The notes below the pieces were generated by a model, which searched no databases, had not been told where the DNA came from, and saw only the letters and a program-made list of their open reading frames with translations. The position numbers were made by a program, and so were the translations under genes. Shown here one piece after another: positions 1 to 64,000 of a stretch of 64,000 bases of DNA. The DNA lies in NCBI RefSeq assembly GCF_900473935.1, contig NZ_UCNN01000019.1, forward strand, positions 310,001-374,000, in the 5' to 3' direction. This stretch comes from Synechococcus sp. UW105. GTDB taxonomy: Bacteria; Cyanobacteriota; Cyanobacteriia; PCC-6307; Cyanobiaceae. Within the stretch, counting starts at the first letter, position 1, and the number at the start of each line of letters is the position of its first letter.

Positions 1-2
1 GG

Positions 3-266
3 TCATTGGAACCGCGTGTCACCGTGCTGGTGTCGCCAGAGTTGAGGGCATCGGTGCTTCGATCCACAGCCCTGCACGAGCTGGGGCATGCTTTTGGGCT
101 CTGGGGGCACAGTGATGATCCAGGTGATGTGATGGCGGTCCATCAGGGGCACTTGCCTGTGCTGAGGCTCACGGCTCGAGATCGGGAGACCCTTCGTTGG
201 CTGCAGGCGCAGCCCACTCGTTTCGGGCAGCGCCCCTCGGATGCGCTGTTGCCAGAGGTGCGTTGA
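3..266 (+). CDS. zinc metalloprotease, C-terminal part (5' end outside window)
   Basis: This is the last ~86 residues of a protein whose reading frame is open to the left edge, so the gene starts outside the window. It carries HELGHAFGLWGHS, the HExxHxxGxxH zinc-binding signature of matrixin-like (metzincin) peptidases: two His and one further His bind zinc and the Glu is the catalytic base. The Met of DVM a few residues on fits the Met-turn of that clan. Nothing of the signal or propeptide region is visible, so location and substrate are unknown. The TTG at 6 is probably an internal codon and not the start. Confidence 0.75.
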   Translation, partial: SLEPRVTVLVSPELRASVLRSTALHELGHAFGLWGHSDDPGDVMAVHQGHLPVLRLTARDRETLRWLQAQPTRFGQRPSDALLPEVR

Positions 267-405
267 AGCAATCGATCGCCCCTGGTTGGACCACGCACGG
301 TGTGTCGGCTCGCAAGACAGCACCGGTTTTTCTTGACCGAGGCCCTTGGCTGGTCGTGCCGTTGGGCTGAGAACCGGTCATGATGCGCGCCGCTGCATCG
401 TTGAT

Positions 406-1059
406 ATGCGTTCCAGTTCAGCCTTTTTGCCCCTTGGTCTTGCCCTGCTCGCGGGCTGTGGCTGGATTGATGGAGTCAGTGGTGGCAAGCCTGAGCTGAA
501 GCAAGACCTGCGCATCAGCTTGGATGGCAAGCAGCCGTCTAGCAGTAAGGGAACGCTGCAGCGAGAAGACGGCCCCTTCGTCTTTCCGGTTGGATATGGG
601 CGAAATGGCATCGCTTGCGCGGGGTCGACATTTGAGGAGGGATGGACTCCCCTCGGAACCTTCCGTGTCAACGCAATTCTCAGTGATGACCGCTTCGAGA
701 TGGACCCTGCGCTGATCAAAGAGTCTGGCAAGACCGAGGCCTATCTCCGCGAGAGCCTGTTTCGCAACATGAGTTCTATCGATTTCAAGGGAGATGGCGA
801 AACCGGTGAGTACGGCAAGGGTTACATCAGCCTTGCGCCTGTGTCTGCCACTCCACAGCCATTCCGTTTTAACAACTACGACGGCACATTCCGCTGGTAC
901 AGCTTTGCCATTCACGGCACCAACGATCCCAGCCGGGTTGGTCAGTCTGTCACCGGTGGCTGCATCAATGTGAATGGCCAGACAATGGAGGCCCTGCTGA
1001 ACAGCGTGCAGCTCGGTGATGAAGTGGTGATCGCATCCGACTCGCCCTGCACACCCTGA
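406..1059 (+). CDS. lipoprotein with L,D-transpeptidase (YkuD)-like catalytic motif
   Basis: A 217-residue protein. I choose the ATG at 406 because it opens directly into a lipoprotein signal peptide ending in the lipobox LLAGC; a longer start at 346 would put 20 polar residues ahead of it. Near the C-terminus are His170 (IHGT) and Cys186 (TGGCIN), matching the HG...S.GCI pattern of YkuD L,D-transpeptidases, which cross-link or attach proteins to peptidoglycan through a Cys nucleophile. The usual SHGC is TGGC here. Inference: an envelope-anchored peptidoglycan-modifying enzyme. It ends one base before the convergent hisIE stop codon. Confidence 0.7.
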   Translation: MRSSSAFLPLGLALLAGCGWIDGVSGGKPELKQDLRISLDGKQPSSSKGTLQREDGPFVFPVGYGRNGIACAGSTFEEGWTPLGTFRVNAILSDDRFEMDPALIKESGKTEAYLRESLFRNMSSIDFKGDGETGEYGKGYISLAPVSATPQPFRFNNYDGTFRWYSFAIHGTNDPSRVGQSVTGGCINVNGQTMEALLNSVQLGDEVVIASDSPCTP

Positions 1060-1728
1060 TCACTCCCTGCGAGGTGCTCCCCGGCGTTTGGCCAGCACTT
1101 CTTGCACGCGCCGCCAGCTCACGCCGTGATGGGCCAGTGCTACCTGCATGTGGAACAGGATGTCGGCGGCCTCGCCGGCGATCTCTTCTGGGCTGTTGTC
1201 CTTGCAGGCCATCACGAATTCTGCGCTTTCCTCGCCAATCTTCTTGAGGATGCTGTTGTCTCCACCGTCGAGCAGCTTGTTGGTGTAGCTGCCCTGCTCC
1301 GGTTGATCACGGCGTGCCTCGATCACTCGCATCAGCTCTGTGCAGGCGTCAGCAGGTGGTGGCAGCGCATCGGCTCCACCAGGGGCACGTTGGTCACTGT
1401 CTTCGTAGAAGCAGCTGCGCGCTCCGGTGTGGCAAGCGACGTCGCCACTCTGTTCGATCGTGACCAGGATCACGTCGGCATCACAGTCGTAACGGATGTT
1501 CCGCACTGCCTGGGTATGGCCGCTGGTGGCTCCTTTGTGCCACAGCTCTTGGCGTGAGCGACTCCAGTAATGCACCTCTCCCGTGCTCAAGGTGAGTTCA
1601 ATCGACTGCCTGTTCATCCAGGCCACCATCAGCACGGCACCGTCCAGCCAGTCCTGGGCGATTGCTGGGATCAGGCCCGCTTCATTGAAACGGAGCTGAT
1701 CAATGAAGGCTGAGGTGAGCGGCTGCAT
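1060..1728 (-). CDS. hisIE: bifunctional phosphoribosyl-AMP cyclohydrolase / phosphoribosyl-ATP pyrophosphohydrolase
   Basis: 222 residues, the normal length for the fused HisI-HisE enzyme of histidine synthesis (steps 2 and 3). The N-terminal half has the cyclohydrolase features: [16 protein letters not shown], the DCDAD metal-binding stretch and the Cys of [12 protein letters not shown]. The C-terminal ~90 residues are the MazG-like pyrophosphohydrolase, with [19 protein letters not shown] start at 1728. The gene is divergent from the QueD-like gene (68 bases apart) and converges end-to-end with the lipoprotein gene, so it looks monocistronic. Confidence 0.95.
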
Positions 1729-1796
1729 CGGGCGGGGCGTGTTGCAGATGTAGACAGGAAGAATCCTGCCGCAGTGCCGTCCCGTCCCTCTGCCCG

Positions 1797-2276
1797 ATGC
1801 CTCTGCCCCCCACCGCTTACACCTGCAGCAAGCAGTTCGAGGGCTATCCCTGTTGTCACAGGCAGTGGCGACATCCTGGCCATTGCCACTTCGTGCATGG
1901 CTATAGCCGCAGTTTCACGGTCTGGTTTGCGGCAAAAGAGCTGGATGCCTGTGGCTTTGTCGTCGATTTCTCCAGTCTCAGACCCCTGGAAGCCCAGCTG
2001 CGCCAGCAGTTTGATCACACGTTTCTTGTCAATGGTGATGATCCCCTTCTCTCTCAGTGGCAAGCCCTCCATGACCAAGGAGCTCTAGACCTACGGGTCA
2101 TGGAGAACGTTGGTATGGAGTCCACGGCCAGGCTGGTCTGGGAGTGGGCCAATGCTCTCTTGCATGAGCGGGACGGCAGCCGCAGTTGCTGTTGGAAGGT
2201 GGAGGCCCGTGAGAATCGGGCCAATGCCGCCAGCTATGAAGACTGGCCTGCGTGGTTCAGCGCTGTTGCTAGCTGA
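1797..2276 (+). CDS. 6-pyruvoyltetrahydropterin / 6-carboxytetrahydropterin synthase family (QueD-like)
   Basis: 159 residues, somewhat longer than E. coli QueD (~120). The N-terminal segment [20 protein letters not shown] aligns with the QueD metal/catalytic region, where Cys-x3-His-x-His supplies the catalytic Cys and two zinc ligands. Here it is Cys30, His34 and Tyr36, so the last His is replaced. Other His residues (21, 26, 28, 31) lie nearby. Later segments [15 protein letters not shown] and QFDHTFLVN match the family's IIDF...L and LDH..LN motifs. The substrate (queuosine precursor or another pterin) cannot be read from sequence. ATG at 1797. It ends one base before the clpB stop codon on the other strand. 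Confidence 0.75.
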
Positions 2277-4889
2277 TCAGCGCAGAACCAGACGCTGCTG
2301 GCCATCGGGGCCACTACCGCTGTCGATCGTGACGTCGACCGAACTGCCATCGCTGTAGCGCCCAGCCAGGATCGCCTTGGCGATCGGCGTTTCCAGCTCA
2401 CGTTGAATGGCTCGTTTCAGAGGCCTGGCGCCATAGACCGGGTCATAGCCGGCATTCGCCAACCAGTCGGTGGCGTCATCGCTGATGCTGAGGTTCAATT
2501 TGCGCTCATCCAGGCGGCTGCGTAGCCGATCCACCTGCAGGCTCACGATCTGGCGTAGTTCCTCGCGTCGCAGGCTGTGGAAGATGATCGTTTCATCGAG
2601 TCGGTTGAGAAACTCGGGCCTGAAGTGGGCGCGCAAGGCGTCGTTGACCCGACGCTCCATTTCCTCATGCTGGTCGTCATCGCCGCCCAGATCGAGGATG
2701 GCTTGGCTGCCGATGTTGCTGGTAAGGATCAGCACCGCATTGGTGAAATCCACAGTGCGTCCCTGTCCGTCGGTGACGCGACCGTCATCGAGGATCTGCA
2801 GCATCACGTTGAAGACATCGGGGTGGGCCTTTTCCACTTCGTCGAAGAGGATCACCGCGTAGGGGCGTCGGCGCACCGTTTCGGTGAGCTGACCGCCGGC
2901 CTCGTAGCCCACATAACCAGGAGGTGCGCCAATCAATCGGCTGACGCTGTGCTTCTCCATGTATTCCGACATGTCGATGCGCACCATGGCGTCTTCGCTA
3001 TCAAACAGCTGCGCCGCAAGGGCTTTGGATAGCTCGGTCTTGCCGACTCCGGTGGGGCCGAGGAACAGGAAGCTGGCAATGGGACGATGTGGGTCACTGA
3101 GGCCTGCGCGAGAGCGCTGAATGGCATCGGCGACGGCGGTGACGGCTTGCTGCTGGCCCACCACGCGTTCGTGCAGCTGTGCCTCGAGGCTCAGTAACTT
3201 GTCCATTTCCGACTGCACTAGCTTGGCGACTGGAATACCGGTCCATTTGGCGATCACCTCGGCGATGTCGTCTTCGCTGACCTCTTCGCGCAGTAGGGAC
3301 TTCTCGCTGCCATCCGTGCCTTCGCTCAGAGCCGCTTCTTGTTCGGCCAACTGCTTCTGCAGGCCTGCAAGCGTGCCGTATTCCAGCTCCGCTGCTTTGT
3401 TGAGGTCGTAGCTGCGTTTGGCTTGTTCCACTTGCAACTGCACGCGTTCGATCTCCTCTTTGAGGGTGGAGAGCGCGTCGATCGCTCCTTTCTCCTGTTG
3501 CCACTGGGCATTCAGAGTGCTCTGCTGCTCGGAGAGTTCCGCGAGTTCGCGTTCCAATCGCTCCAGCCGTTCCTGGCTGGCGGCATCGGATTCGCGGCCG
3601 AGGGAGAGTTTCTCCATCTCGAGCTGCAAAATCTTGCGGTCGATTTCGTCGATCTCCTCCGGCTTGGAGGTGATCTCCATCTTGAGGCGGGCGGCGGATT
3701 CATCCACCAGGTCGATGGCTTTGTCGGGTAGGAACCGATCAGCGATATAGCGGCTGCTGAGCATGGCAGCGGCCACAAGAGCGCTGTCAGCGATGCGTAC
3801 GCCGTGATGCACCTCATAGCGCTCCTTCAGGCCGCGCAAGATCGAGATGGTGTCTTCCACTGTTGGCTGATCCACCAGAACCTGTTGGAAGCGCCGCTCA
3901 AGGGCTGGATCCTTCTCGATGTGCTGGCGGTGTTCATCGAGGGTGGTGGCGCCGATGCAACGCAGTTCACCCCTGGCCAGCATCGGTTTGAGCAGGTTGC
4001 TGGCGTCCATGGCCCCGCCGGTCGCTCCTGCTCCCACCACGGTATGGATCTCATCAATAAAGAGAACGATCCGCCCTTCCGAGGAGGTCACTTCCTTGAG
4101 TACGGCCTTGAGCCTCTCCTCAAATTCACCCCGATACTTGGCGCCAGCGATCAGGGCACCCATGTCGAGAGCGATGAGCTGTCGGTTCTGTAGAGCCTGA
4201 GGGACATCGCCATTGACGATGCGTTGCGCCAATCCCTCCACAATCGCCGTCTTGCCGACCCCAGGTTCACCGATCAACACAGGGTTGTTCTTGGTACGGC
4301 GGCTGAGGATCTGAATCGTGCGGCGGATCTCTTCATCGCGACCGATGACCGGATCGAGCTGGCCGTCGCGGGCGGCTGCGGTGAGATCGCGACCGTATTT
4401 CTCTAGGGATTCATAGGTTCCTTCAGGGTTCTGATCGGTCACGTTTTGGCTGCCACGCACGGCATCGATAGCGGTTTTCAGGGATGTTGCGTTCACGCCG
4501 ACCTGGTTCAGCAGCCGCTTCCCGCAGCGCTGATCATCAGCAAGGGAGAGCAGCAGGTGCTCGATGGAGATGTAGCTGTCGCCATAGCTCTGTTTGAGGC
4601 TGTCGGCACGGTCAAGCCCGTCGCTGAGGCCTTTGCCGAGATAGACCGACTCTGGTCGGTGCTGGAGCGCTGGCAGTTGTTTGAGGTGTTGTTCAACCCC
4701 TGCCTCAAGTTCGGGTGGAGAGGCACCTGCTTTCTCGAGAATGCGGTTGGCCAGGCCATTTTGTTGGAGCAGTGCCAGCAGCAGATGCTCGGTTTCGATT
4801 TGCTGGTGTCGCTGACTCTGCGCCAATTGTTGTGAGGAAACGATCGTGGCCCAGGCTTTCTCAGTGAATTGTTCTGCTGTTGGTTGCAT
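2277..4889 (-). CDS. clpB: ClpB disaggregase ATPase
   Basis: 870 residues, the usual ClpB length. In order: N-terminal Clp repeat domain (~1-145), first AAA+ module with Walker [14 protein letters not shown] and Walker B VLFIDEIH, the long coiled-coil middle domain (~400-530, rich in Glu, Gln and Leu) that marks ClpB rather than ClpC, and second AAA+ module with Walker [16 protein letters not shown]. ClpB is a hexameric ring that works with DnaK to pull proteins out of aggregates in the cytosol. Single gene here. The region upstream (4890-5029) holds a perfect 12-bp inverted repeat but no CIRCE-type GAGTGCTAA element. Confidence 0.97.
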
Positions 4890-4990
4890 GTCCTTCGCGC
4901 GGTTGTTCCGACCGTATGGGGATTGGTCGCAGTCTTCGAGCGGAGAACCGATCCATCGCGGTCGGTCTGCCCACCAGACTGCGGCAAACC

Positions 4991-5028
4991 GACCTGGCTC
5001 TGTAGGGTCAGCCGATCAGAGCCAGGTC
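4991..5028. repeat. 12-bp perfect inverted repeat between clpB and a small gene
   Basis: GACCTGGCTCTG (4991-5002) and CAGAGCCAGGTC (5017-5028) are exact reverse complements separated by 14 bases. The right arm ends one base before the ATG at 5030, so in RNA of the plus strand the stem would cover the ribosome site. On the minus strand it lies about 100 bases upstream of the clpB start codon, in its probable promoter/leader region. No T-run follows on either side. Could be an operator or a leader hairpin. Confidence 0.7.
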
Positions 5029-5029
5029 G

Positions 5030-5272
5030 ATGGACGACAGCAGCGCGTTGGATGCGGAGCTGGTGCGAGCGCTGGTGCAGCGGTTGCACCAGCTGTATGG
5101 ATCCACTCCAAGGGATCTGGAACGGATGTGTTGGATGGTGGTGCATGAACATCATCACGGTGTCATGCCTACGGAGTACGACATTCGCGAGGTGAATGAG
5201 GATCTTTATCTCGCTGTAATCAGCGATGCACGCAGTGGCACCAGCCTGGTTGATGGCACTGCGGGCTCGTGA
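5030..5272 (+). CDS. small protein of unknown function
   Basis: 80 residues, soluble, no membrane segment. It looks like a genuine protein (leucine-rich helix RALVQRLHQLYG, then EHHHGVMPTEYDIREVNEDLYLAVI) but I do not recognise a family. It diverges from clpB. The start is uncertain: the ATG at 5030 sits directly after a strong inverted repeat, and another Met codon lies at 5126. It is followed 21 bases later by the end of a convergent gene. Confidence 0.55.
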   Translation: MDDSSALDAELVRALVQRLHQLYGSTPRDLERMCWMVVHEHHHGVMPTEYDIREVNEDLYLAVISDARSGTSLVDGTAGS

Positions 5273-5293
5273 GTTGAAAGCGTTTGCGCCGGA

Positions 5294-5731
5294 TCAATGG
5301 GCGTGGCCGCCGGAACTGAAGGCTCGGGCAGCGAAGGGCATGACGGTTTGACGGAACGGCTGCCGTCTCCAGAAGCGACCCTTGGCACAGACACGCTGGA
5401 TCTCGTAGTGGCGGAATGAGCCGAAGCGAGCTGTCTTGAAAAAGCCGTTGTTGATTCGGTAAAGACCACGGCGATTGCAAAGCGCGTGGACCAGTTGATA
5501 GCGGCGACGGCCATGGCGTTTGATCGCCAATCGGTCGTAGGTGATCACTGGAGCACCGTTGAATCCCACCTGCCGGATGGACGCATAGATGTTCTGCCCG
5601 GAGCGGGTGGGGCCGATGTAATTCCAGTTAGATCGAGAGGCGATGGAGTGGGCTTCCGCTGCCTGTTGGCTGACGCCGAGGCTGGCTGCGGCGAGGGCAA
5701 CACAGGTGAGAGTTTTGGTGAAAGCATTCAT
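5294..5731 (-). CDS. small exported basic protein, unknown function
   Basis: 145 residues from the ATG at 5731. The N-terminus (MNAFTKTLTCVALAAASLG, then AEAHS) is a typical Sec signal peptide with probable cleavage after AEA. The mature part is rich in Arg, His, Phe and Tyr and contains two Cys that could form a disulfide (ALCNRR and QRVCAKG). No enzyme motif is visible. An upstream in-frame start (5815) would add 28 polar residues before the signal peptide and is unlikely. The location is probably periplasm or outside the cell. Confidence 0.65.
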   Translation of the reverse strand: MNAFTKTLTCVALAAASLGVSQQAAEAHSIASRSNWNYIGPTRSGQNIYASIRQVGFNGAPVITYDRLAIKRHGRRRYQLVHALCNRRGLYRINNGFFKTARFGSFRHYEIQRVCAKGRFWRRQPFRQTVMPFAARAFSSGGHAH

Positions 5732-5925
5732 GGCTGATGCATGGGGGTGGAGAGGGTTGGCTCTCTTGGATGCCTTCACCCTTGCTTTGATCAAGGCAGC
5801 AGCTGATGACAGCAAGTGGTTGCGCTGGTGAGCTTGCTCACGGAGTTTGTTGAGCCGTGTCCTGACGAAGAGCCGTTGCTCGTTGCGGCGTCGTGGCTCT
5901 GGCGTTCATCCGAAGTGGACGTGGG

Positions 5926-6342
5926 TTAGCCGAATCCTTTCGCTCGGGCCTGAGCGGTGAGATCACGCTGCTGGCCTCGGATTAGAACGTCTCGTTCTGA
6001 TGCCTTGCCGATGTGTGGAGCTATTTCAACCCCTGCCGCTTGGATCGCTTTGAGCTTGTTGCTCTCCTCGCTGGACCCCGTGTCGCTCTGTAGATACGCC
6101 ATCACCTTGGCGTGAGCCTCTGCCGTTGAGGCGAAGTAAAGGGTGCCAGGGCCGCGGCGTTCACGGGTGAGATGTCGTGCCAGGCGACGCTGCTGGATGC
6201 CAGCCCAAAGACGTCCAGCAGCAGCAGTCATGTATGCATTCAGAGTCTCTGCCTCGGTGTCCTCGCTCAGAGCCATGGAGGTGCCGTCGACGAAATCGCT
6301 GAGCAGGGTCACCACAGCCATGGCGTTAAGCGGCGAATTCAC
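5926..6342 (-). CDS. conserved-looking hypothetical protein
   Basis: 138 residues from a GTG at 6342, or 131 from the ATG at 6321; neither has a strong ribosome site. Helical, Ala-rich and charged, with no signal peptide or clear membrane span. The middle (RLWAGIQQRRLARHLTRERRGPGTLYFASTAEA is the region 45-77) is basic. No family recognised. Flanked by 194 unassigned bases on the left (5732-5925, nothing convincing seen) and 123 on the right. Confidence 0.5.
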   Translation of the reverse strand: MNSPLNAMAVVTLLSDFVDGTSMALSEDTEAETLNAYMTAAAGRLWAGIQQRRLARHLTRERRGPGTLYFASTAEAHAKVMAYLQSDTGSSEESNKLKAIQAAGVEIAPHIGKASERDVLIRGQQRDLTAQARAKGFG

Positions 6343-6465
6343 TCAGTCTGATCTGTCGTCTGCATGATCATCCGGCTGCGTGATCATCCGTCTGCTCAGG
6401 CCGAATCCATGACAGCGTCCAACGATCGAAGCGGGCGAGGTCAAGGGTTCGAACGATCGTACGGA

Positions 6466-6738
6466 CTAGGACTCTGACCGTATCCGCTCCATTTCGGTCT
6501 CGATCTCCCGATCTGTGATCGGTCGCTCGGTGTGAGACATGCTCCACCCTTGGATGATTAACGCCAGGCCCCAGCCTGCAATCGGCCAGATGGGCCAAAA
6601 GTCACCCATCCCGTCTGCCCACCAGATCAGGATGAGCGTGAGGCTAACTAACACGTAAGTCTTCAGTTGTTTTTGGAATGCCCGTTTGCGCTTCAGGCAG
6701 GCAAGTGCGTCAGCCCGGAGTTGCTCTGTTGCATCCAT
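6466..6738 (-). CDS. 2TM-domain membrane protein
   Basis: 90 residues from the ATG at 6738. It has a charged N-terminal helix (ACLKRKRAFQKQLKTY), one hydrophobic span (VLVSLTLILIWWADG), the sequence FWPIWPIAGWGLALIIQGW as second span, and a charged tail. This order, with the F-W-P..GWG...G core, is the bacterial 2TM domain (PF13239 type), a helical hairpin sometimes found attached to histidine kinases but here alone. The function is unknown. It diverges from the zinc-ribbon gene with 53 bases between the starts. Confidence 0.7.
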   Translation of the reverse strand: MDATEQLRADALACLKRKRAFQKQLKTYVLVSLTLILIWWADGMGDFWPIWPIAGWGLALIIQGWSMSHTERPITDREIETEMERIRSES

Positions 6739-6791
6739 GGCAGAGGTTGACCTTGGGATCCCATGCTGGTGGTAGCGCTCTTGAAGATCGA

Positions 6792-7256
6792 ATGCCATCG
6801 AAGCCCCGCAACCGCGTTGGTGAGGTCTACGGCCAACTGCTGGTGGTGAGGGCTTCAGAGCGGCGCACGAAAAGTGGGAATGCCTTCTGGTGGTGTCGCT
6901 GCAGTTGTGGACGAGAGCGGGAAGTGCCCAGCGACAAGCTGTCTCACAACACAGCACGGAAGAAACCCGTGGTGATGGCCTGCCTCGTCTGTTCCCGTGA
7001 ACTGCAGGTGGAGGCGGTTTGCGCCAAAAATGACCGAGAGGAGCGTCGTCGTCGCCTAGAATCTGAGCGGATTCGAGCTGAATTGAAGGGAACCGTGCCG
7101 GAGCGGTGGCTGTCGTTGCCACTCACCGATGCCCATGCCAGGGAGCGGGGAGAGCTGCTGTTTTTCCGCGGCACCCGTTGCCTTCGCAATCATCTGGCCC
7201 CCTATCGCATCAATGGTGGCTGCTTGGCCTGCGCTGGGCAGATGCCATCAGCTTGA
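6792..7256 (+). CDS. Cys-rich protein with zinc-ribbon of phage/AP2-associated type
   Basis: 154 residues from the ATG at 6792. The N-terminus (RVGEVYGQLLVVRASERR, then FWWCRCSCGRE and VMACLVC) resembles the small zinc ribbon G..yG.L.V......W.C.CdCG that often precedes AP2 or HNH domains in phage and mobile-element proteins. The middle is a charged helix (NDREERRRRLESERIRAEL). The C-terminus has further Cys (RCLRNH, GGCLACAG) that could form a second metal site. No AP2 or HNH domain follows, so nucleic-acid binding is an inference. Confidence 0.6.
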   Translation: MPSKPRNRVGEVYGQLLVVRASERRTKSGNAFWWCRCSCGREREVPSDKLSHNTARKKPVVMACLVCSRELQVEAVCAKNDREERRRRLESERIRAELKGTVPERWLSLPLTDAHARERGELLFFRGTRCLRNHLAPYRINGGCLACAGQMPSA

Positions 7257-7287
7257 TGCGGATCCCATCCGCCATCCTTTCGAATGG

Positions 7288-7316
7288 CTTGAGCTCAATG
7301 GCTGATTGAGCTCAAG
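7288..7316. terminator. perfect 12-bp stem between convergent genes
   Basis: CTTGAGCTCAAT (7288-7299) and ATTGAGCTCAAG (7305-7316) pair perfectly around a 5-base loop. It lies between two convergent genes and overlaps the stop codon of the Nif11 gene (7312-7314). There is no T-run, so it may act as a bidirectional terminator or as an RNA 3'-end stabiliser. Confidence 0.6.
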
Positions 7317-7515
7317 AAATCCAGCTTCGCGCGAACCAGGTCTCGATCTGTGCGCAGGTTTCATCATCCTTGAGATCGGTCTCGCTCACGCTGAAACCAA
7401 ATTTGTGGGCCATCGCTAGGAGTGCATGCATGGAATCGAGTTGGTGAAACTCCCTTCGCAGAGCTGCACTGTGTTCAACAGCATGAACAAAATCTTTGAG
7501 ACCCTGGCGGCTCAT
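7312..7515 (-). CDS. Nif11-domain peptide, leader-like but without a core
   Basis: 67 residues. LKDFVHAVEHSAALRREFHQ, followed by AMAHKFGFSVSETDL, matches the Nif11 domain (lkdFlekv..d..L...l......alA.e.Gf.fs..dl), the leader type of many cyanobacterial lanthipeptide/microcin precursors. Unlike those precursors it stops right after the domain (ETWFARSWIS), with no double-Gly cleavage site and no Cys/Ser/Thr-rich core, and no modification enzyme is nearby. It overlaps the petJ-like stop codon by an ATGA junction (7512-7515), so translation is probably coupled. Role unknown. Confidence 0.75.
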   Translation of the reverse strand: MSRQGLKDFVHAVEHSAALRREFHQLDSMHALLAMAHKFGFSVSETDLKDDETCAQIETWFARSWIS

Positions 7516-7928
7516 CGCTGCCAGCCCCGCTCGGCTTGTTCTTCGACATAGGCTGCGACATCAGCGATATCGTCTTCGCTCAGTTTGCCTTCGTAGGGAG
7601 GCATGGCATTTTTACCGTTTTCGATCTGGTGCTCAATCGCCTCAAGATGGTCTTGGCTGTAGGCGTTCAGATGGGCCTGGAGATCAGGCTGGCTGAGGGT
7701 GCGACTGGCGCTTAGAACGTTGCCGCCACCCATGTGACAGGCGGCACAGTTGGCCGAAAAGATCTGACCGCCGTTTTCCAGGTCTGGTTGAGCTTCAGTC
7801 GCGCCAACAGGAAGAACCCCGAATAGGCCGATCACGATCGCCAGAACTAAGGGGAGAATCGCTGCTGGCTGCGGCATGGTCGAACGCGGCACATGGTGGA
7901 CTTCAACCTTATCCATGGCGACGCTCAT
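7512..7928 (-). CDS. petJ: cytochrome c6-family electron carrier
   Basis: 138 residues from the ATG at 7928, or 121 from the ATG at 7877, which begins nearer the signal peptide. A hydrophobic export signal (AAILPLVLAIVIGLFGVLP) ends near ATEA. The mature part begins with LENGGQIFSANCAACH: Cys61 and Cys64 bind heme and His65 is the proximal ligand, with Met109 in GKNAMPPY as the second ligand. The C-terminus LSEDDIADVAAYVEEQAERGW is typical of c6. It carries electrons from cytochrome b6f to photosystem I or an oxidase in the thylakoid lumen. It lies just downstream of plastocyanin, the alternative carrier. Confidence 0.88.
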   Translation of the reverse strand: MSVAMDKVEVHHVPRSTMPQPAAILPLVLAIVIGLFGVLPVGATEAQPDLENGGQIFSANCAACHMGGGNVLSASRTLSQPDLQAHLNAYSQDHLEAIEHQIENGKNAMPPYEGKLSEDDIADVAAYVEEQAERGWQR

Positions 7929-7933
7929 GTGAA

Positions 7934-7969
7934 GCCCCTCGATGTGATTACTGATTCACATCGAGGGGC
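7934..7969 (-). promoter_or_regulatory. 14-bp hairpin between petE and petJ
   Basis: GCCCCTCGATGTGA (7934-7947) and TCACATCGAGGGGC (7956-7969) are perfectly complementary with an 8-base loop. The stem is 57 bases after the plastocyanin stop codon and ends 5 bases before the ATG at 7928. No T-run follows on the minus strand. It may separate petE and petJ messages (processing or 3' protection) or restrict translation from 7928; if it folds, the internal ATG at 7877 would be the freer start. Confidence 0.7.
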
Positions 7970-8026
7970 ATGAGTTATGGCTTTTGTTTCGAACTGGTCA
8001 GATCAGAGAGCTCCTGATCATGGCAA

Positions 8027-8386
8027 TCACTCAACGATGACCTTGCCAACCATGCCGGCGCCACGGTGAGGCTCGCAGTAGAAGTCATAGCTGCCAGCGG
8101 TCGAGAACGTCTCTTCCCATGATTCGCCTGGAGCGAAGGCAAGGTCGGAGTGGCTGAGCTCATCGTGCCCATCAAAGACGGCGTTATGAGGAGCCATCTT
8201 GTTGTTCACAAATTTGACGGTGTCGCCCGCCTTGATGTTCACGGTGCTGGGCTCGAACGCCAGCATGCCGGAATCGGATCCGAGCTTCACCTCAACAGTG
8301 GCGGCGCTTGCGGAGGCCACACCCATGCCAATCACCAAAACGAGGGCGATACAGGCCGAAAGAAGGGAACGCAGATGATGGATCAT
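8027..8386 (-). CDS. petE: plastocyanin precursor
   Basis: 119 residues from the ATG at 8386. Signal peptide with cleavage near ASASA (about residue 28), then [12 protein letters not shown]. The type I copper site is complete: His67 (APHN), then Cys104, His107 and Met112 in [10 protein letters not shown]. Plastocyanin shuttles electrons from cytochrome b6f to photosystem I in the thylakoid lumen. A GTG at 8401 would add five residues before the signal. First gene of the petE - petJ-like - Nif11 minus-strand run. Confidence 0.95.
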
Positions 8387-8421
8387 CACGTCAAAAGTCA
8401 CTTCCGTAAGTTTAGCTGCAT

Positions 8422-9438
8422 TTAAGTCTGTCCACGTCTAGGCAATCCCGAGTCCTCAAGAACAGTTTCAAGATCCGGTCCATGACTGGTGAGTTGGAAG
8501 CGTTCAGGCTGGGTCACTGGGTTGTGAATGAAGTGGCGCTGGCGGATGCTGAAACGATCCCAGTCGTTCACCTCGATGGGCAGCACCCTGATCAGCCCTT
8601 CGATCAGCCAGGGCCATAGAGGGATTCCAGGCGTTCTGGCGACACCACGCCAGCGGCAGAGTGTGGCCACCGCTTCATTCACACTGATCGCTTTCTGGCC
8701 CATCACGATCCGGCGGACCGGGCCCTGCCCCGGCTCGGGATTTCGTTGATGGGGAGTCGTGGCCAACGCTCCGCAGATGGCCGCGATGTCGGCGGCATGG
8801 ATGAAGTGGAAGCTGGCATCGGCCCGTAGCCATCGCGCCAGCCAGAGCCACTTGCTGGCTTCAGCAAGGCCTTCGGTGAGGTAACTCGTCGGGAAGCGGC
8901 TGCTGCCGTCGATGCGTCCACCAAAGACCAACGTGGGGAACACGGCCACGATCCGTTCAGCGAGCGGATGGTGTTCGAGATCCTTCAGGCATTGGGCCTT
9001 GGTCTGGATGTATTCGGTGCCGTAGGCCAGGGCCTGGGGCAACGGCTGCAGATCGCGGTTGAGGATGCTGGCCGTGGAGAAGTACACCACCTGCTCGAGC
9101 TTGTCGGGATCAAGCAGGCTCAGCATCCGCTTCACTGCTACCACATTCACCTGCTGCGCACGTTCAGGGTCCCCCCAGGCTGTGGCGGTGTGAATCACCC
9201 TGTTAACGCTGCCTAGATCGGTCGCGAAGCGATCGGTCTCCCTCAGATCACCAACGAGGAGCTTGATGCGCGGGTGATCGAGGGGAATCGCCGATAGCTT
9301 GCTGGGGTCCCTGAGCCACAGCAGAAGTTCAGCATCGGAATGCTCAAGAAGCCAGGCAGTGGTGTACTGGCCGACGCAGCCGCTGGCGCCCGTAATCAGG
9401 ATGCGTGCCGGTGCTGTGGTCAAGGATTCCTTGCGCAA
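8422..9438 (-). CDS. NAD(P)-dependent epimerase/dehydratase (extended SDR)
   Basis: 338 residues from a TTG at 9438 (a second TTG at 9423 is also possible; there is no ATG ahead of the fold). [20 protein letters not shown] is the Rossmann nucleotide-binding motif TGxxGxxG and YIQTK provides the YxxxK catalytic pair of short-chain dehydrogenases. The later FPTLVFGG and [11 protein letters not shown] are common in epimerase/3-beta-HSD-like members. The substrate is unknown. It begins 11 bases after the hemE stop codon on the same strand, so co-transcription with hemE is likely. Confidence 0.75.
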
Positions 9439-9449
9439 GGGAGAGTGGC

Positions 9450-10508
9450 TCAGGCCGCGGTGCCCAGACGTTCCATCACGCTCTTGCCAGAGCGGAAGAA
9501 GGCTGCACCGTTCTCCTCGGGTGTGCCGGGGAGGATGCCATGGCCAAGGTTGAGAATGTGGCGGCGACCCCGGGCCTTGCGGACGCAGTCATCGATGCGG
9601 GCTTCAATCGCTTCGGGGGTTCCGAACAGCAGGCCTGGGTCGACGTTGCCTTGGACCCCAATGTGTTCGGGTAGGCGGGCCAGGGCTTCGGCCATGTCCA
9701 CGGTCCAGTCGAGCGACACGATGTCCACACCGGTGGTGCCCATGCGTTCGAGCACACCCGCACTGCCGGAGATGTAAAGGATGAAAGGGGTGTCTGGGTG
9801 GGTTTGCTTGACCAGATCGACCACCTTCTTTTGATACGGGGCAGCGAAGGTGTCGTAGTCGGCAGGACTGAGCTGGCCTGCCCAGGAATCGAACATCTGC
9901 ACCACTTGGGCACCCGAATCGATCTGGTAGCGAAGGTAATGAGCAATCGATTCGGCGAAGTGATCGAGCAGCTTGTGCAGCATCTCGGGCTCTTGGAAGG
10001 CCATGGCCTTAATCACCGCGTAGTTCTTACTGCTCTTTCCCTCCACCACATAGGCAGCCAGGGTCCAGGGGGCACCCACGAAACCAAGCACTGCGGCTTC
10101 ATTGCCAACGCTCTGGCGCAGGCGACCCAAGACTTCACCCACAAACGGCATGGACTCAGCCGGATTGAGGGTCCGTAGTGCGTCCACCTGGTTCATGCTG
10201 CGGATCGGATCACCGATCTGGGGCCCCTTGCTCTCAATGATGTCGAAGTCGATCCCCATCCCAGGTAGCGGCGTGAGGATGTCTGAGAACAAGATCACAC
10301 CATCAGGCTTGAAGGCCCGAAACGGCTGCATCGAGATCTCGTAGGAGAGGTCAGGGTTCTCTGAGCGCTCTCGGAAGCTGGGATATTTGTCGCGCAGGTC
10401 TCGGTAGATCTTCATGTACCGACCTGCCTGGCGCATCATCCACACCGGGGGACGCTCAACAGCCTCTCCGCGGGCAGCACGCAGCAGCAGGGGCAGGGAG
10501 TCGCTCAT
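9450..10508 (-). CDS. hemE: uroporphyrinogen decarboxylase
   Basis: 352 residues from the ATG at 10508, which gives the standard N-terminus ([20 protein letters not shown] is the start of the conserved region). The family signatures [12 protein letters not shown] and [16 protein letters not shown] are present, as is the catalytic-site [16 protein letters not shown]. The enzyme removes four carboxyl groups from uroporphyrinogen III to form coproporphyrinogen III, a step shared by heme, chlorophyll and bilins, so it matters for pigment supply. An upstream in-frame start at 10556 is not needed. Confidence 0.97.
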
Positions 10509-10605
10509 CGGGAAGTGGAGATCAAGCGGGCAACCTACCTGAGAGAACCTGAGCAACCGAGGCTCTTCTCAGGTAAAGCATCTGCTTCGTCACACGCTTT
10601 GGGGC

Positions 10606-12900
10606 TCAAACTCCGCCAGCAGCGGAGTCTGGGGCGAGGCTCCGCTTTGGATCGTGCTTGAACACCATCACACTCAAGGGAGGCAGACAGAGGTCGAGGG
10701 AGTTGTCGTAACCATGGATTCCCCACTCGTCTGAATGCTTCCCACCCATGTTGCCCAGGTTGCTGCCGCCGTAGCGCTCCGCATCGGTGTTGAAGATCTC
10801 CGTGTAGAAGCCGGCGAGGGGAATGCCCACGCGGTAATGGGCATGGCTCTGGGGTGTGAAGTTGGCCACTACGACCAGCCAGCTACCGCCAGTACTTTCC
10901 CGACGCATGAAACTGATCACGGAGTGGCGATTGTCGTTGCAGTCGATCCACTGGAAGCCGTACTGATCAAAGTCATCGCGCCAGAGGGCTGGTTCTGCCT
11001 TGTAGAGCACGTTGAGGTCATCGACCAGTCGCTGCACGCCCTGGTGCGGCTCGTATCCCAACAGATCCCACTGCAGGTCTCCCCACACATTCCATTCGGC
11101 CCGCTGACCGAATTCCATCCCCATAAAGATCGTCTTCTTGCCGGGGTGGGTCCACATGTAGGCCAAAAGCGCACGTGTGTTGGCGTATTTCTGCCAGTCA
11201 TCTCCAGGCATCTTGTGCAGGAGATTGCTCTTGCCGTGAACCACCTCATCGTGGCTTAGCGCCAGCATGAAGTTCTCGGTGTAGGTGTACCAGATCGAGA
11301 AGGTGATGTTGTTCTGGTGGAACTGGCGGAACCAGGGATCGAGCTCGAAGTAATCGAGCATGTCGTGCATCCAGCCCATGTTCCACTTCAGATTGAAGCC
11401 GAGCCCGCCGATGTCGGTGGGCTGCGTCACCATCGGCCAGGTTGTGGATTCCTCTGCAATCGAAAGTGCGCCTGGATAGTGCTGGAACAGCACATGATTG
11501 GCTTGCTGCAGGAAGCGCACCGCTTCCGTGTTTTCGCGGCCGCCATGTTCGTTGGGCAGCCATTCGCCATCGGGTCGCAAGTAGTCGCGGTAGAGCATGG
11601 AGGCCACCGCATCCACCCGGATGCCGTCGATGTGGAACTGCTCAAACCAGAACACAAGGTTGGCAACAAGGAAGTTCCGCACCTCGTTGCGGCTGTAATT
11701 GAAAATCAGCGTGCCCCACTCCTTGTGCTCACCGATCCGGGGATCGGAGTGCTCATACAGGTGTGTGCCGTCAAAGAACGCCAGACCATGACTGTCTTTG
11801 GGGAAATGCCCAGGGACCCAGTCGATGATCACGCCGATGCCTTCGGCATGGCATCGGTCGACGAAGGCGCGGAATTCATCGGGGTTGCCGAAACGACTGG
11901 TTGGGGCGTACCAACCGGTCACCTGATATCCCCAGGAACCGTCGAAGGGATGCTCGGTGATCGGCATCAATTCGATATGCGTGAAGCCGCGTGCCTTCAC
12001 GTAGGGGATCACTCGATCCGCGAGTTCCGGGTACGTGAGCAGGCGGGCACCGGGTTTGAGGTCCGCGGCAGGAACGGGAGGGCGAGCAGTTCCGTCGGCT
12101 TCGATAAAGGGTTGATCCGCAGCGGCATGAATCCAGCTGCCCATGTGCATCTCATAGACCGAGATCGGTTGATCGAGAGCATTGCGACGGTCCCGTTCAT
12201 GCATCCAGGCGGAATCAGTCCACTGGAAGTTGTCGAGACGGGACACCAATGAGCTGGTGGCCGGACGGACCTCGTGGCGGAAGCCGTAAGGGTCGGCCTT
12301 CTGATAACAGTGCCCTTCCTGGGTCCGAATTTCATATTTGTAGAGAGCTCCTTCGTTCAAACCGGGAACGAACAATTCCCAGATGCCCCCGTTGCGCTGC
12401 TGCATGGGGTGGTGGCGTCCATCCCATGCATTGAGGTCACCGATCACGCTCACACTTCGAGCGTGCGGTGCCCAAAGGCAGAACATCACCCCTGCAACGT
12501 TGCCGATTGTGGTGAGATGGGCACCCATCTTTCGCCAGATGTGGTGATGGTTCCCTTCGGCGAAGAGATGGCGATCCATCTCGCCCATCCATTCATCCCT
12601 GAACGCCCAGGGATCGTTCTGCTCGTGGCTGATGCCGCCACGGCTCACCTGCAGGCGATAGGCCTGACCTGGATCCTGCGCTAGCTCCGCTTCAAACAGC
12701 CAGGGGTGGTGGGGGGTGGTGGTGCTGATGACCTCGCCGTTGACCACCAGGTCGACACGATCGGCTTCAGGCATCCAGGCACGCACAGTCCAGCCGCTGT
12801 CTGTGGTCTGGGGCCCGAGCACAGACAGCGGATGGTCGTGGCGGCATTCCGCCAGCCGCAGACCATCCTCAATCATCCAGTCGAGGACCGCAGCAGCCAT
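10606..12900 (-). CDS. glgB: 1,4-alpha-glucan branching enzyme
   Basis: 764 residues, normal for GlgB. Order: N-terminal CBM48-like domains ([12 protein letters not shown], then [17 protein letters not shown]), GH13 barrel with [17 protein letters not shown], nucleophile Asp in [12 protein letters not shown], acid/base Glu in IAEEST, and [14 protein letters not shown], then a C-terminal beta domain. It moves alpha-1,4 chains to alpha-1,6 branch points in cytosolic glycogen. It stands alone, with 97 bases to hemE and 78 to the next gene. Confidence 0.97.
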
Positions 12901-12978
12901 GACCTAAAGGCATTATTGGCCGGGAGCTTAGGCGGAAAAGCCCTGGTTCCTGCGGTCGGTTGCCAGCCCTTGAACCGA

Positions 12979-13740
12979 TCAGACCAGATCAGCCGAGAAA
13001 TCGACGTTGATGATTCGGCCTTCGCGGTTGAAAATCACAAACAGATTGTCGGTCACCTTGCCGAATTCGATCGTGACCAGCACGAGCTGTTGCTCGCCTC
13101 CTTGGCTTGCGACGAGAGCGCTCTTGATCTGCTTCGTGCCGCCAAGGACCCGGGCAAGTTTGCTCCATTTGCGCTTGAGGTCTTGAGGGCCAATCTCCTT
13201 CTGGAAGTCGAGATCCAGGTAGTAGCGAGCGGCGACCCAGCGTTGGGCGTTCAGGTCCTGCACAAAGTTGAGAGCGCTCTGCTCGATGGGCAGAGTCGTG
13301 CCCACCCATTTCCAAGCCACCAGCTTCCCTTCATCGTCAAGCACCAGCAGGAGCGGTGCCTCCTTGGTTCCATCGGCCAGCACAGCCACGGCTTCCACGG
13401 TGGTGTCATCCATGCCGCGGGAGATTGCGCTGATCCGATAGTCACTGAGGGATGGGCTGTTGCGCAGCCTGGTCCGCACTGCCTCCTCGTCGGTTGTGCT
13501 GCGCAGAGGGGTGGATAAACCGGCATAGATGCCAGCGGCATCCTGCACTTTCAGGGCTTCCAGAAGCTCACGTGCGGCGCGGGTGGCCTGGGCGGCGGTG
13601 AGTGTCGTTGTAGCAGCAGCTCCGGCCTGGGCGATCTCGAGCGCCTGACTGCCGTGCATCGGCATCACGGATGCGATCGGACTGCAAAGCGCAAGGGCGA
13701 GAACGCAGGCTGTGGTGTTCACGGCGTGAAGGCGACGCAT
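12979..13740 (-). CDS. exported protein with two SnoaL/DUF3887-like halves
   Basis: 253 residues with an N-terminal signal peptide (AVNTTACVLALALCSPIASV). The body seems to be an internal duplication: ARELLEALKVQDAAGIYAGL begins one alpha+beta unit and FVQDLNAQRWVAARYYLDLD begins a second, each followed by strands (VEAVAVLADGTKEAPLLLVL; QQLVLVTIEFGKVTDNLFVI). This resembles the DUF3887 / NTF2-like fold. No catalytic residues can be named. Probably periplasmic or lumenal. It is followed 24 bases upstream of its start by the CocE-type gene's stop, on the same strand. Confidence 0.6.
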   Translation of the reverse strand: MRRLHAVNTTACVLALALCSPIASVMPMHGSQALEIAQAGAAATTTLTAAQATRAARELLEALKVQDAAGIYAGLSTPLRSTTDEEAVRTRLRNSPSLSDYRISAISRGMDDTTVEAVAVLADGTKEAPLLLVLDDEGKLVAWKWVGTTLPIEQSALNFVQDLNAQRWVAARYYLDLDFQKEIGPQDLKRKWSKLARVLGGTKQIKSALVASQGGEQQLVLVTIEFGKVTDNLFVIFNREGRIINVDFSADLV

Positions 13741-13764
13741 GTTTGGCGTCAGTTTGCCGGAGGT

Positions 13765-15441
13765 TCAGCGTTCCGGTGAACCGATCAGTGGCTCAAAACG
13801 TAATTGGCACTGATTCAGAGTCAGTTCAATGCTGGTGACACGGCATGCGCTGCTGGGTGCACCACAGGGGCTATCGGGATGGCCAGGGTTGATCGCGATT
13901 GCGGGCCAGCAGGCTCCCGCAATCGAAATGCGCAACCGATCTCCTGGTTTCAGCCTGGCTTCGAGTGGTTGCAGTGCCACCCTTTGGCTCGATGCTTGGC
14001 AGGCCTTGAGGCCACTCACGCGGGTGACGCCAGTGCTGAGTTGTTGCACCTGATCGCTGCCTGATGGACAGACGGAGAGGGCAACGCACAGATCAAATCC
14101 CAATTGATCTGCAGCCGCCAGCAGCGACAGAACAGGTCGGCCGCGCAACTGGCAGTTGAGGCTCAGAGGAGCCGTGGTGAAGGTGGCCACATCGCTGCGG
14201 GCATCCAGCTCGGATCGATCGCAGGGGCCAGGGGTGGGGCTGAGGTGACCACCGATTGCCGGGGCGGCACGCCATGGATCATGGACGATCACCACAGTCT
14301 CAGGAACCACAGTCTCGGATCGGTTGAGGTCTTGCTCGTTGACGCTGGAGTCAGCAAAGCAGCCGAGTGCGTGGCTGGCGGAGGACAGGGCCTTCAACTC
14401 ACCGGCACTGGGATCAAGACAGGCCAGGGAGCTGCCGCTGAGTTGCCATAGTCCACCGCTGCTGCTTCTGGCGTCGGTGATGGGTTGCCAGCGCTGTTCG
14501 CAGAGGTCCCAGGCCATGACAGATCCTCGGCAACCAACGGGCTCCTCCCTTTGGATGGATGGATGCTCAGAGGGGTCGATCAGGTTGCGTTGGAAGAAGT
14601 CCAGATGAAGTTGCTGGGCGTTTGGCCACCATTTCAGGTGCGTTGCAGGCCCGATGTGCAGATCTGGCTGACCACCTGCCTCCAGGCTGAGACGATGCAG
14701 ATCCAGCACGCCGCGCAGATGGGGGTCCCACCAGCCTCCGATTAGCAGCATGGGCAGGCGTAGCCAGCTGGTCGGTGGGTGATAGCAGGTCCAGGCGTCA
14801 GGATCCTCCGGGGAGCGATCAAGCCAGCGCACTGCCATCCCTTCCGGGTCATAGCGACGCAGCAGATCCAATCCGTCACGGCAGTATCGGTTGTCTTCAA
14901 GGCTGCAGCGGATTGCATCCCATCCGGTTGCGTCCCCCCTGCGTTGGGCTTGCAGGGCGGCGAGCTGTAGACCCCAGCCCAGTCCAAGGTGCCACCAGTG
15001 GGCTCCCCCTTCGCAGCTCCAATGGTCTCTTTCGTGTAAACCGGTCATCGCCGGTGCAAGGCAGTCGGGTGGAGGGGTGCCTTCCTCGGCCACTAATTGG
15101 GTGAATCCCTGGTACGAAAAGCCGTAAAGACCGATCCGTCCGTTGCATTGAGGCAGGGAACGAAGCCACGACAAGGTGGCGGTGGTGTCGCGTGCCTCTT
15201 GCGCAAAGCCACGGAAGCAGCCACCAGAGGAGCCCTGGCCACGCACATCCTGAACGACAACCAGAAATCCACGTTCGGCCCACCAGGAAGGATGGGCATA
15301 GGTCGGTGTCGAGGCGATGGATCGTCCGTAGGGTTGGCGCATCAGAAGAGCGGGCCACGGACCAGATCCGGATGGCTGCCAGATCCTTGCGATCAGATCG
15401 ACACCGTCTTCAAGCGTCAGGGAGTGATCAGCGTGGATCAA
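13765..15441 (-). CDS. CocE/NonD-type alpha/beta hydrolase (X-Pro dipeptidyl-peptidase family)
   Basis: 558 residues from a TTG at 15441. I choose this start because it gives an N-terminus (IHADHSLTLEDGVDLIARIW) that begins directly in the conserved domain and avoids overlap with the small secreted gene; longer frames upstream are not protein-like. MRQPYGRSIAST and ERGFLVVVQDVRGQGSSGG, then GLYGFSYQGF with nucleophile Ser near residue 109, are typical of CocE/NonD hydrolases, which cleave esters or X-Pro peptides. A C-terminal beta-sandwich domain follows (AATSL region, ~350-558). The substrate is unknown. Confidence 0.75.
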   Translation of the reverse strand: MIHADHSLTLEDGVDLIARIWQPSGSGPWPALLMRQPYGRSIASTPTYAHPSWWAERGFLVVVQDVRGQGSSGGCFRGFAQEARDTTATLSWLRSLPQCNGRIGLYGFSYQGFTQLVAEEGTPPPDCLAPAMTGLHERDHWSCEGGAHWWHLGLGWGLQLAALQAQRRGDATGWDAIRCSLEDNRYCRDGLDLLRRYDPEGMAVRWLDRSPEDPDAWTCYHPPTSWLRLPMLLIGGWWDPHLRGVLDLHRLSLEAGGQPDLHIGPATHLKWWPNAQQLHLDFFQRNLIDPSEHPSIQREEPVGCRGSVMAWDLCEQRWQPITDARSSSGGLWQLSGSSLACLDPSAGELKALSSASHALGCFADSSVNEQDLNRSETVVPETVVIVHDPWRAAPAIGGHLSPTPGPCDRSELDARSDVATFTTAPLSLNCQLRGRPVLSLLAAADQLGFDLCVALSVCPSGSDQVQQLSTGVTRVSGLKACQASSQRVALQPLEARLKPGDRLRISIAGACWPAIAINPGHPDSPCGAPSSACRVTSIELTLNQCQLRFEPLIGSPER

Positions 15442-15473
15442 TGGGCCCGGATTCTGAGGGTGAGGTGGACCGC

Positions 15474-15761
15474 TTAGGACACATCTGTGCAGTGAAGGCC
15501 GATCACATACGTGGCCAAAATCTCGGCGTCTTGCGTCGTCAGATTGCGCTGAGAGGCCAGGGCCGCGATGGCGGTATTGGATGTGGCCGAGACCCCCTGG
15601 GCATTGAGTTGCTTGAACTGCCTGCACAAGGCTCTGGCTTCGTTGGGGTTGCGTTTGACGCTTTCCAGAAGCGAAGACTGTGCAGCCACCGCGCTTGACG
15701 TCGCTGCACCCGCCGCCGCCGCAAGGGCGCACAACAGCAGAGAGGCTTGGAGGTGGCGCAT
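15474..15761 (-). CDS. small secreted helical protein
   Basis: 95 residues. Signal peptide MRHLQASLLLCALAAAAGA with cleavage near AVAA, then a short, mostly helical mature part (SLLESVKRNPNEARALCRQF; RNLTTQDAEILATYVIGLHC) with two Cys that could pair. No family recognised. It precedes the CocE-type hydrolase by 32 bases on the same strand, so the two may be co-transcribed. Confidence 0.65.
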   Translation of the reverse strand: MRHLQASLLLCALAAAAGAATSSAVAAQSSLLESVKRNPNEARALCRQFKQLNAQGVSATSNTAIAALASQRNLTTQDAEILATYVIGLHCTDVS

Positions 15762-15825
15762 ACACCCTCCTTAAGGACTAACTGCATTTGAAGTGGCAAT
15801 CAGCTTGCTTGGCAGCGCTCTGGGG

Positions 15826-16230
15826 TCAGTTTCTTGGTTGCCATGCTTGGGCTGCTTTGATCCAGCGTTGGGCCACCGCCAGATCCACCACTGGTGGTCG
15901 TCCACTTCGGAGCTGGCGTTCGAGTCGTCCCGTACGCGTGACGACATCCTGGGGTGAGGCTGCTGAAAGTGCTGCCACTGTTGCCAGGCCTGCATGCATC
16001 AGCAGGGCTGCATCGGCCGGTGCGAGATCCAGGCAGCACACCAGCTCGGCCATGCCCCTCAGCCGTTTGAAGTTTCGGGCGCTGGCACGGCCGCGGCGGG
16101 AGAGCTGGCTGAGCTGGTGGTCGCTGAGTTGCTGAAGGGCTCCCCAGGTGTCGATACCTGCAGCCACCAGTTCCCGCTGCTCATCACGGAAGCTCTGAGG
16201 CAGCTCCTGAAGTGGAGATTCGCTGCTCAT
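15826..16230 (-). CDS. DUF4332-like helix-hairpin-helix protein
   Basis: 134 residues from the ATG at 16230. LVAAGIDTWGALQQLSDHQL and LMHAGLATVAALSAASPQDV are two copies of the helix-hairpin-helix-like turn (GI.tw..L..ls...L) seen in DUF4332 proteins, which resemble DNA-binding HhH units. No nuclease or other domain is attached. The start codon overlaps the ycf51 stop by ATGA (16227-16230), indicating translational coupling. Confidence 0.65.
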   Translation of the reverse strand: MSSESPLQELPQSFRDEQRELVAAGIDTWGALQQLSDHQLSQLSRRGRASARNFKRLRGMAELVCCLDLAPADAALLMHAGLATVAALSAASPQDVVTRTGRLERQLRSGRPPVVDLAVAQRWIKAAQAWQPRN

Positions 16231-16688
16231 TCTTTGTTCAGTCTTGCCGATGCTCTCGTTTTCACTTCGGTCTGGCCGAGGACCACTGGTTTGCTCAACC
16301 CGTCGCCGGCCGGTTGCAGCTGGCGTAAGCGGACGATCACCACGTCGCTGCTGCGTCCACCTGGACGCAAATTCCCCGCTAGCTGTTGCAGGGTTGGATC
16401 GACCGAGTCGAGATCCATCTCCGGTGAGGCCTTCGCGACCACTAGATCGTTGCCGTTGTCGAACACCACCGGTGCCCTTACAGCTCCTTCGATTGCAACG
16501 GGCGGGGTGTAACTCACCGAGAACGCCCAGCTGCTCGCGGCGAGCAGAAGCGTGAAGCTGGTCACTCCCACGAGACGGAATCGCAGTCCCCAGCGTGCTG
16601 CGAAGGCGATTGCTGTGACCACGGCGAAGCCGAGTCCGCTCCAGACCAACCATTGCGTGGAACTCTGAAGCAGCAGAGGCAGATTCAT
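16227..16688 (-). CDS. ycf51: Ycf51-like membrane protein (DUF2518)
   Basis: 153 residues from the ATG at 16688. Two N-terminal membrane spans (WLVWSGLGFAVVTAIAFAA; VGVTSFTLLLAASSWAFSV) are followed by a ~90-residue soluble domain (PVVFDNGNDLVVAKASPEM). This matches Ycf51/DUF2518, a family shared by cyanobacteria and some plastids with no established function. It is divergent from tamB with 64 bases between start codons and coupled to the DUF4332 gene. Confidence 0.75.
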   Translation of the reverse strand: MNLPLLLQSSTQWLVWSGLGFAVVTAIAFAARWGLRFRLVGVTSFTLLLAASSWAFSVSYTPPVAIEGAVRAPVVFDNGNDLVVAKASPEMDLDSVDPTLQQLAGNLRPGGRSSDVVIVRLRQLQPAGDGLSKPVVLGQTEVKTRASARLNKE

Positions 16689-16752
16689 GGGCTGGTGATC
16701 AGCGGTTGTGCTCTTTATATTGCGCTGACTTCTGAAGGGACTGACGCGGTCG

Positions 16753-19700
16753 ATGGGCAGTGGGTCACCACCGCAGACCCTCTCGCGTCTGCTCCTGACT
16801 AGGGGAGTCATTCTCACCGTTGCCGGTGGACTCTGTTGGATCGGTGCGGATCGCATCGCCGCTTCGGTGGTTGCTCGGATGCGTCCCAGCCTTGAGCAGC
16901 AGCTCTCCAAGCCCCTTGGCCATCCCCTGCGGATTGGCCCTTACAAGGGCTTGAGTCTTTCGGGTGTCTCCCTCGGCCCCAGCGAAGTCCAGCGCGGTTT
17001 GCTGGATGACTCCACCGCATCGGTTGAAGCGGTGTCTGTCGGTCTGGCGCCGCTGGCCAGTCTGCGCCGCTGGAAGCCTGTGGCGGTGGTCAAGTTGCGT
17101 GGCGTGCGGGTTGATTTGCGTCGGAATGCCGAGGGGGCCTACTGGGTGCCAGGTCCTGCCGGTGATCAGCCTCCTCCGAAGCTCGGTCTCTTGATCCGTC
17201 TGTTGGATCCGGCCCAGATCAGGATTCAGCCTGCGGACCTGACTGTGCGGGCAGCGGGCCGTGCTGATGTGCATTTGGATCAGTCCTGGGCCGATTCGGC
17301 TGTTCAGCTGACTCTTCCCCAACAGGGCAAGGTGGCGATGCGTTTGAAGGGACGCTGGCGAGACCCTCAATTCGACCTTCAGGCCAGGATTGACAAGCTG
17401 CGTCTTCAGTCCCTCCAGGGGTTGATTCCCCCCGCCAGTGAAGTCGCACTTCAGGGGCAGTTAGGGGGGGACCTCCAACTTGGCTGGCAGGCCGGCAAGG
17501 CCAGTTGCCATGGAGGGATCTCTTTGGTTGGGTTCGCAATGAACTCACCGGCTCTACAGGCACCGCTCCGCAGCCCTCAGTTGCAGATCAGCTGTAAGGG
17601 GGATCGGCTGACGCTGCCGCGAAGCCCCTGGAGCTTTGGTGCTTATCAAGCCTCCTTGCAAGGCGATGTGGCGCTCAACCGGTCCTTCAATCTGCATCTG
17701 AATCTTCAGGAACCTGGCAGGGACCGTCAGCTTCGTGCTGATCTCAAGGGGCCATGGCATCAACCTCGACTGCGGATCGACGGTCGGTGGAGCCCGCCAA
17801 CGTCCGTTGCCTTGAAGGGGCCGTTCAAGCTTGATCTGGAGCTGAGCGGCGACTGGAGTGACCAAGAGGCCATCACAGCCAGCCTTGATCGTTTGGATCT
17901 TCACGGGCCCGGGCTCAAACTCAGGGCCGCTGGGGGCCTCTACCCCCGCATGGCAGTTGCCAGCCAGCAGTTTGAGATGGCTGGATCAGCCTGGAGTCAG
18001 CTGTCGCTGGTGCCCGAGTTGCTTGGCGACAACACTCCTGTTCGCGGCGTCGTTCGCCTTCGTGGGGAGACCACCAAGCCTCAGTTCAGTCTGACCCTTG
18101 GCCAACGGGCCAATCCTTTGCTGCAGGACTGGTCCTTGAAGGCCGACTGGGATGTAGCCAAGGGCCTGGTTCGGTTGGATCGTTTCACCAGCCCTGACCT
18201 TCAGGCCCAGGCGGTGCTACCCCTGCGACTCACTGGTCGCCGTCTGCAGCTGGGCCCTCTCAAGGCGGGCATTCAACTCAAGGACTTCCCCCTGGCGCGG
18301 ATTGGCCCCATCGTTGGCACCTCGATGGCGGGCCGTCTCTCGGCCTTCGGTGAGCTGAGCGGTCCATTGAACGCCCTGCGCCCTGATCTGGATCTTCAGC
18401 TGGTGACGCCGGAAGCTGGACTCCTTCGCCTGTCTGAAGTGTGGCAGGGGCGCTTTGAGGGGCGGCCTGGCGGAGGTGGTCGGTTGAGCATGACCGCCGC
18501 AGATGCTGTGATCGGAGGATCTCTTCAGGCCAGGCTCGGCCGCAACTGGCTTCCGACCACCGTCACATTGGTCCGTCAGGGGGGCGAGCTCAGCCTTGCT
18601 GGCACTCCGGCTTCCTACCGATGGCAGGCTCGACGTCTGCCGTTGGAGGGTTTGGAATTAGCCCTGCCTCCGAAGGGGCGGTTTGAAGGGCTTTATGGCC
18701 GCTTGTCTGGGGAGGGCACTCTCGGACTGCAGCCTCTTGCAATGGAGGGACACCTCACCTTTGACCGTCCGGGACTGCTTGGCGTTCAGCTTCGTCAGGC
18801 CCAGCTTCAGGGCACCTACAGCAACCGTCGGTATCAACTCACCGGTGAATTGCTCCCGCCTGATTCCGGCCAAGTGCTGCTCAAGGCCGAAGGTCGTCTT
18901 GGTGCTGGCCTGGATGCTGAGGTGGATGCCCTGGGCCTCAGTGCGCGTTGGCTCACACGCGGTGTGCTCAGCCTCACGAACCTCACCGATGATCTTCCTG
19001 CTGTGGAGGGAAGGGCGGAGGATCTCGGCACCCTGCTTGTGAACACCTTTGGTGGGTCGCTGAATGGACAGCTTCAGGCCCTGAACGCGGTGCAGCAAGA
19101 CCTCGACGCTCACGAGCAGAAAGTCCGCAATCGCTCCGCCTTCCACCCCGAGGATCTGCGTGGTCAGGTTGATGCCCGCATCAGCCTGAGTGGAGACCAT
19201 CTGGCTGACCTCAATCTTGAGCTCAAGGCCAGCGGCCACCTCTGGGTGGAAGGGGGTGACGTGGATCATGCTTTGCAAATCGAACCGTTTGTCGCCACGA
19301 TCAGCGGTCCGATTGGGGCGGGTGAAGGGCAGTTCTCGTTGCAGCATCTGCCCTTCTCTCTGCTGGCGCTCGTGGCACCGGTTCCCCCTGCTTTGCTCGG
19401 GGCCGTTGGCCTTTCGGGCCGCTATCGACTTGGTGATGGAGCTCCTCAGCTAACGACGGAACTGGTTCTTGAAGATGCCCGGATCGGTGCCCATCGCCTC
19501 ACCCTCGACAAGGGTCAGATCACCCTGGCCGGCAACGCCTTGCTGCTGGATCTGGCCTTGCGTGATGAGTCGGCTGAGCAGGCTGTCGTGGTCACCGGAC
19601 AGGTGCCTTTGGAGCCGTCGAGTGCTCTCGATGTGCGCGTGGTTACCCGAGGCGACGGTCTTCGCTTCCTCACGGGTTTCACCAATGATCGCCTCGTTTG

Positions 19701-21162
19701 GACGACAGGTGATGCCCGCCTTCGTCTGATTTTGAGCGGCACTCTCAGTCAGCCGCAGGCGAACGGTTTCTTGGTGGTCGACAAGGGTGGCTTCCAACTT
19801 GAGAAGCAGGACATCAGTGCCTTCAACACCTCCGTCGTCTTTGATTTCAACCGACTTGAGGTTCAGTCGCTGAAGGCTCGGGTTGGCAAAAACGGACGCT
19901 TGGAGGGCAAGGGCGGCCTTGGCTTATTCACCGCACTGCCCGAGCCTCAGCCGCTCGTTCTGTCCCTCAGTAAGACCCGTCTCAATCTGCCGATTGCTGA
20001 TGTTGAGGTCACGGCGGATCTCAAGATCATTGGTGCACTGGTGCGTCCGCGGATCGGTGGTGCACTGGCAATCAGTAATGGCACGATCCGGCCGGCCCCC
20101 TCGTTGTTCTCAAGGAAGCGCGTGCAGTCTGGTGACGGAGAGCAGGAATCGGCCAATCAGCCGGTGGCCTTCAACACCCTGCTTGAAGATCAATGGGATT
20201 TTCAGAAGCCCCTGGTGCTTTTGGGCCCAGAGGTGGAGGCCAGCTCAAGTCGGTCTCTGAAGGCTGCGATGCCCAAGCTGCCTGCATTGGGCTTCAACAA
20301 CCTGCGTGTGATTTTTGGTCCGAAGTTGGCGGTCACCGTCGCGCCGGTGGCCGCTTTCACCACCAGGGGGCGACTGACCCTGAATGGTGCTCTGGATCCC
20401 AGTCTCAAGCTTCAGGGTGTGGTGCAGATGCTGACTGGACGCATCTCGTTCTTCACCACCAGCTTTCAGCTCGACCGTCGTGCGGCCAACGTGGCCATCT
20501 TCACTCCCTCGATGGGGCTGATCCCTTACGTCGATGTGGCTCTCACCAGCCGCGTCTCAGACAGTGTGAGTATCGGCACTGGCAATAACGCCGTATCCAC
20601 CAACATTTTTGAGACCAATGGCAGCGGCAGTCTTGGCGCTGGTGGTGAGCTCAGGCTTGTGAAGGTGATGGTGGAAGCCAGCGGCCCGGCAGACCGTCTC
20701 GCCGACAACTTCACGTTGCGTAGTTCACCTCCCATGCCCCGCGCCCAGCTCCTCGGGCTGATTGGTGGCAACTCCCTTGCTGGATTGTCCGGTGCCGGAG
20801 GGGGAACCGCTCTGGCGGCGTTGCTGGGCCAGTCGTTGCTCACTCCCGTGATCGGGACGCTCACGGATGCCTTCAGCCAGCGGCTCCAGTTCGCTCTCTA
20901 TCCCACCTATGTCACTCCGCAGATTCAGGATGAGAAAGAGCGTGTGTCTGGCCAAGTGCCACCTCAGTTGGCTCTGGTGACCGAACTGGGAGTTGACCTC
21001 ACTGACCGCTTCAATCTCTCGGTGCTCGCGGCACCCAATCGCAATGACATTCCCCCCCAGGGAACGCTGTCTTATCAGATCAATCCCAACCTCAGCTTGT
21101 CAGGCTCGGTTGACAATCAGGGCACCTGGCAGAGCCAGTTCCAGGTGTTCTTCCGCTTCTGA
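16753..21162 (+). CDS. tamB: TamB/Tic236-like translocation and assembly module protein
   Basis: 1469 residues. One N-terminal membrane anchor (GVILTVAGGLCWIGADRIAA) is followed by a very long beta-rich repeat region and a C-terminal DUF490/TamB domain (ending with SQFQVFFRF; the segment FTLRSSPPMPRAQLLGLIGG is typical). TamB-type proteins span the periplasm as a hydrophobic groove and cooperate with BamA/TamA-family Omp85 proteins or move lipids to the outer membrane; the plastid relative is Tic236. First gene of a long plus-strand run. Confidence 0.88.
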   Translation: MGSGSPPQTLSRLLLTRGVILTVAGGLCWIGADRIAASVVARMRPSLEQQLSKPLGHPLRIGPYKGLSLSGVSLGPSEVQRGLLDDSTASVEAVSVGLAPLASLRRWKPVAVVKLRGVRVDLRRNAEGAYWVPGPAGDQPPPKLGLLIRLLDPAQIRIQPADLTVRAAGRADVHLDQSWADSAVQLTLPQQGKVAMRLKGRWRDPQFDLQARIDKLRLQSLQGLIPPASEVALQGQLGGDLQLGWQAGKASCHGGISLVGFAMNSPALQAPLRSPQLQISCKGDRLTLPRSPWSFGAYQASLQGDVALNRSFNLHLNLQEPGRDRQLRADLKGPWHQPRLRIDGRWSPPTSVALKGPFKLDLELSGDWSDQEAITASLDRLDLHGPGLKLRAAGGLYPRMAVASQQFEMAGSAWSQLSLVPELLGDNTPVRGVVRLRGETTKPQFSLTLGQRANPLLQDWSLKADWDVAKGLVRLDRFTSPDLQAQAVLPLRLTGRRLQLGPLKAGIQLKDFPLARIGPIVGTSMAGRLSAFGELSGPLNALRPDLDLQLVTPEAGLLRLSEVWQGRFEGRPGGGGRLSMTAADAVIGGSLQARLGRNWLPTTVTLVRQGGELSLAGTPASYRWQARRLPLEGLELALPPKGRFEGLYGRLSGEGTLGLQPLAMEGHLTFDRPGLLGVQLRQAQLQGTYSNRRYQLTGELLPPDSGQVLLKAEGRLGAGLDAEVDALGLSARWLTRGVLSLTNLTDDLPAVEGRAEDLGTLLVNTFGGSLNGQLQALNAVQQDLDAHEQKVRNRSAFHPEDLRGQVDARISLSGDHLADLNLELKASGHLWVEGGDVDHALQIEPFVATISGPIGAGEGQFSLQHLPFSLLALVAPVPPALLGAVGLSGRYRLGDGAPQLTTELVLEDARIGAHRLTLDKGQITLAGNALLLDLALRDESAEQAVVVTGQVPLEPSSALDVRVVTRGDGLRFLTGFTNDRLVWTTGDARLRLILSGTLSQPQANGFLVVDKGGFQLEKQDISAFNTSVVFDFNRLEVQSLKARVGKNGRLEGKGGLGLFTALPEPQPLVLSLSKTRLNLPIADVEVTADLKIIGALVRPRIGGALAISNGTIRPAPSLFSRKRVQSGDGEQESANQPVAFNTLLEDQWDFQKPLVLLGPEVEASSSRSLKAAMPKLPALGFNNLRVIFGPKLAVTVAPVAAFTTRGRLTLNGALDPSLKLQGVVQMLTGRISFFTTSFQLDRRAANVAIFTPSMGLIPYVDVALTSRVSDSVSIGTGNNAVSTNIFETNGSGSLGAGGELRLVKVMVEASGPADRLADNFTLRSSPPMPRAQLLGLIGGNSLAGLSGAGGGTALAALLGQSLLTPVIGTLTDAFSQRLQFALYPTYVTPQIQDEKERVSGQVPPQLALVTELGVDLTDRFNLSVLAAPNRNDIPPQGTLSYQINPNLSLSGSVDNQGTWQSQFQVFFRF

Positions 21163-21164
21163 CC

Positions 21165-22058
21165 ATGGCATCGGCTGAGCAGGTGATCGGGGTGGATTTG
21201 GGGGGCACAGCAATCAAGCTGGCGCGCTTCACCCGTGACGGGTTGTTGTTGGCGGAAGAGCAGATCCCCACACCGCAGCCGGCCATGCCCGGCGCCATTT
21301 GCATGGCGCTCTGCGAGGCGATCGAACAGCTGGATCCTGATCGTTGTGCCTCGCTGGTGGGTGTCGGTCTGCCCGGGCCGATGGATGCAGCGGCCCGGGT
21401 GGCGCGGGTGTGCATCAACCTGCCTGGCTGGGAAGAGGTGCCGCTGGCGGACTGGCTTGAGCCCCGTCTCCAGCGCAGGGTGACCCTGGCCAACGATGGC
21501 AATTGCGCCTTAGTGGGAGAAGCTTGGTCTGGTGCTGCCCGTGACTGCACGGACGTGGTGTTGCTCACCCTTGGCACCGGTGTGGGGGGTGGCGTGATGC
21601 TTGGTGGCACGCTGTTCACCGGCCACAACGGTGCTGCTGCCGAACCAGGACTGATCAGCATTGACCCGAATGGTTTGTCCTGCAACAGCGGCAATCGAGG
21701 CAGCCTCGAGCAGTTCGCCAGCATCGCCGCTCTGCGCAGGCTGTGGGATGGGGATCCAGCTGAGCTTGCCCGCCGAGCTTCGCAAGGAGACGTTGAGGCT
21801 CGGGCGGTGTGGTCGGATTACGGCCGCACCCTCGGGGTGGGGATCAGCTCATTGGTGTATGTCTTCACCCCGCAACGGGTGCTGCTCGGTGGTGGGTTGG
21901 CAGCTGCCTCGGAGCACTTCCTGCCGGCTGTGCGTCGCGAGGTGGAAGAGCGGGTGCAGGCTGTCAGTCGTGAAGGGCTGTGCATCGAAGCCTGTGCTCT
22001 CGGCAACGGTGCAGGCCGGCTTGGGGCTGCTCGTTTGGCCTTAGACCGACTGACCTGA
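21165..22058 (+). CDS. ROK-family sugar kinase (glucokinase-like)
   Basis: 297 residues, ATG two bases after the tamB stop codon, so co-transcribed. VIGVDLGGTAIKLARFTRDG is the ATP-binding DxGGT.ik motif; LTLGTGVGGGVM and GHNGAAAEPGLISI are sugar/ATP-site motifs. The zinc signature CxCGxxGC is only partly kept: it reads CNSGNRGS, so two of three Cys are Ser. The enzyme probably phosphorylates glucose or a related sugar. A second, unrelated glucokinase (Glk type) lies at 33194. Confidence 0.82.
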   Translation: MASAEQVIGVDLGGTAIKLARFTRDGLLLAEEQIPTPQPAMPGAICMALCEAIEQLDPDRCASLVGVGLPGPMDAAARVARVCINLPGWEEVPLADWLEPRLQRRVTLANDGNCALVGEAWSGAARDCTDVVLLTLGTGVGGGVMLGGTLFTGHNGAAAEPGLISIDPNGLSCNSGNRGSLEQFASIAALRRLWDGDPAELARRASQGDVEARAVWSDYGRTLGVGISSLVYVFTPQRVLLGGGLAAASEHFLPAVRREVEERVQAVSREGLCIEACALGNGAGRLGAARLALDRLT

Positions 22059-22135
22059 GCTGGATGCCGCAGTGGCTGAGCTTCGGTGTTGCCCCGTGAA
22101 ACGGGATGATGCATCCCAGATCCCATCTCGTGTCG

Positions 22136-23449
22136 ATGACCAGCCAGGCTGTGCCCGAACCGTCCGCTGAGCTGCTGCGCCTGGCAACGGCGGTTCGCCG
22201 CGCCGCCATCGATCTGGGGCAGACCACGGATCAGCAGCGTCAGCAGGCCCTCGCGGCGATGGCTGCAGCCCTTCAGGCCCATGCGGATCGGATCGCGGCT
22301 GCGAATGCCGCCGATCTTGAGCAGGCTGCGGCTGAAGGCCTGGCTCCGGCCCTGGTGGCCAGGCTCAAGCTGGATCAGGCCAAGCTCGCCGGCGCGATTG
22401 AGGGCGTGCGGCAGGTCGCTGACCTGCAGGATCCCCTCGGATCCAGGCAATTGCATCGGGAGCTGAGCGAGCGACTCGTGCTGGAGCGCATCACAGTGCC
22501 TTTGGGTGTGCTTGGAGTGATCTTTGAGGCCCGCCCCGACGCCGTGATCCAGATTGCGTCTCTGGCGATCCGCTCCGGTAACGGGGCCATCCTCAAGGGA
22601 GGCAGCGAAGCCAACCGCACCAATCAGGCGGTGATGGCAGCCTTGCAGGAGGGTCTGGCTCACTCGGTGGTGAGCGCTGATGCCCTCGCTCTGCTCACCA
22701 CGCGTCAGGAAAGTCTGGCCCTGCTGCGGTTGGATGGATTGGTGGATCTGATCATTCCCCGCGGCAGCAATGAGCTAGTGCGCTTCATTCAGGACAACAC
22801 CCGTATCCCAGTGCTTGGCCACGCTGATGGCGTTTGCCATCTCTACGTGGATGCTGAGGCTGACTGTGGCCAGGCTCTGAGCATCGCCATTGACAGCAAG
22901 ACCCAGTACCCCGCCGCTTGCAATGCGATTGAAACGCTTCTGGTGCATGAGGCGATCGCTGAACGTTTTCTGAAGGACGCCATTCCCGCCTTTGCTGGTG
23001 TAGGGGTCGAACTGCGCGGTGATCAGGCCTGCATGGCTCTGGGTGTGACCCATCCCGCTGATGAGGCCGACTGGGGTCGCGAATATCTCGATCTGATCCT
23101 TGCCGTGCGGGTGGTGCCTGATCTGGAGACGGCTCTTGAACACATCCGTCGCCATGGCTCTCGTCACACCGAAGCGATCGCCACCGCGAATCGCACGACT
23201 GCCGAGCGTTTCCTGCGTGCGGTCGACAGTGCGGGGGTCTATCACAACTGCTCCACCCGTTTTGCTGACGGTTTCCGTTATGGCTTCGGTGCTGAGGTGG
23301 GGATCAGCACCCAGACCCTTCCTCCCCGCGGCCCCGTCGGACTGGAGGGTCTGGTGACCTACCGCTACCGCCTGCGTGGCGATGGTCATCTCGCTGCAGA
23401 CTTCGCGACAGGGGAGCCTCAGTTCAGCCATCGGGATCTGCCGCTTTGA
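22136..23449 (+). CDS. proA: gamma-glutamyl phosphate reductase
   Basis: 437 residues from the ATG at 22136. ALDH-superfamily fold with [31 protein letters not shown], the catalytic Cys region [14 protein letters not shown], and the C-terminal [11 protein letters not shown] signature. It reduces gamma-glutamyl phosphate to glutamate semialdehyde, the second step of proline synthesis. An in-frame ATG at 22106 would add ten residues. Its stop codon lies inside the first unit of a 15-bp tandem repeat. Confidence 0.97.
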
Positions 23450-23518
23450 AGGTTCCCTCTTTGACGGTTCCCGCCTTAATGCTTCTCGCCTTGATCGTTC
23501 CTGTCTTGATCCCTGACC
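23444..23518 (+). repeat. five imperfect 15-bp tandem units between proA and folB
   Basis: Successive 15-base units: CTTTGAAGGTTCCCT, CTTTGACGGTTCCCG, CCTTAATGCTTCTCG, CCTTGATCGTTCCTG, TCTTGATCCCTGACC. The first contains the proA stop codon (23447-23449) and the last ends 3 bases before the folB start. It fills nearly the whole spacer. No hairpin. A short in-frame peptide (ATG 23478) runs through it but has no support. Confidence 0.75.
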
Positions 23519-23521
23519 GCG

Positions 23522-23902
23522 TTGACAACTGAAGCTTTGAAGGACGCCCTCCATATCTCTGACCTGCGGGTCTGGGCCCATGTCGGTGTGCTCGATCACG
23601 AGCGCCGCGATGGCCAATGGTTTTCGTTGGATCTGAGTATGTGGCTCGATCTGGACGATGCCGCTCGCAACGATGATCTGTCCCGTTCCGCTGACTACAG
23701 CCTTGCGGTGCAGGCTGTCCAGTCGCTCGCCAACTCGCTTCAGTGTCAGACCATTGAGCACTTCAGTGAGCGGGTTCTGGCGTTACTCGAAGAGCTCTAC
23801 GGACCAGTGCCCATGCGCGTTCTCCTGCGCAAATGTGCGGCGCCCATCCCTGGATTCGGGGGTACGGTTGCCGTTGAACGCCATCGCCACTGGACGGTGT
23901 GA
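23522..23902 (+). CDS. folB: dihydroneopterin aldolase
   Basis: 126 residues from a TTG at 23522; no ATG precedes the conserved region. LHISDLRVWAHVGVLDHERR matches the FolB N-terminus (i.l..l...a.iGv...Er), followed by DDLSRSADYSLAVQAVQ and TIEHFSERVLALLEE with the substrate-binding Glu, and VLLRKCAAPIPG with the Lys of the active site. It cleaves dihydroneopterin to hydroxymethyl-dihydropterin in folate synthesis. Its stop codon overlaps the next start (GTGA). Confidence 0.9.
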   Translation: MTTEALKDALHISDLRVWAHVGVLDHERRDGQWFSLDLSMWLDLDDAARNDDLSRSADYSLAVQAVQSLANSLQCQTIEHFSERVLALLEELYGPVPMRVLLRKCAAPIPGFGGTVAVERHRHWTV

Positions 23903-24492
23903 ACGACTCCAGACCCCTGGTTCTGGTGCATGGATTGTGGGACACGCCCCACCTGTTCCGGCGCCTGGTTCGCCGTCTCGAGCAGTATCAGATCTCTCTG
24001 CTGGTGCCCCACCTCCCCCATCGTCTCGGGGCGGTTCCCCTGACGACTCTGGCTCGACAGCTCGACCAGTGCATCGCCGCTCGCTGGGGGGATCAGGAGA
24101 TTGATCTCCTCGGCTTTTCGATGGGTGGCGTCATCAGTCGTGTTTGGCTTCAGGACTTTGGGGGGTTTAGGCGCTGCCGTCGGTTCATCAGCGTGGGAAG
24201 TCCTCAGCAAGGCACGCTGACGGCTCAATGGATTCCGCGCTGGCTGTTTGCCGGTCTTGCCGATATGAAACGGGGTAGTCCCCTCCTCAACCACCTCAAT
24301 GCCGACCTGACGGCCTTGCAACGTGTGGAATGCGTGAGTTTCTTTTGCCGCTGGGACCTGATGGTGGTTCCTGGTTGGCAGGCCGTGCTGCCAATGGGGA
24401 CGCAGGAGGAGGTGCCGGTGCTGAGCCATCAGCAGCTGATGGCTCACCCTTTATCTCTTGAGATCTTGATGAAAACGATCCTGAAGGATTGA
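23899..24492 (+). CDS. lipase-like alpha/beta hydrolase
   Basis: 197 residues from a GTG at 23899, overlapping the folB stop by four bases. PLVLVHGLWDTPHLF has the oxyanion HG motif and LLGFSMGGV the nucleophile elbow with Ser74; a His near the C-terminus (SHQQLMAH) could complete the triad. It resembles bacterial lipases/PGAP1-like esterases. No signal peptide, so cytosolic. The substrate is unknown; coupling with folB is probably positional rather than functional. Confidence 0.75.
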   Translation: MNDSRPLVLVHGLWDTPHLFRRLVRRLEQYQISLLVPHLPHRLGAVPLTTLARQLDQCIAARWGDQEIDLLGFSMGGVISRVWLQDFGGFRRCRRFISVGSPQQGTLTAQWIPRWLFAGLADMKRGSPLLNHLNADLTALQRVECVSFFCRWDLMVVPGWQAVLPMGTQEEVPVLSHQQLMAHPLSLEILMKTILKD

Positions 24493-24547
24493 GTGGCAGT
24501 TCGCTGCAACGTGGACACACTGAAAAAAGACCTTCCCATCGCAACCG

Positions 24548-25252
24548 ATGTGTTTTTCGGCTTCAGCCAGCTTCACAGCATCAGCGGTTTTGATGCCCCT
24601 TGGGCTCTACTCCCATCATCTGGCTTCCAAGGCGGAACGCCCTGGATATCAACCTCTTGCACTGGTTCCATTCTTTTTCGGTGTGCAGCAGTTTGTTGAA
24701 GGACTGGAGTGGACGGCCATTGGCAATGGATCGGCTCCGCCGATGGAACCACTGGCAACCTTTGGTGCCCTGGGCTTTCTCTTCTTTGCTTATTGCTTCT
24801 GGATGATCTGGATTCCATGGAGTGCATGGTCCATCAGTCGCAGTACTGACTCTCGAGGGTTACAGAGTCGTTTGCAATGGGTGGCGATTGTTGCAACGGT
24901 GCTGGGAATCCTCTTCTATACCCCGTTGCTTTTCAATATGCCGGCTGTGCAGCCTGCAGTTCACAGCACCGGCAGATTGATGTATGACCTCAGTGGGCTT
25001 GGCAGTATCTGGCATAACTTCGTCAACACCGAACCTGTTGGCGAATTGGTGTATTGGGGCTTCATCGTTTTGCCCCTTTTAGCGGTGAGTGATAGGGCTG
25101 TGAGGTTGTTTGGCGTGCTCATCTTTGTCTCAATTTTTCTGACCTGGCTGACATACAGCGCCACCTTCAATTCTGTTTGGTGCTTCTACTGTGCGGTGTT
25201 GTCAATCATGGTGATTTGGATCGTGAATCGTCCGGAAATGCGTCGTGCTTGA
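24548..25252 (+). CDS. multi-pass membrane protein (DUF6629-like)
   Basis: 234 residues with about six or seven membrane spans (e.g. LATFGALGFLFFAYCFWMIW, LFGVLIFVSIFLTWLTYSA). It opens with MCFSASASFTASAVL, a start I associate with the DUF6629 family. Acidic/aromatic pairs FFGVQQFVEGLEW face one loop. The function is unknown. Its last 8 bases overlap the next gene, so it begins a three-gene unit with the two genes that follow. Confidence 0.6.
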   Translation: MCFSASASFTASAVLMPLGLYSHHLASKAERPGYQPLALVPFFFGVQQFVEGLEWTAIGNGSAPPMEPLATFGALGFLFFAYCFWMIWIPWSAWSISRSTDSRGLQSRLQWVAIVATVLGILFYTPLLFNMPAVQPAVHSTGRLMYDLSGLGSIWHNFVNTEPVGELVYWGFIVLPLLAVSDRAVRLFGVLIFVSIFLTWLTYSATFNSVWCFYCAVLSIMVIWIVNRPEMRRA

Positions 25253-25796
25253 TCCTGTGGGATTTCCGCTCAGCGCTTTGCTCGAGTCCATGGTTCAAGC
25301 CATGTTGGCCATGGATACGGGCCTTGGTCTGGTCATCGGCGTTGGCCTCTCTATGTCTGCCTCGCATTTGTTTTCGCTCCTGGCGAATCGACTCTGTCTG
25401 CGCCAGATCGCGCTGCAAATGGTGGTTGATGCCCTTGTTCTCAGCTTGGCTCTAAGCCTTGGAATTCTCTGCCACAGCTTGATGTTGATGTTGATGGAAC
25501 ATGTTCCACCGCAGCCGATCATGATGGCGAATCGCATGGGAGCGGCCCTGTGGCCTGGTTTGTTCTATGTGCTTGTTGCGGCCCCGTATATCAGTGATTT
25601 GATCGCCGTCACGCTGTTGGCCTGGATTCACCTCAACGTGATCTTGTTGCTTCAGGTTCACTACGGCATTCCTCTTCAGGAAGGCCTTGTGGTGTCTCTT
25701 CCTGGTTTTGTGTTGGCCTTGGTGCTGATTGCTCTGGTGTTTGCCCAGCGCTGGCGAGCCAGTTACAACACCCTGGCGCGAGAGGTGGGCACATGA
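25245..25796 (+). CDS. membrane protein of unknown function
   Basis: 183 residues from a GTG at 25245 that overlaps the previous stop codon. Four or five hydrophobic spans (GLGLVIGVGLSMSASHLFSL; QMVVDALVLSLALSLGIL; AALWPGLFYVLVAAPYISDL; ALVLIALVF). No enzyme motif. The pattern VVDALVLSLAL / WPGLFYVLVAAPYISDLIA suggests a Yip1-like or integral scaffold fold, but I cannot assign a family. ATGA overlap with the next gene. Confidence 0.6.
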   Translation: MLDPVGFPLSALLESMVQAMLAMDTGLGLVIGVGLSMSASHLFSLLANRLCLRQIALQMVVDALVLSLALSLGILCHSLMLMLMEHVPPQPIMMANRMGAALWPGLFYVLVAAPYISDLIAVTLLAWIHLNVILLLQVHYGIPLQEGLVVSLPGFVLALVLIALVFAQRWRASYNTLAREVGT

Positions 25797-26884
25797 GTGA
25801 GCGCAGCGCCGCCATTCAGCATCACCGCAACCATCTGCGCTTGGGCTGGAGAGTGGTGGTGATCCTCCTCCTGATTACCTCGGTGTTGGCCTTCCTCGGG
25901 GTGAGTGCGGTTCGCCAAGACGCGGCCATCCTGCTTAACTCTGAGTCCATCCGTGAACTGGTGACCATGGTTGGCGCTTTGCTGGTCGTGGTGGTGGCCT
26001 TGGTGGGGGTGTATTCGGTGATGGTGGATTTCGTCTTTTGGGAAGGCTGGATGCAGGGATTGCCGGATCCCCGAGATCTATTCCCTGCCTTGGATCCGAA
26101 TGCTTCCGGCCACCGGCACTACCTGGTGTATCTCGATGGCATTCACCAGAGCGAGGAGGATCATCCGCCGCGCGTCAGTGAATTTCTGCAGCATCTGGAG
26201 CAGGCGATCGACCGTGATTCTTTGTTGGTTAAGGGGATTGAGGCCTACACCATTACCCCAGTTGGCCTGAAATCCACCCCCTTTGGTCACTGGTTTTGGC
26301 AACGCCTCTTTTCACTTCAGGAGCACCACCCCAATGGCTGGGTGCGATTTCTCTGCTCCTTCTGTGTGCAAGCCAACAATGTTATCAAGGTGGGGATTTC
26401 ATCGGATCGGCGTTACGGCCCGGTGATGAATTACGAATTGGCATTAAAGATCGCCAGACGTTTAGCTGCTATCGGCTTCCATCCCAGTCGAGCTAGCCGC
26501 GTCGTTCTTGTTGGCTACAGCGGTGGAGGCGAGATGGCCATCGGCACGGCGGCCATGCTTCAGAAGTTGTGCCATGTGCCTGTACAGGTGATCACTGTCT
26601 GCGGGGTGTTCAGCGGCAATGGTGATCTGGAGACGCTTGAGCACGTGTCGATGGTGGTGGGTGCCAAGGATCCTGTGGCTGCCCTCGGCAGGATCGCCTA
26701 CCCGGGACGACTTCCTCTGCTTCCGCTCTCGAATTGGAATCGTTGGCTGACCTACGGACGCTTGCATCGTTACGAGATTGCTTCGATGAGCCACAACGGC
26801 AATTCCGGGCCGTTCAGTCGGCACTATCGCGACCAAGTGGTGGCAGCCATTTGCAGTGAGCTAGCGCTCACGCAGGCGGGGTGA
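25793..26884 (+). CDS. membrane-anchored alpha/beta hydrolase-like protein
   Basis: 363 residues from the ATG at 25793 (ATGA overlap). Two N-terminal spans (VVVILLLITSVLAFLGVSAV; MVGALLVVVVALVGVYSVMV) are followed by a soluble domain. RVVLVGYSGGGEMAIG is a nucleophile elbow (GxSxG, Ser243), preceded by HYLVYLDGIHQSE. The C-terminal EIASMSHNGNSGPFS could supply the His. Probably a membrane hydrolase working with the two upstream membrane proteins. Its last 17 bases overlap the convergent gene. Confidence 0.6.
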   Translation: MSERSAAIQHHRNHLRLGWRVVVILLLITSVLAFLGVSAVRQDAAILLNSESIRELVTMVGALLVVVVALVGVYSVMVDFVFWEGWMQGLPDPRDLFPALDPNASGHRHYLVYLDGIHQSEEDHPPRVSEFLQHLEQAIDRDSLLVKGIEAYTITPVGLKSTPFGHWFWQRLFSLQEHHPNGWVRFLCSFCVQANNVIKVGISSDRRYGPVMNYELALKIARRLAAIGFHPSRASRVVLVGYSGGGEMAIGTAAMLQKLCHVPVQVITVCGVFSGNGDLETLEHVSMVVGAKDPVAALGRIAYPGRLPLLPLSNWNRWLTYGRLHRYEIASMSHNGNSGPFSRHYRDQVVAAICSELALTQAG

Positions 26885-28412
26885 GACTTTCCTCTCCGTT
26901 GAGGCGGCGTACCAAATCGAAAGGGCTATGACGGGGTTGGCTAGCCACCAGGCGACTGAGCGCTGGAGCACAGGCATCACCTTGCAGGATCAGATCTGAA
27001 GGGAGGGCCCGAAGGGCGTTTTGATAGCGACCGACGCAGTCCTCACGATCCGTGCCAATGCCCGGGTTCAAACCATGCTGGAGCAGTTGATCGAGTTGTT
27101 CGTTCAGGCGTTCACGCCAGATTCCGCCGAGGGTGAGTGGGAACAAATGACTGCGTCCCGTGAGCGCCTGCTCGAGTAGAGCCGTTGAATCAATGCAGAA
27201 TCCCAGGGCGCCATAGCCCCCGGAGTGCAGATGTCCTCGGCAGGCAGTCGTGTTGTGGACCGCGGCCATCAGGTCGCAGAGGTCGAGGGCTAGCAAGAGT
27301 TGCTCAGCTCTGATGGCCTGGCCTGGGTAGGCGACCGTTCCATTGTCGCGATCGTTCTGCCAGGGGCGATGCAGGTCGTTCATGGCGGCCCAGCCATTCA
27401 GCCCCTCAGTGCCCTGGTAGTACTGCAGCAGCGTGCAGGCTGTTCCGTCCGGCGGAATCAGCTCCAGTTCGAAGCTGCAGTGAGGTAGCAGAGCCTCTAG
27501 CTCTTGGCCTTGGCGTAGCAATCCTGTGCGGTACGCCACCCCGAGCGGCACCTGATTCCAGGCGCTGCCTGCCTCTGCTTTCGGGGCGTTTGGACAGCTG
27601 GCGCCCATTCCAAAGCTGGCGACACTGGCTCGGATGCGAGCCCCGCAGGTCCAGCCACGATCGCTTAGTCGGGCAATCAGCTCACGGGGGCTGGTTGTGC
27701 CCTCGAACGTGAATGGGGCTGAGCGGCTGCCGTAGCAGCCGTTGCTCGTGAGCAGTCGGTTCGCTCCGAGAGCGTTCAAGACCTGGGCCAGGAGTGTGTT
27801 GCACCAGCGGCTTTCGCCGGTCTGTCGATGCTTCAGTCCGTGGTTCCGCCAGACCAGCCCCGCGCCCAGGCTGCGCAGTCCTGAACGCGCATTGGATGAG
27901 CTGTTGTTCTCTTCCCTGGCTGAATCCGAAAGCTGTTTGGCCTGCCTGCGCCACGCTTCCAGTGAGCTAGGCAGCAGATGCGGTGTCTCGCCGGCTTGGA
28001 TCGTGAGCGCAGACCATCTCTGGAGGGCGTCCCCTCGTGACGGCTGGGTCGCCTCTGTTGCGGGGATCAGGTGCTGCAGGTCGTCGGCCAGGGCCGCCAG
28101 CATCAGCGGGCTGATCAGTCCTCCCTCAAGCACGGCCCCTAGACCGCGGAGATGGTCTGGGAGGACAGCTGAAGCGTGCCTCCATTTGCGGGGAAGGATG
28201 GCGAGCAGGGGGATCAGGTGGCGCTGATGCAGATCCCTGAGCAGTTCAGACAGGAAGGCTTCACGGCTGATGCCTCGACGCAGCCAGCTTGTGTCCAGTG
28301 CTGCCTCGAAGCTGATGAGGGCTGCCTCTTCAATCTGATCATCAGCCTGGTGCCCCCAAGCCTCAGAGATGGAGAGCGGGTCATGGTTTGATCCAGACCC
28401 CTGCTTCGTCAT
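26868..28412 (-). CDS. large protein of unknown function
   Basis: 514 residues; I do not recognise the family. It is soluble with no signal peptide. The N-terminal half is helical (REAFLSELLRDLHQRHLIPL; HLRGLGAVLEGGLISPLML), followed by Cys-containing stretches (SNGCYGSRSAPFTFEG; RGWTCGARIRASVASFGMGA) and, near residue 395, CRGHLHSGGYGALGFCIDS, which looks like a conserved site. Its start overlaps the prlC stop by four bases, so the two are translated from one message. It looks like a full-length, undamaged gene. Confidence 0.6.
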   Translation of the reverse strand: MTKQGSGSNHDPLSISEAWGHQADDQIEEAALISFEAALDTSWLRRGISREAFLSELLRDLHQRHLIPLLAILPRKWRHASAVLPDHLRGLGAVLEGGLISPLMLAALADDLQHLIPATEATQPSRGDALQRWSALTIQAGETPHLLPSSLEAWRRQAKQLSDSAREENNSSSNARSGLRSLGAGLVWRNHGLKHRQTGESRWCNTLLAQVLNALGANRLLTSNGCYGSRSAPFTFEGTTSPRELIARLSDRGWTCGARIRASVASFGMGASCPNAPKAEAGSAWNQVPLGVAYRTGLLRQGQELEALLPHCSFELELIPPDGTACTLLQYYQGTEGLNGWAAMNDLHRPWQNDRDNGTVAYPGQAIRAEQLLLALDLCDLMAAVHNTTACRGHLHSGGYGALGFCIDSTALLEQALTGRSHLFPLTLGGIWRERLNEQLDQLLQHGLNPGIGTDREDCVGRYQNALRALPSDLILQGDACAPALSRLVASQPRHSPFDLVRRLNGEESLTPPA

Positions 28413-30535
28413 GGGGTAGAGGGGGTGAGTCCTGAATGGCGGATCAGAGCATCGGTGCTGGCGGCTCGTCCTCGGAATTCGGCATACACCTCGGCGGGCG
28501 ACCGGCTGCCGCCGAGGCTGAGCACGGTGTTGCGGAATCTCTGACCGGTCGACTGCACTTGCTCCTCCTGGTCGAGGCCGACTTCTTCGAAGGCTGCGAA
28601 GGCATCGGCGCTGAGCACTTCAGCCCATTTGTAGGAGTAATAGCCAGAGGAATAACCACCGGCAAAGATATGGCCAAAGGCGCAGAGGAAGTGATCCTCG
28701 GCGATCGGCGGCATCACTGTGGTGGAGGCTGCAAGTTGCCTGCGCAGCTGATCGGGACTCATCCCGAGCTGCTTCGACCATTGGCTGTGCAGGCGGAGAT
28801 CTGTGAGTGCGAAGTGCACCTGGCGGAGCGTGGCGCACCCTGCCATGAATGTGCGCGCCTGCAGCAGTTTTTGGAAGTCGGATTCTGGGAGGGGTTCACC
28901 GGTCTGCCAGTGCCGGGCCATTCCCATCAAGGTGGCGCGGTCGAGGCACCAGTTCTCCATGAACTGGGAGGGCAGCTCCACGGCATCCCATTCGACGTTG
29001 TTGATGCCCGCGGCCTGGGGATATTCCACGGTGGTGAGCATGTGTTGAAGGCCATGGCCAAACTCATGGAAGAGGGTTTCCACCTCTTCAAAGCTCATCA
29101 GGCTTGGGGTGTTGTCCGTGGGAGGGGTCTGATTGCAGATCAGATAAGCCACCGGCAAGGTCAACTCGCCTGATTCGCTGCGGGAACGATTCAGGCATTC
29201 ATCCATCCATGCACCGCCACGTTTGCTGGATGGACGGCTATAGGGATCGAGATAAAAGGCGGCTAGGGGTGTGCCGTCGTGCTCGCAGACGCGGAAAAAG
29301 CGCACATCCGGATGCCAGATCGGCGCCTCCCCATCAGCGGCCTCGATCCGGATTGAGAACAGGCGTTCACACAGTCCGAACAGCCCTTCAAGGACCTGGG
29401 GCAGTGGGAACCATGGGCGCAGAGCTTCTTGGTTGAGATCAAACTGTTCCTGGCGCAGCTTCTCGGCCCAGTAGGTGACATCCCAGGGGGCCAGGCAGTC
29501 CGCTTCCGGTGCCTGGTGGCGACGAGCACAGTCCCGCAGGGCGTCGATCTCCCTTTCGGCGGCTGGCTTGGCCGCGGCGCGCAGCTCTTCAAGTAGAGCC
29601 TCAACGCTGTCGACGTTGTCTGCCATTTTGCTGGCCAGACTGAGTTCGGCCCAGTGGGCATAATCCAGTCTCTTGGCCTGATCAGCCCGCAGGCTGAGGA
29701 TCGATTCAATGAGAGGAGTGTTGTCGAGATCGCCACTGCTGGCACGTCCCACATGGGCTCTGTAGAGGGTTTCTCTCAGGGCTCGGTTTTCGGCATAGGT
29801 CAGGAAGGGGATGTAGCGGGGCATGTCGAGGCCAAGCCTCCATGGGCCGCGTTCAGCGCTTGCTTCGCTGCCGTCACGGTGACGATCATCGGCATCTCGA
29901 GCCGCGGAAGCGAGGGTGTCGAGAGCGCGTGGTGGAAGCCCGGCGACCTCATCCAAATCGTGGAGTACCAAGCTCCAGGCTTGGGTGGCATCAAGGACGT
30001 GGTTGCTGAACTGGGTTGATAACTCGGCCAGCTGCTCACTGGCTTGGTTGAAGGCCGTTTGGTCGTCGCCTTGAAGACCAACCCCCCTCTGCTGCATCGA
30101 GAGCAACTCAGCATCGACGATCCGCACTTGGGTGGGATCAAGCGACTGGGCTGGATGATGTCGCAACTGTTCGAGGGCTTGATGCAGCACCGAGCTCTGG
30201 CCCATGCGGTTGCCGAAGCGCACCACCTCAGGCTGTTGGCTTGCATGGGCTTCTCGTAATTCCGGGCTGTTGCAGACGCCATTCAGGTGGGTGACCACGC
30301 CCCAGCTCCAGCGCATCTGCTCACCGATGCGCTGCAAAGGCGGCATCACATCAGTCCAGCTGATCGCCTCCCCCTGGCCCAGCTTCTGCTGGAGGCTTGT
30401 CTCCAGAGACACCAATTGCTCCTCCAGTCGTCGCAGCAGACCTGGAAGATGCTCTCCCACCGCTTCAGGGGTGATTGCCGCGTAGTCAGGAAGACCACGG
30501 CCCTTGAGGAGAGCCGGCTGGCTGGTGCTGGTCAT
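28409..30535 (-). CDS. prlC: oligopeptidase A (M3 metallopeptidase)
   Basis: 708 residues, normal for PrlC/oligopeptidase A. The zinc motif HEFGHGLQHML supplies two His and the catalytic Glu; the third ligand lies in NNVEWDAVELPSQFMENW, a typical M3 segment. LPGLLRRLEEQLVSLETSLQ begins a helical domain. The cytosolic enzyme degrades short peptides, including cleaved signal peptides. ndhD ends 11 bases upstream on the same strand and the unknown 514-residue gene follows. Confidence 0.95.
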   Translation of the reverse strand: MTSTSQPALLKGRGLPDYAAITPEAVGEHLPGLLRRLEEQLVSLETSLQQKLGQGEAISWTDVMPPLQRIGEQMRWSWGVVTHLNGVCNSPELREAHASQQPEVVRFGNRMGQSSVLHQALEQLRHHPAQSLDPTQVRIVDAELLSMQQRGVGLQGDDQTAFNQASEQLAELSTQFSNHVLDATQAWSLVLHDLDEVAGLPPRALDTLASAARDADDRHRDGSEASAERGPWRLGLDMPRYIPFLTYAENRALRETLYRAHVGRASSGDLDNTPLIESILSLRADQAKRLDYAHWAELSLASKMADNVDSVEALLEELRAAAKPAAEREIDALRDCARRHQAPEADCLAPWDVTYWAEKLRQEQFDLNQEALRPWFPLPQVLEGLFGLCERLFSIRIEAADGEAPIWHPDVRFFRVCEHDGTPLAAFYLDPYSRPSSKRGGAWMDECLNRSRSESGELTLPVAYLICNQTPPTDNTPSLMSFEEVETLFHEFGHGLQHMLTTVEYPQAAGINNVEWDAVELPSQFMENWCLDRATLMGMARHWQTGEPLPESDFQKLLQARTFMAGCATLRQVHFALTDLRLHSQWSKQLGMSPDQLRRQLAASTTVMPPIAEDHFLCAFGHIFAGGYSSGYYSYKWAEVLSADAFAAFEEVGLDQEEQVQSTGQRFRNTVLSLGGSRSPAEVYAEFRGRAASTDALIRHSGLTPSTP

Positions 30536-30546
30536 GCCGTATCGCT

Positions 30547-32127
30547 TCAGCCCAGGGGCAGAAGATTGTGGAGCGCGATCAGGCTATGGGTTGACAGCGT
30601 GCTGGCGAGAGCATCGGTGGAAGCCTCGTAGACGTCCATCGCCACCCTGGGCCAGATGCCGATGGTGAGTGTGGGCACCAGCAGGGTGAGGCCGATCACG
30701 AGCTCGCGCGGATTCATATCGCCCACAAAGGCCAGAGCCGGAATCCTTGGCCCGAAGAAGATGCGGCGACACATCGACAACAAATAGATGGGGGTGAGCA
30801 CCAGGCCAATCGCTGCGGCAACAATCGTGATCGCGCGGAAGCCTGTCGTGAAGGTGGTTTGGCTGGTGATGCCCAGGAAGATGGTGATCTCGCTGATAAA
30901 GCCACTCATTCCAGGCAAAGCCAGGGATGCCAGTGAGCTGGCCAGGAAAAAAGCGAAGGTGATTGGCAGCACTTTCGCGAGTCCACCCATGTTTGGAATG
31001 GAGAGGGTCTTGGTGCGTTCGTAGAAGCTTCCGGTCACAAAGAACATGGCCGCGGCGATCAGGCCATGGCTGATCATCTGCAGCATCGCTCCGCTGATGC
31101 TGAGGGCGTCGATTGCTCCAATGCCGACCAGAACGAAGCCCATATGGCTGACCGAGCTACAGGCGATCCTGCGTTTGACGTTGTCTTGAGCAAAGGCGTT
31201 GAGGGCGCCATAGATGATGTTGACAATCCCCAGCACGATCAGTGCAGGTGCCAACACCAGGTGGGCATCCGGCAGCATTTGCACGTTGAAGCGCAGTAAG
31301 GCATAACCGCCCATTTTGAGCAGCACTCCAGCCAGGAGCATGGAGACCGGAGCGTTGGCTTCGCCGTGGGCATCAGGCAACCAGGTATGGAGAGGGAACA
31401 TCGGTAATTTCACACCGAATCCCACCAGGAAGCCCAGGTAACAGAGCAGCCCAAAGGTGCCGCCAGGAGAGCGTTGGGCCAGTTCGCTCAGGTTGAGCGT
31501 GAACTGGTCACCGGAAAGAGCCAGTGCCAGGCCGCTGATCAAGATCAGCAGTGAGGCCAGGGCTGTGTAGAGAATGAATTTTGTGGCGGCGTATTGGCGG
31601 TTCTGGCCTCCCCAAACGGCGATCAGCAGATACACCGGTACCAGTTCCAGTTCCCAGGCCAGGAAGAACAAGAGGAAGTCCTGAGAGAGGAAGACCAGGG
31701 CTTGGGCGGCGGCCTGAACGAGCAGCAGGCCGAAGTAGAGCTTGGCTTTGTGTTCAACCTTCCAGCTCGCCGCCACCGAGAGCATGGTCACCAGGCCACT
31801 CAGAACCACCAGGGGCATCGATAGACCGTCGGCCCCGACTGACCATTCCAGGCCAATGGCCGGTACCCAGTTGAGACGCTCCACCAATTGGAGTGAGGGG
31901 TCCTGTGGATTGAAATGGCGGCTGAAGGCCACCAGCATCAGGGCAAAGTCGACTGCCAGAACCCCCAAGGCGAGGTTGCGGGGCCAGGGTGAGGGATTGC
32001 TCTCATCGCCCGGCAGCAGCGGCATCACCAGGGCAGCAGCTGCGGGGAGCAGGATGATCAGCGAAAGCCAGGGAAACGTGGCATCGGACGTGGCAATCAG
32101 AGGGAGATTGACGTCCATGGCATCCAT
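30547..32127 (-). CDS. ndhD: NDH-1 subunit 4 (NdhD)
   Basis: 526 residues, about 14 membrane spans. Features of the proton-pumping antiporter-like subunit: [19 protein letters not shown] (with the conserved Glu), [21 protein letters not shown], and the C-terminal [16 protein letters not shown]. It sits in the thylakoid NDH-1 complex for cyclic electron flow/respiration; the CO2-uptake version (NdhD3/4) cannot be excluded by eye, but the sequence looks like NdhD1. A perfect 18-bp palindrome lies 38 bases upstream of the start. Confidence 0.93.
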
Positions 32128-32164
32128 CTAATGGATGTTGAACCTATCAGGGCCGCGCCCGGAA

Positions 32165-32182
32165 CTGAGTAAATTTACTCAG
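32165..32182. promoter_or_regulatory. 18-bp perfect palindrome ahead of ndhD
   Basis: CTGAGTAAATTTACTCAG reads the same on both strands. It overlaps the thrB stop codon (32175-32177) and lies 38 bases upstream of the ndhD start. Dyad symmetry with an AT core is what a dimeric regulator would bind; as RNA it has no room for a loop, so a DNA operator is the better guess. Confidence 0.45.
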
Positions 32183-33122
32183 ATTCCTTTGGATGCCAGT
32201 GGCTGCCTGTGGTCTGGAGGTTCAGTAGTGGTGCCCGACTGGCCACACCCGCGGCTTCCCACGCCCGGACCATCGCCTGACTGACGGCGGCACCGACCTC
32301 TTCGGAGCAAAGGGCAAGAATGCTGGGGCCCGCTCCGCTGATGGCACAGCCCCACGCCCCTGCTTTGAGAGCGGCTTCGCGAACCTCCTGTCCGCCTTTG
32401 ATCAGGCGCCAGCGGTAGGGCTCATGCAGTCGATCGTGCATGCCGTCTGCGATCAAATCGCCGTTGCCGGTGCGCAGTCCTTGCAAGAGAAGCGTCAGGG
32501 CACCCAGATTGACGACGGCATCCCCCAACGGAATGCTTTTGGGCATGGCCCTGCGCGCTTCGCTGGTGCTCAGTCGGATCGAGGGGATGGCCACGACCGC
32601 TTTCACCGTTGGCACCCATTCACAGCGCACAACCCGCCAGCGCTGGGATGCGGCCTTCGCCGTCATGCAGAGACCACCGAGGAGGGACGGAACCACATTG
32701 TCGGGATGCCCTTCGATATCAATCGCCAGCTCGAGCAACTTTTCGCGGCTCAGGGGCTCTCCGACCAGTGCATTGGCTCCCACCAGGCCTGCCACGATTG
32801 CTGTGGCACTACTGCCAAGCCCTCGTGCTGGGGGCACCGCCAGACGCACACGCGCTTCGAGTCCCACTGGTTCTTCACCAGCAGCTTTCCAGACCCTCTG
32901 GGCGGCTCGATAAACGAGGTTGTCGGGGCCACCCCTTAGATGACTTCCTTCCTGTCCTTCGATGATCAGCTCAAACCGTTCTCCATCTCCCTCGATCCGA
33001 CGCATCGTGAACCGGTTGTTGAGATCGAGTGCGGCACCAAGGCAATCAAATCCAGGGCCGATATTGGCTGAGGTGGCAGGAACATCAACAACCACCGATT
33101 GGCCAATGCGTGGTTGCACCAT
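32175..33122 (-). CDS. thrB: homoserine kinase
   Basis: 315 residues from the ATG at 33122. GHMP kinase: DVPATSANIGPGFDCLGAAL at the N-terminus, the ATP loop VPPARGLGSSATAIVAG, and the C-terminal GAWGCAISGAGPSILAL. It phosphorylates homoserine in threonine synthesis. A TTG at 33140 would add six residues. ndhD lies downstream on the same strand after 47 bases. Confidence 0.96.
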   Translation of the reverse strand: MVQPRIGQSVVVDVPATSANIGPGFDCLGAALDLNNRFTMRRIEGDGERFELIIEGQEGSHLRGGPDNLVYRAAQRVWKAAGEEPVGLEARVRLAVPPARGLGSSATAIVAGLVGANALVGEPLSREKLLELAIDIEGHPDNVVPSLLGGLCMTAKAASQRWRVVRCEWVPTVKAVVAIPSIRLSTSEARRAMPKSIPLGDAVVNLGALTLLLQGLRTGNGDLIADGMHDRLHEPYRWRLIKGGQEVREAALKAGAWGCAISGAGPSILALCSEEVGAAVSQAMVRAWEAAGVASRAPLLNLQTTGSHWHPKESE

Positions 33123-33193
33123 CCCTGCTGTTCTGTTCAAGCCAGTGTCTCACCTGAGAGGCCGCCGCTTGACGATTGTGGCCACCAACGTTG

Positions 33194-34261
33194 CTAGGTG
33201 GATTCGATCTCAGTCGCGAGATCCCGAGCTCTGCACGCTGCGCTAAATCGGCCCGCATTCGCATCGATCACAGCATGAACACGGAGCCCGTCGATGAAGG
33301 CGCGGAAGCGTCCTTTGCTGCGCATGGGTTCAAGAAAGGTGGCGGACTGCAGTCCCTTCAGGTGTTTGGCGGCGGTGCCTCCGCCAATCCATAGCCCGCC
33401 GCTGCAGAGTTCCTGCAGGGCCAGATCGCCGGCCGCTGAGCCATAAGCGCCGAGCCATAGGTCGAGAGCTTGGCGGGCCAAGGGATCACCGCTCTGTGAA
33501 GCCTGATCGGTCAGGGCCGGTAGGTCTTGGTATGCCTTTGAATCCACCGGTTGGCTGCGCCAAGCTTCGGCAGCCCTCTGCAGTGGGTGGCCGACTGCGT
33601 CCGGTTGTTGCAAGCGCCAACGCATCACATGGCCGAGGCCTGTTCCACTGACGATGCGCTCCACGGACAGGCGATCGAGGTCAAGGTCAGCCTTGAGCCA
33701 TGAAGCCAGCTGCCATTCGTCCTCTGTGCGGGCAGCGAATTCGCGATGACCACCTTCGCTGGCCACGGCCAACCAACCATGCGGGCCAGGAATCCCGCGG
33801 GCCATCCCTAGCCCTGTTCCGGCACCGACAACCGCCACTGCCCCCCCCTGGGTCAAGGTTGCTGAACGAGAGGGATGCCCCCCCTGCAGAACGACCTGTT
33901 GCTGATCATCGAGATGGGGCAGGCCGTGAATGAGCACTGCAAAGTCGTTCACAAGCTCGAGATGCTTGAGTCCCGTGGCGTCACACAGCAGCGTTTCGCT
34001 CAGAACCCAAGGCAGATTGGTGAGTGTGGCGGTGCCGTTTTGCACAGGGCCGGCGACAGCAAGGCAGCTGGTCTTTGGGCGGGGAAGGTCGGCCGGCAGG
34101 CTGGAGAGGAAGTGGTGGACGATGCCTTCAAGGCAGGACCACTCTCCTGAGCGATAGCGCTGGGAATAGAGGGCTTGGAGCTGCCCTTCGCGTTGGCCGT
34201 ACAGCGCGAGAAGGGTTTTGGTTCCTCCCACATCGCCTGCCAGAAAGGTGTTCGCCGCCAT
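33194..34261 (-). CDS. glk: glucokinase (Glk family)
   Basis: 355 residues from the ATG at 34261. FLAGDVGGTKTLLALY is the phosphate-1 loop; VAGPVQNGTATLTNLPW and LVNDFAVLIHGL contain the sugar-binding Asn-Asp, and VVGAGTGLGMARG is the adenosine site. This is the COG0837-type Glk, not ROK. It makes glucose-6-phosphate in the cytosol. A second sugar kinase of the ROK family lies at 21165. An upstream in-frame start (34318) would add 19 residues with no domain. Confidence 0.92.
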   Translation of the reverse strand: MAANTFLAGDVGGTKTLLALYGQREGQLQALYSQRYRSGEWSCLEGIVHHFLSSLPADLPRPKTSCLAVAGPVQNGTATLTNLPWVLSETLLCDATGLKHLELVNDFAVLIHGLPHLDDQQQVVLQGGHPSRSATLTQGGAVAVVGAGTGLGMARGIPGPHGWLAVASEGGHREFAARTEDEWQLASWLKADLDLDRLSVERIVSGTGLGHVMRWRLQQPDAVGHPLQRAAEAWRSQPVDSKAYQDLPALTDQASQSGDPLARQALDLWLGAYGSAAGDLALQELCSGGLWIGGGTAAKHLKGLQSATFLEPMRSKGRFRAFIDGLRVHAVIDANAGRFSAACRARDLATEIEST

Positions 34262-34292
34262 TCCGAGGGCTGTGATGCTATTGATCCTCAGG

Positions 34293-34322
34293 CTGCTTGC
34301 AGGGCATGAAAACCGCAAGCAG
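34293..34322. repeat. 8-bp inverted repeat between DUF1824 gene and glk
   Basis: CTGCTTGC (34293-34300) and GCAAGCAG (34315-34322) pair exactly around a 14-base loop in the 72-base spacer between the DUF1824 stop and the glk start. No T-run follows, so a terminator is not certain. Confidence 0.4.
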
Positions 34323-34333
34323 GCACTGGGAGG

Positions 34334-34729
34334 TCAAGCGAAGAAATCGAGTGGAAGCGGGCCCCAAGTCATCCCGGTTTGCTCTGGGATGTTGCTGTGG
34401 CCAGAGATCAGGATGCCTTCTCCAAGTCCATGTTCCACACGGATGCGGATTAGACCATTGGATTGATTGGCCTTGAGAAACACAGGGCCAACATCCTCGG
34501 CTTCCGCCTCGATCGTCATCGCTTCCCAGGAGAGGGAGCTCTCCAGGCTGCGCAAAGCGTTGAGGGCGTTTTCCTTGGATGGGGCCATGATCCCCACGGT
34601 GAACCACTCAAATGACGCCATCGCGTCGTCCAGTGAGGGTCGCAATGCCGCGCGTTGGTTGTCATTCAGCTCTGGTGCCGTTCGCAGAGTGGCGAAATCC
34701 TCGAGGCATTGAATCGGGTTCTCAGTCAT
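34334..34729 (-). CDS. DUF1824 family protein
   Basis: 131 residues. Features LRTAPELNDNQRAALRPSLD, FEWFTVGIMAPSKENALNAL, and VFLKANQSNGLIRIRVEHGLGEGILISGH match the cyanobacterial DUF1824 family, a small alpha+beta protein without known activity. The start overlaps the thrS stop by ATGA (34726-34729), so it is translated with the synthetase. Confidence 0.82.
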   Translation of the reverse strand: MTENPIQCLEDFATLRTAPELNDNQRAALRPSLDDAMASFEWFTVGIMAPSKENALNALRSLESSLSWEAMTIEAEAEDVGPVFLKANQSNGLIRIRVEHGLGEGILISGHSNIPEQTGMTWGPLPLDFFA

Positions 34730-36555
34730 AACGACAGGCTCTGACTGCGGCTTTGATTGGCCTGGCTGGCCGCCTTGATCAGGACTTCGGCATCGACAAG
34801 GCCCAGATCACCATCGCGACGGCTGCGCAGGCTTGCACCACTCTGTTCGGCTTCCTTGGCTCCAATCACCGCCAAGACGGGGATCTTCATTTTTTCACCG
34901 GTGCGAATCAGTTTGCCCAGCCGTTCGCCGCTGCGGTCAACGCAGGCGCGCACACCAGCTCTGGTGAGCTGCTGGCAGAGGTCGTCGGCATAGCCCTGAA
35001 CCTCGTCGGTGACGGGAAGAAGGCGGATCTGTTCCGGGGCCAGCCAGAACGGGAAGTCACCGGCATAGTTTTCGGTCATGATCCCGAAAAACCTCTCCAG
35101 GGATCCAAAAATGGCACGGTGGATCATGATCGGCCGTTGCTTCGAGCCATCGGCAGCCACGTAGTCAAGCTTGAAGCGCTCGGGCAGGTTGAAGTCGAGC
35201 TGGATGGTGGAGCATTGCCACATCCGACCAATTGCATCCTCGATCTTGAGGTCGATCTTTGGTCCGTAAAAAGCACCGCCCCCTTCATCCACCTTGTAGG
35301 CCCAGCCCTTGCGGTTCAGTGCCTCAATCAGTCCGTTGGTGGCCAGTTCCCACACGGCGTCTTCGCCGATTGATTTCTCCGGGCGGGTGGAGAGATTGAT
35401 CTCGTAATTGCAGAAATCGAAGGTGGAGAGAATCCGTTCGGTCAGATCAAGGATGCGCAGAATTTCATCGCTGATTTGCTCTGGCAGGCAGAACACATGG
35501 GCATCGTCTTGCGTGAAGCCCCGAACGCGCATCAAACCGTGCATGACACCGGGACGTTCGTATCGATACACAGTGCCCAGCTCGGCCCAGCGAATGGGGA
35601 GCTCCCGGTAACTGCGCAGGGTGCTCGCGTAAGTGAGCACATGGAACGGGCAGTTCATCGGTTTGAGCTGGTATTCCCGTTCGTCAACCTGCATCGGCCC
35701 AAACATGCTTTCGCTGTAGAAGTCGAGGTGACCTGAGGTCTTCCAGAGGCTGATATCTGCAACGTGGGGTGTGTAGAGGAGTTCGTAGCCTCCATCGAAG
35801 TGGGCCTGACGCCAGAAGTCTTCGATTAAGAGGCGCATGCGTGCGCCGCGCGGGTGCCAGAACACAAGTCCTGCCCCTGCTTCGTCTTCGATTGAGAACA
35901 AGTCGAGATCGGTGCCGATGCGGCGGTGATCGCGGCGCAAGGCTTCCTCTTTGCGACGGCGATGTTCAGCCAGCTGTTCAGCGGTTTCCCATGCGGTGCC
36001 GTAAATGCGTTGAAGCTGCGCCTTCGTCTCATCACCACGCCAGTAGGCGCCGGCCACACTTTCGAGCTCGAATGCCTTGGGGTTGAGTTCACTGGTATTG
36101 GCGACATGGGGGCCGGCGCAGAGGTCCCACCAGTCGTCGCCCAGGGTGTACAGGGAGATCGGTTCTTGAATCCCTGCCAGGATCTCCAGCTTGTAAGGCT
36201 CGTTCTGAGCTGTGATCTTGGCCTCTGCTTCGGCTCGATCCACCTCCAGCCGCTGAAGGGGCAGCTTGCGGTTGATGATCTTGATCATCTCCTTGCGGAT
36301 CGCCTTCAGATCGGCCTCCGTGAATGGATCCGGATTGTCGAAGTCGTAGTAAAAGCCGCTCTCGGTCCAGGGGCCGATCGTGACCTGCGCCTTGGGGAAA
36401 AGCTTCTGTACCGCCATGGCCATCACGTGGCTCATGGAGTGGCGGATGCGCAGCAGCGTTTCGCTTTCGCTGGTTTTAGGCAGCACCACCGTTTCGTTCG
36501 GGGGAAGGGCGGTTACTGCTGTGCTGCTCACCGGTAATTGCGTGTCAGCCGCCAT
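34726..36555 (-). CDS. thrS: threonyl-tRNA synthetase, without TGS domain
   Basis: 609 residues, about 30-40 shorter than E. coli ThrS. After a ~28-residue lead it enters directly into the editing domain (RHSMSHVMAMAVQKLFPKA with the HxxxH site; CAGPHV supplies further editing residues). The catalytic class II core follows: FWHPRGARMRLLIEDFWR, QLKPMNCPFHVLTY (zinc Cys), MHGLMRVRGFTQDDAHVFC, and the C-terminal anticodon domain. The N-terminal TGS domain is absent. It charges tRNA-Thr and the editing domain removes Ser. Confidence 0.95.
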   Translation of the reverse strand: MAADTQLPVSSTAVTALPPNETVVLPKTSESETLLRIRHSMSHVMAMAVQKLFPKAQVTIGPWTESGFYYDFDNPDPFTEADLKAIRKEMIKIINRKLPLQRLEVDRAEAEAKITAQNEPYKLEILAGIQEPISLYTLGDDWWDLCAGPHVANTSELNPKAFELESVAGAYWRGDETKAQLQRIYGTAWETAEQLAEHRRRKEEALRRDHRRIGTDLDLFSIEDEAGAGLVFWHPRGARMRLLIEDFWRQAHFDGGYELLYTPHVADISLWKTSGHLDFYSESMFGPMQVDEREYQLKPMNCPFHVLTYASTLRSYRELPIRWAELGTVYRYERPGVMHGLMRVRGFTQDDAHVFCLPEQISDEILRILDLTERILSTFDFCNYEINLSTRPEKSIGEDAVWELATNGLIEALNRKGWAYKVDEGGGAFYGPKIDLKIEDAIGRMWQCSTIQLDFNLPERFKLDYVAADGSKQRPIMIHRAIFGSLERFFGIMTENYAGDFPFWLAPEQIRLLPVTDEVQGYADDLCQQLTRAGVRACVDRSGERLGKLIRTGEKMKIPVLAVIGAKEAEQSGASLRSRRDGDLGLVDAEVLIKAASQANQSRSQSLSL

Positions 36556-36579
36556 CTTATGGGCGTGTCATGCAGCTCT

Positions 36580-36921
36580 ATGGAATCGACGTCGTCTGGC
36601 TCCGAAGAGCCTCGCAGGGATGAGCAGGCTGAGGCGCTGCTTCGGTCATTGCTCGACTCATTGCTCAAAGACTTCAGCGACTGTTTCAACCGTGGGGAGC
36701 AATTGTTGGCGGTCTGCCCGGATCAGGTGATGGACCCTGAGCAGCGCCTGGCCATGGCCGAACGCCTTGTCGAGGGGCGCAAGGCGATTACAGCGACCCG
36801 TGCCCTTCTGGAGGCATCCCCTGAGGCGATGGCTGTCTCAATGGGGGCGATGTCTCCCTGGCATCAGCTGATGACCGAGGTGTGGTCGCTCTCGGCGCGG
36901 ATCTCAGAACAGCTGAATTAA
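36580..36921 (+). CDS. DUF2605 family protein
   Basis: 113 residues from the ATG at 36580 (other ATG 36559). One helical domain: LLRSLLDSLLKDFSDCFNRG, LVEGRKAITATRALLEASPE and SPWHQLMTEVWSLSARISEQ. This matches DUF2605, a cyanobacteria-specific family with no known role. It is divergent from thrS; only 24 bases lie between their starts, so they may share a promoter region. Confidence 0.75.
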   Translation: MESTSSGSEEPRRDEQAEALLRSLLDSLLKDFSDCFNRGEQLLAVCPDQVMDPEQRLAMAERLVEGRKAITATRALLEASPEAMAVSMGAMSPWHQLMTEVWSLSARISEQLN

Positions 36922-36988
36922 GACTGCAACATTCGTTGCAGTCGAATGAGGGTGGAGAACGTTGATCGGGGCCGTTGCCCCTGCAGGC

Positions 36989-37663
36989 TCATGCCCCTAG
37001 ACGGATCTGACGCAGATTGTCCGAGTAGAACTTCGCAAGCTCTGCATGGCTCTTGACCGGCTGGCCATAGGCGCTGGAGCCTGCATGGGTGGGAAACGAG
37101 GCCCATTCCGGCGCTAGGCGATGCATCGCCGTTTTGGTCAGGCCGTTGCTGTCAACTTCCTCGAGCGCACCGCGTCGCTCAATCAAGCGCAGCGCCGCTT
37201 GATCCTGGTGCTTTGGTTCAAAGCTGGTGAGCTGGAGTTCGGTGGCAACAATCCGCCATGTGGAAGGCAGAAACTGATAGGCACCGGCTGCGGCACTGGC
37301 GTATCGCTTCACCACCACCCGATCGGGGTGGCGGGAAAGGTCAGCGAACTGGCCTCCTCCATAAAGAGTTTTGTAGCCGAGGTCTTTGCCGTCCTTCCAA
37401 GTGCCTTCGGCATAACGGATGGTGTTCAGAAGAGCCCTGCGTTCTGGGGTGATTCGGTAATGACCACCACTGAGTTCAGAGCGGACGCTCTGATCCTCTG
37501 CTTGTAGATGGGCCTTGACTGCTTCGGCTTGAGCCAGGCGTCCGTCGGAGCGCTCAGCTTGCAAGGCCTGTCCTGTGACCAGGACAGTTCCGATGACTCC
37601 GGCTACAGGAAGCAGGTGCATCCGGCGGTCAGCATTGAAAACGCGACCGAGAATGTTGGGCAT
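36989..37663 (-). CDS. membrane-anchored phage-lambda-lysozyme-like transglycosylase (GH104-like)
   Basis: 224 residues from the ATG at 37663. An N-terminal hydrophobic stretch (HLLPVAGVIGTVLVTGQA) works as anchor or signal. The C-terminal ~150 residues follow lambda endolysin R: LLNTIRYAEGTWKDGKDLGY with catalytic Glu86, GGGQFADLSRHPD, SAAAGAYQFLPSTWR, and HQDQAALRLIERRGAL. Lambda R cleaves peptidoglycan between MurNAc and GlcNAc. Here no holin or other phage gene is nearby, so a cell-wall role in the host is likely. Confidence 0.85.
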   Translation of the reverse strand: MPNILGRVFNADRRMHLLPVAGVIGTVLVTGQALQAERSDGRLAQAEAVKAHLQAEDQSVRSELSGGHYRITPERRALLNTIRYAEGTWKDGKDLGYKTLYGGGQFADLSRHPDRVVVKRYASAAAGAYQFLPSTWRIVATELQLTSFEPKHQDQAALRLIERRGALEEVDSNGLTKTAMHRLAPEWASFPTHAGSSAYGQPVKSHAELAKFYSDNLRQIRLGA

Positions 37664-37976
37664 CCATGCTTGCAAGGGTCCGGGCACACAGTCCGTTCAA
37701 GGGCCCATCACGATGCAGACCCGAGGGGTTCGGATGCGAGTGGTCTGGGACCGGTCTTGACGGGAGTCTTGGCATGTGTTTAAGCACTTATTCTTAGGCC
37801 GCACAGGAGCTTGGACCCATGGGACCCATGGCTGTCACTGGGGTGGGCTCCAATGGCCTGGCTGAGAATGCTTCAAGCTCTCAGGAAGTTTTAATCATTA
37901 GCGCAGCTTTTCTGAAGCTCCTGCACTGATTAGCTCCCAGTGGTCTGATCCGTGCAGTTCAGTGGAAATGAGCTGA
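37664..37976. other. 313-bp spacer between trpS and the lysozyme-like gene
   Basis: No convincing gene. It contains a short direct repeat GGACCCAT/GGACCCATG (near 37813-37831) and an imperfect hairpin on the minus strand (GCAGGAGCTT ... AAGCTGC, near 37901-37923) 54 bases after the trpS stop, followed by an A+T-richer patch but no clear T-run; this could be a weak trpS terminator. The promoter of the lysozyme-like gene should lie in the part near 37700-37800. Confidence 0.4.
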
Positions 37977-38990
37977 TCAGGGGGTGCCCAAAAACCCCAG
38001 GCTGCTCCGCACTCTTGCCACCGTCGCTTCCGCCACAGCATTGGCGCGATCGCGGCCGTCGACCAGAACACGGTTGAGTTCGGCGCGGTCTTGGATCAGT
38101 TCGCGGTAGCGAGTCTGGATCGGTTCCAGGGCCGTGACGGCAGCCTCCGCCAGCAGCGGTTTGAATTTGCCCCAACCCATCTCGGCGCATTCTTCGGCGG
38201 CGGCTTGGCGCCCCTTGCCACTGAGAATGGCGTAAAGACCCAGCAGGTTCTCCGTCTCCGGGCGCTCGGGGTTATCGAACTCAAGCCCCATCTGGGGATC
38301 AGTTTTGGCGCGTTTGATCTTCTTGGTGATCAATTCAGGAGCATCGAGCAAGGCAATCCGGCTGCCCTCGTTGGGGTCGCTTTTGCTCATTTTGCTGCGA
38401 CCATCCGTCAGGCTCATCACCCTGGCCCCTTCCTTGAGGATCAAGGGCTTGGGCACCTTCAGCACTGGAGCATCGTCGCTGCCGAAGCGGGCGTTGATGC
38501 GCTGTTGGGCGATGTCGCGGGCCAGTTCGAGATGCTGTTTCTGGTCTTCTCCCACCGGCACCAGATCGGCGTCATAGAGAAGAATGTCGGCGGCCATCAA
38601 AACCGGATAGTCCAGAAGACCAACGGACACGTTGTCCCCTTGTTTCACCGCCTTTTCCTTGAACTGAATCATCCGCTCGACCCAGTTGAGCGGCGTGACG
38701 CAATTCAGCAGCCAACACAGTTCGGCATGGGCCTGAACGTGGCTCTGAACGAACACCGTGCTGCACTTCGGGTCAATGCCGCAGGCCAGATACAGAGCCG
38801 CTGTGCTGAGGGTGTCCTCGGCCAGGCGGTGGGGATCATGCGGCACGGTGATCGCATGGAGATCGACGACACAAAAAAAGGTGTCGTGATCATGCTGAAG
38901 CTCCACCCAGTTGCGGATGGCGCCCAGCCAATTGCCCAGATGGAGTGCACCGGTGGGCTGGACGCCGGAAAGAACCCGCGACTGGACCAT
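37977..38990 (-). CDS. trpS: tryptophanyl-tRNA synthetase
   Basis: 337 residues, normal for bacterial TrpS. Class I signatures TGALHLGNWLGA (HIGH) near the N-terminus and KMSKSDPNEGS (KMSKS) near residue 200. It charges tRNA-Trp. The start codon is four bases after the stop of the RGG-rich gene on the same strand, so both are on one message. Confidence 0.97.
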   Translation of the reverse strand: MVQSRVLSGVQPTGALHLGNWLGAIRNWVELQHDHDTFFCVVDLHAITVPHDPHRLAEDTLSTAALYLACGIDPKCSTVFVQSHVQAHAELCWLLNCVTPLNWVERMIQFKEKAVKQGDNVSVGLLDYPVLMAADILLYDADLVPVGEDQKQHLELARDIAQQRINARFGSDDAPVLKVPKPLILKEGARVMSLTDGRSKMSKSDPNEGSRIALLDAPELITKKIKRAKTDPQMGLEFDNPERPETENLLGLYAILSGKGRQAAAEECAEMGWGKFKPLLAEAAVTALEPIQTRYRELIQDRAELNRVLVDGRDRANAVAEATVARVRSSLGFLGTP

Positions 38991-38993
38991 TGA

Positions 38994-39596
38994 TTACTCC
39001 TGGTTGGCTTGTGCTTCTTCGCTAGGGGCGTCGCTGTCAACAGAGCTGTCAACAGGGCTGTCAACAGTGCTGGCAACACTGGCTTCGATCGTGGCTTCGC
39101 TCTCGGGTGCCTCGCTGGCTGGCGCAGCAACCTCAGGTTCTGGGGCGTCCACGCTTTCCTCCACAGGGGCCTGCTGTGGTTTGGCCGGCCGGGCAAACGG
39201 ATCAGGCCGATCACCGCCTCTGCCACCGCCGCCTCTGCCAGTGTCGCCGCGATGGCCACCGTCTCCTCGGCTACCACCCCTGCCACCTTCACTACGACGT
39301 CCGCCGCCTCGGGGGGCACGGGCACGCTCCTGTTCGATCAGGGCATCCAACTGGCCATCTTCGAGCATCTGGCCGAGGCTCCGCACCGCAAAGCCCAGCA
39401 CCGAAACAGTGGAACGCAGGTTGAAGGCTTCTTGAAGAGCACGCACGGAGCGCATCTCGTTATCACTCAGGCGGATGCGGAAGCCACCACCTTCGCGATT
39501 CCCGGCACCGCGACGGCGACCACCATCGCGTCCGCCATCACGGCCACCTTCACCCTGTCCCCCATTTTGTTGGGAATCTCCGTAGGAATCAGTCAT
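38994..39596 (-). CDS. RGG-rich low-complexity protein with a helical core
   Basis: 200 residues in three parts: a Gly/Arg-rich N-terminus (GGQGEGGRDGGRDGGRRRGA), a compact folded segment (FRIRLSDNEMRSVRALQEAF, then TVSVLGFAVRSLGQMLEDGQ) that could be a ribbon-helix-helix-like or small helical domain, and a long tail with RGG-type repeats (GGRRSEGGRGGSRGDGG) followed by an acidic Ser/Ala/Glu-rich end. RGG tracts often bind RNA. The family is unknown. Co-transcribed upstream of trpS. Confidence 0.65.
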   Translation of the reverse strand: MTDSYGDSQQNGGQGEGGRDGGRDGGRRRGAGNREGGGFRIRLSDNEMRSVRALQEAFNLRSTVSVLGFAVRSLGQMLEDGQLDALIEQERARAPRGGGRRSEGGRGGSRGDGGHRGDTGRGGGGRGGDRPDPFARPAKPQQAPVEESVDAPEPEVAAPASEAPESEATIEASVASTVDSPVDSSVDSDAPSEEAQANQE

Positions 39597-39683
39597 GGCC
39601 CGTGGCCTGCAGTCAGGCGCAAGTGTGACGCATCACAGGGGGGGAGTCGGTACTTGATAGCGCCGCCCTGACGACCGGCCCAA

Positions 39684-40604
39684 TCAGCCGTGGGTGCCTC
39701 GAAAGGTGATCTGTTGCTCGGCGTAGTCCTTCGGTTCCAAGTGGATGGTGCATCGAACGGGGCCGAAGCGCGTTTCCAGTTGCTCCTCAACGCGCTCGGT
39801 GATGCCGTGGGCAGTGGGCAGATCGTCGGTGTCAACGACCATATGCATATCGATAAAGACTCGCTGTCCCAAGACGCCACGGCTGGCAATGTCGTGGCAG
39901 TTGAGCACTCCAGGAACAGCCATGGCCTGTTCATGGATGGCTTCAGGTGCGATCGCAATGTGATCAACGAGCCATGGAAGGTTGGTCCGCACCACCTGCG
40001 AGCACACCCTGATTAGAAGTAGGGCGAGTGGAGCCGCTAGAGCCACATCCAGCCAGTTCAGTCGGAACCACCAGGCACCTGTCAGTCCCACGAGCACGAT
40101 CACAGTGGTCCATATGTCACTGGTGGTGTGCTTTGCATCGGCGAGTAGCAGCGGACTCTTCAGTCGCTTGCCCTCCCGACGTTCGTAGAGGGCTAGAGCG
40201 AGATTGAAGCCCAGAACAAGGCACAGCAGCAGGAGTTCCTGGCCGCTCAGGCGGAGGGGCGGCACGCCTTCCATGAACCGTTCGCCGGCCTTCAGCAGGA
40301 TCTCGATCGCCGTGAACAGGATGAAGCCTGCAATGGCGAGGGCCCCAACGCCTTCGTATTTGTCGTGGCCGTAGGGATGATCACGATCCGGTCTTGGATC
40401 AGAAAGGCCGTTGGTGATCAGGCCCATCAGGCTTGAGAGGGCGTCTGTGGCGCTGTGCATTGCATCAGCCACCACAGCCAGCGAGCCACTCAGCACACCA
40501 ATGGTGAGCTTCAGGCCGGTCATGCTCAGGTTGATGAACAGTGCTGTCACCAGCACTCTTTTCACATCCTTGCGTCGATCGGTTCCGGCGGGGTGGCTCG
40601 CCAT
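39684..40604 (-). CDS. cation diffusion facilitator transporter
   Basis: 306 residues from the ATG at 40604. About six spans with HSATDALSSLMGLI (HxxxD metal site of TM2) and DHPYGHDKYEGVGALAIAG, then HTTSDIWTTVIVLVG (second metal site, TM5) and a C-terminal cytosolic domain (ITERVEEQLETRFGPVRCTI). CDF proteins export Zn, Fe, Mn or Co by proton antiport; HxxxD plus HxxxD is typical, but specificity is not readable. Confidence 0.92.
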   Translation of the reverse strand: MASHPAGTDRRKDVKRVLVTALFINLSMTGLKLTIGVLSGSLAVVADAMHSATDALSSLMGLITNGLSDPRPDRDHPYGHDKYEGVGALAIAGFILFTAIEILLKAGERFMEGVPPLRLSGQELLLLCLVLGFNLALALYERREGKRLKSPLLLADAKHTTSDIWTTVIVLVGLTGAWWFRLNWLDVALAAPLALLLIRVCSQVVRTNLPWLVDHIAIAPEAIHEQAMAVPGVLNCHDIASRGVLGQRVFIDMHMVVDTDDLPTAHGITERVEEQLETRFGPVRCTIHLEPKDYAEQQITFRGTHG

Positions 40605-40754
40605 TGAGAGCTGCACTCACTGAATCAACTTATGGAGTCCCACGCCGTGCGTCTGCTACCGGGGGGCGGATTGCTCTCTGCCTCGCTTCTGCAACGCCCA
40701 CTGGTCGGCTTGCCGAGGGTGAGCTAGGAAGACGACACTTCTGGCCCGTTCCGC

Positions 40755-42104
40755 ATGCTTCCGGTGCCGTCAATCGGCTCCCTCCTCGCCCAGCCGAGGC
40801 TCCTGCGTGGCATCGCTGTGGCAGGAGGGGGATTTCTGGTGGCGCAGTGGGCTCTGGCAGACGTGTTCCACGTGCCTGGGGGTGGCCTCGGGTTGCTGGC
40901 AGTGGGTGGCGGCATCTGGTGGCTGAGCCGGCCTGCAAAGGCACCTGCCTTTCAGTCCCCAGCTTCAGTGCAGGGATGGTTGAAGCGCTGTGATGCCGTG
41001 CTTGACCAATTCGATGCGCTTGAAGAGCTTGCCGGCACGGCTGCAAGCCGTGACCAACGTCAGCGCGCGCTTGACCAGGTCGTGGAGCGTTCCGGCCCTC
41101 TGACAGTTGCAGTGGTGGGATCGGAAGGGGTGGCTTTGCCAGAGAGCAAGTCACTCCAGCAAGCGCTGAGTGGGCGCCATGCCCTCAACCTTTGTGTCGG
41201 ACATCCTCTCCCCAGCGTCAGTGATAGCTGGGCTTGGCCTCTCACGATTCAGCAACAGGATGCGTTGCTGTTCATCCTTCCTCTGCCGCTTCGTGCGGCA
41301 GATCTCTTGCGTCTGCAGGAGGTGCCGTTGCGCCAGCCGGCCTGGCTGGCTGTGAATCGTGCGGAGCTTGAGGGGGATTGGGACGCTGCTCACCAGGCTT
41401 TGCTGGCCCAGTTGCCAGACCGTTGGCATCAACGCTTGCTGGTTTGGGATGGGTCGCCCGATCAGCTCAGGTCCCTTCTGCTGCCGATTCGACAGCTGCT
41501 TCAGCAACCCAACCTTGGTCTCGATCTGACCCGTCAACGGTTGCTGGAGGCCCTGCATCGCGATTGGCAGGCGGAGCTGGAAAGCCTGCGGCGTCAACGC
41601 TTCCGTGGGTTGCTTCAACGCAGCCAGTGGCTCGTGGCAGGCGCTGTTGTCGCCTCACCTTTACCCAGCACTGATTTGCTTGCTGTGGCCGTGGGAAATG
41701 GCTTGATGCTGAGTGAAATGGGTTCGATCTGGGGTTGCCGTTGGACGCCCGATGTTCTGCAGGTGGCGGCCAAGCATCTTGCGGCTGCGGCCCTTGCACA
41801 GGGGGTGGTGGAGTGGAGTGGTCAGGCTTTGCTGGGTCTGGCCAAGTTGGAGGGTGGAAGTTGGATGGCGGCTGGAATGATGCAGGGCCTCAGTGCTGCC
41901 TATCTCACCAGGGTTGTGGGTGTCTCCATGGCTGATTGGATGGCCCTCAATGCCGGTGTGGCAAAGCCAGATCTGGAGCTGTTGAAGCAACAAGCTCCCT
42001 TACTTGTGGCGAAGGCTTCGGAACAGGAGCGATTGAATTGGCAGGGATTCCTTCAACAGGCCGGCCGCTGGATGCAGGGCCAAGCATCAGCAAAAACAGC
42101 ATGA
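40755..42104 (+). CDS. DUF697 protein with degenerate GTPase domain
   Basis: 449 residues. One or two N-terminal spans (GIAVAGGGFLVAQWALADVF; LGLLAVGGGIWWL). The next part occupies the place of an Era/YcjX-like G domain (LTVAVVGSEGVALPESKSLQ) but the GxxxxGKS loop is replaced by GVALPESKS, and NRAE stands where NKxD would be. The C-terminal third is DUF697 (VVASPLPSTDLLAVAVGNGL, TRVVGVSMADW). It is probably membrane-associated and unlikely to hydrolyse GTP. It ends 167 bases before psbA. Confidence 0.7.
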   Translation: MLPVPSIGSLLAQPRLLRGIAVAGGGFLVAQWALADVFHVPGGGLGLLAVGGGIWWLSRPAKAPAFQSPASVQGWLKRCDAVLDQFDALEELAGTAASRDQRQRALDQVVERSGPLTVAVVGSEGVALPESKSLQQALSGRHALNLCVGHPLPSVSDSWAWPLTIQQQDALLFILPLPLRAADLLRLQEVPLRQPAWLAVNRAELEGDWDAAHQALLAQLPDRWHQRLLVWDGSPDQLRSLLLPIRQLLQQPNLGLDLTRQRLLEALHRDWQAELESLRRQRFRGLLQRSQWLVAGAVVASPLPSTDLLAVAVGNGLMLSEMGSIWGCRWTPDVLQVAAKHLAAAALAQGVVEWSGQALLGLAKLEGGSWMAAGMMQGLSAAYLTRVVGVSMADWMALNAGVAKPDLELLKQQAPLLVAKASEQERLNWQGFLQQAGRWMQGQASAKTA

Positions 42105-42114
42105 TTAACATTGC

Positions 42115-42145
42115 TTCATGAACTCTTCATGAAGCTCTTCATGAA
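42115..42145 (+). promoter_or_regulatory. three phased TTCATGAA palindromes upstream of psbA
   Basis: TTCATGAA occurs at 42115, 42126 and 42138, i.e. spaced 11 and 12 bases, about one DNA turn. Each copy is an 8-bp palindrome. They lie 127-157 bases before the psbA start codon, upstream of a TA-rich stretch (TTTTTAAAT near 42169) that could be the -10/UTR region. This looks like a set of binding sites on one face of the helix, but the regulator is unknown. Confidence 0.5.
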
Positions 42146-42271
42146 GGAAGTTTGCGCAATGACTCGAAGTTTTTAAATCTGGCAAAAAACAATCGGCCCT
42201 CCATAGGCTTAGGCCCTGCCCTTATGTCTGTTGAAGGCATTTAGGTCAGGTCCCGTCCTCCTTGTTTCGTC

Positions 42272-43348
42272 ATGGCTACTGCCATTCGCAGCGGTCGCTC
42301 CAGTACCTGGGCAAACTTTTGTCAGTGGGTCACCTCCACCAATAACCGCATTTATGTGGGTTGGTTCGGTGTGCTGATGATCCCCACCCTTCTGGCGGCC
42401 ACCATCTGCTTCATCATTGCCTTTATCGCCGCTCCTCCGGTTGATATCGACGGCATCCGTGAGCCCGTTGCCGGCTCATTCATCTATGGAAACAACATCA
42501 TCTCTGGTGCTGTTATTCCTTCCAGCAATGCCATCGGCTTGCATTTCTATCCCATTTGGGAAGCGGCTTCTCTTGATGAGTGGCTGTACAACGGCGGTCC
42601 TTACCAGCTGTGCATCTTCCACTTCCTGATTGGCATTTCTGCCTACATGGGGCGTCAGTGGGAACTCTCCTACCGCCTCGGCATGCGTCCGTGGATCTGC
42701 GTTGCTTACAGCGCTCCGCTGTCTGCTGCCTTCGTGGTGTTCCTGATCTACCCCTTTGGTCAGGGTTCCTTCTCTGACGGCATGCCCCTGGGCATCTCTG
42801 GCACCTTCAACTTCATGTTGGTGTTCCAGGCTGAGCACAACATCCTGATGCACCCCTTCCACATGCTTGGTGTGGCTGGTGTCTTCGGTGGTTCACTGTT
42901 CTCCGCCATGCACGGCTCCCTGGTGACCTCCTCCCTGGTCCGCGAGACCACCGAGAGCGAGTCCCAGAACTACGGCTACAAGTTCGGCCAAGAGGAAGAG
43001 ACCTACAACATCGTGGCTGCCCACGGTTACTTCGGTCGCCTGATCTTCCAATACGCCTCGTTCAACAACAGCCGCAGCCTTCACTTCTTCTTGGCTGCCT
43101 GGCCCGTTGTCGGCATCTGGTTCACCGCCCTGGGCGTGTCAACCATGGCCTTCAACCTGAACGGTTTCAACTTCAACCAGTCCATCCTTGATGGTCAGGG
43201 CCGCGTCCTGAACACCTGGGCTGACATCCTCAACCGTGCCGGCCTCGGCATGGAAGTGATGCACGAGCGCAACGCTCACAACTTCCCCCTCGACCTGGCT
43301 GCTGCTGAGTCCACTCCTGTGGCTCTGCAAGCACCTGCCATCGGTTGA
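42272..43348 (+). CDS. psbA: photosystem II D1 protein (D1:1-type)
   Basis: 358 residues, one short of usual numbering at the N-terminus. Conserved manganese-cluster region: FSDGMPLG (Asp170), FQAEHNIL (Glu189), [14 protein letters not shown] (His332, Glu333, His337, Asp342, Ala344). The C-terminus continues [15 protein letters not shown], the tail removed by CtpA after Ala344. At the position equivalent to 130, the residue is Gln (GRQWELSYR), the mark of the D1:1 isoform used under low/normal light, not Glu as in D1:2. It is the reaction-centre core that binds P680, pheophytin and QB in thylakoids. Confidence 0.98.
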
Positions 43349-43378
43349 TCGGGACAGCCTTTGGCTGAAGTCTCCAAA

Positions 43379-43400
43379 CGATTCAGCGCAAGCTGAATCG
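43379..43400 (+). repeat. 9-bp hairpin with GCAA tetraloop after psbA
   Basis: CGATTCAGC (43379-43387), loop GCAA, GCTGAATCG (43392-43400) gives a perfect stem closed by a GNRA tetraloop, 30 bases after the psbA stop codon. It immediately precedes the terminator hairpin, so the mRNA 3' UTR holds two stems; this one may protect the message from nucleases. Confidence 0.65.
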
Positions 43401-43401
43401 G

Positions 43402-43431
43402 AAAGCCCCCGCCGCTAGGTGGGGGCTTTTT
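43402..43431 (+). terminator. rho-independent terminator of psbA
   Basis: AAAGCCCCC (43402-43410), a 10-base loop, then GGGGGCTTTTT. The G+C-rich stem followed by five T residues is a typical intrinsic terminator; the leading AAA would let it work in the opposite direction too. Confidence 0.9.
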
Positions 43432-43556
43432 CATGGGCATGAGTCTTTCTCTCGCCGTGTTCTGTTGATCGGTCTATCTGCCATCGTGATCTTGAACAAC
43501 ACAGCAGTCATGCTGCTGCTGTTGTTGGCTTCAATCCCATTGGAGACCAATCCCAA

Positions 43557-44033
43557 TTGAGTTGTGGCATCTGCTCCGTTCACAGAGATTCTGAACAACT
43601 CGAGGCCCTCGAGATCTGGCGCAGTGAGAGATGGCTCCTGCGTCATCACCCCCTGCCGGCGCCCTTGTCGGGGTGGTGTCTGTTGGATTCTCGTCGCCAC
43701 CTTGGCGGACCCGCCGACTTCTGGCCGGAGGAAGCGCGTGAATGGGGGCTGATTGTGCAACGTGCCTCCCAGTTGGTGAAGCAGGTGAGTGGTTGTGACC
43801 GGGTTTATGTGATCGCCTTTGGTGAGGGTGCTCGTCACCTTCACCTTCATCTGATTCCCCGCTTCGGCAGCGACCCGCTGACGCAAGCCTGGTGCGTCGC
43901 CGATCTTTATCGAAAGGTGGAGCGTGGCCAACGGCCTGGGGCTGATCCCGATCTGTTCAGATCCTGGATGACCGGTGCCAGGGAGGTGGCTGATGCCCTC
44001 ATGGCTGGAACACCTAACAGCGTTGAGCGTTGA
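43557..44033 (+). CDS. HIT-family protein
   Basis: 158 residues from a TTG at 43557. CGIC at residues 3-6 plus His9 could bind zinc, as in many HIT proteins. HLHLHLIP (His94, His96, His98) is the HxHxH histidine triad, which attacks alpha-phosphates of nucleotides. YVIAFGEGARHLHLH is the strand leading to it. Probably a nucleotidyl hydrolase or transferase; the substrate is unknown. Confidence 0.82.
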   Translation: MSCGICSVHRDSEQLEALEIWRSERWLLRHHPLPAPLSGWCLLDSRRHLGGPADFWPEEAREWGLIVQRASQLVKQVSGCDRVYVIAFGEGARHLHLHLIPRFGSDPLTQAWCVADLYRKVERGQRPGADPDLFRSWMTGAREVADALMAGTPNSVER

Positions 44034-44228
44034 GCGCCTTTGAATTGGAGGCGATGGTATGGCCTTCCAGCTAGGGCTTCAGCATGAGGGCAACGCCAGC
44101 CAGGGCTGGGGCTGATCCCACTCCGTTGCCTGAATCGCTCGCACGAGTCTCTTCCTGGCTGGGTGATGGTGAGATGCAAGCCGATGAGCCGTTGGTTGTT
44201 TTGGCTCGGGCGCGATTGGCCTCAACCC

Positions 44229-44257
44229 AAAAAAAAGAGCCTCCCCTCAGAAGACTC
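44229..44257 (-). terminator. intrinsic terminator reading on the minus strand
   Basis: On the minus strand, GAGTCT and AGGCTC pair (one G-T) around a 9-base loop and are followed by eight T residues. It is 380 bases beyond the end of the small gene at 44639, which already has its own terminator at 44527-44583, so the transcript it ends is not accounted for. Confidence 0.6.
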
Positions 44258-44373
44258 CCAGGCACGACGCTCGGCCCCCTCAGGCCGACTAGGTAATTGT
44301 GCTGTGTCTTGCTGAGGGCGAACGTCTTTAAAGGCACCGTTTTGATGAAAGCTGGCCTTCCTGGGAGAAGGCT

Positions 44374-44592
44374 ATGGACGACTCTTTGCGACAACCCTGC
44401 TCATCAACATCGGACGCCTGGATCAAGGTCGGCGGGGTGCGTTGGCCTTATCGCTTCAAGGCAGATCAGCAGGAACCCGTGTTGTCAATTCTCGGCTTCC
44501 GCCTCCCTGAACGCAAACCAGCCAAGAAAAAGGGCCCCAGGCTCCAAACACCTAAGGCCTTAGTGACCCCGTCCCTGAGGCCCTGCATGTAG
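44374..44592 (+). CDS. possible small protein
   Basis: 72 residues. The ATG at 44374 has GGAGAAGG a few bases upstream, a good ribosome site. The segment AWIKVGGVRWPYRFKADQQE reads like protein. The 3' part is basic (KPAKKKGPRL) and overlaps a strong minus-strand terminator (44527-44583), which argues against it. No homolog recognised. Weak candidate; a minus-strand RNA may be the real occupant. Confidence 0.3.
   Translation: MDDSLRQPCSSTSDAWIKVGGVRWPYRFKADQQEPVLSILGFRLPERKPAKKKGPRLQTPKALVTPSLRPCM
44527..44583 (-). terminator. long terminator hairpin for the 73-residue gene
   Basis: On the minus strand GGGCCTCAGG (44583-44574) pairs with CCTGGGGCCC (44541-44532) with one G-T, enclosing an inner palindrome CTAAGGCCTTAG, and is followed by TTTTT (44531-44527). 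It begins 56 bases after the stop codon at 44639. Confidence 0.7.
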
Positions 44593-44638
44593 AAATGTAA
44601 CGGTTCCGTTCTGTTTCTGTGAGCGACGGCTTTGGGCT

Positions 44639-44860
44639 TCAGGGCGCGACGGTGGGAAGTGACCCTTTCAGGGTCTTTTCGCTCGCACCCAATGAATCGC
44701 TTCGGATCAAGCAAAGCGTCTCCATCTCGTCGGTAATCAATCGATAGGAGAATTGATGTTGTTGCGACAGGTATTTGGCTAACGAGACGGCTTCATTGAT
44801 TTCCAGGTCAAAGGCGAGGTTGGTCCAGCCACTGGGAGTTAGCTTTTGAAGTCGGATCAT
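44639..44860 (-). CDS. small hypothetical protein
   Basis: 73 residues from the ATG at 44860: IRLQKLTPSGWTNLAFDLEI, then NEAVSLAKYLSQQHQFSYRL. It looks like a compact alpha+beta protein without membrane span. No family recognised. It has a clear downstream terminator, which supports it as a real, monocistronic gene. Longer frames (to 44920) add non-conserved-looking residues. Confidence 0.55.
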   Translation of the reverse strand: MIRLQKLTPSGWTNLAFDLEINEAVSLAKYLSQQHQFSYRLITDEMETLCLIRSDSLGASEKTLKGSLPTVAP

Positions 44861-45115
44861 GATTCTGTGCAGTCGATAGGCATAGGTTTGAGGTATCGCG
44901 GCGCAATGCATGAAAGGCATTGATTCATTTCGGGATCATGCTGATATCGCACCCTTTTAGCCCTGTTGATGTGAATAGATATGAGAAATGGGTATCAGTT
45001 GCAACAACTTGGTGTTGACGCGACTGACTTCAGTCTTGTTCGGGGTGTTGCTTGAATTGAATCAGTACGCCCAGAAACCATTCTTCGGCAAGCATGACTG
45101 TTCTTGCGATGAGAT
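44861..45115. other. intergenic, A+T-richer, no gene seen
   Basis: This stretch must hold the promoter of the minus-strand gene ending at 44639. I see no protein-like frame and no tRNA. It is visibly richer in A+T than its surroundings. Confidence 0.4.
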
Positions 45116-45150
45116 CTGCCTGCAATCATCGTTTGGATGATCGCAGGCAG
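45116..45150. repeat. 15-bp near-perfect inverted repeat
   Basis: CTGCCTGCAATCATC (45116-45130) and GATGATCGCAGGCAG (45136-45150) are complementary except for one A/C mismatch, around a 5-base loop (GTTTG). It lies 148 bases beyond the petF stop codon, between two minus-strand genes. No T-run follows on either side. Could be a distal 3' end or a protein-binding site. Confidence 0.6.
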
Positions 45151-45297
45151 GCATGATTGGAGAGGGCCTTGGTTGCGTCGCTTCAGGTCGTTAGCTTCAG
45201 CGATGGCTCGATCTCATTGCTGGGAATGGTCGCCCGCTGGGTTGTTGGCAGGCACGCGCTCGGCGATGGCCATCATTTTGGGCCTCTGACGACGAAC

Positions 45298-45591
45298 TCA
45301 ATACAGTTGTTCTTCGGCGTTAGCGCTCACTTTGCAGTCGCTGGTGGGATAGGCGACACAGAGCAGCGCAAATCCTGCTTCGATCTGGTCGTCGTCGAGG
45401 AAGCTCTGATCACTTTGATCGACAGAACCAGTCATCACTTTGCCGGCACAAGTCGAGCAGGCTCCTGCACGGCATGAATATGGGAGGTCCAGTCCTTTCT
45501 CTTCTGCTGCATCGAGGATGTATTGGTCATCGGGACAGTCGAAGACTGTTTCTTGGCCTTCGCTGAGAATGGTCACCTTGTAGTTGGCCAT
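45298..45591 (-). CDS. petF: [2Fe-2S] ferredoxin
   Basis: 97 residues from the ATG at 45591, the standard plant-type length. Cys40, Cys45 and Cys48 in [15 protein letters not shown] and Cys78 in FALLCVAY bind the iron-sulfur cluster. It accepts electrons from photosystem I and passes them to FNR, nitrite reductase and others in the cytosol. The in-frame extension to 45714 would add 41 residues unlike ferredoxin and is rejected. Confidence 0.95.
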
Positions 45592-45740
45592 GTCGATATG
45601 GAGAAGTCCCTTGGTTCTAACCTCGTCAAAATTGCGTGGAAGGGATCGATGATCATTTCGACACGTGAACGAAGCGATGTGATTTAAGGCACACTCTTTG
45701 TGGGGCTCGAGCAATGGCTAAATCGTGTCCTTAATGCTCA

Positions 45741-45913
45741 AGCCCTGTGATCTGTGTCTGGGGTTCTGTGCGTCAGCAGTGAGAACAGAGGGAACTCTTC
45801 CGGGGAAAGCTCCTAGATCTGGCGTCGCGAGGGCCTTGTTACCACGGTGAACGCATCCGAGTGAGGTCCGACGCCCCTGCAGGAGAACAACAGCAGCACA
45901 TCGCAGTCGCAGC
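45741..45913 (+). ncRNA. candidate structured RNA with 6S-like architecture
   Basis: The ends of this stretch pair: CTGTGAT (45745-45751) with ATCGCAG (45900-45906), GTG (45754-45756) with CAC (45897-45899), CTG (45758-45760) with CAG (45894-45896), and GTTCT (45763-45767) with AGAAC (45884-45888). A second stem GGCGTC (45821-45826) / GACGCC (45870-45875) continued by GGCCT / AGGTC sits in the distal half, leaving a large middle bubble. A bulged closing stem, central bubble and distal hairpin in ~175 nt is the shape of 6S RNA, which binds RNA polymerase. TTAATG at 45731 could be a -10 box. Strand and identity are inferred; no clear terminator. Confidence 0.4.
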
Positions 45914-46019
45914 AATGCACGTCATCACGTGGCTGGGTGGATTTCATATCGAAAGGTTGCCGCTTGTGCTGTTGCCACCTGCTTCAGGCAGGCTGTCAGC
46001 GTTCATCAGACTGTGAGTA

Positions 46020-46142
46020 ATGCCTCTGCTGTTTGCCTCTCAGACGTCTCCTGGCGGCCCAACTGTGATCCTTCCCGCCCTGCTGATTGCCGGCATTCTG
46101 GTGGCCTTGTCGCAGGCCTTCGTGCCGAAAGATGATCAGTAA
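46020..46142 (+). CDS. small single-span membrane protein
   Basis: 40 residues, ATG 46020 to TAA 46140-46142. A polar N-terminus (PLLFASQTSPGG), one hydrophobic span (PTVILPALLIAGILVALSQA) and a charged end (PKDDQ) give the shape of the tiny subunits of photosynthetic complexes, but it matches none I know (PsbM, PetG, PetN, PsaI, Ycf12 excluded by eye). It overlaps the convergent kinase gene by 7 bases. Support is from the frame and composition only. Confidence 0.45.
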   Translation: MPLLFASQTSPGGPTVILPALLIAGILVALSQAFVPKDDQ

Positions 46143-46975
46143 GGTCCGAAGCGTGTAACGCATTCGGCGCCACACCATGCTCCCAGGCGTGCTGCCTCAG
46201 CTGGCGTCCACCCAGCTGCCAGTCCGGCTGTTACGCCTGCGGCAAAACTATCTCCACATCCATACGAGTCAACAGGCTCATGGGTGGGGGTGCATGCTGC
46301 ATAACGACCGCCTGGCTTGAGATCACCCCCTTGCTCTCCTTCGGTCCTGATCGTGAGCTGAGGAGCAGGCTGTAAAGCATCCTCTGGCACTTGTTCGCTC
46401 GGATCGAGTGCGCTGCCGATCAGGGCATCAATTCCAACCCCTGCCTCTTGCAGCACGCCTATCGAGAGGCGGGGCGTTGCGGTGAGCAGGGAACATCGTC
46501 GTGCGCGCTGCAGGCCGGCAGCATCGGTGGCTGAGACAAACACGCCATCACAGCTGGAGAGAAGCTCCCAGGGCAAGTCATCGCTTGCAAGCGGGCTATG
46601 GCGCTCACCAATCACGGTGATTGCTCGATCCCCCCCCCTCTCCACAAGGCTGATGCCGCGTCGGCTTGGTGCATCTCGCCAGGCGACGAGCGGGTCGACG
46701 CCCAGCTCACGCAGACGTTCGATGCTGCGTTCGCCGATTGCATCCCGGCCGAGAGCTGTAAAAAAGTGCACCCGTCGCCCCGTGAGCCGCGCCAGCTGGA
46801 CCGCGACGACTGCTCCGGCTCCCGCAGGTTCCTCCAGAGATCGATGGGCACGGCCCACGCGTCCCGGCCGGGGCAAGGCGTCGACCTGCAGAAAGGTCAC
46901 CCACTCCTGATGGCCGACGACGGCCAGCTTGAGGGGCGGCAGGTTCAGCCCATGATCAGCGTGATTCGCCGCCAT
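46136..46975 (-). CDS. PfkB-family carbohydrate kinase
   Basis: 279 residues. N-terminal LAVVGHQEWVTFLQVDALPR and GAGAVVAVQLARLTG, then the PfkB signature 2 DSYGCGDSFAAGVTAGLA with catalytic Asp; the usual DTxGAGD reads DSYGCGD. Ribokinase-like fold. The substrate (ribose, adenosine, fructose or other) is not readable. Its start codon overlaps the stop of the upstream membrane protein by TGATG, so both are translated together. Confidence 0.8.
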   Translation of the reverse strand: MAANHADHGLNLPPLKLAVVGHQEWVTFLQVDALPRPGRVGRAHRSLEEPAGAGAVVAVQLARLTGRRVHFFTALGRDAIGERSIERLRELGVDPLVAWRDAPSRRGISLVERGGDRAITVIGERHSPLASDDLPWELLSSCDGVFVSATDAAGLQRARRCSLLTATPRLSIGVLQEAGVGIDALIGSALDPSEQVPEDALQPAPQLTIRTEGEQGGDLKPGGRYAACTPTHEPVDSYGCGDSFAAGVTAGLAAGWTPAEAARLGAWCGAECVTRFGPY

Positions 46976-47484
46976 CAGGGAATCGGCAGCATCGATTTGG
47001 CTGCATTCCGCAGCTGCACATTGATCTTTCCGTTCACTTGGTTGACATCGATGCCACCACTCACGTCCACTTGAATGGGTTGATCCTGGCTCGTTCCCAC
47101 GAGAACAGGACCTGCGTCTTCACCCTGCACGCTGACCGGATCTCTGACCGCATCCACCGTGACGTTGCCGGCAATGTCGACATCGCCTTTGACGTCGACC
47201 TGCCCTTGCACCGGCAAGGTGTCGACGGCTTGGATTTGGAGAGCCTCCGCCCCTTGAATGCTCACGGGTTGGCGCAGGGAATCGATCTTGAGATCACCGA
47301 CCAAGCGCACCGGGAAGGGTTGGTCTTGTGACAGAGCAATGGGGATGGGTTCCCGCAAAATTTGAATGGCCGCCACGGCGAGAGCCCAAGCGCTCAGCAC
47401 CAAGGCCAGGGGCCATCGGCAAGCCATGGCCAACGTGAACCAAGAAGCGGTCGGCGCAGTTGAAGTCCCTTTGACCTCGGACAT
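46975..47484 (-). CDS. membrane-anchored protein with repeated V-x-V/D strands
   Basis: 169 residues from the ATG at 47484. One N-terminal span (PLALVLSAWALAVAAIQILR) and a mostly beta extracytoplasmic part in which short strands recur: FPVRLVGDLKID, LPVQGQVDVKGDVDIAGN, DPVSVQGEDAG, PIQVDVSGGIDVNQVNGKIN. This pattern suggests a stacked beta-structure. No family recognised. Coupled to the PfkB kinase downstream. Confidence 0.6.
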   Translation of the reverse strand: MSEVKGTSTAPTASWFTLAMACRWPLALVLSAWALAVAAIQILREPIPIALSQDQPFPVRLVGDLKIDSLRQPVSIQGAEALQIQAVDTLPVQGQVDVKGDVDIAGNVTVDAVRDPVSVQGEDAGPVLVGTSQDQPIQVDVSGGIDVNQVNGKINVQLRNAAKSMLPIP

Positions 47485-47596
47485 GCTTGGTCTCCGCGGC
47501 AAACAACGGTGATGGACCGGTTGTACAGGCTTGTCGCCGTCTCCACCGCATTTATGCGCTGATCGTTGCAGCTCTGCCGAGATTGCAAATCAGCGC

Positions 47597-47866
47597 TTAG
47601 AGCTCGTATTCCTCTTCGAAGTTGGCCAGCAATCCGTTGTAAAGCGCCAAGGTGCCCTCGCTTTCCTCGGTAAAGCCCTCGAGTTTGTAGAGCTCTTCCA
47701 GGTGTTTGGCAGCGAGGTGCACTTGGGCAAATGCTTCGGCGTATTCGTTTTGGATGTCTTCTTCGGTGATGTCGCGGATCATCGCCGAGATGAACTCCAC
47801 CTTCTTTTGTGCAGCGGCAATCTCCGCTTCCATCTCCTTATTAAGCTTGCGCCTCTTTCGGGCCAT
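47597..47866 (-). CDS. small coiled-coil-like protein
   Basis: 89 residues, nearly all helix: NKEMEAEIAAAQKKVEFISA, then IRDITEEDIQNEYAEAFAQV, and a Leu/Glu-rich end (LYNGLLANFEEEYEL). Very acidic C-terminal half and a basic N-terminus (ARKRRKLNKE). No membrane span. No family recognised. Confidence 0.55.
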   Translation of the reverse strand: MARKRRKLNKEMEAEIAAAQKKVEFISAMIRDITEEDIQNEYAEAFAQVHLAAKHLEELYKLEGFTEESEGTLALYNGLLANFEEEYEL

Positions 47867-47932
47867 CCCTGGGTTGTCGCGAAGGGTCAGGCTACGCCCG
47901 ACCCGCCCGACAACAGGGTGCTAGAGGACTGT

Positions 47933-48169
47933 TCAGAAGCAGAAGGGAAGCATCTTTGTGCTGCAGGCTGCATAGCCATCCACCAGAGGTCCAAGGCCGA
48001 TCTGATGGAGTATCCCCTGGCCGGTAAGCCCTTCCACGATCACTCCGATCACGAAGCCGAGCATGGCGGCACGGCCGTTAAAGAGCTCGACCTTGCGCAG
48101 CTGGTCGGTATGAATGGATCGGGCTGCACTGTCTTGGAACCATTTCTCTGTGGCTTGCTGGTTGGCCAT
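47933..48169 (-). CDS. hli: high-light-inducible protein (Hli)
   Basis: 78 residues. KVELFNGRAAMLGFVIGVIV followed by EGLTGQGILHQIGLG is the single chlorophyll-binding helix of the Hli/Scp family (ExxNGRxAMxGF). Hli proteins bind chlorophyll and carotenoid and protect photosystem II in thylakoids during light stress or D1 turnover. A short C-terminal tail (ACSTKMLPFCF) with two Cys is extra. Confidence 0.93.
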   Translation of the reverse strand: MANQQATEKWFQDSAARSIHTDQLRKVELFNGRAAMLGFVIGVIVEGLTGQGILHQIGLGPLVDGYAACSTKMLPFCF

Positions 48170-48212
48170 GTTGAGATGTCGAATTATTTACAAATGTAAC
48201 AGACCTTTGCGG

Positions 48213-48253
48213 GATCAGTCCCTTCTCCTAGGCCTTTTTGTAAGGGACTGGTC
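48213..48253. repeat. 12-bp inverted repeat between hli and nth
   Basis: GATCAGTCCCTT (48213-48224) pairs with AAGGGACTGGTC (48242-48253) with one G-T across a 17-base loop. It overlaps the end of nth (stop at 48228) and lies 44 bases upstream of the hli start, so it could end the nth message or form a leader structure for hli. Confidence 0.5.
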
Positions 48254-48881
48254 TTCTTCTGTTTGGGTAAAGCTCTCGGCAGAGCGGGCAGGTGGTGCCG
48301 TTGCAGCCACGCGCTGTGCAGTGTTCTCGTCCGTAGAAAATGATCTGCAGATGCAGTCGGTTCCAGGCGTCTTCTGGAAACAGCCTCTTCAGGTCTTGCT
48401 CGGTGCGCTGAACGCTGTCGCCTGAGCTGAGCCCCCAGCGTTGGGCCAGACGATGAATGTGCGTGTCAACGGGGAAGGCGGGAACCCCGAAGGCCTGGGC
48501 CATCACCACGCTGGCCGTTTTGTGGCCAACCCCGGGGAGTGCCTCGAGTTGCTCAAAGCTTGCGGGCACTTCGCTGTTGTGGGCGACCACAAGGATCTGG
48601 GCCAGCTTTTTGACGTTTCGTGCTTTTGTTTTGGCTAGGCCCAGCTGACGGATGTGGTGGCGGATCGTGTCTTCCTCGAGGCCGGCCATGGCCTGCGGGG
48701 TGGGTCCAGCAGCGAAGAGCGCGGGTGTGACTTCGTTCACTTTTTTGTCAGTGCACTGGGCGCTGAGCAGAACGGCGATCAGCAGCGTGAAAGGGTCGCT
48801 GTGGTCAAGGGGGATCGGTGGTTCTGGGTAGGCCTCGTTCAGCCGTTGGAGGACGTGGTTGGCCCGCTCTCGTTGTCTCAA
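48228..48881 (-). CDS. nth: endonuclease III
   Basis: 217 residues from a TTG at 48881, close to the usual 211-225; a TTG at 48947 would add 22 residues unlike the family. The HhH-GPD core has LEALPGVGHKTASVVMAQAF with catalytic Lys and FPVDTHIHRLAQRWG with catalytic Asp. It removes oxidised pyrimidines and nicks DNA. The iron-sulfur loop reads CTARGCNGTTCPLC, i.e. Cys-x4-Cys-x4-Cys-x2-Cys, different from the standard Cys-x6-Cys-x2-Cys-x5-Cys. Confidence 0.9.
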   Translation of the reverse strand: MRQRERANHVLQRLNEAYPEPPIPLDHSDPFTLLIAVLLSAQCTDKKVNEVTPALFAAGPTPQAMAGLEEDTIRHHIRQLGLAKTKARNVKKLAQILVVAHNSEVPASFEQLEALPGVGHKTASVVMAQAFGVPAFPVDTHIHRLAQRWGLSSGDSVQRTEQDLKRLFPEDAWNRLHLQIIFYGREHCTARGCNGTTCPLCRELYPNRRRPVPYKKA

Positions 48882-49039
48882 GGGTTGCGCGCCACGACAG
48901 GGGCGGACCCTAGGGCCACAGGCCGCTTGCGAGGCTTTGTGTAGCAATCGCTACCATTTTTAACTTCCATTAAGGCTTGTCGCTCTGTTTTGCGTGCTGC
49001 TGTTGCGGCGATCCAGAGTGTTGTTGCCGAGGAAGACGT

Positions 49040-49228
49040 ATGACCAACGCAGGTAATCCCCGTCGAGGAACCAGCCTGAAGTGGGAATCCAATGGTGAGC
49101 TGGCAGGCTCTGATCTTCGCCACATCCTTCAGCGGCTCCAGGATGCTGACCCAAAGGCACAGGGCCTCAACAGCTGCGAGTTCGGCTGTGAGCTATCCAG
49201 CCACAGCTCCCAGCAGCCGCCTGCCTGA
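49040..49228 (+). CDS. small hypothetical protein
   Basis: 62 residues from the ATG at 49040: TSLKWESNGELAGSDLRHIL, then QRLQDADPKAQGLNSCEFGC. Soluble. It opens a run of four small plus-strand genes up to 50307. No family recognised; a frame this short could be fortuitous. Confidence 0.4.
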   Translation: MTNAGNPRRGTSLKWESNGELAGSDLRHILQRLQDADPKAQGLNSCEFGCELSSHSSQQPPA

Positions 49229-49261
49229 GGCGTTCGTCAGACTGTTCTCTCGGATCGGTAT

Positions 49262-49480
49262 ATGGCCTCTCAACGCAGATCCAGTCAGCGGGATGATTCC
49301 AGCGACGCCTTCGCCCGGATCCTGAAGCGGGAGGAGAAGGACCTTGAACAGTCCAAGGCGAAGCCTCCCTCGTCCCCTTCAGGGGGCTGCGACTCTGCTC
49401 CTGTGGCGGATGATCCGATCGACCCGATCAGTGACCTTTACCGGCAGCACAGCCATCAGCAATCGATGGAAGGGGGCTGA
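49262..49480 (+). CDS. small disordered hypothetical protein
   Basis: 72 residues, ATG at 49262. Very polar and Ser/Pro/Asp-rich (QRRSSQRDDSSDAFARILKR; PPSSPSGGCDSAPVADDPID), probably disordered. No family recognised. Same strand and close to the neighbouring small genes. Confidence 0.45.
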   Translation: MASQRRSSQRDDSSDAFARILKREEKDLEQSKAKPPSSPSGGCDSAPVADDPIDPISDLYRQHSHQQSMEGG

Positions 49481-49567
49481 GCCGCCTCTTCACAGCAGCA
49501 TCGCCAAAGCAGTCTCTTCACAGCAGCCTCGAGAACGGTTGCCTCTAACCTCACCATCCCTGCAGTG

Positions 49568-49786
49568 ATGACAATGAGTCCCGTTGTGAGAGGTGTGATC
49601 TACGTCTCCGTGTGGGTGGTCCTGTGGGGAACCGTCGCCTCCTTGATCGATTCGCTCCTGCTCGCTGGCGAGGTGTACAGCACTGGTTCCTTCGCCCAGG
49701 CGACCACCTTCATCGCTTATGGCGCAGCAAGTGTCGTCATGGCTGTTCGGTTCTCAGGGCGTTTTCTCTCCCAGGAGGAACCGTGA
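49568..49786 (+). CDS. small two-span membrane protein
   Basis: 72 residues from the ATG at 49568 (second ATG 49574). Two hydrophobic spans (GVIYVSVWVVLWGTVASLID; TTFIAYGAASVVMAVRFSG). The end carries AGGAGG, a strong ribosome site for the next gene, and the stop overlaps that gene's GTG (GTGA), so the pair is translationally coupled. Function unknown. Confidence 0.55.
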   Translation: MTMSPVVRGVIYVSVWVVLWGTVASLIDSLLLAGEVYSTGSFAQATTFIAYGAASVVMAVRFSGRFLSQEEP

Positions 49787-50307
49787 TCCCGGTTGCGCTG
49801 CTGCTGTTGGCTCAGGCTCAGGTTCAGAACTCTCTACCGCCGGTTTACCTGTTGCGTTGCACGATCGATCCAGAGCGGGTCACATCCAATGGAAAGCCGG
49901 TGGCGCCAACCTCCATCAAGTCGGAGAAGGCTGCGTTCACGCTCACCATGGCTGAGGGCGGTGTTCCCATCGCGATCACGCCGCGAAATCTGGCTGAGGA
50001 GCGCAGTGATTTGCGTCATCTAACCGATGGCACTCCGCGCTTGGAGGGGGGGCAGGTGCTGATGGATTTTGCCTATGAGCATCCCTTGATCGTGTTGCCT
50101 CCCAGCGAACCAGAAGCACCTGTTCAAAGCATGGGACGACTGCGCACGGCAGGACTACTGCGCCTGAATCCCCGGCGTCTTTCCTTCTCCTTTGAGCAGA
50201 CCATGGCTGTTCAAATGGATTTCAAGATCCCAGAGACCTCAAGGCAGGATCTCAAAATCGAAGCGAAAGGGACCTGCGTGGAACGAGCGATACCTGCTCA
50301 GGGTTAA
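49783..50307 (+). CDS. exported protein of unknown function
   Basis: 174 residues from a GTG at 49783; the start is supported by AGGAGG six bases upstream and the overlap with the preceding stop. A short signal peptide (IPVALLLLAQAQ) leads into a beta-rich mature part (YLLRCTIDPERVTSNGKPVA; GGVPIAITPRNLAEERSDLR). No family recognised. The last four bases overlap the convergent rhomboid gene. Confidence 0.6.
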   Translation: MIPVALLLLAQAQVQNSLPPVYLLRCTIDPERVTSNGKPVAPTSIKSEKAAFTLTMAEGGVPIAITPRNLAEERSDLRHLTDGTPRLEGGQVLMDFAYEHPLIVLPPSEPEAPVQSMGRLRTAGLLRLNPRRLSFSFEQTMAVQMDFKIPETSRQDLKIEAKGTCVERAIPAQG

Positions 50308-50915
50308 TCCTTCGGACGGGCCGTGATCACAGCGGCCAGCACGCCTCCGATGAATCCTCCGGCATGGCCGATCCAGCTCACACCAGGGGGAGAGGCCCAG
50401 GGCAGCAGTCCGATCAGAGCAGAGCCATAGAGGCTCAAGGCCAGCACGCTCAGCCCCAATGTGATCAAACGCTTCTCGATCAATCCCAGCAGAAGCAGGT
50501 AGCCCAGCAGTCCATAGACGATGCCTGAGAGGCCGTGACTTCCCGCTGGCCATAACAGCCAGATCGGGATTTCGACGCTGATCACGCCAATCCAAACGGC
50601 CAGATAAGAGCGCATCCCTTGGCTGATGACGAGATAGCTGAGGGGGAGAAAGACCAGCGTGTTGGTGAGTAGATGGCCGAAGCCGCTGTGGCTGAAAGGG
50701 GCTGTGAATACAGACCACCAGGGGGTGCCAGGACCGAGGGGAAGGTTCCATTGGCCCCCAAATAAAACGGTGTCAAGCAGTTCTTGGAGCCATGCGATCC
50801 CCACAAGCACAAGGGGAAGCAGCAGCGACCAGGAGATGGCTGGCTGAGGCCTGGGGGCGGGGGTGGTCAGGGATTCAGTGCGACTTCCTTCCACCCATTT
50901 TCGGCGCTCCAGCAT
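50304..50915 (-). CDS. rhomboid-family intramembrane serine protease
   Basis: 203 residues with about six spans. SHSGFGHLLTNTLVFLPLSY is the H..fGHL..N motif, SHGLSGIVYGLLGYLLLLG has the catalytic Ser (GLSG, near residue 130), and WIGHAGGFIGG has the His (near 184). These are the Ser-His dyad of rhomboids, which cut membrane proteins inside the bilayer. The ATG at 50915 makes a 49-base overlap with the preceding flavin-binding gene; an alternative GTG lies at 50894. Confidence 0.85.
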   Translation of the reverse strand: MLERRKWVEGSRTESLTTPAPRPQPAISWSLLLPLVLVGIAWLQELLDTVLFGGQWNLPLGPGTPWWSVFTAPFSHSGFGHLLTNTLVFLPLSYLVISQGMRSYLAVWIGVISVEIPIWLLWPAGSHGLSGIVYGLLGYLLLLGLIEKRLITLGLSVLALSLYGSALIGLLPWASPPGVSWIGHAGGFIGGVLAAVITARPKD

Positions 50916-51442
50916 CGGCGACGGTGAGGCGACTGAGTCAGCTCAAGAAGATCCACATGGGTGATCTCCAGACGCAGCAGCGCAAAGCTGTCGGGCATCG
51001 TTGTGCCGTTTGGAATCGCAGTAGGCCAGTCGCCTGCGCTGTCTAGCTCCTGGCCGGGCGGTGGCCATCCCCACAACGCGCGTGCCTCGGGTTGCAGCCC
51101 TAGCCAGTGGTGGCGTTGCCTTTGCATCCGTTCATCCCGATCCAGGTGGTGTTGATGTCCGCGCAGGCGGAATTGGCTTTGGGCTTTGGGCAGCAGCCAG
51201 CACAGTTCAAAGCGAGGATCGCGCTGCAGTTCCTGTTGCTTGGCGCTCCGCCCATCCGTGAGCAGTTCAAGGCTGTTGTGATTCCACCATCCTCGGAACA
51301 CCAGGGTTCGAACCCTTGGACTCCCATCCGGGCCAATCGATGCCAGTTGTAGCCATCGCCCCATCGGAGAATGCCCTTCCTTCAGGCGGGCATGTTTCAA
51401 CAACGGTCGCCAGGGAGGGAGGCCCTGATCCGCTGGGCTCAC
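50867..51442 (-). CDS. FMN-binding pyridoxamine-phosphate-oxidase-like protein (Alr4036 type)
   Basis: 191 residues from a GTG at 51442. LASIGPDGSPRVRTLVFRGW, LTDGRSAKQQELQRDPRFEL and CWLLPKAQSQFRLRGHQHHL are the split-barrel flavin-binding strands of the PNPOx-like family; the C-terminal W/R-rich part resembles cyanobacterial Alr4036-type proteins. The substrate is unknown, possibly a vitamin B6-like or other flavin reaction. Coupled upstream to the SIMPL gene by a four-base overlap. Confidence 0.75.
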   Translation of the reverse strand: MSPADQGLPPWRPLLKHARLKEGHSPMGRWLQLASIGPDGSPRVRTLVFRGWWNHNSLELLTDGRSAKQQELQRDPRFELCWLLPKAQSQFRLRGHQHHLDRDERMQRQRHHWLGLQPEARALWGWPPPGQELDSAGDWPTAIPNGTTMPDSFALLRLEITHVDLLELTQSPHRRRCWSAENGWKEVALNP

Positions 51443-52218
51443 TGGACCCGGAAGGTCACACCCATCACGGCGGTGATGTCTTTCCAGATCGTGCTGGTGT
51501 CGTAGGAGCCGTAACTGCTCATGCTTGTGGAGTTGGGCACCGTGATCTGGAAGGTTCCTGTGTCGGCCTTGGTGATCGCGCCGATCCCCGAGCCAGCCTG
51601 CTGGGCAATGGCTTCTGCTCTGCGTTTGGCGTCAGCTGTGGCTTTGGCCAGCATGTCGACCCGTTTCTCCGAGAGGCGGGTGAAGGTGTAGGCCGGCTGG
51701 CGGATGCTGATGGGAACGCCTTGGCCCACCAGGTCGCCGATCCGGCGCGAGACACCACTAATCAGACCGACATCGCTGCTGCCGATCAGGATCGGCTGCC
51801 GGGTGGTCCATCGGGTGGTGATCAGGGCGCCGGTGACGCGGTTGCGCACGTCTTGACTGCTCGACTGAATCACTCCAAGTTGGATGGAGCTTTTCGGTAC
51901 GTTCTGCTCCTTGAGGAAAGCCACGGCCCGCTCCACCTGGGGCTCGAGGGCCTGATAGGCCTCTTGTTGGCTGGAGCCGTTGCCCCGCACTTCCACCGTC
52001 CAGTCCACATAGTCACTCTTGATGCGCTCGGTGCTGGCCCCGGTCACCGTGATCGTGTCAGCGGATGTGCGGATCCCACGCACGGCGACGGATCCCGCGG
52101 TCACAAGTCCGGCGCTAAGAACCAGCATCGGCAACACCAGGGGAGGTGTTCGGCGCAGCATGGCAACGATGCGTTGGCCTGCAGTTGCTGATGCCGGCAT
52201 GGAGCTTGCCTCGATCAT
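51439..52218 (-). CDS. SIMPL-domain (DUF541) exported protein
   Basis: 259 residues. N-terminal span (TPPLVLPMLVLSAGLVTAGS) followed by TITVTGASTERIKSDYVDWT, YQALEPQVERAVAFLKEQNV, and a long helix (RVDMLAKATADAKRRAEAIA), the standard order of the SIMPL/DUF541 family (YggE-like). These are periplasmic proteins of uncertain role, linked to oxidative stress in E. coli. Start ATG at 52218. Confidence 0.85.
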   Translation of the reverse strand: MIEASSMPASATAGQRIVAMLRRTPPLVLPMLVLSAGLVTAGSVAVRGIRTSADTITVTGASTERIKSDYVDWTVEVRGNGSSQQEAYQALEPQVERAVAFLKEQNVPKSSIQLGVIQSSSQDVRNRVTGALITTRWTTRQPILIGSSDVGLISGVSRRIGDLVGQGVPISIRQPAYTFTRLSEKRVDMLAKATADAKRRAEAIAQQAGSGIGAITKADTGTFQITVPNSTSMSSYGSYDTSTIWKDITAVMGVTFRVQ

Positions 52219-52275
52219 GGTGCCTGCAGCCTATAAGTGAAACAGGATCACGTCTTTGGTGATCGGGGTTGACCT

Positions 52276-52530
52276 ATGACCAGGTGCGACTGCGATTTGG
52301 CTTTGATCGGAGAAAGGCTCGCAGGCACCTCTGTGCTCGCCTCCCATCCCCTGCCAGCGGCATGGCAGGGGTGTGAATGGTTTCCGCTTGGCTTCTGCGG
52401 TAACTCGATCAAGGCTCCGGGTGTTGCCACGGCGCTTCCCTTGGCCCCATCGCCCATGGGAAGCGCCGTGGATCTGGTCTCTTGTCTGCTTGCTCAATCA
52501 AGCCTTTGCTGCGATGGAGGTCGGCGATGA
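52276..52530 (+). CDS. possible small protein upstream of the CrtISO-like gene
   Basis: 84 residues, ATG 52276. Its stop TGA overlaps the ATG of the next gene (ATGA, 52527-52530) and a GGAGG lies just ahead, the layout of translational coupling. Composition (many Cys, Pro, Ser: RCDCDLALIGERLAGTSVLA) is not typical, so it may be a leader or chance frame. No family recognised. Confidence 0.35.
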   Translation: MTRCDCDLALIGERLAGTSVLASHPLPAAWQGCEWFPLGFCGNSIKAPGVATALPLAPSPMGSAVDLVSCLLAQSSLCCDGGRR

Positions 52531-54062
52531 CGCAAGAACGCACTGAGGTGATTGTGATTGGCAGCGGCATCGGCGGGCTGTGCTGTGCGGCCCTATTGGC
52601 GAGGGCCGGTCATGAGGTACTGGTGCTGGAAGATCATGCAACTCCCGGTGGTGCAGCCCATGGTTTCAATCGTGCCGGTTATCACTTCGAATCGGGCCCA
52701 TCGTTATGGAGCGGTCTCAGTTGCTGGCCCAGCACCAATCCCCTGGCCCAGATTCTGCGGGCCCTTGATCAACCCCTTGATCTGATCACCTATCGCGATT
52801 GGGACGTGCTGTGTCCCGAAGGAGATCTGCGCATCGGTGTCGGCAGCAGCGGCTTCGAGCAGGTGGTGAAGAGTCTGCGTGGTGCTCCGGTGCAAGCAGA
52901 GTGGCGAAACTTTGCCAAGGCCTTGCAACCGGTGGCTGCCGCCGCCGAGGCCCTTCCCTTGCTGGCCCTTCCCCCCGGGGCTGATGCCATGGGAGCGTTG
53001 TTGCGGCGTGGTGGGCGCCTGCTTCCCCATCTACCGGCTCTGCGTCATCTGAACGGGGCGTTTGGTCCGCTGGTGGATCGCCATCTCCAGGATCCGTTCC
53101 TACGCCATTGGGTGGATCTTCTTTGCTTCTTGATCAGTGGCATGCCGATGGGGCAAACAAATGCCGCAGCCATGGCCAGCTTGTTCGCTCAGTGGTTTGA
53201 GCCGCAGGCTTGTCTGGATTACCCCAAGGGCGGTAGTGCCGCTGTCGTTCATGCACTGGTGGAGGGTCTGGTGCGGCACGGCGGTACGTTGCGCTGCCAG
53301 ACCAGAGTGCGGCAGCTTTGTCTCGACGGCGACCGCGTCTGCGGCGTTCAACTCAGCAATGGCGATCGAATTGGTGCCGATGCTGTTGTGAGCAATGTCG
53401 ATGCCTGGGGAACGGTGCAAATGTTGCCGGATGGGGCCGCCCGGCGCTGGCGCAAGCAGCTTGAGATGACCCCGGCTTGTGGTTCTTTCCTCCATCTTCA
53501 TCTCGGCTTTGACGCCAGCGGCCTCGACCCCCTTCCCCTGCATCAGGTGTGGGTGGGCGATTGGAATCGACCGATTGATGCCGAGCAGAACACGGCCGTG
53601 TTCTCGATCCCCTCCGTGCTCGATCCGGCGATGGCACCTGACGGCCACCATGTCCTGCACGCCTACACCCCGGCGAGTGAGCCATGGCATCGCTGGGCCG
53701 AGTTGGAACGGGGGTCCGCTGCTTACAGAGCGCTTAAGCAGGAGCGTTGTCAGTTGTTTTGGTCAGTGTTGGAGCAGCGGATCCCCGATTTGCGCGATCG
53801 CTGCCATGTGGTGATGGAGGGCACACCGCTGACCCATCGTCATTATCTCAACGTGCATCAGGGGAGCTACGGACCTGCACTCTCTGCCGCGAAAGGGTTA
53901 TTCCCAGGCGTCAACACTCCCCTCAAGCAATTGTGGCGTTGCGGTGCCAGTACGTTCCCGGGGATCGGCATCCCGCCTGTGGCAGCCAGTGGTGCGATGG
54001 CGGCCCATGCGATCGCTGGGCCGCGTGTCCAGCAGCAATTGCTAGACACGCTCGGGCTTTAA
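52527..54062 (+). CDS. FAD-dependent oxidoreductase of the CrtISO/phytoene desaturase type
   Basis: 511 residues. EVIVIGSGIGGLCCAALLAR is the FAD Rossmann motif, followed by EDHATPGGAAHGF and the C-terminal FAD/carotenoid-site GASTFPGIGIPPVAASGAMA. It resembles carotenoid isomerases (CrtISO/CrtH) and related desaturase-like proteins; cyanobacteria have several paralogs with different roles, so the reaction on carotenoid or another substrate is not settled. It begins 66 bases from the divergent-end region of the SIMPL gene. Confidence 0.8.
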   Translation: MTQERTEVIVIGSGIGGLCCAALLARAGHEVLVLEDHATPGGAAHGFNRAGYHFESGPSLWSGLSCWPSTNPLAQILRALDQPLDLITYRDWDVLCPEGDLRIGVGSSGFEQVVKSLRGAPVQAEWRNFAKALQPVAAAAEALPLLALPPGADAMGALLRRGGRLLPHLPALRHLNGAFGPLVDRHLQDPFLRHWVDLLCFLISGMPMGQTNAAAMASLFAQWFEPQACLDYPKGGSAAVVHALVEGLVRHGGTLRCQTRVRQLCLDGDRVCGVQLSNGDRIGADAVVSNVDAWGTVQMLPDGAARRWRKQLEMTPACGSFLHLHLGFDASGLDPLPLHQVWVGDWNRPIDAEQNTAVFSIPSVLDPAMAPDGHHVLHAYTPASEPWHRWAELERGSAAYRALKQERCQLFWSVLEQRIPDLRDRCHVVMEGTPLTHRHYLNVHQGSYGPALSAAKGLFPGVNTPLKQLWRCGASTFPGIGIPPVAASGAMAAHAIAGPRVQQQLLDTLGL

Positions 54063-54071
54063 TCCGACGGC

Positions 54072-54443
54072 TCAATCGCCTGAACGGGATCTGGAACCGC
54101 CCAGGAGGGTCAAGGCACCGAGGCTGCCCAGCAAGACCCCGACCCCGGCTGAGATGGCCACGGAGAGAAGGGGCTTCTCCTTCACTGGCTGTTGCAGCTT
54201 CGGCCGCAGGGTTTCATCCAGTTCGTGCAGCTTGAGATCCAGTTTTTTCTGGAGCGGATCGATCGCATCGGCAACCTGGCGGCCCTGCTCACTCAGGATT
54301 TGACGCATCCGCGCCACGTTGAGTTGGCCTGTTCCCGCAGCCGCTTCGTTGCCGAGAGGGTCTGGCCTGGGTGGTGCGGCTACCCCTTCGTGTCTTGGCT
54401 CCTCCATGGTGTCGTCGTAGAGATGCTTGTCGATGGGAGCCAT
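54072..54443 (-). CDS. ElaB/DUF883-like single-span protein
   Basis: 123 residues from the ATG at 54443 (another ATG 54407). A polar N-terminus, a long helix (RMRQILSEQGRQVADAIDPL), and a C-terminal membrane anchor (LLSVAISAGVGVLLGSLGAL) with a positive end. This layout resembles the tail-anchored ElaB/YqjD/DUF883 family, which in E. coli associates with ribosomes at the membrane, but the sequence match is only general. Confidence 0.55.
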   Translation of the reverse strand: MAPIDKHLYDDTMEEPRHEGVAAPPRPDPLGNEAAAGTGQLNVARMRQILSEQGRQVADAIDPLQKKLDLKLHELDETLRPKLQQPVKEKPLLSVAISAGVGVLLGSLGALTLLGGSRSRSGD

Positions 54444-54536
54444 GGCCTTGTCTCCTGGAACTTGATCCCGGGCTAGCCATGGTCACTTCGTCTGCCAACG
54501 ACTCTCATCATTGACATGGGCGTTTGGTCGTCACGG

Positions 54537-55184
54537 CTACTGCTTACTGGCCGTCACGGATAAGAAGGGATCCCCTTGCCCTCCCAGAAGTCCCATCATC
54601 CCGGTCGCCTTTGTCTCCTCGGCGATTCGGATCGGGTCGCTCCAGCCCTGTGCTGTCAGCACGTCGCAAACGTAATCAAGATGTCCACGGTCATCAGCCT
54701 CGGTCCAAATCTGAGGGGCTTTGGTGAAGAACATTCGGTTGGAGAACGACACGATCACTTGGCCTCCAGGCCGCGTGATGCGAAGCAGCTCGGCGGCCAC
54801 TGCTTCCGGGTATTGCAGGTACTGCCATCCCGCCACGATCAGGCTGGTGTCGATGAAGTTGTCCGGAAGTGGCAGGGTCTGTTCGAGGTTGAGGTTCTGC
54901 ATCCAGTGACTGTCAAGTCGAGGATTGGCAGCCAGCTCCTGTCCGTTGAGGCCGTGGCCAATGACCCGCTCATAACGGATGTCGTCGGGGAGGTGGGAGA
55001 CCCATGACGACATCAGATCCAGCAGGGTTGCCGTGGGGTGAAGCCGCTCTCGGTAGAGCTGGGTCAGGCGCTGCCGGAAGCCGGCATCGAGGTGATGAAC
55101 AAAGCGGGGATCGCGATAAAAGACCGCGTCGTCATCGCTGTCCAGCTTGATGCGCTGGGCCTGGGTCAGCACCTGGGATACCAA
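54537..55184 (-). CDS. class I SAM-dependent methyltransferase-like protein
   Basis: 215 residues from a TTG at 55184. The Rossmann features are partly altered: motif I reads LLDLMSSWVSHLP, with no GxGxG, while IVAGWQYLQYPEAVAAELLR and LLRITRPGGQVIVSFSNRMF match the later part of methyltransferase domains. LDLMSS with a Ser-rich turn is seen in some cyanobacterial members. The substrate is unknown. Confidence 0.7.
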   Translation of the reverse strand: MVSQVLTQAQRIKLDSDDDAVFYRDPRFVHHLDAGFRQRLTQLYRERLHPTATLLDLMSSWVSHLPDDIRYERVIGHGLNGQELAANPRLDSHWMQNLNLEQTLPLPDNFIDTSLIVAGWQYLQYPEAVAAELLRITRPGGQVIVSFSNRMFFTKAPQIWTEADDRGHLDYVCDVLTAQGWSDPIRIAEETKATGMMGLLGGQGDPFLSVTASKQ

Positions 55185-55208
55185 AGACAGTCCTCACCGA
55201 TCTGCGCA

Positions 55209-55502
55209 TCATTGCGAAGCTTTGGCGTTGTTGTGGCTGCTGGGATCAGCGTCGGCTTCAGGCCTCTCGGGCCTGGACGTTTCCACTGTTTCTTGTGGGG
55301 GGATCTGTTGCCAGCCGCTGCTCCACTGCTCTCGGTCGCAAAGATCTCGCCAAGCAATTCGCCTGCGGGTGCTGGCGTCGAGAACAGCCTCAAGTTCCAC
55401 CCACCGTTCGTTTCCACGCCCTCCCTGCATCACCAGGCGGAAATGGCGATAGCCCCCCACAGCCTCCTGGCTGGTCCACGCTTGTGCAGGTTTCCAACCC
55501 AT
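55209..55502 (-). CDS. Trp-rich conserved protein (TIGR02450 family)
   Basis: 97 residues, ATG at 55502. AWTSQEAVGGYRHFRLVMQG, then RWVELEAVLDASTRRRIAWR and DREQWSSGWQQIP match the Trp-rich TIGR02450 pattern WTs....G.rHf.v......WVEL.aVlD....v.W.eL.D...W..GW. The function is unknown. A disordered acidic tail follows. It sits in the gap between the methyltransferase and the divergent SDR gene. Confidence 0.82.
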   Translation of the reverse strand: MGWKPAQAWTSQEAVGGYRHFRLVMQGGRGNERWVELEAVLDASTRRRIAWRDLCDREQWSSGWQQIPPQETVETSRPERPEADADPSSHNNAKASQ

Positions 55503-55559
55503 GGCAACGCTGGCGGCGGTTGGTGTCGGCCGTTAGCGTCGCATCCCTGCCTGCAGACC

Positions 55560-56228
55560 ATGACGCTCAACGTTGCCATTAGCGGCGCTTCCGGCAAAAC
55601 CGGGTATCGGATTGCTGAAGAAGTGCAGGCAAGGGGAGATCGACCGAGATTGTTGCTGCGGACTGATTCCAAGCTCCCCGCTTCGCTGTCGAGCTGCGAT
55701 CAACACAGGTTGTCGTTGACGGATTCTTCAGCCCTGGATGCGGCCCTCTCCGGCGTGGATGCGCTTGTGATTGCCACAGGAGCTCGTCCTTCGATCGATC
55801 TCACCGGGCCGATGCGCGTGGATGCCTGGGGGGTTCAACGTCAGGTTGAGAGCTGCCTGCGGGTGGGTGTGCGTCGGGTGGTTTTAGTGAGCTCGCTTTG
55901 CACCGGTCGTTGGCGTCATCCCTTGAATTTGTTTGGCTTGATTCTGGTGTGGAAGCGCGTCGGCGAGCGGGTGCTTGAAACCAGCAGTCTTGACTGGACG
56001 GTGGTGCGACCTGGAGGCCTTTCGGAGCGCGAAGAAGGGATTGAGGCTGAAGGAATTCGCTATTCACCAGCTGATCAGCAGGACAGTGATTCGATCCCAC
56101 GCCGTCTTGTGGCCCGCTGCTGTGTCGATGCGCTACACACGCCTGCCGCGATTGGCCGTGTGATCGAGGTGACGAGCGGCATAGACCAGCCTTTGATCAG
56201 TCTGGATGAGGCGATTGCCACCTGGTGA
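55560..56228 (+). CDS. NAD(P)-binding atypical SDR
   Basis: 222 residues from the ATG at 55560. LNVAISGASGKTGYRIAEEV is a TGxxGxxG Rossmann loop of the NmrA/Ycf39-like atypical SDR class; WTVVRPGGL and DALVIATGARPSIDL are typical inner strands. It lacks the usual YxxxK. Likely a dinucleotide-binding regulator or reductase; the substrate is unknown. An in-frame start far upstream (55038) covers two other genes and is rejected. Confidence 0.78.
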   Translation: MTLNVAISGASGKTGYRIAEEVQARGDRPRLLLRTDSKLPASLSSCDQHRLSLTDSSALDAALSGVDALVIATGARPSIDLTGPMRVDAWGVQRQVESCLRVGVRRVVLVSSLCTGRWRHPLNLFGLILVWKRVGERVLETSSLDWTVVRPGGLSEREEGIEAEGIRYSPADQQDSDSIPRRLVARCCVDALHTPAAIGRVIEVTSGIDQPLISLDEAIATW

Positions 56229-56588
56229 GGCTGACTCTTGGATGGCCATCCTTTGCGCTCTGAATGCTGAGCGGCAAAGAGGGGCGGTGGCTCCTCTCTT
56301 CATGATCGAAGACTGACTCATTTCTTCTAAATATTGCGAAGGTTATTGGGCTCTTCTCCAAGCCTCGGCAAGCTTTTTTTAATGAAATTAGGCGCTGATG
56401 ATGTCTGTGGCGTTTACAGGGTTTTGGGGATTCACAACGCTGCTTGCACCCTTGATGCACTGGCTTCGGTTTCACCCTTCAATGCTAGGGATTAGGGGTT
56501 AAAGAGGGCTGGATTGTTTTCGGTAAAGAGATAGGCTATGGAGATGGCGATAAGTCGCCATGAACCATCGAGGAAACGGCCGTTGACC
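56229..56588. other. 360-bp intergenic region with stems and a T-run
   Basis: No gene seen. After the SDR stop codon there is the palindrome GGATGGCCATCC (near 56242), a bulged stem CTTTGCGCTC...GAGCGGCAAAG (near 56256-56283), and AAGCCTCGGCAAGC followed by seven T (56360-56380), a weak intrinsic terminator. The 3' half is A+T-rich and probably holds the promoter of the 56589 gene. Confidence 0.45.
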
Positions 56589-56900
56589 ATGCAAATCACG
56601 CCAATTCTTCTTTTGCTTGCTGCTGGTTTTCTCCAGCTCTTTCAGTCGATATTCTGGCTTCTGATGAACTCCCTCCAGCCAGAAATGGATTGGAAGCTAA
56701 TGCACGTGATTGGTACTGTTGTGCCAAATGGATTGATTGTTTTGTTGGCCTTCATCGCGCTTGTGGTGTCGGTCATCGCGTTGGTGCGCCGACGCTACTC
56801 AAGTCAAGGCCTGGGCTTCGCCGTGACAGCGTTGTCGACCACAGTCTTTGTCAGTCATGCAGTATTTAGTGTGATCGCCATTATGAGTTTAATCCGGTAA
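56589..56900 (+). CDS. small three-span membrane protein
   Basis: 103 residues from the ATG at 56589. Spans: ITPILLLLAAGFLQLFQSIF, GLIVLLAFIALVVSVIALV, and TALSTTVFVSHAVFSVIAIM. No family recognised. The gene and its flanks (56300-57050) are more A+T-rich than the neighbours. A longer form from 56538 would add 17 polar residues. Confidence 0.5.
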   Translation: MQITPILLLLAAGFLQLFQSIFWLLMNSLQPEMDWKLMHVIGTVVPNGLIVLLAFIALVVSVIALVRRRYSSQGLGFAVTALSTTVFVSHAVFSVIAIMSLIR

Positions 56901-57112
56901 TCCAGTGCTGAGCTTGGTGATGCATCGTCGATGCTTCTGGCACAGCTTTACGCTGTGCTTGTTTTGATTGCGCCTGGTTGGCTTGATGATTGCCTTTGTC
57001 TCGTCGCTTTTGTTGTCTGCAAGTAGCAGGATTGATGGCTGTCATTGTATCTGAGGTGTCGAGGGTTGGTCTTCAGAATGCGGCCTTCGCTTGGTCAAGG
57101 CTGTTCCGTTCT

Positions 57113-57520
57113 TCAGCTCAGTGCTTCAGCCATCGCGTCAAGACGTCGGGCGTTGACGCCAAGGTCTGAGTCTCCGAGTCGTGATTCTGATCGAGCCTCG
57201 ATGAGGCCTCGTGAGTTGTCGGCATGCACTTCAATGTCATCCACAAAGCCAAACAGGCTGCTGCTTGCTGTGGCATGCAAATAGCCCAACTCGGAGTCAG
57301 TCGTGACCACGATTGTGCGTGGAGTTGTCTGCAGGTTGTGCTCCAGGGCTGCGAACGCCGCTGTGGTGTCGTTCACGGGCCATTGTCTCTGGGCACAGTG
57401 AGCTGGGCTTGGGCATGGCCGCAGGCTGTCTCCCTGGAGGCCTAGATCCGCAGGAACAGGTCCAACCAGGTGCAGTAGGGCCAGAAGCCAGGGCAGGGTG
57501 ATGGCAAGCAGAGCGGTCAT
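57113..57520 (-). CDS. DUF1499 family protein
   Basis: 135 residues from the ATG at 57520. An N-terminal signal/anchor (LLAITLPWLLALLHLVGPV) is followed by LRPCPSPAHCA, YLHATASSSLFGFVDDIEVH and EARSESRLGDSDLGVNARRL, the pattern of DUF1499 (PCP..PNC; .yRS.lfgF.DD.EF; RS.SR.G.sDLGvNr.R). The function is unknown; these proteins are often exported. Its start is only 11 bases from the opposite-strand gene if that one begins at 57532. Confidence 0.82.
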   Translation of the reverse strand: MTALLAITLPWLLALLHLVGPVPADLGLQGDSLRPCPSPAHCAQRQWPVNDTTAAFAALEHNLQTTPRTIVVTTDSELGYLHATASSSLFGFVDDIEVHADNSRGLIEARSESRLGDSDLGVNARRLDAMAEALS

Positions 57521-57531
57521 CGCTGTCGGTC

Positions 57532-58266
57532 TTGAACTGGATCGGCGATCATGCCTGGATTCGATCACCGGTGGGGATGCAGGCACCTCAAGCATTACTG
57601 AAGCGGTTGGCGCTGGTCGAGGGCATGGAGCCAGGCAGCCGCAGGCTTGTGATTGTCTTTGGCCAGCTTGGCGACTTTGATTCGATTGAGTACGCCCAGG
57701 CTCTCGTTCCTCTGTTGCCTTTATTGCATCAGTCAGGGCTGAACCTGTTGGCCATCGGCATCGGTGATCAGGGCAGTGCTGACCGTTTTTGTTCCTACAC
57801 CAAGCTGCCACGCACCCATCTTCAGGTGGATGCTGACAACTGTCTGCATGGACAGCTAGGGCTTTATGCAGGCCTCCAGGTGCCTGGCGGTGCATGGCCC
57901 AACTTGCTGATGATGTGCGCCGGCATTGGTTCCCCAGGCACGTTGGCGGAGGTGGTGCGGGGTTATACAGGCGATCGTTCTGCCCCCCAGCGCTTGGCCA
58001 CCCCACTGTTCCGCTTGGCGGGTGGTGAGGGATTTCAGCGGCCCTTTGAGCTCGCCAGTGTTCGCTTGCAGAACATGGTCGAGGTGCTTGGTCAATGGCG
58101 CACCTACGTCCCTTCTGATGATTGGCTCACTCAGCGTGGTGGAACCTTCCTGCTCGATGGTGACGACAGCGTGCTTTATGAGCATCGTGATCGGGGCATC
58201 CTCGGCTTCTCGGAAACGATGGCGAGGCCGCTGCAGTTTTTGGAGCCCTTTCTGGCGCAGGCTTGA
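57532..58266 (+). CDS. AhpC/TSA (PRXL2-like) protein lacking the usual Cys pair
   Basis: 244 residues from a TTG at 57532, or 229 from the ATG at 57577, which leaves more room for divergent promoters. LVIVFGQLGDFDSIEYAQAL, then GLNLLAIGIGDQGSADRFCS and VDADNCLHGQLGLYAG follow the thioredoxin-fold order of PRXL2/FAM213-like peroxiredoxins. The place where these have C..C (GC.fCR) reads GDFDSIEY, with no Cys, so peroxide-reducing chemistry of the classical kind is unlikely. Role unknown. Confidence 0.7.
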   Translation: MNWIGDHAWIRSPVGMQAPQALLKRLALVEGMEPGSRRLVIVFGQLGDFDSIEYAQALVPLLPLLHQSGLNLLAIGIGDQGSADRFCSYTKLPRTHLQVDADNCLHGQLGLYAGLQVPGGAWPNLLMMCAGIGSPGTLAEVVRGYTGDRSAPQRLATPLFRLAGGEGFQRPFELASVRLQNMVEVLGQWRTYVPSDDWLTQRGGTFLLDGDDSVLYEHRDRGILGFSETMARPLQFLEPFLAQA

Positions 58267-58284
58267 AGGCTGACGCACACTCGC

Positions 58285-59256
58285 TCAGCTCCAGCGGACG
58301 GGATCGCGGCAATCATGGTGGATCAGATGATCGAACTGGTCCCCGAGTAGATCGCGACTGATGGTCAGACAGATGGTGTTCAGCGGAAGCGAGAAACTGC
58401 TGCCGTCAGCATCGAAAGGGCCTTCCACATAGGCACCAATTCGTTCTGCCATCAGAAAGCAAGTGAAGATGGCAACGCCAATCAGGATGCTCGGCCAGCC
58501 ACTTCCCTGGCGGTGAAACTCCACCAACACCTCCCAACCAAAGACCCAGTTGATCAGGCGCACAAACACGTCATAGGACGCTGGTAGTGGAGTATTGCGG
58601 ATGCGCTCTAGCCCCCCAATCGCATCGGTACAGGCGTTGGCCACCGTCATCAACTGTTGGCGACCCCAGCCATCGATCCATCCCTCTTGATGCAGGCTTT
58701 GCACAGCTTTGGCTCGGGTCTCCGACAACTCACGCAGCGTGGCTGTGGTCGGCAGCCTGAGCTTTGCGAGCAGCCCATCCTGTAGATGCCTCAGGTCCCT
58801 ATGCCAGAAGTTGCGCAGCTGGAAGTTGAGCTGCCACACCATTGCCACCTGCAGCGTGAGCAGTTTCTGTCCGTTTTGGGATCGAAGTTGCTGACGGCTT
58901 AGTAAGGACGTCAGGTTGTCATTCCAGTTGCGGCTGTGATTGACGACTGATCCCCAGAGTTTGCGGGCTTCCCACCAACGATTGATCGCCTGGGTATTGC
59001 GGAAGCCGATGAAGATCGACACAGCAATGCCCAACGTGCGAATGAAGCTTTCGCTTTGAAACCATTCATCTGGCAACAGGTTGCTCAGTACGAGGCCACA
59101 GAACCCCAGCAACAGCAGCAGATCGAAGCGCATGCGCCAGAGCAGCTGGGCCAGCACCATCGAGTAATCACGGCGGCGTGTTTTGGGTGGATCGCCGTAC
59201 GGTCCCTCATCAACTCGCATGGATTGGCGCGACGTGTCCGCTGGTTGGTTGGCCAT
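58285..59256 (-). CDS. bestrophin-like ion channel protein
   Basis: 323 residues from the ATG at 59256 (TTG/other starts at 59325 exist). RRDYSMVLAQLLWRMRFDLL starts the first span; FIGFRNTQAINRWWEARKLW and GSVVNHSRNWNDNL are the bestrophin signature; INWVFGWEVLVEFHRQ and the final VEGPFDADGSSFSLPLNTIC resemble the C-terminal conserved part (UPF0187). In cyanobacteria and plastids such proteins are anion channels, some in thylakoids. Its first 47 bases overlap the gene behind it. Confidence 0.88.
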   Translation of the reverse strand: MANQPADTSRQSMRVDEGPYGDPPKTRRRDYSMVLAQLLWRMRFDLLLLLGFCGLVLSNLLPDEWFQSESFIRTLGIAVSIFIGFRNTQAINRWWEARKLWGSVVNHSRNWNDNLTSLLSRQQLRSQNGQKLLTLQVAMVWQLNFQLRNFWHRDLRHLQDGLLAKLRLPTTATLRELSETRAKAVQSLHQEGWIDGWGRQQLMTVANACTDAIGGLERIRNTPLPASYDVFVRLINWVFGWEVLVEFHRQGSGWPSILIGVAIFTCFLMAERIGAYVEGPFDADGSSFSLPLNTICLTISRDLLGDQFDHLIHHDCRDPVRWS

Positions 59257-59737
59257 TGTCCATCTTCTGATCCAGGCTCCAGAGCGCGAGGCCACCCCCA
59301 CGGCCCCTTGCTGCCAACCAGCCATTGGTGTCGCGGTTGATCAATGCAAAGAAGGGGCGTCGACCTGGTGCAGGTGCGTCGAGGCTGCGCTGGATGACCG
59401 GGCGATCCCAGGCGTGCAACTCCAAGCGGTTGAAGCTAAAGGTCAGTAAGGGGCGTGGCCCTTCCAGCGCCCCCTCTCCCTCGAAGCGCAGTTCGAACGG
59501 TCCAAGCCTGACCGCATTTCTGATCTGGAGGCATTGTGACGACACCGCCGTGATGTCCAGCCTGGCCTGGAGACCCCGCAGGCTCCAGTTGCTCAGAGCC
59601 GCCGTCTTGATGCTTCCTTTTGGCCAAACGTTCTGCAGCATCCAGCGGCCATCAAGGTCTTCTGCCTTAATGCTTGTGCCGTGCTGACGAACGTGGCGCT
59701 CCATCGCAAGGAGCGTCTGAGCATCGTGCCGAGTCAT
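59210..59737 (-). CDS. conserved-looking protein, possibly PAP/fibrillin-like
   Basis: 175 residues from the ATG at 59737. A helical start (LLAMERHVRQHGTSIKAEDL) then beta strands (GRWMLQNVWPKGSIKTAALS; ITAVSSQCLQIRNAVRLGPF; RPLLTFSFNRLELHAW) and near the end NGWLAARGRGGGLALW, which resembles the C-terminal G.W.aRg.GGGLA.W of PAP/fibrillin lipocalin-like proteins. Assignment by pattern only. The end overlaps the bestrophin start by 47 bases. Confidence 0.5.
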   Translation of the reverse strand: MTRHDAQTLLAMERHVRQHGTSIKAEDLDGRWMLQNVWPKGSIKTAALSNWSLRGLQARLDITAVSSQCLQIRNAVRLGPFELRFEGEGALEGPRPLLTFSFNRLELHAWDRPVIQRSLDAPAPGRRPFFALINRDTNGWLAARGRGGGLALWSLDQKMDNGQPTSGHVAPIHAS

Positions 59738-60021
59738 CACTGCAGAAGAAGGGCCATGGCCGCGATCATGCCTCGTCCTCCTGAGCTGGCATGCATCCAG
59801 CTGGACAGAATGGTCAGCATTTGCTGTCTACCACTTGTATTTCTCGCTTTTGACTTGACCAGTCAAGAACCAGATAAATGGCGCCCAGATCGCGATAGAA
59901 CGAGCAAAGCGGTTGCAGAAAGTTGTTCCGCATCTCTGCAACCCCTGGCACCTAGTTGTGAGAACGAAGTGGGCTGAGCGGAAGGTCCTGGCTAGTAAGT
60001 GACTCAGACCCTTAGACCGCT

Positions 60022-60270
60022 ATGACCAACGCTCGTGATTTGATTAATGCCCATCTGTATCCAGTGCTGGCAACACTAGGCACAATTTTTTTGGGTATCG
60101 GGATGGTTAATGCCATCCAGATCAATCAGAAGATGGGATCAATTGAAACAGAAGCGAACTATTTTAACCACTGCATGAAGCATCATATTGAAGAAAATCC
60201 TAAATATCTGTTGGACGAGATTGTTGTTCACTGCAATGGCAGTTATAGAGAGCCTAAGACCTCTTTGTAA
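60022..60270 (+). CDS. small single-span membrane protein
   Basis: 82 residues. One span (LYPVLATLGTIFLGIGMVNA) then a polar, Cys- and His-containing region (FNHCMKHHIEENPKYLLDEI; HCNGSYREP). The first gene of an A+T-rich stretch. A stem AAGACCT (60256-60262) / AGGTCTT (60276-60282) encloses its stop codon. No family recognised. Confidence 0.5.
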   Translation: MTNARDLINAHLYPVLATLGTIFLGIGMVNAIQINQKMGSIETEANYFNHCMKHHIEENPKYLLDEIVVHCNGSYREPKTSL

Positions 60271-60357
60271 GCGAAAGGTCTTGGCCGGAAAAATAAATAA
60301 GCGGTGGGCAAGTCTTTTGCCTATGATGAATGACGTTTAAAGCTTCCAATCAAGTCT

Positions 60358-60525
60358 ATGCTGGACTTAGTGCCAAGCTATTATCTTGTCTTTCTTGCTC
60401 TTGGGCTTGCTGCGATCGTGGTCGTGCTCGTCTACTCATTTACCCGCACAACAAACTATGAGGTGCAAGAGCGTATGAAGAGAGCGCAGCAAAGGCGAGA
60501 ACGGCTCAACAACGACAACAATTAG
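60358..60525 (+). CDS. small single-span membrane protein
   Basis: 55 residues (ATG 60358, TAG 60523-60525). LDLVPSYYLVFLALGLAAIV, extended by VVLVYS, forms one long hydrophobic span with a short outside start; the tail TTNYEVQERMKRAQQRRERL is basic and helical. This looks like a real small membrane protein with a cytosolic helical tail. No family recognised. Confidence 0.5.
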   Translation: MLDLVPSYYLVFLALGLAAIVVVLVYSFTRTTNYEVQERMKRAQQRRERLNNDNN

Positions 60526-60578
60526 CTCTATGCGGAATCAATTCGATAGGTATCTCTCTCTATTTAAAGCCCGTTGCC

Positions 60579-60605
60579 CTTCTTCTTCTTCTTCTTCTTC
60601 TTCTG
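60579..60605 (+). repeat. (CTT)8 trinucleotide repeat
   Basis: Eight CTT units (60579-60602) followed by CTG. Read in the frame of the next gene they encode poly-Leu running into VGLIGC, the end of a lipoprotein signal; read from the ATG at 60530 they encode poly-Ser. Simple repeats of this length are uncommon in the window. Confidence 0.85.
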
Positions 60606-60611
60606 GTCGGT

Positions 60612-60917
60612 TTGATTGGATGCAATGGATGCCGCTACCAAGCGGAGGCTGAACCTATGGTGATTCAAGTGCTTCTGCTAGCGCCTCTATCATTCATATT
60701 GTCTCTTCCGTATGATATTGGCTTAGGTAAAGTCTACTCTCGTCAAGCTGCATACTCTGCTTGCCAGCGAGCTGCTAACAGCAAAAATGAGGAAGTTCGT
60801 GTTATGTATGCTTGCAGAGAGGATGATGCTAATCGGCAGTTCCTGCTCCTGAAATTTAATCCGCTCGACATAGGGAATCCGAACAGGTATACAGCGATCG
60901 AGCACTTCTGCTACTGA
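60612..60917 (+). pseudogene. possible lipoprotein gene with a displaced start
   Basis: The plausible protein is 101 residues from TTG 60612, but the frame reads on upstream through eight Leu codons to give LLLLLLLLVGLIGC, a lipobox-like end. The nearest ATG (60530: MRNQFDRYLSLFKARCP) has the right shape for the n-region but is one base out of phase; a one-base deletion between 60580 and 60530 would join them. The rest (YSRQAAYSACQRAANSKNEE; YACREDDANRQFLLLKFNPL) looks intact. Either a frameshift, a non-ATG start, or a chance frame. Confidence 0.45.
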
Positions 60918-61103
60918 ATCAATCAGTCGAATAAGTCATCGCACCTGTCGGCGTCGGTACGTTCGAAGCCTTGTCGGAATCCTCCAGGCAACGCATCAAT
61001 AGTTGTCTTCTTAGATATAAGTGCCCTTGTGCACTAATGCCGTTCAATTGATCCTGGCTGTCCCGGGTATGTCTATTATTGTTGTTTAAACGATTTTGGG
61101 AAG
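60918..61103. other. 186-bp spacer, no gene
   Basis: A+T-richer. It contains a small hairpin AGTGC (61020-61024) / GCACT (61031-61035) with a 6-base loop. Presumably the promoter of the TPR gene lies here. Confidence 0.35.
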
Positions 61104-61835
61104 ATGTCTCTTAGGCCTACTGCTCTTGCTGCTGCGCTGTCTGTGCTTGCCCTTGGGTCTCCATTGATTTCCGGTTGCACGAATCCCTTGGCAATCATCT
61201 CTTCTAGCCGTGGCGCGGAAAAGTATGAGCAAGGAGATTATCAAGGGGCAATTGCTGATTTCACAAGAGCGATTGAGATTAATCCACGGTATGCCGATGC
61301 TTACCTCAAGCGTGGAAATGCCAAGGATGAATTAGGTGATTATGAAGGAGCAATTTCGGATTATACAAAGGCGATAGAGGTGAATCCGCGGTATGCCGAT
61401 GCCTATTATAATCGTGGTGTTGTCAAGTACGATCTAGAGGATTACCAAGGAGCGATTGCCGATTACACAAATGCGATAGAGATCGATCCGCAGCATGCCG
61501 ATGCCTACAATAACCGTGGCAATCTAAGGTCTAGTTCAGAAGATAACCAAGCAGCAATTGCTGACTTTGACAAGGCCATAGAGATTGATCCGCAGGACGA
61601 CTATTACTATTACAATCGTGGCAATTCTAAGTTTAATTTAGAAGACTACCAAGGCGCCATTGCCGATTATACAAAGGCAATTGAGATTAATTCGCAGGAT
61701 TCCGATCATTATACCAACCGTGGCATTGCGAAAGAATTGGCAAATGATCTTGAGGGTGCTTGCGGTGATTGGAGGCGGGCCGTAGACCTTGGAGATCAGA
61801 AGCCTGTCGAATGGGTCAAGTATCAGTGTTCATAG
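61104..61835 (+). CDS. TPR-repeat lipoprotein
   Basis: 243 residues. Lipoprotein signal ending in PLISGC. Then five near-identical 34-residue TPR units, each like DYQGAIADFTRAIEINPRYA followed by DAYLKRGNAKDELG, and a sixth decayed unit (DLEGACGDWRRAVDLGD). TPR arrays are helical scaffolds that bind other proteins. The sequence is A+T-richer than the neighbourhood. Units are alike at DNA level too. It should face the periplasm or lumen. Confidence 0.85.
   Translation: MSLRPTALAAALSVLALGSPLISGCTNPLAIISSSRGAEKYEQGDYQGAIADFTRAIEINPRYADAYLKRGNAKDELGDYEGAISDYTKAIEVNPRYADAYYNRGVVKYDLEDYQGAIADYTNAIEIDPQHADAYNNRGNLRSSSEDNQAAIADFDKAIEIDPQDDYYYYNRGNSKFNLEDYQGAIADYTKAIEINSQDSDHYTNRGIAKELANDLEGACGDWRRAVDLGDQKPVEWVKYQCS
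61236..61745 (+). repeat. five 102-bp DNA repeats encoding TPR units
   Basis: Unit starts at 61236, 61338, 61440, 61542 and 61644 are exactly 102 bases apart. They begin GATTATCAAGG-, GATTATGAAGG-, GATTACCAAGG-, GATAACCAAGC- and GACTACCAAGG-. Similarity at the DNA level suggests recent duplication of units. Confidence 0.8.
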
Positions 61836-61866
61836 TTATTTCTATGTGCCTGGTTGTTGATGCTGA

Positions 61867-62211
61867 TCAGATCAGATGTTTCTGATCTTCTTTGTGCTCG
61901 TGATCCCATCCCCAATCCATCCAACCCATTCGTCTGTCTTCTTTGCCTTCACTGGCTTTTCGAGAAGGTTGAGCCTTGTTCTCCTGTTGTCTTTCCCTCG
62001 TGGTAACGCCAAGTGGTTCAACACAGGTATCGACAGCGTTTGCTGTATTGAGTTGTTGTCTGCGGTATTCGCCCTTCCCGTTGCGCTCCGTGTAGAGCCA
62101 AATAAAAGGACCTCTCTCGTCACAGAGCACTTGCCCTTTACCGTCTAAGGCCTTGGTTTTCGTGTGGAGCTTTGGCGTCAGAAACTCGATCGCAACCAGA
62201 CAAGCTCTCAA
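61867..62211 (-). CDS. possible hydrophilic protein
   Basis: 114 residues from a TTG at 62211. GPFIWLYTERNGKGEYRRQQ and a charged C-terminal half (MGWMDWGWDHEHKEDQKHLI) read as a soluble protein, whereas the plus-strand alternative (61876-62148) looks like a shadow. The start overlaps the Rieske start region, and a hairpin (61870-61887) overlaps its end. No family recognised. Confidence 0.35.
   Translation of the reverse strand: MRACLVAIEFLTPKLHTKTKALDGKGQVLCDERGPFIWLYTERNGKGEYRRQQLNTANAVDTCVEPLGVTTRERQQENKAQPSRKASEGKEDRRMGWMDWGWDHEHKEDQKHLI
61870..61887 (+). terminator. weak terminator of the TPR gene
   Basis: GATCAG (61870-61875), a 6-base loop, CTGATC (61882-61887) and then TTCTTT, 35 bases after the TPR stop codon. 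A+T-rich stem, so weak. Confidence 0.4.
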
Positions 62212-63551
62212 TTAATCCATCTAAAAGCCAGTGGGGAACGGATCTCCCTTCCTGGACAGAGCAGTGGTGGCCAGTGGCTTATTTGCGCGATCTCGATCCC
62301 GCAAAGCCGCATCGTTTCACCCTGCTTGATCAAGACTTGGTGCTCTGGTGGGATCGTTCGCAAGAGCGATGGTGCGCCTTCCCCGATGTCTGTCCCCATC
62401 GTCTGGTGCCTTTGAGTGAAGGACGGCTGAATGCGGATGGCCAGCTCGAGTGCCCGTATCACGGTTGGAGTTTTGATGGTGCAGGGCGGTGTCAGCGGAT
62501 CCCCCAGGCCGAGGCAGGTACAAGAAGCGATAGCGTTCGCGCCCGTTGCATCAGCCTCCCTTGCAGCAGCGGACAGGGTCTGTTGTTTGTTTGGAGCGGT
62601 GATCCCAGCTCAGTTGATCCGGAGGCCGTGCCTTTGGTGCCGGCACTGGACATGTCCGCGGACACTTGGACCATCCAGGACACCTTTCGGGACCTGCCGA
62701 TGGATGCCCTCACCTTGCTGGAAAACGTGTTGGATGTGAGCCATGTGCCCTTCACGCACCATCGCACTGTTGGACGACGCAGCAATGCTTCTCCAGTCAG
62801 AGCAAGGATCAGCCATGAAGACGCTGATGGCTTTTCAGCCGTATGGGACGAGGGGCCTCGCCTGGGGTCGCTGGGGTCGCAGTTCACCACCTTTCGTGCC
62901 CCCCAGCTGATCTGGCATGACCTGGACGCCAAGGGGTTCGCCCGCATCCTCACCGTGGTGTACGCAGTGCCGACACGCCGTGGCGAATGTCGATTGTTTG
63001 CCCGCTTCCCTTTTCAATTTCATTCGTGGTTGCCGCGGTTGTTGGTTGGTGCCAGACCTCGTTGGTTGCAGCACATCGCTAATCACAAGGTGCTGGAAGA
63101 CGATCAGGTGTTTCTGCACCATCAGGAGCGGGTTCTTGATGCTGCAGGGGGCAGTGCTGCAGCAACCCGTGCCTTTTTTATGCCCTGTCAGGCCGATGTG
63201 TATGTGGCCGCTCTGCACCGTTGGCTGACGGCCCATGGCGGAGAGCCTTTTGATGGCGTTTCGTTGCCGCCGCGCCAGAACCTAGATCTCTTGATGGATC
63301 GCTATCACAGCCACACTCGCCATTGCCGTAGTTGTTCGACGGCCTTGAGACGGCTTCGTGCTCTTCGCCCTTGGTGCTGGGGCATTCTCTGGGTGTCTGC
63401 AGCCCTGGTGGGACTGGGGCAGTTCGGGCCTCTGAGCTGGTGTGGCCTTTTGCTTGGCCTGCTTGCTGGATTGCTGATGCGTCAGTGCAGGCGCTGGGAG
63501 CGGGGCTTGATTGCCGGTGACGGGCAGGCTCCGCGCAATGATGAAGGTTGA
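62172..63551 (+). CDS. Rieske non-heme iron oxygenase (PAO/Tic55-type)
   Basis: 459 residues from a TTG at 62172; no ATG or GTG is available before the conserved part. Rieske [2Fe-2S] ligands are Cys74, His76, Cys94 and His97 (CPHR ... ECPYHGW). The mononuclear iron motif is NVLDVSHVPFTHH with Asp188, His191 and His196. Near the C-terminus a CxxC (HCRSCST) is followed by a span (GILWVSAALVGLGQFGPLSW), as in chlorophyll catabolic PAO, Tic55 and relatives. The substrate is a chlorophyll-type or other ring; uncertain. The cupin gene overlaps its end. Confidence 0.85.
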   Translation: MASETRSQPDKLSINPSKSQWGTDLPSWTEQWWPVAYLRDLDPAKPHRFTLLDQDLVLWWDRSQERWCAFPDVCPHRLVPLSEGRLNADGQLECPYHGWSFDGAGRCQRIPQAEAGTRSDSVRARCISLPCSSGQGLLFVWSGDPSSVDPEAVPLVPALDMSADTWTIQDTFRDLPMDALTLLENVLDVSHVPFTHHRTVGRRSNASPVRARISHEDADGFSAVWDEGPRLGSLGSQFTTFRAPQLIWHDLDAKGFARILTVVYAVPTRRGECRLFARFPFQFHSWLPRLLVGARPRWLQHIANHKVLEDDQVFLHHQERVLDAAGGSAAATRAFFMPCQADVYVAALHRWLTAHGGEPFDGVSLPPRQNLDLLMDRYHSHTRHCRSCSTALRRLRALRPWCWGILWVSAALVGLGQFGPLSWCGLLLGLLAGLLMRQCRRWERGLIAGDGQAPRNDEG

Positions 63552-63843
63552 TTGTTCCGGTGTCGGATCTGTGGCGATCAATGTGATCTCGCCATGCTCG
63601 GAGAGCGTGATCGTTGCTTTGGGTGCACGCGATTGGCCGATCTGGGCTTGTGAGGTGAGCACCTTCCCCTGGCAATACGACCAGCGGGAAACCTGCTTGC
63701 TGTTGGAAGGGGAAGTGACGGTGACGCCTGACGGTGGAGAGCCGGTGCGATTCGGCGCTGGAGACCTGGTGGAATTTTCCGCAGGCCTTTGTTGCACTTG
63801 GGATGTCACTAAGCCAGTGCGTAAGCACTACCGCTTCGGTTGA
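63538..63843 (+). CDS. cupin-fold protein (DUF861-like)
   Basis: 101 residues from the ATG at 63538 (GTG at 63511 possible), overlapping the end of the Rieske gene by 14 bases. A small beta-barrel: STFPWQYDQRETCLLLEGEV, TVTPDGGEPVRFGAGDLVEF, and SAGLCCTWDVTKPVRKHYRF fit the W.Y...E..yvLeGev.v....g....aGD.v.fpaG....W.v....rK.Y pattern of DUF861 cupins. The metal ligands are incomplete compared with canonical cupins. Likely co-expressed with the oxygenase. Confidence 0.75.
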   Translation: MMKVDCSGVGSVAINVISPCSESVIVALGARDWPIWACEVSTFPWQYDQRETCLLLEGEVTVTPDGGEPVRFGAGDLVEFSAGLCCTWDVTKPVRKHYRFG

Positions 63844-63858
63844 GGCGGGTGGGGTTGC

Positions 63859-64000
63859 TCAAATGTCGACATCGGCTCCCCACTGGGGAATGCAGGTGCG
63901 CCAACCCACCCGCAGCAATTCCTGCCAAAGCAGCTCGGCCGTTTCGCGGCGGAGGTGCACCCTGGTTTTCAGCAATGGGGCTTCTCCAGGAACAGGTCGC
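63859..64000 (-). CDS. DUF1651-like protein, C-terminal end (5' part outside window)
   Basis: Only the last 46 residues are in the window. APLLKTRVHLRRETAELLWQ, then LLRVGWRTCIPQWGADVDI, fits the end of DUF1651 proteins (LL.tR..l.r..A..lW..L...GW.....W), a family seen in marine Synechococcus and Prochlorococcus. Function unknown. Convergent with the cupin gene. Confidence 0.65.
   Translation of the reverse strand, partial: RPVPGEAPLLKTRVHLRRETAELLWQELLRVGWRTCIPQWGADVDI

Follow-up and report, generated by a model that had tools for sequence, protein, structure and literature searches.

How marine picocyanobacteria choose between a copper carrier (plastocyanin) and an iron carrier (cytochrome c6) needs explaining if they lack the regulator that operates the known switch. 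In Synechocystis 6803, the opposite copper control of petE and petJ is exerted by PetR/PetP, as described in the available portions of two reports (PMC7896320, PMC13421787). A first-pass annotation of the window (the whole 64-kb stretch of Synechococcus sp. UW105 DNA analyzed here) had taken such opposite regulation as usual for the two genes, which lie adjacent in it. No known regulator backs this premise here: PF03965, the family of PetR and one broader than PetR itself, was found in 0/21 genus genomes and 0/201 family genomes. In a draw from the phylum, PF03965 is present in 92/116 genomes; 39 of these 92 belong to the same class outside the family and the rest to other classes, and at least ten same-class genomes are listed for this draw as having no match (four of its non-matching genomes are unlisted). 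The choice between petE and petJ is also not binary here, because the window genome holds two further c6-type genes ~75 kb away on one strand (L021 4268-4615 and 7617-7961). An ORF shortly upstream of these two genes is a putative metal ABC permease gene. The locus is a directly testable candidate for carrier choice, and we computed its gene order, its hairpin and the conservation of that hairpin, the conservation of a promoter-like motif, the constraints on the open reading frames and the missing core of the Nif11 protein.

Profile matches and coordinates bear out that petE, a c6-type cytochrome gene and a Nif11 gene form one minus-strand run (Table 1), in which the petJ stop is indeed fused to the Nif11 start by ATGA. 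The SDR gene upstream of petE recurs in 20/20 g1/g5 loci (g1 being the window's genus), and the petE ORF is extendable to a GTG at 8401. The nearest solved relative of the petJ-like protein is cytochrome c6 1kib (E 2.5e-28), and its CxxCH heme site is present (CAACH). Its score under the NCBIfam PetJ equivalog NF045930 is 119.9 bits against a cut-off of 135, which is likewise missed by the two c6 paralogs of the window genome (132.1 and 120.4) and by the WH7803 relative (128.0). We therefore call the gene c6-type and use petJ as a short label only. The 67-residue Nif11 protein scores 32.2 bits with TIGR03798, slightly below the cut-off of 32.3. The hairpin overlapping the Nif11 stop is possibly the 3' end of the petJ-Nif11 unit. 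It faces a plus-strand ORF at 6678-7256.

Table 1 Features of the carrier locus in window coordinates
Feature	Position	Strand	Basis or remark
SDR/epimerase-family gene, 5' neighbor of petE	8422..9438	-	Pfam Epimerase, E 2.6e-13
petE, plastocyanin	8027..8386	-	TIGR02656, 127.7 bits vs cut-off 87.85
Minor 7-bp hairpin right after petE stop	8001..8019	-	dG -6.4 kcal/mol
14-bp perfect hairpin, 8-nt loop; probable petE terminator stem without T-run	7934..7969	-	dG -28.5 kcal/mol
TTCACA, -35-like, 5/6 to TTGACA	7928..7933	-	Consensus match only; relatives T-rich there
TAAGGT, -10-like element inside GGATAnnnT-type motif	7906..7911	-	16-nt spacer to TTCACA
Cytochrome c6-type (petJ-like) ORF	7512..7928	-	Pfam Cytochrome_CBB3 and Cytochrom_C
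ATGA, petJ stop overlapping Nif11 start	7512..7515	-	Sequence
Nif11-domain protein, 67 aa, without recognizable RiPP core	7312..7515	-	PF07862, 39.2 bits vs gathering 23.8
12-bp perfect hairpin overlapping Nif11 stop	7288..7316	-	No T-run on either strand

Between petE and petJ stands the perfect 14-bp stem that the first-pass annotation had pointed out, with 5 nt separating its end from the earliest ATG in the petJ frame (7928). Its fold is significant against 200 shuffles (p 0.005). Perfect hairpins with a stem of at least 11 bp and a loop of 3-10 nt occur three times in the 64 kb, namely the two in Table 1 and a third at 24422-24446, where a Markov-1 null gives a mean of 0.1 and, for stems of at least 14 bp, 0 in 20 simulations. 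An origin as a dispersed repeat was rejected, as a search of the whole genome (2.66 Mb) allowing up to three mismatches gave a single copy of the hairpin, and no known RNA family was found in the 64-kb window at gathering scores. The stem is followed by TTCACATG, with three T in 8 nt and no U-tract, and a consensus scan reported no terminator at this hairpin. The same stem is kept in the near relative UW140 with one A-U to G-U difference, and the T-run is missing in both genomes. In WH7803 (locus L110) the T-run is interrupted. Given the missing U-tract, we refer to the window element as a terminator-derived stem.

In relatives, a hairpin is present at the corresponding place after petE, as the first-pass annotation had proposed looking for. 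In 106 loci (L102, the duplicate of the UW140 locus L002, was left out), we took the 115 nt that follow the petE stop and compared their best local fold with 200 dinucleotide shuffles. These loci are related by ancestry and the counts are non-independent; with that reading, the fold is significant (p≤0.05) in 89/106. At least five T in the 8 nt around the fold end were counted in 74/106 loci, by a crude count that includes part of the 3' arm and in which the fold of L003 and L006 takes in the T-run. Broken down by gene order, significant folds and T-rich ends are found in 30/37 and 33/37 petE-petJ-Nif11 loci, in 38/39 and 26/39 petE-Nif11 loci, and in 20/20 and 13/20 loci with petE alone. The petE-petJ loci without Nif11 (g31, g45, g48, g49 and g54) reach only 1/10 and 2/10, and in five of these ten petE is only 45-50% identical. 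Changes on both sides of the stem with pairing kept affect 4/13 pairs in seven g5 hairpins and 1/15 pairs in six g1-type hairpins, two homogeneous subsets picked after the mixed set gave nothing: the consensus fold of 17 mixed hairpins, whose alignment was poor, predicted no pair. Because of the frequency of significant folds and T-rich ends and of these compensatory changes, the hairpin after petE is most likely petE's intrinsic terminator.

Each spacer of the 29 petE-petJ-Nif11 loci scored contains one -10-like motif of the GGATAnnnT type (29/29), and the likely start of petJ follows ~30 nt further on. At the anchored place TA-N3-T is kept in 29/29 loci, a count partly imposed by the search pattern; as this pattern was devised once the spacers had been read, and the rows were anchored on it, column identity is inflated. 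The best place for a -35 element lies 15-18 nt upstream of the motif, where relatives are T-rich. The match there is 5/6 in the window and UW140 (TTCACA) and 2-4/6 in the other 27 loci, short of the scan threshold; by our estimate with equal bases, chance would produce a 5/6 match in ~2% of cases when the best among five spacings is taken. In fact, the consensus scan reported no promoter in 6000-10000, with TTCACA-16-TAAGGT scoring 8/12 at a threshold of 9. We nevertheless infer from the conserved motif that petJ has its own sigma-70-type promoter after the hairpin.

The same spacers bear on where petJ begins. An in-frame stop bars a petJ start ahead of the motif in 16/29 loci, and the frame is open in 13. 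After the motif, where start codons were scored in the loci other than L003 and L108, an ATG stands at 29-33 nt in 23/29 loci, L014 and L004 have a GTG or TTG at +32, and in the window and UW140 the ATG comes at +37. The ATG at 7928 had been called the first possible petJ start; it is the first in-frame ATG, but it falls within the predicted promoter. Because the likely start of relatives stands ~30 nt after the promoter-like motif, petJ probably starts not at 7928 but at ATG 7877 or GTG 7892.

The gene order recurs among relatives. The 201 family genomes contain matches to petE in 119, to the c6 protein in 176 and to the window's Nif11 in 60. In a tally of 120 petE matches in the 119 genomes, with petJ taken from among the matches listed and its absence meaning no listed match within 1500 nt, the order petE-petJ-Nif11 is found in 20 genomes. 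These are 10/10 sampled g1 genomes, the window's own included, and 10/10 g5 genomes, so that all 20 genomes sampled from the two genera share the arrangement that the first-pass annotation had proposed to look for. In 39 of the 119 petE-bearing genomes Nif11 follows petE with no listed petJ match close by, 20 genomes have petE-petJ without a Nif11 match, and 41 petE matches have neither. Seen from the other gene, 59/62 matches of the window's Nif11 lie directly downstream of petE on the same strand. A profile built from the carrier-locus Nif11 proteins finds Nif11 in 77/107 loci (the duplicate L102 is counted among the 77), including eight g35 loci in which it stands 93-190 nt after petJ. Among 80 named c6 loci, some of them truncated where a contig ends and some sharing a genome, 17 are petE-petJ-Nif11, 7 petE-petJ, 6 petJ-Nif11 (no petE within 500 nt upstream) and 50 neither. 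In L131, L136, L143, L149, L150 and L177, petJ is followed by a Nif11-like gene 107-200 nt on, and the 500 nt upstream are petE-free. Since Nif11 follows petE without petJ between and also petJ without petE close upstream, its tie, as far as gene neighborhood tells, is to the carrier locus and not to petJ alone. What is less ordinary about this locus is that many relatives keep the Nif11 gene next to carrier genes, including those in which one of the two carrier genes is absent from the spot.

Beyond the family, Nif11 profile A1 has matches in 45/146 class genomes; 35 of these 45 lie outside the family, and a comparison of coordinates placed no petE near the profile-A1 Nif11 in any of the 35. 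A record titled as a Burkholderiales MAG (L125) contains a cyanobacterial-type c6 of 51% identity, probably a binning error. A phage origin of the gene set was rejected: the 401 phage records matching petE (cyanophage) are all <60% identical to the window's gene, and the window's Nif11 has no phage match at E≤0.01, with the limited reach of a short query.

Turning to the Nif11 protein itself, a 4-nt overlap joins its start codon (ATG in 22 loci, GTG in 2) to the petJ stop in 24/29 loci; in the remaining 5/29, all g5, the start follows the stop at a distance of 4 or 5 nt. The first-pass annotation had the small protein co-translated with the cytochrome. This is plausible in view of the overlap, by which Nif11 would be translated with petJ, but it does not cover the 39 genomes in which Nif11 follows petE without petJ. 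The protein combines a conserved Nif11 part with a conserved C-terminal WF..S.I. Between the window and UW140 its gene has dS 0.33 and dN 0.02; dN/dS is ~0.06-0.22 in 8/9 pairs and 0.54 in L011/L016, a pair that differs in a Ser/Pro-rich tail. An AlphaFold model shows five helices (mean pLDDT 77), and a Foldseek search with it returned no match at E≤0.001 and one at E 7. By sequence, the solved Nif11 protein 9zn4 matches with E 2e-4 and 4e-4. With profile A1, two anti-sigma domains came up weakly (E 0.26 and 0.33); they did not reappear with A2, and the similarity was taken as chance. The window's Nif11 is predicted to be a small helical protein without a core peptide; judged by its gene neighborhood, it most likely helps the expression or assembly of the soluble electron carriers.

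We note that the window genome (G000) has 22 matches to profile A1, a large Nif11 family, and that some marine Synechococcus are described with large Nif11 families in the accessible part of PMC10783134. The same part mentions Nif11 precursors near photosynthesis genes (cluster 3), which may be the carrier-locus Nif11 gene. In a metatranscriptome, as far as the accessible text of PMC9723758 goes, some "Nif11 domain-like protein" is reported at a higher level with +Fe than with +DFB. Among the literature matches listed, no title concerns a petE-Nif11 link, and in the literature searched "Nif11" and "plastocyanin" occur together in one paper, where plastocyanin appears only among the references. 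A word search of PMC5069720, PMC3744912 and PMC7393227 returned nothing about petJ or Nif11.

These observations can be read in several ways. The first-pass annotation suggested that the genes share a message which the hairpin cuts or attenuates, and a single petE-petJ-nif11 transcript would make the hairpin a partial attenuator, or an RNase-processing or 3'-stabilizing element, that sets the petE:petJ ratio. The shared strand and the short gap (the c6 match lies 101 nt from petE) agree with this, as does a strong stem without T-run in the window and UW140. We consider it unlikely, however: in the petE-petJ-Nif11 loci at large the same stem is mostly T-rich at its end and resembles an intrinsic terminator of petE, and every locus scored has the promoter-like motif behind it. 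Some read-through from petE into petJ may occur in the window lineage, because the T-run is missing there. The palindrome might alternatively be a protein-binding operator for petJ (TGTGA...TCACA-like) and not an RNA hairpin, as its upper stem reads TGTGA-N8-TCACA and abuts the promoter-like motif. The consensus of CRP-type sites has N6 spacing and the NtcA site is GT-N10-AC; the N8 spacing departs from the former, the palindrome forms no site of the latter pattern, and the letters vary among relatives with pairing kept, which leaves an operator very improbable.

A further alternative concerns the Nif11 gene, which could be a RiPP precursor of the prochlorosin type, adjacent to petJ by chance. 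The Nif11 domain, the near-miss of the TIGR03798 cut-off and the 22 profile-A1 matches in the window genome speak for such a precursor. Neither GG nor GA is found after residue 40 in 76/77 of the Nif11 proteins, the window's among them, and the C-terminus is the conserved WF..S.I, not the variable core rich in Cys, so that the Gly-Gly cleavage site and C-terminal core that define N11P are both missing from the window's protein. The precursor reading was dropped for this missing core; with nearly all matches of the window's Nif11 directly 3' of petE as well, we give chance adjacency very little credence.

We therefore favor, with good confidence, two transcription units that meet at a terminator-promoter junction, petE ending at the hairpin and petJ-nif11 starting after it, with a coreless Nif11 that aids the carriers. 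Termination, promoter activity, translational coupling and the role of Nif11 are what we infer. Transcription of petE would end at the 14-bp hairpin, an intrinsic terminator or the remnant of one, and petJ-nif11 would start right behind it from its own sigma-70-type promoter. The -10 element of that promoter would lie in the GGATAnnnT-type motif, and its -35 region where the terminator T-run of most relatives stands. In the window and UW140 the T-run is absent and TTCACA stands in its place, a better -35 match that probably costs termination efficiency. Nif11 would be translated together with petJ through the ATGA overlap; it is kept beside the soluble electron-carrier genes and most likely helps their expression or assembly. 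The Nif11 subfamily of this locus is probably a protein linked to photosynthetic electron transport, and not a peptide precursor, the label that its top-scoring NCBIfam model would give.

A broader version is more speculative, and we think it rather improbable as a whole. In PetR-less picocyanobacteria, carrier control might have passed to a junction whose single A/T tract is at once terminator U-tract and petJ -35 region, together with the coreless Nif11. Termination and initiation would then be traded off against each other, as in the window lineage, and Nif11 would regulate or assemble whichever carrier stays.

Compared with known systems, the junction shares with rho-independent (intrinsic) terminators a G+C-rich stem right after petE, a T-rich end in most relatives and some compensatory stem changes. 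It differs from them in that the copies in the window and UW140 are without a T-run, and in that the place of the T-run coincides with the -35 region of the promoter-like site that follows. With the PetRP switch of Synechocystis 6803, as far as described in the available portions of PMC7896320 and PMC13421787, the locus has the same carrier gene pair in common; unlike that system, PF03965 is missing from all 201 family genomes and petE and petJ are adjacent on one strand. Finally, like the Nif11-derived leaders and prochlorosins (N11P, TIGR03798) described in the accessible parts of PMC2887384 and PMC10783134, the window-type protein has an N-terminal Nif11 domain. In contrast to them, it lacks a Gly-Gly site and a core, ends in WF..S.I and is fixed beside petE/petJ.
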